From positions 1 to 13,545 of the forward strand of contig MHDQ01000217.1 of assembly GCA_001803565.1 (NCBI GenBank): a stretch of 13,545 nucleotides of DNA. The letters are read 5' to 3'. How positions within the stretch are numbered: position 1 is the stretch's first letter; the number at the start of each line of letters is the position of its first letter. Source of the stretch: Nitrospinae bacterium RIFCSPLOWO2_12_FULL_45_22. GTDB taxonomy: Bacteria; 2-12-FULL-45-22. Made by a program: the position numbers and the translations under genes. Positions 1 to 13,545 of this stretch are shown piece by piece. The notes beneath the pieces were generated by a model, which saw nothing but the letters and a program-made list of their open reading frames with translations, had not been told where the DNA came from and searched no databases.

Positions 1-1
1 G

Positions 2-1216
2 GTCATGATTTCCGAGGAAAGATACCCATTTTATTATCGGCCCTCTTTACCGGAGTATGTGGCGGGCTTGATAACAGAGGAAAGGCTATGGGCCAGGCCA
101 AAAGATTTTTATACCCAGCATAAGATAGAACTTCAGTTAGACCAAAAAGTAGCAAAGGTCCTCCCGGCCGAGAAACTGGTTTGTTTAGAAGATGGGGAAA
201 ATATATCTTACGATAACCTCCTTATTGCTACAGGTGGAAGCCCCGCTCCGTTCCACTGTCCGGGCTGGGATGCCGAGGGTGTAGTACATCTTAAAACTTT
301 AGCCGATGCAAAGAAGCTACGAGAGAAGGTACAGGATGCCTCGGCTGGTGTAGTAATAGGAACCGGGATACTGGGATTAGAATTAATTGATACCTTTATC
401 AAGTGCGGCCTCGTTACCCATTATTTGCTAGCGGGAGATAATATCTGGCCTGCGGTACTGGATGAAGAGGCTTCTGCCGTAGTAGAAAATAGCCTGAGCA
501 AAAGGGGAGTAAGCTTATACAAAAGGGCTAAAATAAGGCATATCGGTTCAGAGAATAATAAGGTTAAAGAGGTACTGCTAACTACCGGGGAGGCTATCTC
601 CTGCCAATTAGTGGGGGTGGCTATAGGCCTACGACCCAATATTGAGATGGTCAGATGGTCAGGCGTCCAACTCCGGGGGATGATCTCTGTCAACCGTAGG
701 ATGGAAACGAGTATCCCCAGGATATTTGCTGCCGGGGATGTAGCCTTGTGCTATGAGATACCAGGAGAGGCTAGCCGCTGCCTTCCCCGGTGGTATCGGG
801 CCTGGAAACAGGGAGAAGTAGCCGGGATGAATATGGTGAGTATAGAAGCCGATTATGAGGAAATACCTATCTGTGCGGCCTCTACCACGATAGCCGGTAT
901 CAATCTCCTTTGCCTGGGCAATCCCCTTCCTCCCGAAGGGGCGGTTAAGATACTCTCAGGAACGGATCGAGATAAAGGGGTCTATAAAAAAATAGTCTTA
1001 AGGGATGGTCAGATAGAAGGGGCCCTGTTTATTGGCGATGTCCGGGGGGGGGCGAAAGTGGCCCAACTAATGCAGGAAGGCCACGCCATAACTCCATCAG
1101 AACAAGCCGTTATCCAAGAGCTGGTCATGGTTGATGGGGCTGGGGCAGCTATGGCTATTTGCCCCATTTGCAAGATGGAAATTAGCCCAGCCGGTTGCCC
1201 TGCTTGTGGCCAGTAA
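2..1216 (+). CDS. FAD/NAD(P)H-dependent oxidoreductase, 5' end outside window, with C-terminal four-cysteine tail
   Basis: Pyridine nucleotide-disulphide oxidoreductase fold, as in NirB N-terminal domains and rubredoxin reductases; it would pass electrons from NAD(P)H through FAD to an unidentified acceptor. Counting from the first Met (base 5), ATGG lies near 75-78, the NAD(P)-binding GTGILGLE at 119-126, and the second FAD-contact motif AAGD at 242-245. The first visible residues, MISEERYPFYYRP, normally follow the FAD-binding GxGxxG Rossmann strand. That strand is absent and the frame is open to the window edge, so the true start lies upstream. The last 20 residues contain CPIC (386-389) and CPAC (398-401), a possible zinc ribbon or iron-sulphur site. 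A run of nine G (1044-1052) is read through in frame. The flavoprotein family is clear; the substrate is not. Confidence 0.85.
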   Translation, partial: VMISEERYPFYYRPSLPEYVAGLITEERLWARPKDFYTQHKIELQLDQKVAKVLPAEKLVCLEDGENISYDNLLIATGGSPAPFHCPGWDAEGVVHLKTLADAKKLREKVQDASAGVVIGTGILGLELIDTFIKCGLVTHYLLAGDNIWPAVLDEEASAVVENSLSKRGVSLYKRAKIRHIGSENNKVKEVLLTTGEAISCQLVGVAIGLRPNIEMVRWSGVQLRGMISVNRRMETSIPRIFAAGDVALCYEIPGEASRCLPRWYRAWKQGEVAGMNMVSIEADYEEIPICAASTTIAGINLLCLGNPLPPEGAVKILSGTDRDKGVYKKIVLRDGQIEGALFIGDVRGGAKVAQLMQEGHAITPSEQAVIQELVMVDGAGAAMAICPICKMEISPAGCPACGQ

Positions 1217-1233
1217 TGCCTTAGCTTTTCTCC

Positions 1234-1256
1234 CATGACTAATGACCAATGACCTA
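1234..1256. repeat. Heptad repeat, about three units of TAATGAC type
   Basis: Between the oxidoreductase stop and the next gene, units of the form ATGACYA recur with a 7-bp step (ATGACTA, ATGACCA, ATGACCT). The reverse-complement form occurs near 3445-3466. The repeat creates several ATG triplets just before the real start of the next gene. Confidence 0.5.
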
Positions 1257-1259
1257 AAT

Positions 1260-2078
1260 ATGATGAAGTTGGAAGATATCTTCAGAGGACAACCAATCAC
1301 CTCTCTTTACGAGATAAATAATTTACCCCAACCAGATAAGGAACGTATTTATCTGAACCTTATCCCAGAGAGACTATTTAGCCGGTTTGAGCTTGACCCC
1401 AGGACTCTCCGGAATAAGGAAGAAGCAAAGGTAATAAAATTCTATTGTCCGCAAGGCATGGGTTTTGTCTCTATTGAGGTAAAATGCCGGCCAGAAGATG
1501 AAGACCCAGTCTTTATCTTGGACTTAGAAACTACTAATCTCTCCCAGGTTGAATTATCTTTCTTATCTTTTAATGACCCTTTTTCTGATCGCTTCAATAT
1601 AGATCGGGATGAGGAGGGAAGGAGGAATTTTTTAGGTACTGGCCGGCGAAATATAAAGGAGGAAGAGCGGGCCTGGGTAGCGGGTTTAACCCCTGGTCAG
1701 GTACGGAAAGGCATAGGCTTGCTTAGAGATTTTTTTGAACTAATGGAGAAATTCATGCAGGCACTGGAAGGTAACCTTTATCTGCTAGAGCCCCTTTTTT
1801 ATCACAATGCCATTACCTATGAAAGATATGGTTGTGGCTACTTAGAGGGGAAACCCCGCATGGAAAAGATCCACCAGGGCTTTACCTTTGGCGGTGAGCT
1901 ATTTGACCGCCTGGATGGCTCCAGCCCGTTTCGACAAAGGGGGTTTGAAAAGACGGTCCGGGGCAGGAGTTGGGCTATCCATGATGGTATCTTACTGGAG
2001 CCCTGGAAGAGTCCCAAAATGTACAAAAAAATCGGGCAAGACCTGGGTATCTCTACCTTCCCAGACGCTATTTTTTGA
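1260..2078 (+). CDS. Conserved-looking protein of unknown function, about 272 aa
   Basis: I do not recognise a characterised family. No signal peptide or membrane segment is visible, so it is probably cytoplasmic. The N-terminal third is acidic and helical. The central part contains DPVFILDLE and FNDPFSDRFNID. The C-terminal half contains the aromatic stretch YHNAITYERYGCGYLEG and a Gly/Arg-rich stretch ending in TVRGRSWAIHDG. The ERYGCGY segment loosely recalls the end of GNAT acetyltransferases, but no acetyl-CoA loop is obvious. An upstream ATG at 1242 would add MTNDLN, encoded entirely by the heptad repeat. I therefore prefer ATG 1260 or 1263 (MMKLEDIF), although neither has a clear ribosome-binding site. 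The 3' end overlaps the convergent thiamine-binding gene by 11 bp. Confidence 0.7.
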   Translation: MMKLEDIFRGQPITSLYEINNLPQPDKERIYLNLIPERLFSRFELDPRTLRNKEEAKVIKFYCPQGMGFVSIEVKCRPEDEDPVFILDLETTNLSQVELSFLSFNDPFSDRFNIDRDEEGRRNFLGTGRRNIKEEERAWVAGLTPGQVRKGIGLLRDFFELMEKFMQALEGNLYLLEPLFYHNAITYERYGCGYLEGKPRMEKIHQGFTFGGELFDRLDGSSPFRQRGFEKTVRGRSWAIHDGILLEPWKSPKMYKKIGQDLGISTFPDAIF

Positions 2079-2373
2079 CCTCGCGACCTAACTGCTTTTC
2101 CACGGATTCTATTTTCCCCGTTAATCGCCCCTTTGCTCCCTCACGATAATCTGTCTTTATCAGGGCACTAACCCGATGGCAGTCCTGTCGCATGGTCTCA
2201 AAACATTCCTTTATAACAGCAAATATTTCATCCCACTCCCCTTCCAGGACAGTACCCATAGGCCCTACCTGGTAGGATAATCCGCTCTTATCTATTATAT
2301 CTATAGACCTGGCCACATACTTACTCACACTCTCCCCTTTGTCTAAGGGACTCATGCTGAATTCTACCAACAT
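2068..2373 (-). CDS. MTH1187-family thiamine-binding protein (DUF77)
   Basis: Small cytoplasmic ferredoxin-fold protein of the MTH1187/YkoF-like family (Pfam Thiamine_BP); known relatives form tetramers and bind thiamine. The 101-residue length fits the family. Typical segments are visible: MLVEFSMSPLDKGESVSKYV at the N-terminus, GLSYQVGPMGTVLEGEWDEI (31-50), LIKTDYREG (71-79) and KIESVEKQLG (87-96). I chose ATG 2373 because GGGAGGA lies about 8 nt upstream on the minus strand; the alternative TTG at 2379 would add only MV. It converges on the unknown-function gene with an 11-bp overlap of the 3' ends. No TPP riboswitch is visible upstream, and the upstream side is occupied by a mobile repeat element. 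Confidence 0.88.
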   Translation of the reverse strand: MLVEFSMSPLDKGESVSKYVARSIDIIDKSGLSYQVGPMGTVLEGEWDEIFAVIKECFETMRQDCHRVSALIKTDYREGAKGRLTGKIESVEKQLGREVKK

Positions 2374-2438
2374 AACCAAATCCTCCCGTAATTTTTAAGT
2401 ACCGTAAGCGGCCTCCTTTCCTTTATTCTTCTATATTA

Positions 2439-2658
2439 CTTTATCAGTAACAGTTCAGCCCCTATCGAAAATGAATGTCATTCCGACCCCTTCGCCCCTG
2501 TCATTCCGAGCGAAGCGAGGAATCTTTTATTGGAGCTCAGGGTAAACTCCGGGAGGAATCCTTGTTTCGACGATAGGAGAAATCTTCAAGCCTCCGGTCT
2601 CGGAAAGATTTCTCGCTGCGCTCGAAATGACAAAGAACCTGAACTGTTACCTTTATCA
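2439..2658. mobile_element. MITE-like non-autonomous transposable element with 8-bp target site duplication
   Basis: A 204-bp element (2447-2650) is bounded by perfect 12-bp terminal inverted repeats, GTAACAGTTCAG (2447-2458) and CTGAACTGTTAC (2639-2650). It is flanked on both sides by the same 8-bp sequence CTTTATCA (2439-2446 and 2651-2658). Inside is a second inverted pair: TGTCATTCCGAGCGAAGCG starting at 2499 against CGCTGCGCTCGAAATGACA ending at 2632. TGTCATTCCGA also occurs twice in direct orientation (2476-2486 and 2499-2509). There is no transposase. Ends beginning GTAA with 8-bp duplications are typical of the IS66 family, which is therefore the likely source of the mobilising transposase. 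Confidence 0.85.
2499..2632. repeat. Internal imperfect inverted repeat of the MITE (GTCATTCCGAGCGAAGCGAG type)
   Basis: Left arm 2499-2527 and right arm 2604-2632 match over about 29 positions with a few mismatches; the right arm ends CTCGAAATGACA. Related GTCATTYCGAGCG palindromes are common in environmental bacterial genomes, which is general knowledge and not something tested here. The arms could fold into a large cruciform or RNA hairpin. Confidence 0.75.
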
Positions 2659-2804
2659 TATCATATCATAAAACCGATCATTCGAGAGGTTTTAGTTTTC
2701 AATTTTACGTCATACTCCATATTCACCCAAAAGTAGAAAGAGAATGAAAGAGTATAATTCCATGTTGTAGCGGAAGCCTTGAAGGGAAATGTATTTACAC
2801 TCCC

Positions 2805-2827
2805 GTAGGACGGGCGTCTCGCCCGTC
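2805..2827 (+). repeat. Palindromic repeat with core GACGGGCGTCTCGCCCGTC
   Basis: The core is a 7-bp perfect stem (GACGGGC/GCCCGTC) around GTCTC, preceded by GTAG. A degenerate copy in the opposite orientation lies at 5763-5785, matching about 18 of 23 positions. The two copies flank the Cys-rich protein and receptor genes. Confidence 0.6.
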
Positions 2828-2962
2828 TAAAGCGACTTTCACGTAGCCCGGCTCTGGTTAGAAGTCTACTTGACTATGCCTATCCATTGGGATACCTTAT
2901 CTTTACGATAGCATTGGAAATGTATGCAGGGACTACGATAAATATCTCTCTGGGATCTATTC

Positions 2963-3433
2963 ATGGCTAGAGGAAGGATAAAAAAATGGTCGTTGGGTAG
3001 TACTCTGGTAATAACTCTCGTTTGTATGAGCGGATGGTGCTATGCTGGGGATATGTTCTGCAAGATGCACCCGGGCTCTATTTGTACCTGTCCGGAGTTT
3101 TGTAAGCTATCTTTTCCTGCCCAACCTGAATCTGGAGATAAGGGACACGATTCTTGTCAGCGTATTTCTCATACCAGACCAGATAAGTCCCTTAAAGAGC
3201 GTACCGATACGCAATCTGTCCGTGATCACTATTGTTGGTTAATCAATCCGGATTGTGGTGGGCCTCTTCGGACCAATAAATTATTCGCCCAACCTGATAC
3301 ATTGCTTATCCTACCTGCCTACGCAAACACTTCTCCTACTTACCAGTTCAGTAAATTTTTCTTGGATGATCTAATCCTTCCCCTAAAAATCTGTTTGGAA
3401 CCACCATCTCACCCACCTGAGAGTATCTCCTGA
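2963..3433 (+). CDS. Secreted Cys/His-rich protein, putative periplasmic copper-binding partner
   Basis: A 156-residue precursor. The basic MARGRIKKW followed by a hydrophobic stretch (11-28) ending CYAG forms a clear signal peptide, probably cleaved near residue 28 or 29, so the product is exported. The mature part holds eight cysteines (33, 41, 43, 47, 65, 91, 98, 144) and five histidines (36, 62, 70, 89, 150). They cluster in the pattern C33-x-M-H-x4-C-x-C-x3-C47 and in HDSC and HYC. Such density of soft ligands suggests metal binding or disulphides. It is encoded 306 bp upstream of an OprC/NosA-type copper receptor, so copper handling is the natural inference. I do not recognise a named family. 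The ribosome-binding site is weak; ATG 2963 is chosen because it gives a complete signal peptide. Confidence 0.65.
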   Translation: MARGRIKKWSLGSTLVITLVCMSGWCYAGDMFCKMHPGSICTCPEFCKLSFPAQPESGDKGHDSCQRISHTRPDKSLKERTDTQSVRDHYCWLINPDCGGPLRTNKLFAQPDTLLILPAYANTSPTYQFSKFFLDDLILPLKICLEPPSHPPESIS

Positions 3434-3444
3434 TTGTATAAAGC

Positions 3445-3466
3445 GTCATTAGTCACTGGTCATTAG
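3445..3466 (-). repeat. Heptad repeat, three units of GTCAYTR type
   Basis: The units GTCATTA, GTCACTG and GTCATTA follow one another with an exact 7-bp step. They are the reverse complement of the repeat near 1234-1256, so this is a dispersed repeat family. Confidence 0.55.
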
Positions 3467-3499
3467 CTTGACATTATCACATTAGAAACCGATGCCTTC

Positions 3500-3592
3500 G
3501 TAGAGAGGGGGGGCCATTCTTATCCCGCTCCTGAAACAAGTTCAGGACTGGTTTTAAGGCGGGGTTAGAAAACTCCACTTATCGTTCTCTAC
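3500..3592 (+). other. Foldable RNA/DNA segment upstream of the receptor gene
   Basis: An outer stem can pair GTAGAGA (3500-3506) with TCTCTAC (3586-3592). Inside, ATCCCGC (3522-3528) can pair with GCGGGGT (3559-3565) with one G-T pair, and it runs directly into the hairpin TCCTGAA-acaag-TTCAGGA (3529-3547). The inner hairpin matches a palindromic repeat common in many genomes, so the structure may be a repeat and not a regulatory leader. No terminator T-run follows. Confidence 0.35.
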
Positions 3593-3739
3593 AGGGAAAT
3601 GTGACCGTGTCAAATTACTCCAGCTTTTTGTTTTACACTTTTATTTTAGCTCGATCTTTGCCTGTTTGTCTTTGCGTCCTTTGTATCTCGGCAGTGAAGA
3701 ATGTCCCAAGATAGCGATAAAAGTGGAGGAGATCATACT

Positions 3740-5737
3740 ATGCGAAAAATCTTTCTTATCATCCTGGGAACTATTTTTTTGCTAGTATCTAAGCCGGCCT
3801 TTTCCCAGGAAGGAGAAGGTTCGGGGAAAAAGGTCTTGAAGCTCGAAGAGATAAAGGTTATAGGGGAGAGGATAGAGTCTAGTCCATATCCTGCTTCGAT
3901 CATAAAGAAAGAGGATATAGAGGAATTTACCGCCCGGGATGCCGGTGAGATGCTCCGGAAGGTAACAGGACTTTCAGCCGTTCGCCGGGGGGCTATTGGT
4001 CTAGACCCGGTCATCCGGGGTCTCAAGGAAGACCGGATTACCTTATTATTTGATGGGACCAGGATGTATGGTGCCTGTCCGGGCAGGATGGACCCACCAT
4101 CCATGCATGTAGATATTGACGAACTAGAGGGCCTGGAGGTTATCCGGGGGCCCTACTCGGTCATCCAGGGGCCCGGGATAATGGGTGGTGTGATCAATCT
4201 CATAAAAAGAAAGCCGACAAGGTTTGAAGAGTTTGAAATCCACGGAGAAATAGATTCCGGCTTTGATAGCACGGCCTCTGGTAAAAAGGGCAGGCTTACG
4301 CTTTGGGGTGGGGCTAAACCCTTCGATTTTCAACTGAGTACGGGTGGGAAAAATTATCGTGACTACCGCTCTGGCGATAGTAAGGTGCATGACTCCCGTT
4401 TCAGGGATATCAATTATGACCTTAGGGTCGGTCTTAACCCTACCCATATGCAGCGGCTGGAATTTGGTTATGGACAGGGATTTGGCCGAGATATGCGCTA
4501 CCCGGCGTTGGCCATGGATGGACGGGATGATGATACGGAAATGTATAGCCTGGAATATTCTTTTAAGGAACCCTTACCCCGCATGAAATACCTCTCCGCT
4601 AAACTCTACCGGAACCGAGTAGACCACCTGATGGATAACAAACATAAACCGACCTTACCTATGATGTTTATGCAGACCGATAGCCATACGGATACCTATG
4701 GTGGCAAGCTGGAAACAGGTTTTAGCTTTGCCCCCTGGGGATCTCTAATCACTGGCATAGATTTTTATGAGCTATCAGCAGATAACAATCGGTTAATGAT
4801 CCGAGATATGCCTATGACCATGTGGTCAAAGATATGGCCCGAGGCATATATAAATGATTTAGGAGGATTTATCGAATACCAGCTTGATCCTTTTCCTAAA
4901 CTGAGTACTACTCTGGGTTTTAGGGCTGATGGAGTAAGGGCCGATGCCCAGCAATCTTCTCCCCAGGGGGAGACCAATGTCAGTGGTAACCTGGGACTAA
5001 TATACCACCTGATGGATAATATTGATTTGAGAGGCTCTCTGGGACGTGGAGTTCGAACGGCCAACCCGAATGAGAGATACTCTAATTATTTTATTAACAC
5101 AGTGGATAACTATGATTATCTGGGAGACCCGGAGCTCGACCCAGAAAAGAGTCTCCAGCTTGACCTGGGGCTCCAGGCCAGGTTTCAGCGACTCAATATC
5201 AACCTTTCAGCCTTCTATAACCAGATAAACGACTATATAAGCGGGAAGATCAATCCTAACCTGCGCCCCACGACTACAGGAGCCAGGGGTGTTAAGCAAT
5301 ATGTCAATATTGAACGGGCTACCCTGCGGGGGGTTGAACTAGCTGGTAGGTTGTTGGTAACACCAACGGTTTCCCTGTTGGGTAACCTGGCTTATACCTG
5401 GGGCAATGATGAAGAAGCTGATGCCCCGCTACCGGAAATACCGCCTCTAGAAGCTAATTTGGGGCTTAGGTATGATGATCTGGAAGAGAGGTTCTGGATC
5501 GAGATGGATGCTAGAGTTGTAGATGATCAGGACCGGGCAGCCCGGTCGTTTGGGGAAGATCAGACCGGGGGTTTTTCTACCTTTGGGGTACGGGGTGGTA
5601 TCCACCTCCAGAAAGGTTACGAGCTAATAGTAGGGGTGGAAAATATCTCTGATAAAAAATATCATGAACATCTAAACCGAGCCAATTTACCTGAACCAGG
5701 AATTAATGTCTATGCCTTAGTAAAGGCAGGGTTCTAG
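3740..5737 (+). CDS. TonB-dependent outer-membrane copper receptor (OprC/NosA type)
   Basis: A 665-residue TonB-dependent receptor that would import copper across the outer membrane. ATG 3740 is chosen because GGAGGAG (3725-3731) lies 8 nt upstream and a signal peptide follows at once (1-22, ending PAFSQ); the ATG at 3701 lacks this. A TonB-box-like LEEIKVIGER is at 35-44, the plug spans about 45-165 (VIRGPYSV, GGVINLI), and the barrel ends in a terminal Phe. Two features match copper receptors: C113-PGR-M117 in GACPGRMDPP and H296-L-M298 in DHLMDN. These are the two halves of the CxxxM...HxM copper site known from Pseudomonas OprC. Met-rich patches occur at PMMFM (307-311) and MIRDMPMTM (353-361). 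A Cys/His-rich secreted protein precedes it and TonB follows. Copper is inferred from these motifs; another soft metal is possible. Confidence 0.85.
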   Translation: MRKIFLIILGTIFLLVSKPAFSQEGEGSGKKVLKLEEIKVIGERIESSPYPASIIKKEDIEEFTARDAGEMLRKVTGLSAVRRGAIGLDPVIRGLKEDRITLLFDGTRMYGACPGRMDPPSMHVDIDELEGLEVIRGPYSVIQGPGIMGGVINLIKRKPTRFEEFEIHGEIDSGFDSTASGKKGRLTLWGGAKPFDFQLSTGGKNYRDYRSGDSKVHDSRFRDINYDLRVGLNPTHMQRLEFGYGQGFGRDMRYPALAMDGRDDDTEMYSLEYSFKEPLPRMKYLSAKLYRNRVDHLMDNKHKPTLPMMFMQTDSHTDTYGGKLETGFSFAPWGSLITGIDFYELSADNNRLMIRDMPMTMWSKIWPEAYINDLGGFIEYQLDPFPKLSTTLGFRADGVRADAQQSSPQGETNVSGNLGLIYHLMDNIDLRGSLGRGVRTANPNERYSNYFINTVDNYDYLGDPELDPEKSLQLDLGLQARFQRLNINLSAFYNQINDYISGKINPNLRPTTTGARGVKQYVNIERATLRGVELAGRLLVTPTVSLLGNLAYTWGNDEEADAPLPEIPPLEANLGLRYDDLEERFWIEMDARVVDDQDRAARSFGEDQTGGFSTFGVRGGIHLQKGYELIVGVENISDKKYHEHLNRANLPEPGINVYALVKAGF

Positions 5738-5762
5738 CGTTTTTCTGAAAATGACCTTTTCT

Positions 5763-5785
5763 GGCAGGCGAGACGTCTGTCCTAT
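5763..5785 (-). repeat. Degenerate inverse copy of the 2805-2827 palindromic repeat
   Basis: Read on the minus strand, it matches the 2805-2827 repeat at about 18 of 23 positions, sharing TAGGAC and CGTCTCGCC. It lies between the receptor stop and the tonB start, 26 bp after the stop codon. Confidence 0.45.
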
Positions 5786-5800
5786 GGTTAGGCGTTTCGC

Positions 5801-6601
5801 ATGACTAATTTTCTTTTTCCTATGTGGTCAAAAGACTGGGTAATGAAGATATCTCTTCTGGTTTCTCTAATGGTACATGCTTCCCTTTTCCTGGCAACCA
5901 TAGGGAAAAGGCAACTATCTCTTGATATGAGGGAAATAGTATATATAAGGATAATTGCTGACCATCCCTCCACTTCAACCGGAAAAATCAAGCAGTTGCC
6001 AGTATATACTTATCCGCTCCATAGTAAAATGGCCAGGGTAAAGCACCTCAAAGAGAAATCCCCCCTCCAAAAGGAGGTTAGCAAAAAAGCAGAAAAGAGG
6101 AAGTCCAAAGATAATTTAGTGACACCCACACAACCTGGGTCTCGTCCAGGGTTGGTTTCGGAACCAAAACCGGCCCCTAAACCCACTGGTACTGTCTTAT
6201 CTGGAGTTAGTTATAAACCTCAACCACCAGTCCTCTTTCTCAGTAAAGAGCCAACGAAGCCCTTGGGTAGTGACGGTATCTCTCCAGAAAAGCAGAGAGA
6301 TATCTTATTGCAATTCCAGTCATGGGTCAGGCAAAAAATTGACCAGGCCAAGCTCTATCCACGACAGGCCAGGCAAATGGATATTGAAGGGAGGGTATCT
6401 ATACGCTTCAATATTTTGAATAATGGCCAGGTAGGCGGGATTACAGTAATTACCTCTTCCGGATATAGTATCCTGGACAAGGCGGCCAAGAGGATGGTAA
6501 ATAAAGCCGCTCCCTTTGTGCCAATACCAGAGCAATTAAAAAATCAGAGTACCATCCAGATAGAAGTGCCTATCATTTTTAGCCTGGCAGAAGAGCAATG
6601 A
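5801..6601 (+). CDS. tonB: Energy transducer TonB
   Basis: A 266-residue TonB, which carries proton-motive energy from ExbB/ExbD in the inner membrane to outer-membrane receptors. One N-terminal membrane helix (15-34) carries SLMVH (22-26), matching the SxxxH motif that is essential in E. coli TonB. A basic Lys/Pro-rich periplasmic linker follows (about 75-155, with EPKPAPKP at 121-128). The C-terminal TonB domain (about 168-264) contains YPRQARQMDIEGRVSIRFNI, NNGQVGGITVITSSG and LDKAA. The gene starts 63 bp after the receptor stop, which suggests a dedicated TonB for the copper receptor. The start is uncertain: ATG 5801, 5822 and 5843 are all possible and none has a strong ribosome-binding site. 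No exbB or exbD lies nearby. Confidence 0.9.
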   Translation: MTNFLFPMWSKDWVMKISLLVSLMVHASLFLATIGKRQLSLDMREIVYIRIIADHPSTSTGKIKQLPVYTYPLHSKMARVKHLKEKSPLQKEVSKKAEKRKSKDNLVTPTQPGSRPGLVSEPKPAPKPTGTVLSGVSYKPQPPVLFLSKEPTKPLGSDGISPEKQRDILLQFQSWVRQKIDQAKLYPRQARQMDIEGRVSIRFNILNNGQVGGITVITSSGYSILDKAAKRMVNKAAPFVPIPEQLKNQSTIQIEVPIIFSLAEEQ

Positions 6602-6649
6602 GGAAAAAAGGACCGGGATTACTGAATTTATCAAATTATCAAAAAGGTA

Positions 6650-6678
6650 TTGACGAAGCGATTTATTTTGTGTAAAAA
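6650..6678 (+). promoter_or_regulatory. Candidate sigma70 promoter for the FmdB-type gene
   Basis: TTGACG (6650-6655), a 17-nt spacer and TAAAAA (6673-6678) lie 56 bp before the FmdB start codon, in AT-rich DNA between genes. Confidence 0.4.
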
Positions 6679-6734
6679 GGATAAATAATTTTATCTGAGG
6701 ATGTTGCCGAGAAAAAAGGAGGGCTGATGGGATA

Positions 6735-7130
6735 ATGCCGATTTATGAATATCTTTGCACTAATTGCCGCAGGTTATTTTCTAAACTCTGGCCCACTATT
6801 GCCGCAAGTCAAGGGGCGTGTTGCCCATACTGTAATAGCTATGATCTGAACCGTCTGATATCCCGGGTTTCATTGATCAAATCCGAAGAGAGTCGGTTAG
6901 AGGGCCTAGCTGATCCAAGTAAATTAGGAGACCTGGATGAAAGTGATCCGAGAAGCGTTGGTCGCTGGATGCGAAAAATGGGCCAGGAGATGGGAGAGGA
7001 GTTGGGGGATGAGTTTGGTGAGATGGTAAATAGACTGGAGGCGGGAGAAAGCCCGGAAGATATTGAAAGATCATTAGGGGAGCCCGCGGCGGATTACAAT
7101 TCAACTGATCTAACTGATCTATATGAATAA
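6735..7130 (+). CDS. FmdB-family zinc-ribbon protein
   Basis: 131 residues. MPIYEYLCTNC is the hallmark start of the FmdB/CxxC_CxxC_SSSS regulatory protein family. The zinc ribbon uses C8 and C11, and C30 and C33 (within CCPYC). The rest, about 50-131, is acidic, rich in Glu, Gly and Met (MGQEMGEELGDEFGEM), and probably helical. GGAGGG (6718-6723) lies 11 nt upstream, with a short ATG-GGA-TAA frame between it and the start. Its stop codon overlaps the start of the lipoprotein gene by 8 bp, so the two are probably co-translated. FmdB itself was named for a regulator of formamidase in Methylophilus; for relatives like this one the role is unknown. Confidence 0.85.
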   Translation: MPIYEYLCTNCRRLFSKLWPTIAASQGACCPYCNSYDLNRLISRVSLIKSEESRLEGLADPSKLGDLDESDPRSVGRWMRKMGQEMGEELGDEFGEMVNRLEAGESPEDIERSLGEPAADYNSTDLTDLYE

Positions 7131-7530
7131 GAAAAAATTTTTCCCTTTCATCCTTTTATTGGCTCTTTTGTTGCCGGGCCTGTTTCTGCTTAATTGCAGT
7201 AAAAAAGGCAAGCTATTGAAGTTCAGCGCCCAATATCAGTTGTATCCGCAGCACTGGCAGAAATATCGCCTTTTTATCGAAGAAGGGGAGCCAGATTATG
7301 TAGTTTATGCTTCTGACAGATATCAGGAGCGGTGGGTTTATATATGCCTTAATAAAATATATAACTTCCAGGAGCTGCCAGGTGATAAGAAAAACGACGA
7401 GGAAGAGCAACGCTTCAAGATAGCCTCCGAAGCCCTTAAGGGTTCTGAGCTAGAGAAAAAGCTCTCAGCCAAAGATAGAGAGCGGCTGAAAAACTGTATA
7501 GAAAAGAAAAAGGGACAGGAGCAACCTTAG
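7123..7530 (+). CDS. Small predicted lipoprotein or membrane-anchored protein, function unknown
   Basis: 135 residues. The N-terminus MNKKKFFPF followed by a Leu-rich core (10-23) and LLNC25 looks like a lipoprotein signal peptide, although Asn at the position before Cys25 is not canonical, so an uncleaved anchor is possible. The mature part is highly charged: QYQLYPQHWQKYRLFIEEGEPDYVVY, then a Lys/Glu-rich coiled-coil-like tail (about 90-135). The pattern of a short protein with a YASDRYQERWVYICL strand resembles no family I can name. ATG 7123 overlaps the stop of the FmdB gene (ATGAATAA), which implies translational coupling. The stop overlaps by 4 bp the stop of the convergent gene on the minus strand. 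Confidence 0.7.
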   Translation: MNKKKFFPFILLLALLLPGLFLLNCSKKGKLLKFSAQYQLYPQHWQKYRLFIEEGEPDYVVYASDRYQERWVYICLNKIYNFQELPGDKKNDEEEQRFKIASEALKGSELEKKLSAKDRERLKNCIEKKKGQEQP

Positions 7531-8366
7531 TCCTTCCAGAATATCTCCCCTATAGCTACTCCTATATCCCTTGGATCATTATTATTGTATCTAGCCTCTA
7601 ACGGACTCCAGGTTCGGTCCACCTTAAAAGTTAGTTTGAGGGCCTTTTTATCCCAGGACGGCAATTTATACTCCAATACTTCCCACCAGCCACCCTTTTT
7701 CAATACAACTGTATCCCACAATTTATCATCCATAAAGACTTCCACCTTTACCGGGTTTCTCCCCATATGGGGGTGGACGGCCTGGATAGGGATGGATAAT
7801 ACGGTTCCTTTAACTGCTAGCATGATGGAGGCTTGTTTCCGGGTCCACCGGAAGGAGGTGCCGTTATCTCCCATCTCCTGGTCATAAAATCCTACCCTAG
7901 AGCCGATCTCCCACCCTTTCCAGGAAAAAGGCCCTACCGCTGCCCCTAAGTCCCGATCGTCATTACTACCTATGGTTTCCAGGGGGTTCCAGGTGCGGTT
8001 GACTTTGAACCTCAGTTCTACAGATTTCTTCTTGGGATCAGGAATAAGATAGTCAAAGCTCTGCCATTTACGGTGCCGTAAAACTATCTCCTCTATGAAC
8101 TGCCCATCTATAGAGAGCTTTACTTTGACAGGTTTTTGCGCGATATCTGGGTTAGCGGCTGAGACAGGTATAGTTATCACCGGCCCTTCAACGGGTATCC
8201 TTACTGAGGCCGCATTCTTAGTCCAGCGATACCGAAATTTTGGCCCTAGCTTCTCCCATTGATACCAACCCTCTCCGCCACGATAATGAAGGATAAGATA
8301 GCCCCCTAATAACAAAAAGATAATGAGATAATAATACCAGTAGGTTCTTTTGCTATTATTGCTCAT
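7527..8366 (-). CDS. Membrane-anchored protein with two tandem copies of a beta-rich domain
   Basis: 279 residues. One N-terminal membrane helix (about 9-27) is followed by two homologous domains (about 30-151 and 156-279). They share matching blocks: YRWTKNAASVRIPV and FRWTRKQASIMLAV; NPDIAQKPVKVKLSIDG and HPHMGRNPVKVEVFMDD; VNRTWNPLE and VDRTWSPLE; DDRDLGAAVG and DPRDIGVAIG. The pattern suggests beta-sandwich modules acting on the periplasmic side. Similar modules, as I recall, sit at the C-terminus of membrane glycosyltransferase-like proteins, but I cannot confirm that here. ATG 8366 is preceded by GGGGGG and AGG at ribosome-binding distance. The gene is convergent with the lipoprotein gene, and the stop codons overlap at TTAG. 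Confidence 0.75.
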   Translation of the reverse strand: MSNNSKRTYWYYYLIIFLLLGGYLILHYRGGEGWYQWEKLGPKFRYRWTKNAASVRIPVEGPVITIPVSAANPDIAQKPVKVKLSIDGQFIEEIVLRHRKWQSFDYLIPDPKKKSVELRFKVNRTWNPLETIGSNDDRDLGAAVGPFSWKGWEIGSRVGFYDQEMGDNGTSFRWTRKQASIMLAVKGTVLSIPIQAVHPHMGRNPVKVEVFMDDKLWDTVVLKKGGWWEVLEYKLPSWDKKALKLTFKVDRTWSPLEARYNNNDPRDIGVAIGEIFWKD

Positions 8367-8659
8367 CCTAACCCCCCTTTTATTTTAATCTGGCCCCAAT
8401 CAAATACCATATTGTTAAAGATTTTGCAATTCATAGTTTTATGCGGGAATCCCTTCCGTCTCGGGTGAAGGAGCAGGCGGATATATCCGGTGAGTTTTCT
8501 CTAAATTTTTATCCTTGACAACCTGCCTTCGACCTGGAACAATTAACCCTGATGGCCTGGGGTAATTTCTTGCTATTGCCCCCATCTCGAAGCCGGCCCC
8601 GCTATCTCTACCTTGGTAGCCTAATTTTTTGTTGGACTAAGAACTAAGGGAGGTATGGT
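8367..8659. other. Divergent intergenic region between the duplicated-domain gene and the barrel gene
   Basis: 293 bp separate two divergently transcribed genes, so promoters for both should lie here. On the plus strand, TTGACA (8515-8520), a 17-nt spacer and AACAAT (8538-8543) form a moderate sigma70 match. No repeats or operators were recognised. Confidence 0.35.
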
Positions 8660-9610
8660 ATGGCAATTAGGTCCCACCTACCTGTCCGTCCAGCAGGCGG
8701 GAAGGGAAAGTTAAGCAAATACGGATGGTATCGTACTTCTACCAGGCAAATTATATTTCTTTCCTGTATTGCTCTTCTACATCTAGCTAGCCCTCCAGTC
8801 AGTATAGGCTATTGGTGGGGCCTGAATTATATCCCTACTGCCGATACTTGGCCTTCCAATACCTTTTTCCCGCAGGCTTATGAAGGGGGGTATCTGAAGT
8901 ATAACTGGAAGGACCCCATCACTAATGAACGATATAAACTCTCTTTCTGGGAGACGGATACCCAATGGTATACCTTTTCTTTGGGTCTCCCCACCCTAAA
9001 GATTACTAAAGAATGGAAGATTGATTGGGATGTAGGGTTGAACTGGATCCAACCGGATAGTCCGTTTTATGATGAGGTTCAGTGGGATACCAAGATAAAG
9101 TTCTTAAGCGATGGGCAATTCCATATCCCTTATCTGCCTGCTATGGCCGTAGGGATTGGTTATCTCGGTGGGCGACTGGACCTGGATTTCTATGAGAAAT
9201 TTGATACCCAGGGAAGATATCATCATCCAAACGCTTCTTATCCAACCTTTTATCTGGTGGCCAGCAAGAATCTACCCATTCCTCACCTGGCCCCCCAAAT
9301 TACCCTAACCTATATGTGGAACAATTACGGGATCAATGAAGAGGATGTTTGGGGAATAGGAGGCTATGGCTGGATTTGGCCAGAAAAAGTCGGTTGGATG
9401 ATAGATTGGTATGGTGGCGACCTTGGCTATTATGGGTTAGGGCTTTTCTGGCAGCCTGTTTCCTTGATAGGGTTCACGGTCAGCTATTATTTCCCCAATA
9501 AGAGAGACTATCAATCCAGCAGATGGGGGGTAAGGATTGAGGATTTTAATGCTGAGCAACTATTTTTCGGATTTTGGCTAACCATTCCCCTAAAATTCCT
9601 CACCAGGTAA
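8660..9610 (+). CDS. Predicted outer-membrane beta-barrel protein, function unknown
   Basis: 316 residues. GGGAGG lies 6 nt before ATG 8660. The hydrophobic core of a signal peptide (IIFLSCIALLHLASPPVS, 31-48) sits behind an unusually long basic N-region of about 30 residues; no internal ATG offers a shorter start. The mature chain is very rich in Trp, Tyr and Gly, with alternating hydrophobic strands such as YSLGLPTLKI-like and LTYMWNNYGI segments and paired turns, as in transmembrane beta-barrels. The end, FGFWLTIPLKFLTR, is barrel-like but does not finish in Phe. No named family is recognised. It follows the divergent duplicated-domain gene, and a strong promoter for the next gene starts 102 bp after its stop. 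Confidence 0.65.
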   Translation: MAIRSHLPVRPAGGKGKLSKYGWYRTSTRQIIFLSCIALLHLASPPVSIGYWWGLNYIPTADTWPSNTFFPQAYEGGYLKYNWKDPITNERYKLSFWETDTQWYTFSLGLPTLKITKEWKIDWDVGLNWIQPDSPFYDEVQWDTKIKFLSDGQFHIPYLPAMAVGIGYLGGRLDLDFYEKFDTQGRYHHPNASYPTFYLVASKNLPIPHLAPQITLTYMWNNYGINEEDVWGIGGYGWIWPEKVGWMIDWYGGDLGYYGLGLFWQPVSLIGFTVSYYFPNKRDYQSSRWGVRIEDFNAEQLFFGFWLTIPLKFLTR

Positions 9611-9654
9611 ATCTTGTAACAGCCTAGCCATCTAAAGTTATCTAAAGATTTACC
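9606..9654. repeat. 10-bp perfect inverted repeat around the barrel gene's stop codon
   Basis: GGTAAATCTT (9606-9615, containing the stop TAA) is the exact reverse complement of AAGATTTACC (9645-9654). The 29-nt loop holds the direct repeat TCTAAAG at 9631 and 9641. It may act as a weak transcript-end hairpin; there is no T-run after it. A second short hairpin, ACCGATC/GATCGGT, lies at 9665-9688. Confidence 0.45.
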
Positions 9655-9711
9655 CCGGATACTCACCGATCAAGGGCCAGGGATCGGTCGTCAGGTGGAG
9701 AAAAAATTTTC

Positions 9712-9740
9712 TTGACAGGATATAAGGTAATGGATAAAAT
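9712..9740 (+). promoter_or_regulatory. Near-consensus sigma70 promoter of the MetE-type gene
   Basis: TTGACA (9712-9717), exactly 17 nt, then TAAAAT (9735-9740), a 6/6 and 5/6 match to consensus. The expected transcription start is near 9747, about 58 bp before the start codon. Confidence 0.7.
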
Positions 9741-9752
9741 GGAGAAATAAAC

Positions 9753-9770
9753 TAACTAACCAGTCAGTCA
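9753..9770. promoter_or_regulatory. TetR-like operator candidate just downstream of the promoter
   Basis: TAACTAAC-CA-GTCAGTCA is an imperfect 18-bp palindrome (each half fits TRACTRAC, with two mismatches between halves). Each half is itself a doubled tetramer. It lies 13-30 bp after the -10 box, where a bound repressor would block transcription. A TetR-family regulator is encoded about 2 kb downstream. Confidence 0.4.
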
Positions 9771-9804
9771 ATACCTTTACCCTTCTGGAAAGATAGACCG
9801 TACT

Positions 9805-10680
9805 ATGGCCATAGTAACTACGGTAGTAGGTAGTTATCCCGTTAAAGCATTAAAACCAGAAGAGGCTATCCAGCGTGCGGTTACTGACCAGATAGAGGCT
9901 GGGATAGATATAATCTCTGATGGGCAGGTAAGGGCTGACATGATTGGGATCTTTGCCCAGAAGATCCCGGGTTATGATTGCAGCGGTAAAGGGTATAAGG
10001 TTAAGTCTAAGATAGATATTCCTCCTGAACCTATAACCGTAGCCGATTATTATTATGCTAAATCGCTTGCTGGTGATACTAAGGTAAAAGGGATCCTTAC
10101 GGGACCTACTACCATGGCTATGGCTTCGTCACTGGCAGAAGGTGCCCCGTATCAGTCTATTACTGACCCGGCATTCATCATGGACCTGGCCGAGGTATTA
10201 GCTTACGAAGCCAGGGCATTGAGAGGTGCAGGTGCACAAATTATCCAGATTGATGAGCCCTTCTTCAGTATTGGGGCAGACCTGGAAGCTGGTTTTAAGG
10301 CCCTGGAGAGGGTGACAGGGGAAGCAGAGTTAGCTATTCTCCATGTATGTGGTGATGTACGTCCCATATTTCAGAAGCTACTGGATGCCCCGGTAGCTAT
10401 TCTCGATATTGAAGGGGCTAATCTAGCAGACTTACCCTGGGTAAATAGAGAGCTTTTACAAGATAAAGGGAAAAAGATTTCTTACGGCTGTATCAGCTCC
10501 AATACTGATGAAGTAGAGAGTCTGGAGATAGTGATAGACCGGATAAAATATGCCATAGAAAAGATAGGGAAAGAGAATCTCTGGCTATCGCCTGACTGCG
10601 GCCTGAGGCTCCGGACAAGGGAGGCGGCCCTAGAGAAGCTAAAACGTATGGTAAAGGCCGCCAGCTTGTTTGAAGCCTGA
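9805..10680 (+). CDS. Single-domain MetE-type methionine synthase (cobalamin-independent fold)
   Basis: 291 residues, corresponding to the catalytic C-terminal domain of MetE (Pfam Meth_synt_2) without the N-terminal domain. It is expected to transfer a methyl group to a thiol, most likely homocysteine to give methionine. All zinc ligands are present: H180 and C182 in LHVCGDV, E203 in DIEG, and C265 in SPDCGLR. VVGSYP (7-12), SDGQVR (38-43), GPTTM (100-104) and QIDEP (148-152) are also typical. Stand-alone core-MetE proteins in archaea and anaerobes include folate-independent methionine synthases that use methyl-corrinoid donors, so the methyl donor here is open. It sits behind a strong promoter and a TetR-like palindrome, and a SAM-dependent methyltransferase follows. 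The ribosome-binding site is weak (GGAAAG about 13 nt upstream). Confidence 0.85.
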   Translation: MAIVTTVVGSYPVKALKPEEAIQRAVTDQIEAGIDIISDGQVRADMIGIFAQKIPGYDCSGKGYKVKSKIDIPPEPITVADYYYAKSLAGDTKVKGILTGPTTMAMASSLAEGAPYQSITDPAFIMDLAEVLAYEARALRGAGAQIIQIDEPFFSIGADLEAGFKALERVTGEAELAILHVCGDVRPIFQKLLDAPVAILDIEGANLADLPWVNRELLQDKGKKISYGCISSNTDEVESLEIVIDRIKYAIEKIGKENLWLSPDCGLRLRTREAALEKLKRMVKAASLFEA

Positions 10681-10710
10681 GTAACAGACCTAATTTTCAT
10701 AGGATAAATA

Positions 10711-10883
10711 TTTGCCACAGAGACACAGAGGCACCGAGATAAACGAAATGACACACAAAGGGAAGCTAAAAGTGTAAAGTGCAAAGTGTAAAGCTAAGGA
10801 ATATTTCCTTAGTTTTGCACTTTTCGCTTTAAGCTTTACATTTAGTCTCTGTGCCTCTGTGCCTCTGTGCCTCTGTGGCTAAA
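10711..10883. repeat. Nested inverted repeat with 7-bp and 8-bp periodic units
   Basis: A 173-bp element. The outer arms are TTTGCCACAGAG... (from 10711) and ...CTCTGTGGCTAAA (to 10883). The right arm has four 8-bp units, GTCTCTGT then GCCTCTGT three times (10845-10876); the left arm has about three (ACAGAGAC, ACAGAGGC, ACCGAGAT). The inner arms carry 7-bp units (AAGTGTA, AAGTGCA, AAGTGTA at 10770-10790), opposed by TTTGCAC and TTTACA on the right. The centre is CTAAGGAA-TAT-TTCCTTAG (10794-10812). It lies between the MetE-type and methyltransferase genes and could end transcription or be a mobile palindromic repeat. Confidence 0.75.
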
Positions 10884-10939
10884 CAGTTACTATGGTTTTA
10901 ATTTAGCTAACCTGATTAAAATAAAAGGAGGAGGCAAGT

Positions 10940-11734
10940 ATGAAACAGGGCAAAGCAGCATCAGAAGTAAATGTAGGGGCATTATATACCGATATGTGCG
11001 GGTCGCAGATCTATGAGCTGATCTGGGGTGATAATATCCATCCTGGTGGTCTGGAGGAGACTAAAATCCTGGCCGAAAAGGCCGGCCTTAAAAAGGGGCA
11101 AAAAGTTTTGGATATCTGCAGTGGATTAGGTGGCCCGGCCCGGTATCTGGCCAGTACTTATGGCTGTGCCATGGTAGGTATAGATCTCCTGGAGACCCAT
11201 TATAATGAGGCTGTAAAAAGGACCAGAGAGGCTGGCTTAGAGCATCTGGTATCATTTCGCCTGGGCAATGCTATGGAACTACCTTTTGAAGCAGCCAGTT
11301 TTGATGCAGTTTGGGGACAGGATGCCTGGTGTCATGTACCAGATAAGGCAAAGTTAATAGCCGAAGCGGCACGGGTCTTAAAAAAAGACGGGATTATTGC
11401 CTTTACCGATCATTTAGAAACCGAAAAGATGACTGACGAGCTAAGGGGATTGATGCAGCCCCTGGCTATTCCTAACCTCCAAACCTTACCAGGCTATGTT
11501 GCCCTCCTGGCAAATAATGGTTTTACTATCCTTTCCCAGGAAGATATCGGCAAAGGGATGGGGGAGCAGTACCGTCAATCGAATATAATTTTAGAGAATA
11601 AATTCAAAGATGAGGTAATAAACCGCTATGGTCAGGAGATATACCAGGGTACGATTGATATGTTCCAGATGTTGGTAGATGCCGTAGAGCGAGGAATGGC
11701 CGGCCGGGGCAGATTTGTGGCAAAGAAAAAATAA
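10940..11734 (+). CDS. SAM-dependent methyltransferase, similar to sarcosine/dimethylglycine methyltransferases
   Basis: 264 residues, class I Rossmann methyltransferase. Motif I is VLDICSGLGGPARYL (56-70), followed by the acidic residue in GID82, GNAMELPF (109-116) and QDAWCHVPD (127-135). The GGPARYLA variant of motif I and the GQDAWCHV segment resemble glycine, sarcosine and dimethylglycine N-methyltransferases and related small-molecule enzymes. The N-terminal VGALYTDMCGSQIYELIWG segment is also of that type. The substrate is not determined. AGGAGGAGG (10926-10934) lies 5 nt before the ATG, a very strong ribosome-binding site. A TetR regulator starts 16 bp after the stop, so the two form an operon. 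The SAM product of MetE-type methionine synthesis could feed this enzyme. Confidence 0.8.
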   Translation: MKQGKAASEVNVGALYTDMCGSQIYELIWGDNIHPGGLEETKILAEKAGLKKGQKVLDICSGLGGPARYLASTYGCAMVGIDLLETHYNEAVKRTREAGLEHLVSFRLGNAMELPFEAASFDAVWGQDAWCHVPDKAKLIAEAARVLKKDGIIAFTDHLETEKMTDELRGLMQPLAIPNLQTLPGYVALLANNGFTILSQEDIGKGMGEQYRQSNIILENKFKDEVINRYGQEIYQGTIDMFQMLVDAVERGMAGRGRFVAKKK

Positions 11735-11750
11735 GGCAGGGATAAATAAA

Positions 11751-12374
11751 ATGGAGAACCCTTTACCTTTACAAATAGAGGAAATACCCCTTACCGAGAA
11801 GAGGAAAAAGCAGATAATCGAGGCTACCTACCAGTGCATCCTGGAAAAGGGCTATAATGCCTGTACTATGCAGGATATAGCGGACAAGACTGAGGTCAGT
11901 AAGGGCATTATACATTACTACTTTGATACCAAAGAAAAGCTCCTTATCTCGGCTATGGAGAACCTGGTAAACCAATGGGATGCCCTGATCGCCGACAAAC
12001 TTAACGGTATAAAAGACCCAAAGCAAGCCCTCCGGGGTTTGCTGGATGTCTGCCTTGAGATTGCCCAGGATGGTGTATCTTATGAGATGCTGGTGAACTT
12101 CTGGAGCGAGATAAGTCAAAAGAAGGCATTTAGGGATGTGAATGCCCACTTTTATTCCCACTACCGAGAGATGATAGGGGATATTATAGAAGAGGGGATA
12201 AACCAGGGGCTCTTTAAGAAAGTGGATCCCCATCTCCTGGCTACTCTAATTATCAGTATTATTGATGGCTTATCTTTGCAATGGCTCTTTGAAAAAAAGG
12301 CCTTTGCCTTAGGCAAGGCAAAAAAGATGGCTGAGGATTTGATTCTTGCTCTTCTTCGAGATAAAAGTTCTTAG
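11751..12374 (+). CDS. TetR/AcrR-family transcriptional regulator
   Basis: 207 residues. The N-terminal DNA-binding domain is typical: RKKQIIEATYQCILEKGYNACTMQDIADKTEVSKGIIHYYFDTKEKLL, with the helix-turn-helix at about 40-59. The helical C-terminal ligand domain (70-205) contains LVNFWSEI and GLFKKVDPHLLATLIISIIDGLSLQWLFEKKAF, which resembles the BetI-type C-terminal domain (TetR_C_6). ATG 11751 is preferred over an upstream in-frame start at 11715 because GGCAGGG (11735-11741) precedes it and the family normally begins here. It is co-transcribed with the methyltransferase. Candidate targets are its own operon, the MetE-type gene (palindrome at 9753-9770) and the following FadL-like gene. 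The effector is unknown. Confidence 0.88.
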   Translation: MENPLPLQIEEIPLTEKRKKQIIEATYQCILEKGYNACTMQDIADKTEVSKGIIHYYFDTKEKLLISAMENLVNQWDALIADKLNGIKDPKQALRGLLDVCLEIAQDGVSYEMLVNFWSEISQKKAFRDVNAHFYSHYREMIGDIIEEGINQGLFKKVDPHLLATLIISIIDGLSLQWLFEKKAFALGKAKKMAEDLILALLRDKSS

Positions 12375-12425
12375 TGGTATAGTGGTGTTAGGTCTAGCAG
12401 CAGTTCATCGGAGAAAGGAGATAAT

Positions 12426-13545
12426 GTGGGGGCTAGTAAATGGGCAAGGGGATTCTTTTGCAGTATCTTGTTTTTGTTTTTAGGCATTAAGCAAGCAGGA
12501 GCCGGTGGCTATTATTTTTATGGGTTCGGAGATAGGGCTGCTTCTCTGGGATATTCCTTTATCGGCCTAGCTGATGATGCAACGGCCATTTACTGGAACC
12601 CGGCGGGCCTCACTCAGTTGCACCAGAAGCAGATAAGGGGGGGCTTCTGGCAGATGATCCAGTATAACTATAAGGATCGGAACCATGTCTCTAATACCAA
12701 TATCAATAGGCTGGCACAAGATATGGACCCCCGCCGTGGCGATTTCCTTACTGCTATATATCCAGAAGAGCCTAACTATTTTCGGGACGATGAGATGGGA
12801 ACCCCTTTAGCCTTGATGCAAGATATAGAAGCTGCCTGGCAGTGGAAGGGGTATCATTTTGGCGCCGGTTTTTATACCCCCTTAGGTACTGCCAGCAGTT
12901 GGCAGGATAGGAACCGACTCCCTTCTCAGTCATTAATAGATGGGAGACTTTGGGGTAACTTTTTTTTGGCAATAAATAATATCTCGGTAGCAAAGGAGAT
13001 ATTACCTGGACTCTCTATTGGTTCAGGATTTAACTTCTTGTGGGGCAAGATGGGGCAGGATGGCCATAAGGCCTTCCTCGACCCGGATAATCCCGGAAGA
13101 AATTATGGCTATGATTATGAGGCCAAGGGTTGGGGCTGGGGTGTAGAAGGGGTATTTGGTGTCCTCTATCAGATGTCTCCCCAGCTACAAGTAGGCGCTG
13201 TGTATCGTACTGGTGGAACCTTAAAATTTACGGGTGAGAATGAGGAGAGACATACCCTTTTACAGATAGCAGATAAGGCCGATTTTCGCTGGCGACTCCT
13301 CAATCCCCCTACCTGGGGTATTGGGATAGCCTTCCGACCTCACCCACGCCTCCTTATTGTGGCTGACTGGCAGCGCGAAGATTGGACCAGGGCTAGATAT
13401 AACTTCAATCAGCATAACCACCGGAGTTCAAGGTCTTTTCTGTTACAGGATATGGATATGGATTTGAATTGGCATGCTATAGACGATTTTCGGGTAGGAG
13501 TAGAATATAAGGTGGCAGAGAATTTTTTCTTGCGGGCGGGCCATG
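12426..13545 (+). CDS. FadL/OmpP1-family outer-membrane transporter, 3' end outside window
   Basis: The frame is open from GTG 12426 to the window edge, 373 codons without a stop. AGGAG (12416-12420) lies 5 nt before the GTG. The N-terminus MGASKWARGFFCSILFLFLGIKQAGAGG is a signal peptide, cleaved near residue 26. The mature start YYFYGFGDRAASLGYSFIGLADDATAIYWNPAGL (29-62) is the hallmark of FadL/OmpP1/TodX proteins, which import long-chain fatty acids or other hydrophobic compounds through the outer membrane. Barrel strands with GxGxNF, GVVY-like and GIGIAF segments follow, and AKGWGWGVEGVFGVLYQM is typical of the family. An ATG at 12424 is out of frame. It starts 51 bp after the TetR gene, which suggests co-transcription or control by that regulator. 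Confidence 0.85.
   Translation, partial: MGASKWARGFFCSILFLFLGIKQAGAGGYYFYGFGDRAASLGYSFIGLADDATAIYWNPAGLTQLHQKQIRGGFWQMIQYNYKDRNHVSNTNINRLAQDMDPRRGDFLTAIYPEEPNYFRDDEMGTPLALMQDIEAAWQWKGYHFGAGFYTPLGTASSWQDRNRLPSQSLIDGRLWGNFFLAINNISVAKEILPGLSIGSGFNFLWGKMGQDGHKAFLDPDNPGRNYGYDYEAKGWGWGVEGVFGVLYQMSPQLQVGAVYRTGGTLKFTGENEERHTLLQIADKADFRWRLLNPPTWGIGIAFRPHPRLLIVADWQREDWTRARYNFNQHNHRSSRSFLLQDMDMDLNWHAIDDFRVGVEYKVAENFFLRAGH

Follow-up and report, generated by a model that had tools for sequence, protein, structure and literature searches.

A stretch of 13,545 nucleotides (the window; contig MHDQ01000217.1) from an uncultured Nitrospinae bacterium encodes what is best explained, with a probability of roughly 0.6, as a copper-acquisition transcription unit: an OprC-type receptor and a TonB protein under the control of a CruR-like copper-sensing leader. 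The three open reading frames (ORFs) of this unit had been reported in an earlier sequence-only reading and are confirmed, all on the plus strand (Table 1). The first of them, which is Cys-rich, looks like a copper-responsive leader of the CruR/CutF kind rather than a copper-carrying protein, its function being judged from its architecture and position.

Table 1. Features of the putative copper-acquisition unit (positions are those of the window)
Feature	Position	Strand	Evidence or remark
Leader ORF (candidate copper-responsive uORF) of 156 aa with signal peptide, many Cys and di-proline motifs near the C-terminus	2963..3433	+	ORF from ATG at 2963
Leader Cys cluster C33-x7-C41-x-C43-x3-C47	3059..3103	+	Spacing identical to G241 leader C49-x7-C57-x-C59-x3-C63
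Leader Cys pair C91-x6-C98, candidate copper sensor	3233..3256	+	49 residues from second Cys to first Pro-Pro
Leader tail EPPSHPP (residues 146-152), where the ribosome may stall	3398..3418	+	4 codons ahead of stop
Leader-receptor gap, 306 nt	3434..3739	+	Expected site of conditional (e.g. Rho-dependent) termination
OprC-type TonB-dependent copper receptor, 665 aa	3740..5737	+	PF07715, PF00593, OprC matches, trees, GGAGGAG Shine-Dalgarno at 3740 start
Plug-domain candidate copper ligands C113-x3-M117 (CPGRM)	4076..4090	+	Aligned to OprC C143/M147
Barrel candidate copper ligands H296-x-M298 (HLM)	4625..4633	+	Aligned to OprC H323/M325
TonB, 266 aa, S-x3-H in N-terminal membrane helix (by inspection)	5801..6601	+	PF03544, E-value: 3.1e-21

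The receptor and the adjacent TonB protein

In profile searches the receptor has the conserved domains PF07715 (plug; E-value: 2.6e-18) and PF00593 (barrel; E-value: 3.3e-44). Its best phmmer match in the PDB is OprC (6fok; E-value: 3.4e-55), and its best match other than OprC is PhuR (1.5e-25). The phmmer alignment places CPGRM of the receptor on CPNRM of OprC and DHLMDN on DHIMDN. C113/M117 and H296/M298 (numbered from the receptor start at 3740) thereby align with all four residues that hold copper in the OprC crystal structure, exactly as the sequence-only reading had proposed; this position-by-position correspondence takes the place of a modelled convergence of the four residues. The Met-rich loops that it described are also present, as the clusters M308/M309/M311 and M353/M357/M359/M361; they are candidates for a methionine track to the copper site, but the loops have low confidence in the structure model.

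In two trees the receptor falls in the OprC clade (support 100/99) and is not grouped with siderophore or cobalamin receptors, the placement that would have spoken against the sequence-only reading; in the second tree, each of the 11 clade rows has CxxxM and HxM at the OprC ligand positions. The score against TIGR01778 (300.7 bits) does not reach the curated equivalog cut-off of 472.45, so the protein counts as a deep relative and not as a curated equivalog. OprC fills the first 20 rows of a Foldseek search made with a receptor model of moderate quality (pLDDT 63.5), and it is also ranked first by VIA-align. Because BtuB, FyuA and others follow only about 2-3 Z units behind in the latter comparison, fold alone is not decisive. 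By the evidence of its sequence, the receptor is a predicted outer-membrane copper importer related to Pseudomonas OprC.

Like OprC of P. aeruginosa and NosA of P. stutzeri, the receptor combines this fold with CxxxM-HxM ligands, Met clusters and TonB dependence, and oprC is likewise preceded by a cruR homolog (PMC9426467, PMC8610252). The receptor described here differs in being only 28% identical to OprC, in being followed by a TonB gene, in having a leader of another sequence class and in belonging to a distantly related host. The adjacent TonB protein, which is the strongest of the genome's four TonB_C matches, is likely to be the energiser of the receptor. A TonB gene also directly follows the OprC receptor of another genome (G331) but, in contrast to the present locus, no leader was found there within 2.5 kb upstream.

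The description of the locus as a self-contained copper importer does not hold, since ExbBD and an inner-membrane copper transporter are absent from the window; ExbBD is encoded on another contig. A search of the genome for copper enzymes, as had been suggested, identified a COX operon with Sco and a CuA site (caa3-type oxidase), and two CPC-type P1B ATPases are also encoded. The caa3-type oxidase is the probable destination of the imported copper.

The Cys-rich ORF ahead of the receptor

The Cys-rich ORF contains 10 Cys, several His and a typical signal peptide (judged by hydropathy, not SignalP). It has no match in Pfam (DUF2946 included) or NCBIfam, and no sequence homologs were found in 60 genomes (including one of the same order), plasmids or viral contigs. 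Its informative feature, overlooked in the sequence-only reading, is the C-terminal end EPPSHPPESIS. RAPP and RGPP are the motifs with demonstrated arrest, and this tail is neither.

It is conceivable that these 156 codons are untranslated and resemble a leader by chance. Codon use is atypical (-0.083 bits per codon, compared with 0.02 to 0.26 for the other genes in the window), the ribosome-binding site is weak, no clear Shine-Dalgarno sequence being found, and a close homolog is lacking. However, an ORF of this length on either strand arises in only 21 of 2000 shuffles of the region (about 1%), and ORFs that combine a hydrophobic start with a PP end and four or more Cys are rare (11 among 1903 ORFs; 60-210 aa, 626 kb), with seven of the 11 sitting directly upstream of an OprC-type receptor. 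The N-terminal Cys cluster moreover has the same spacing as in the G241 leader, and the distance from Cys to PP fits that of other leaders. A chance ORF is therefore unlikely.

The surrounding DNA was also searched for regulatory signals. A consensus sigma-70 promoter is not apparent upstream of the leader. The RNA fold of the leader-receptor gap is not unusually stable (z = -0.5), and no RNA structure was found over the receptor start. The leader itself shows the excess of C over G expected of a Rho site (67% of 78-nt windows), a bias that is the highest among the features of the window but weak.

Candidate leaders ahead of OprC-type receptors in other genomes

Leaders of a similar kind are found upstream of OprC-clade receptors in seven other genomes. 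Four of these belong to a single phylum, in which the order of leader, YtkA-type lipoprotein and receptor is conserved and all four leaders have C-x6-C and a PP end. C-x6-C is kept in the leaders of G054, G386, G389 and G390, and Cys-rich PP-ended ORFs precede the receptors of G054, G230, G241 and G102. G241, whose leader shares the C-x7-C-x-C-x3-C spacing, is the genome with the closest receptor; its phylum is represented by two genomes, only one of which has the receptor. The exact tail was rejected as a shared signature: an EPPxHPP DNA pattern gave many matches in 386 genomes, and in the 50 loci that were inspected this ending did not recur on any further small, exported, Cys-rich ORF.

In all eight leaders of this type (this locus included), 49-53 residues separate the last Cys pair from the terminal Pro-Pro; measured likewise, the figure is 47-49 residues in four CxxC leaders. 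Shuffling puts the chance of such spacing at about 0.07 for a single leader and at 1.6e-6 for five lineages together, with the 47-53 interval fixed post hoc. The leader architecture and its spacing are common to several lineages. As a point against the leader reading, the leader-bearing receptors do not form one clade on the receptor tree. Nine other receptors, found by homology, are preceded by small exported ORFs with RAPP or RGPP ends, and the CruR-type counterparts in L023 and L025 match DUF2946 above cut-off.

These comparisons bear on the role that the sequence-only reading gave to the Cys-rich ORF. A Cys/His-rich exported protein is indeed encoded next to the receptor, and its signal peptide, Cys and His content and position beside a copper receptor could suit a stable protein that binds copper, gathers or buffers it and passes it to the receptor. 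Among the leaders, however, conservation is confined to the Cys motifs and PP end, together with the spacing between them, and the remainder varies, a pattern more in keeping with a nascent-chain sensor than with a folded carrier. In addition, the proteobacterial counterparts are DUF2946 (CruR) proteins, which act in cis (PMC9426467), and leaders of this sort typically have a long untranslated gap behind them. A carrier is accordingly considered rather improbable, and the uptake role gives way to that of a regulatory leader peptide.

CruR of Bordetella pertussis (DUF2946), for which arrest was shown in vitro (PMC12992588), is also exported, and its gene comes first, before that of a copper-related TonB-dependent receptor. 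In both leaders a Cys motif precedes the C-terminal Pro-Pro by about 50 residues (in CruR, 45 residues separate CXXC from RAPP; PMC9426467), and a long gap follows before the next gene. Unlike CruR, the leader described here does not match DUF2946; C-x6-C takes the place of CxxC and EPPSHPP that of RAPP, and there is an extra N-terminal Cys cluster.

The leader might instead act in the direction of CutF, with copper slowing its export and translation and so opening downstream expression. Its CxxxC (C43-C47) and its poly-proline, non-RAPP tail resemble published CutF features (PMC9973294), and it shares with CutF and CutF-like proteins a signal peptide, a PP in the last 15 residues and a same-strand gene within 1 kb (1000 nt). 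At 156 aa, however, it lies slightly above the published 150-aa filter, and the downstream gene encodes a receptor rather than the multicopper oxidase of CutF systems. CutF-type control involves a stem-loop over the next ribosome-binding site, for which a short gap is thought to be needed, whereas the gap here is 306 nt with an ordinary fold and no notable stem-loop. As import switched on by copper would also be physiologically odd, control of this type is quite improbable.

Proposed model and implications

The proposed model for CruR-like control of the unit is as follows. The leader peptide would sense copper during its own synthesis. When copper is low, stalling of the ribosome near EPPSHPP would allow expression of the receptor and TonB genes. 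At that moment C91/C98, about 50 residues from the stall site, would be positioned just outside the ribosome exit tunnel. Copper bound to this pair would relieve stalling, and transcription would then terminate in the 306-nt gap. For the leader, copper as the ligand, the stalling and the direction of the response are predictions of this model. At the outer membrane, ionic copper would be bound by C113, M117, H296 and M298, as suggested by the alignment to the OprC site, and released to the periplasm once the adjacent TonB, powered by the ExbBD encoded elsewhere, pulls the receptor plug. Import of another cargo, such as silver, zinc or a copper chelate as in CrtA, is very improbable: although the ligand is not readable from sequence and OprC is a distant homolog, the four ligands are common to the receptor and all 10 other clade members examined but are absent at those positions from all 12 outgroup receptors in the same tree, and CrtA-type receptors are without conserved Cys or Met (PMC12914433).

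Tentatively, and at somewhat less than even odds, the leader may represent an undescribed class of copper-sensing arrest peptides, defined by a CxC cluster, a terminal Cys pair and an HPP or other PP tail, belonging to no Pfam family and found in several phyla ahead of OprC-clade receptors; CutF-like proteins, of which 29 clusters are published, were compared by the published criteria. As part of the same tentative proposal, this class would have nothing in common with the unrelated CruR leaders except a constant separation of about 50 residues between the copper and stall sites. Such a distance in unrelated leaders would suggest one physical principle reached with different sequences.

Little is known of how Gram-negative bacteria import copper or of how they halt the import before it reaches toxic levels. 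Should this reading of the leader be right, copper-controlled ribosome stalling regulates OprC-type import far outside the Proteobacteria, through several unrelated leader sequences. A simple rule, which asks for a Cys site some 50 residues ahead of a terminal Pro-Pro and for a copper gene downstream, would then make such switches findable computationally.

The receptor and its predicted copper site

The three genes named in the sequence-only reading, encoding a Cys-rich exported protein, an OprC-type receptor and a TonB, are all present at the coordinates claimed for them (see table). The receptor start is preceded by GGAGGAG; the alternative start at 3701, which gives a longer frame, lacks a good ribosome-binding site. 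With this start, the residue numbers C113, M117, H296 and M298 hold.

Coordinates of the locus, of repeats in the window and of the loci compared with it
Feature	Sequence	Coordinates	Strand	Remarks
Leader ORF	Window	2963-3433	+	156 aa
Receptor gene	Window	3740-5737	+	
TonB gene	Window	5801-6601	+	
21-nt repeat CCGTAGGACGGGCGTCTCGCC	Window	2803-2823		Intergenic, precedes leader; inverted pair with GGCGAGACGTCTGTCCTATGG (86%)
21-nt repeat GGCGAGACGTCTGTCCTATGG	Window	5767-5787		Intergenic, between receptor and TonB genes
CTCTGTGCCTCTGTG repeats	Window	10711-10882		Tandem and inverted, intergenic, 3' of methionine synthase gene
Second TonB-dependent receptor	L082 (contig 145 of the window's own genome, G000)	3988-6018		
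OprC receptor and TonB genes	L102 (genome G331)	5754-8409		
Leader-YtkA-OprC unit	L119 (G054 phylum)	187-6496		Region with the unit 3' of nosD-type gene (scanned in this locus), ABC ATPase and permease
Leader-YtkA-OprC unit	L088 (G054 phylum)	6076-11839		Region with the unit 3' of ABC ATPase and permease

Profile searches identify plug and barrel domains in the receptor. Its best curated family is TIGR01778 (TonB-dependent copper receptor; 300.7 bits, cut-off 472.45), followed by a heme family (186.7 bits). The best match among solved structures is OprC, the copper receptor of Pseudomonas aeruginosa (E-value: 3.4e-55). The copper ligands of OprC are C143/M147 and H323/M325 (PMC8610252); CPGRM of the receptor aligns with CPNRM of OprC (C143/M147), and DHLMDN with DHIMDN (H323/M325). 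Two maximum-likelihood trees include the receptor in the OprC clade (support 100/99) and separate it from BtuB, CirA, FepA and the second receptor of its own genome. Both motifs, CxxxM and HxM, occur in every OprC-clade member examined, and the alignment did not find them at the OprC positions in the other receptors compared. The nearest receptor, that of genome G241, is 36% identical. Within the OprC clade, the window's receptor counts as a new and deep relative.

A receptor model built from a shallow alignment has a pLDDT of 63.5 and a pTM of 0.68. OprC fills the first 20 rows of a Foldseek search with this model and ranks first, by a small margin, in VIA-align. The ligand-bearing loops have low confidence, so the site geometry is taken from the alignment with the OprC crystal structure.

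The sole other TonB-dependent receptor found in the genome groups weakly with BtuB. The receptors of loci L002-L010 (Bacteroidota and Nitrosomonas), most of which have RAPP/RGPP leaders, make up a separate clade without CxxxM/HxM at the OprC positions; they are perhaps copper-regulated, with a different ligand.

The Cys-rich candidate leader and its counterparts

Neither Pfam nor NCBIfam gave a match for the leader. Its sequence comprises a signal peptide, the Cys cluster C33-x7-C41-x-C43-x3-C47, the Cys pair C91-x6-C98 and the C-terminus EPPSHPPESIS, a combination that pointed to a copper-responsive leader. CruR of Bordetella pertussis is a DUF2946 protein encoded upstream of a TonB-dependent receptor; copper on its CXXC relieves arrest at a C-terminal RAPP, triggering Rho-dependent termination. 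The CXXC-RAPP spacing is conserved, and a cruR homolog precedes oprC in P. aeruginosa (PMC9426467). CruR arrest was later demonstrated in vitro (PMC12992588). CutF, with CxxxC and a poly-proline end, is a related case (PMC9973294). Unlike CruR, the window leader is not a DUF2946 protein and has neither CXXC nor RAPP; compared with CutF-like proteins, it falls narrowly outside the published length filter. It probably works in a CruR- or CutF-like way, and may or may not belong to one of the 29 published CutF-like clusters.

Several points count against reading this ORF as a leader: its codon use is atypical, its ribosome-binding site is weak and its tail differs from proven arrest motifs, searches found no close homolog, and the 306-nt stretch between it and the receptor gene lacks a special RNA fold. 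The codon result is not decisive, because B. pertussis bp2923 likewise had to be recoded to suit the codon usage of its genome (PMC9426467).

Of the receptors recovered by homology, nine are directly preceded by a small exported ORF that ends in RAPP or RGPP, three of these ORFs matching DUF2946 (one slightly below the family cut-off). The OprC-clade receptors of four other genomes (G054, G230, G241 and G102) are preceded by Cys-rich, PP-ended ORFs without a Pfam match; no convincing leader was seen for clade members G331 and L024. A screen of 626 kb, covering 1903 ORFs of 60-210 aa, for a hydrophobic start together with a PP end and four or more Cys gave only 11 that fitted all three criteria, seven of them directly upstream of such a receptor.

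Three further genomes of the G054 phylum have a receptor ortholog (39-54% identity), and the order leader, YtkA-type lipoprotein, receptor is kept in 4/4 genomes. Most positions of these leaders vary; CxC, C-x6-C and a terminal PP are constant, the tail reading FHPP in three genomes and FRPPP in the fourth. Genes for NosD, an ABC ATPase and a permease precede the unit in G389; G054 has a CopD-like gene between permease and leader, and G386 is similar. This context suggests copper supply for nitrous oxide reductase. The window leader has the Cys topology of the G054-phylum leaders, and its C-x7-C-x-C-x3-C spacing is identical to that of the G241 leader.

Counted from the last Cys pair (its second Cys) to the first Pro-Pro of the tail, the spacing is 49 in the window leader and in G241, 53 in G102, 50 in G230, 52 in G054, 51 in G386, G389 and G390, and 47-49 in four CxxC leaders. 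The His-rich Bacteroidota leaders (L002, L003, L007 and L009) have no such pair and carry one conserved Cys that lies 50 residues ahead of Pro-Pro, a distance also seen in the Cys-pair leaders; that of L003 has an additional CC near its end. For a site to be just clear of the ribosome while the Pro-Pro codons are read, a distance of about 50 residues is required. On shuffling the middle of the leaders, 47-53 arises with a probability of 0.06-0.08 each and 1.6e-6 jointly (five lineages), a figure that serves as a guide and not as a formal test because the interval was picked after the data had been seen.

TonB, the proposed model and copper use

The ORF downstream of the receptor has a TonB C-terminal domain by profile search and a membrane helix with S-x3-H, and is the strongest of four TonB_C matches in the genome. 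Contig 66 carries ExbB-ExbD-TonB and contig 46 a Tol-like set. Without ExbBD or a copper transporter of the inner membrane in the window, the locus is not the self-contained importer first proposed. Profile annotation found no copper link among the neighbouring genes in the window (NAD(P)H oxidoreductase, thiamine-binding protein, methionine synthase core protein, methyltransferase, TetR-type regulator and FadL-type porin). As the window does, G331 has a TonB gene behind an OprC receptor gene (696.8 bits); no leader was found within 2.5 kb upstream.

The proposed model, which builds on the observed genes, ligands, architecture and spacing, is as follows. At low copper, the ribosome most likely stalls at the end of the leader, and the genes for receptor and TonB are read. 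Copper on the Cys pair of the leader would most likely pull the chain onward, and transcription would stop in the gap. We infer copper as the ligand, the stalling, the involvement of Rho and the direction of the response.

The search for copper enzymes suggested with the sequence-only reading found a caa3-type oxidase operon, encoding Sco with CxxxC, COX1 and a COX2 that carries the CuA site CAEYCGLRHSYM and has a cytochrome c fused to it. The genome also encodes two P1B-type ATPases with CPC. As only two TonB-dependent receptors were found in this genome (~85% complete), one of the two appears to be devoted to copper.
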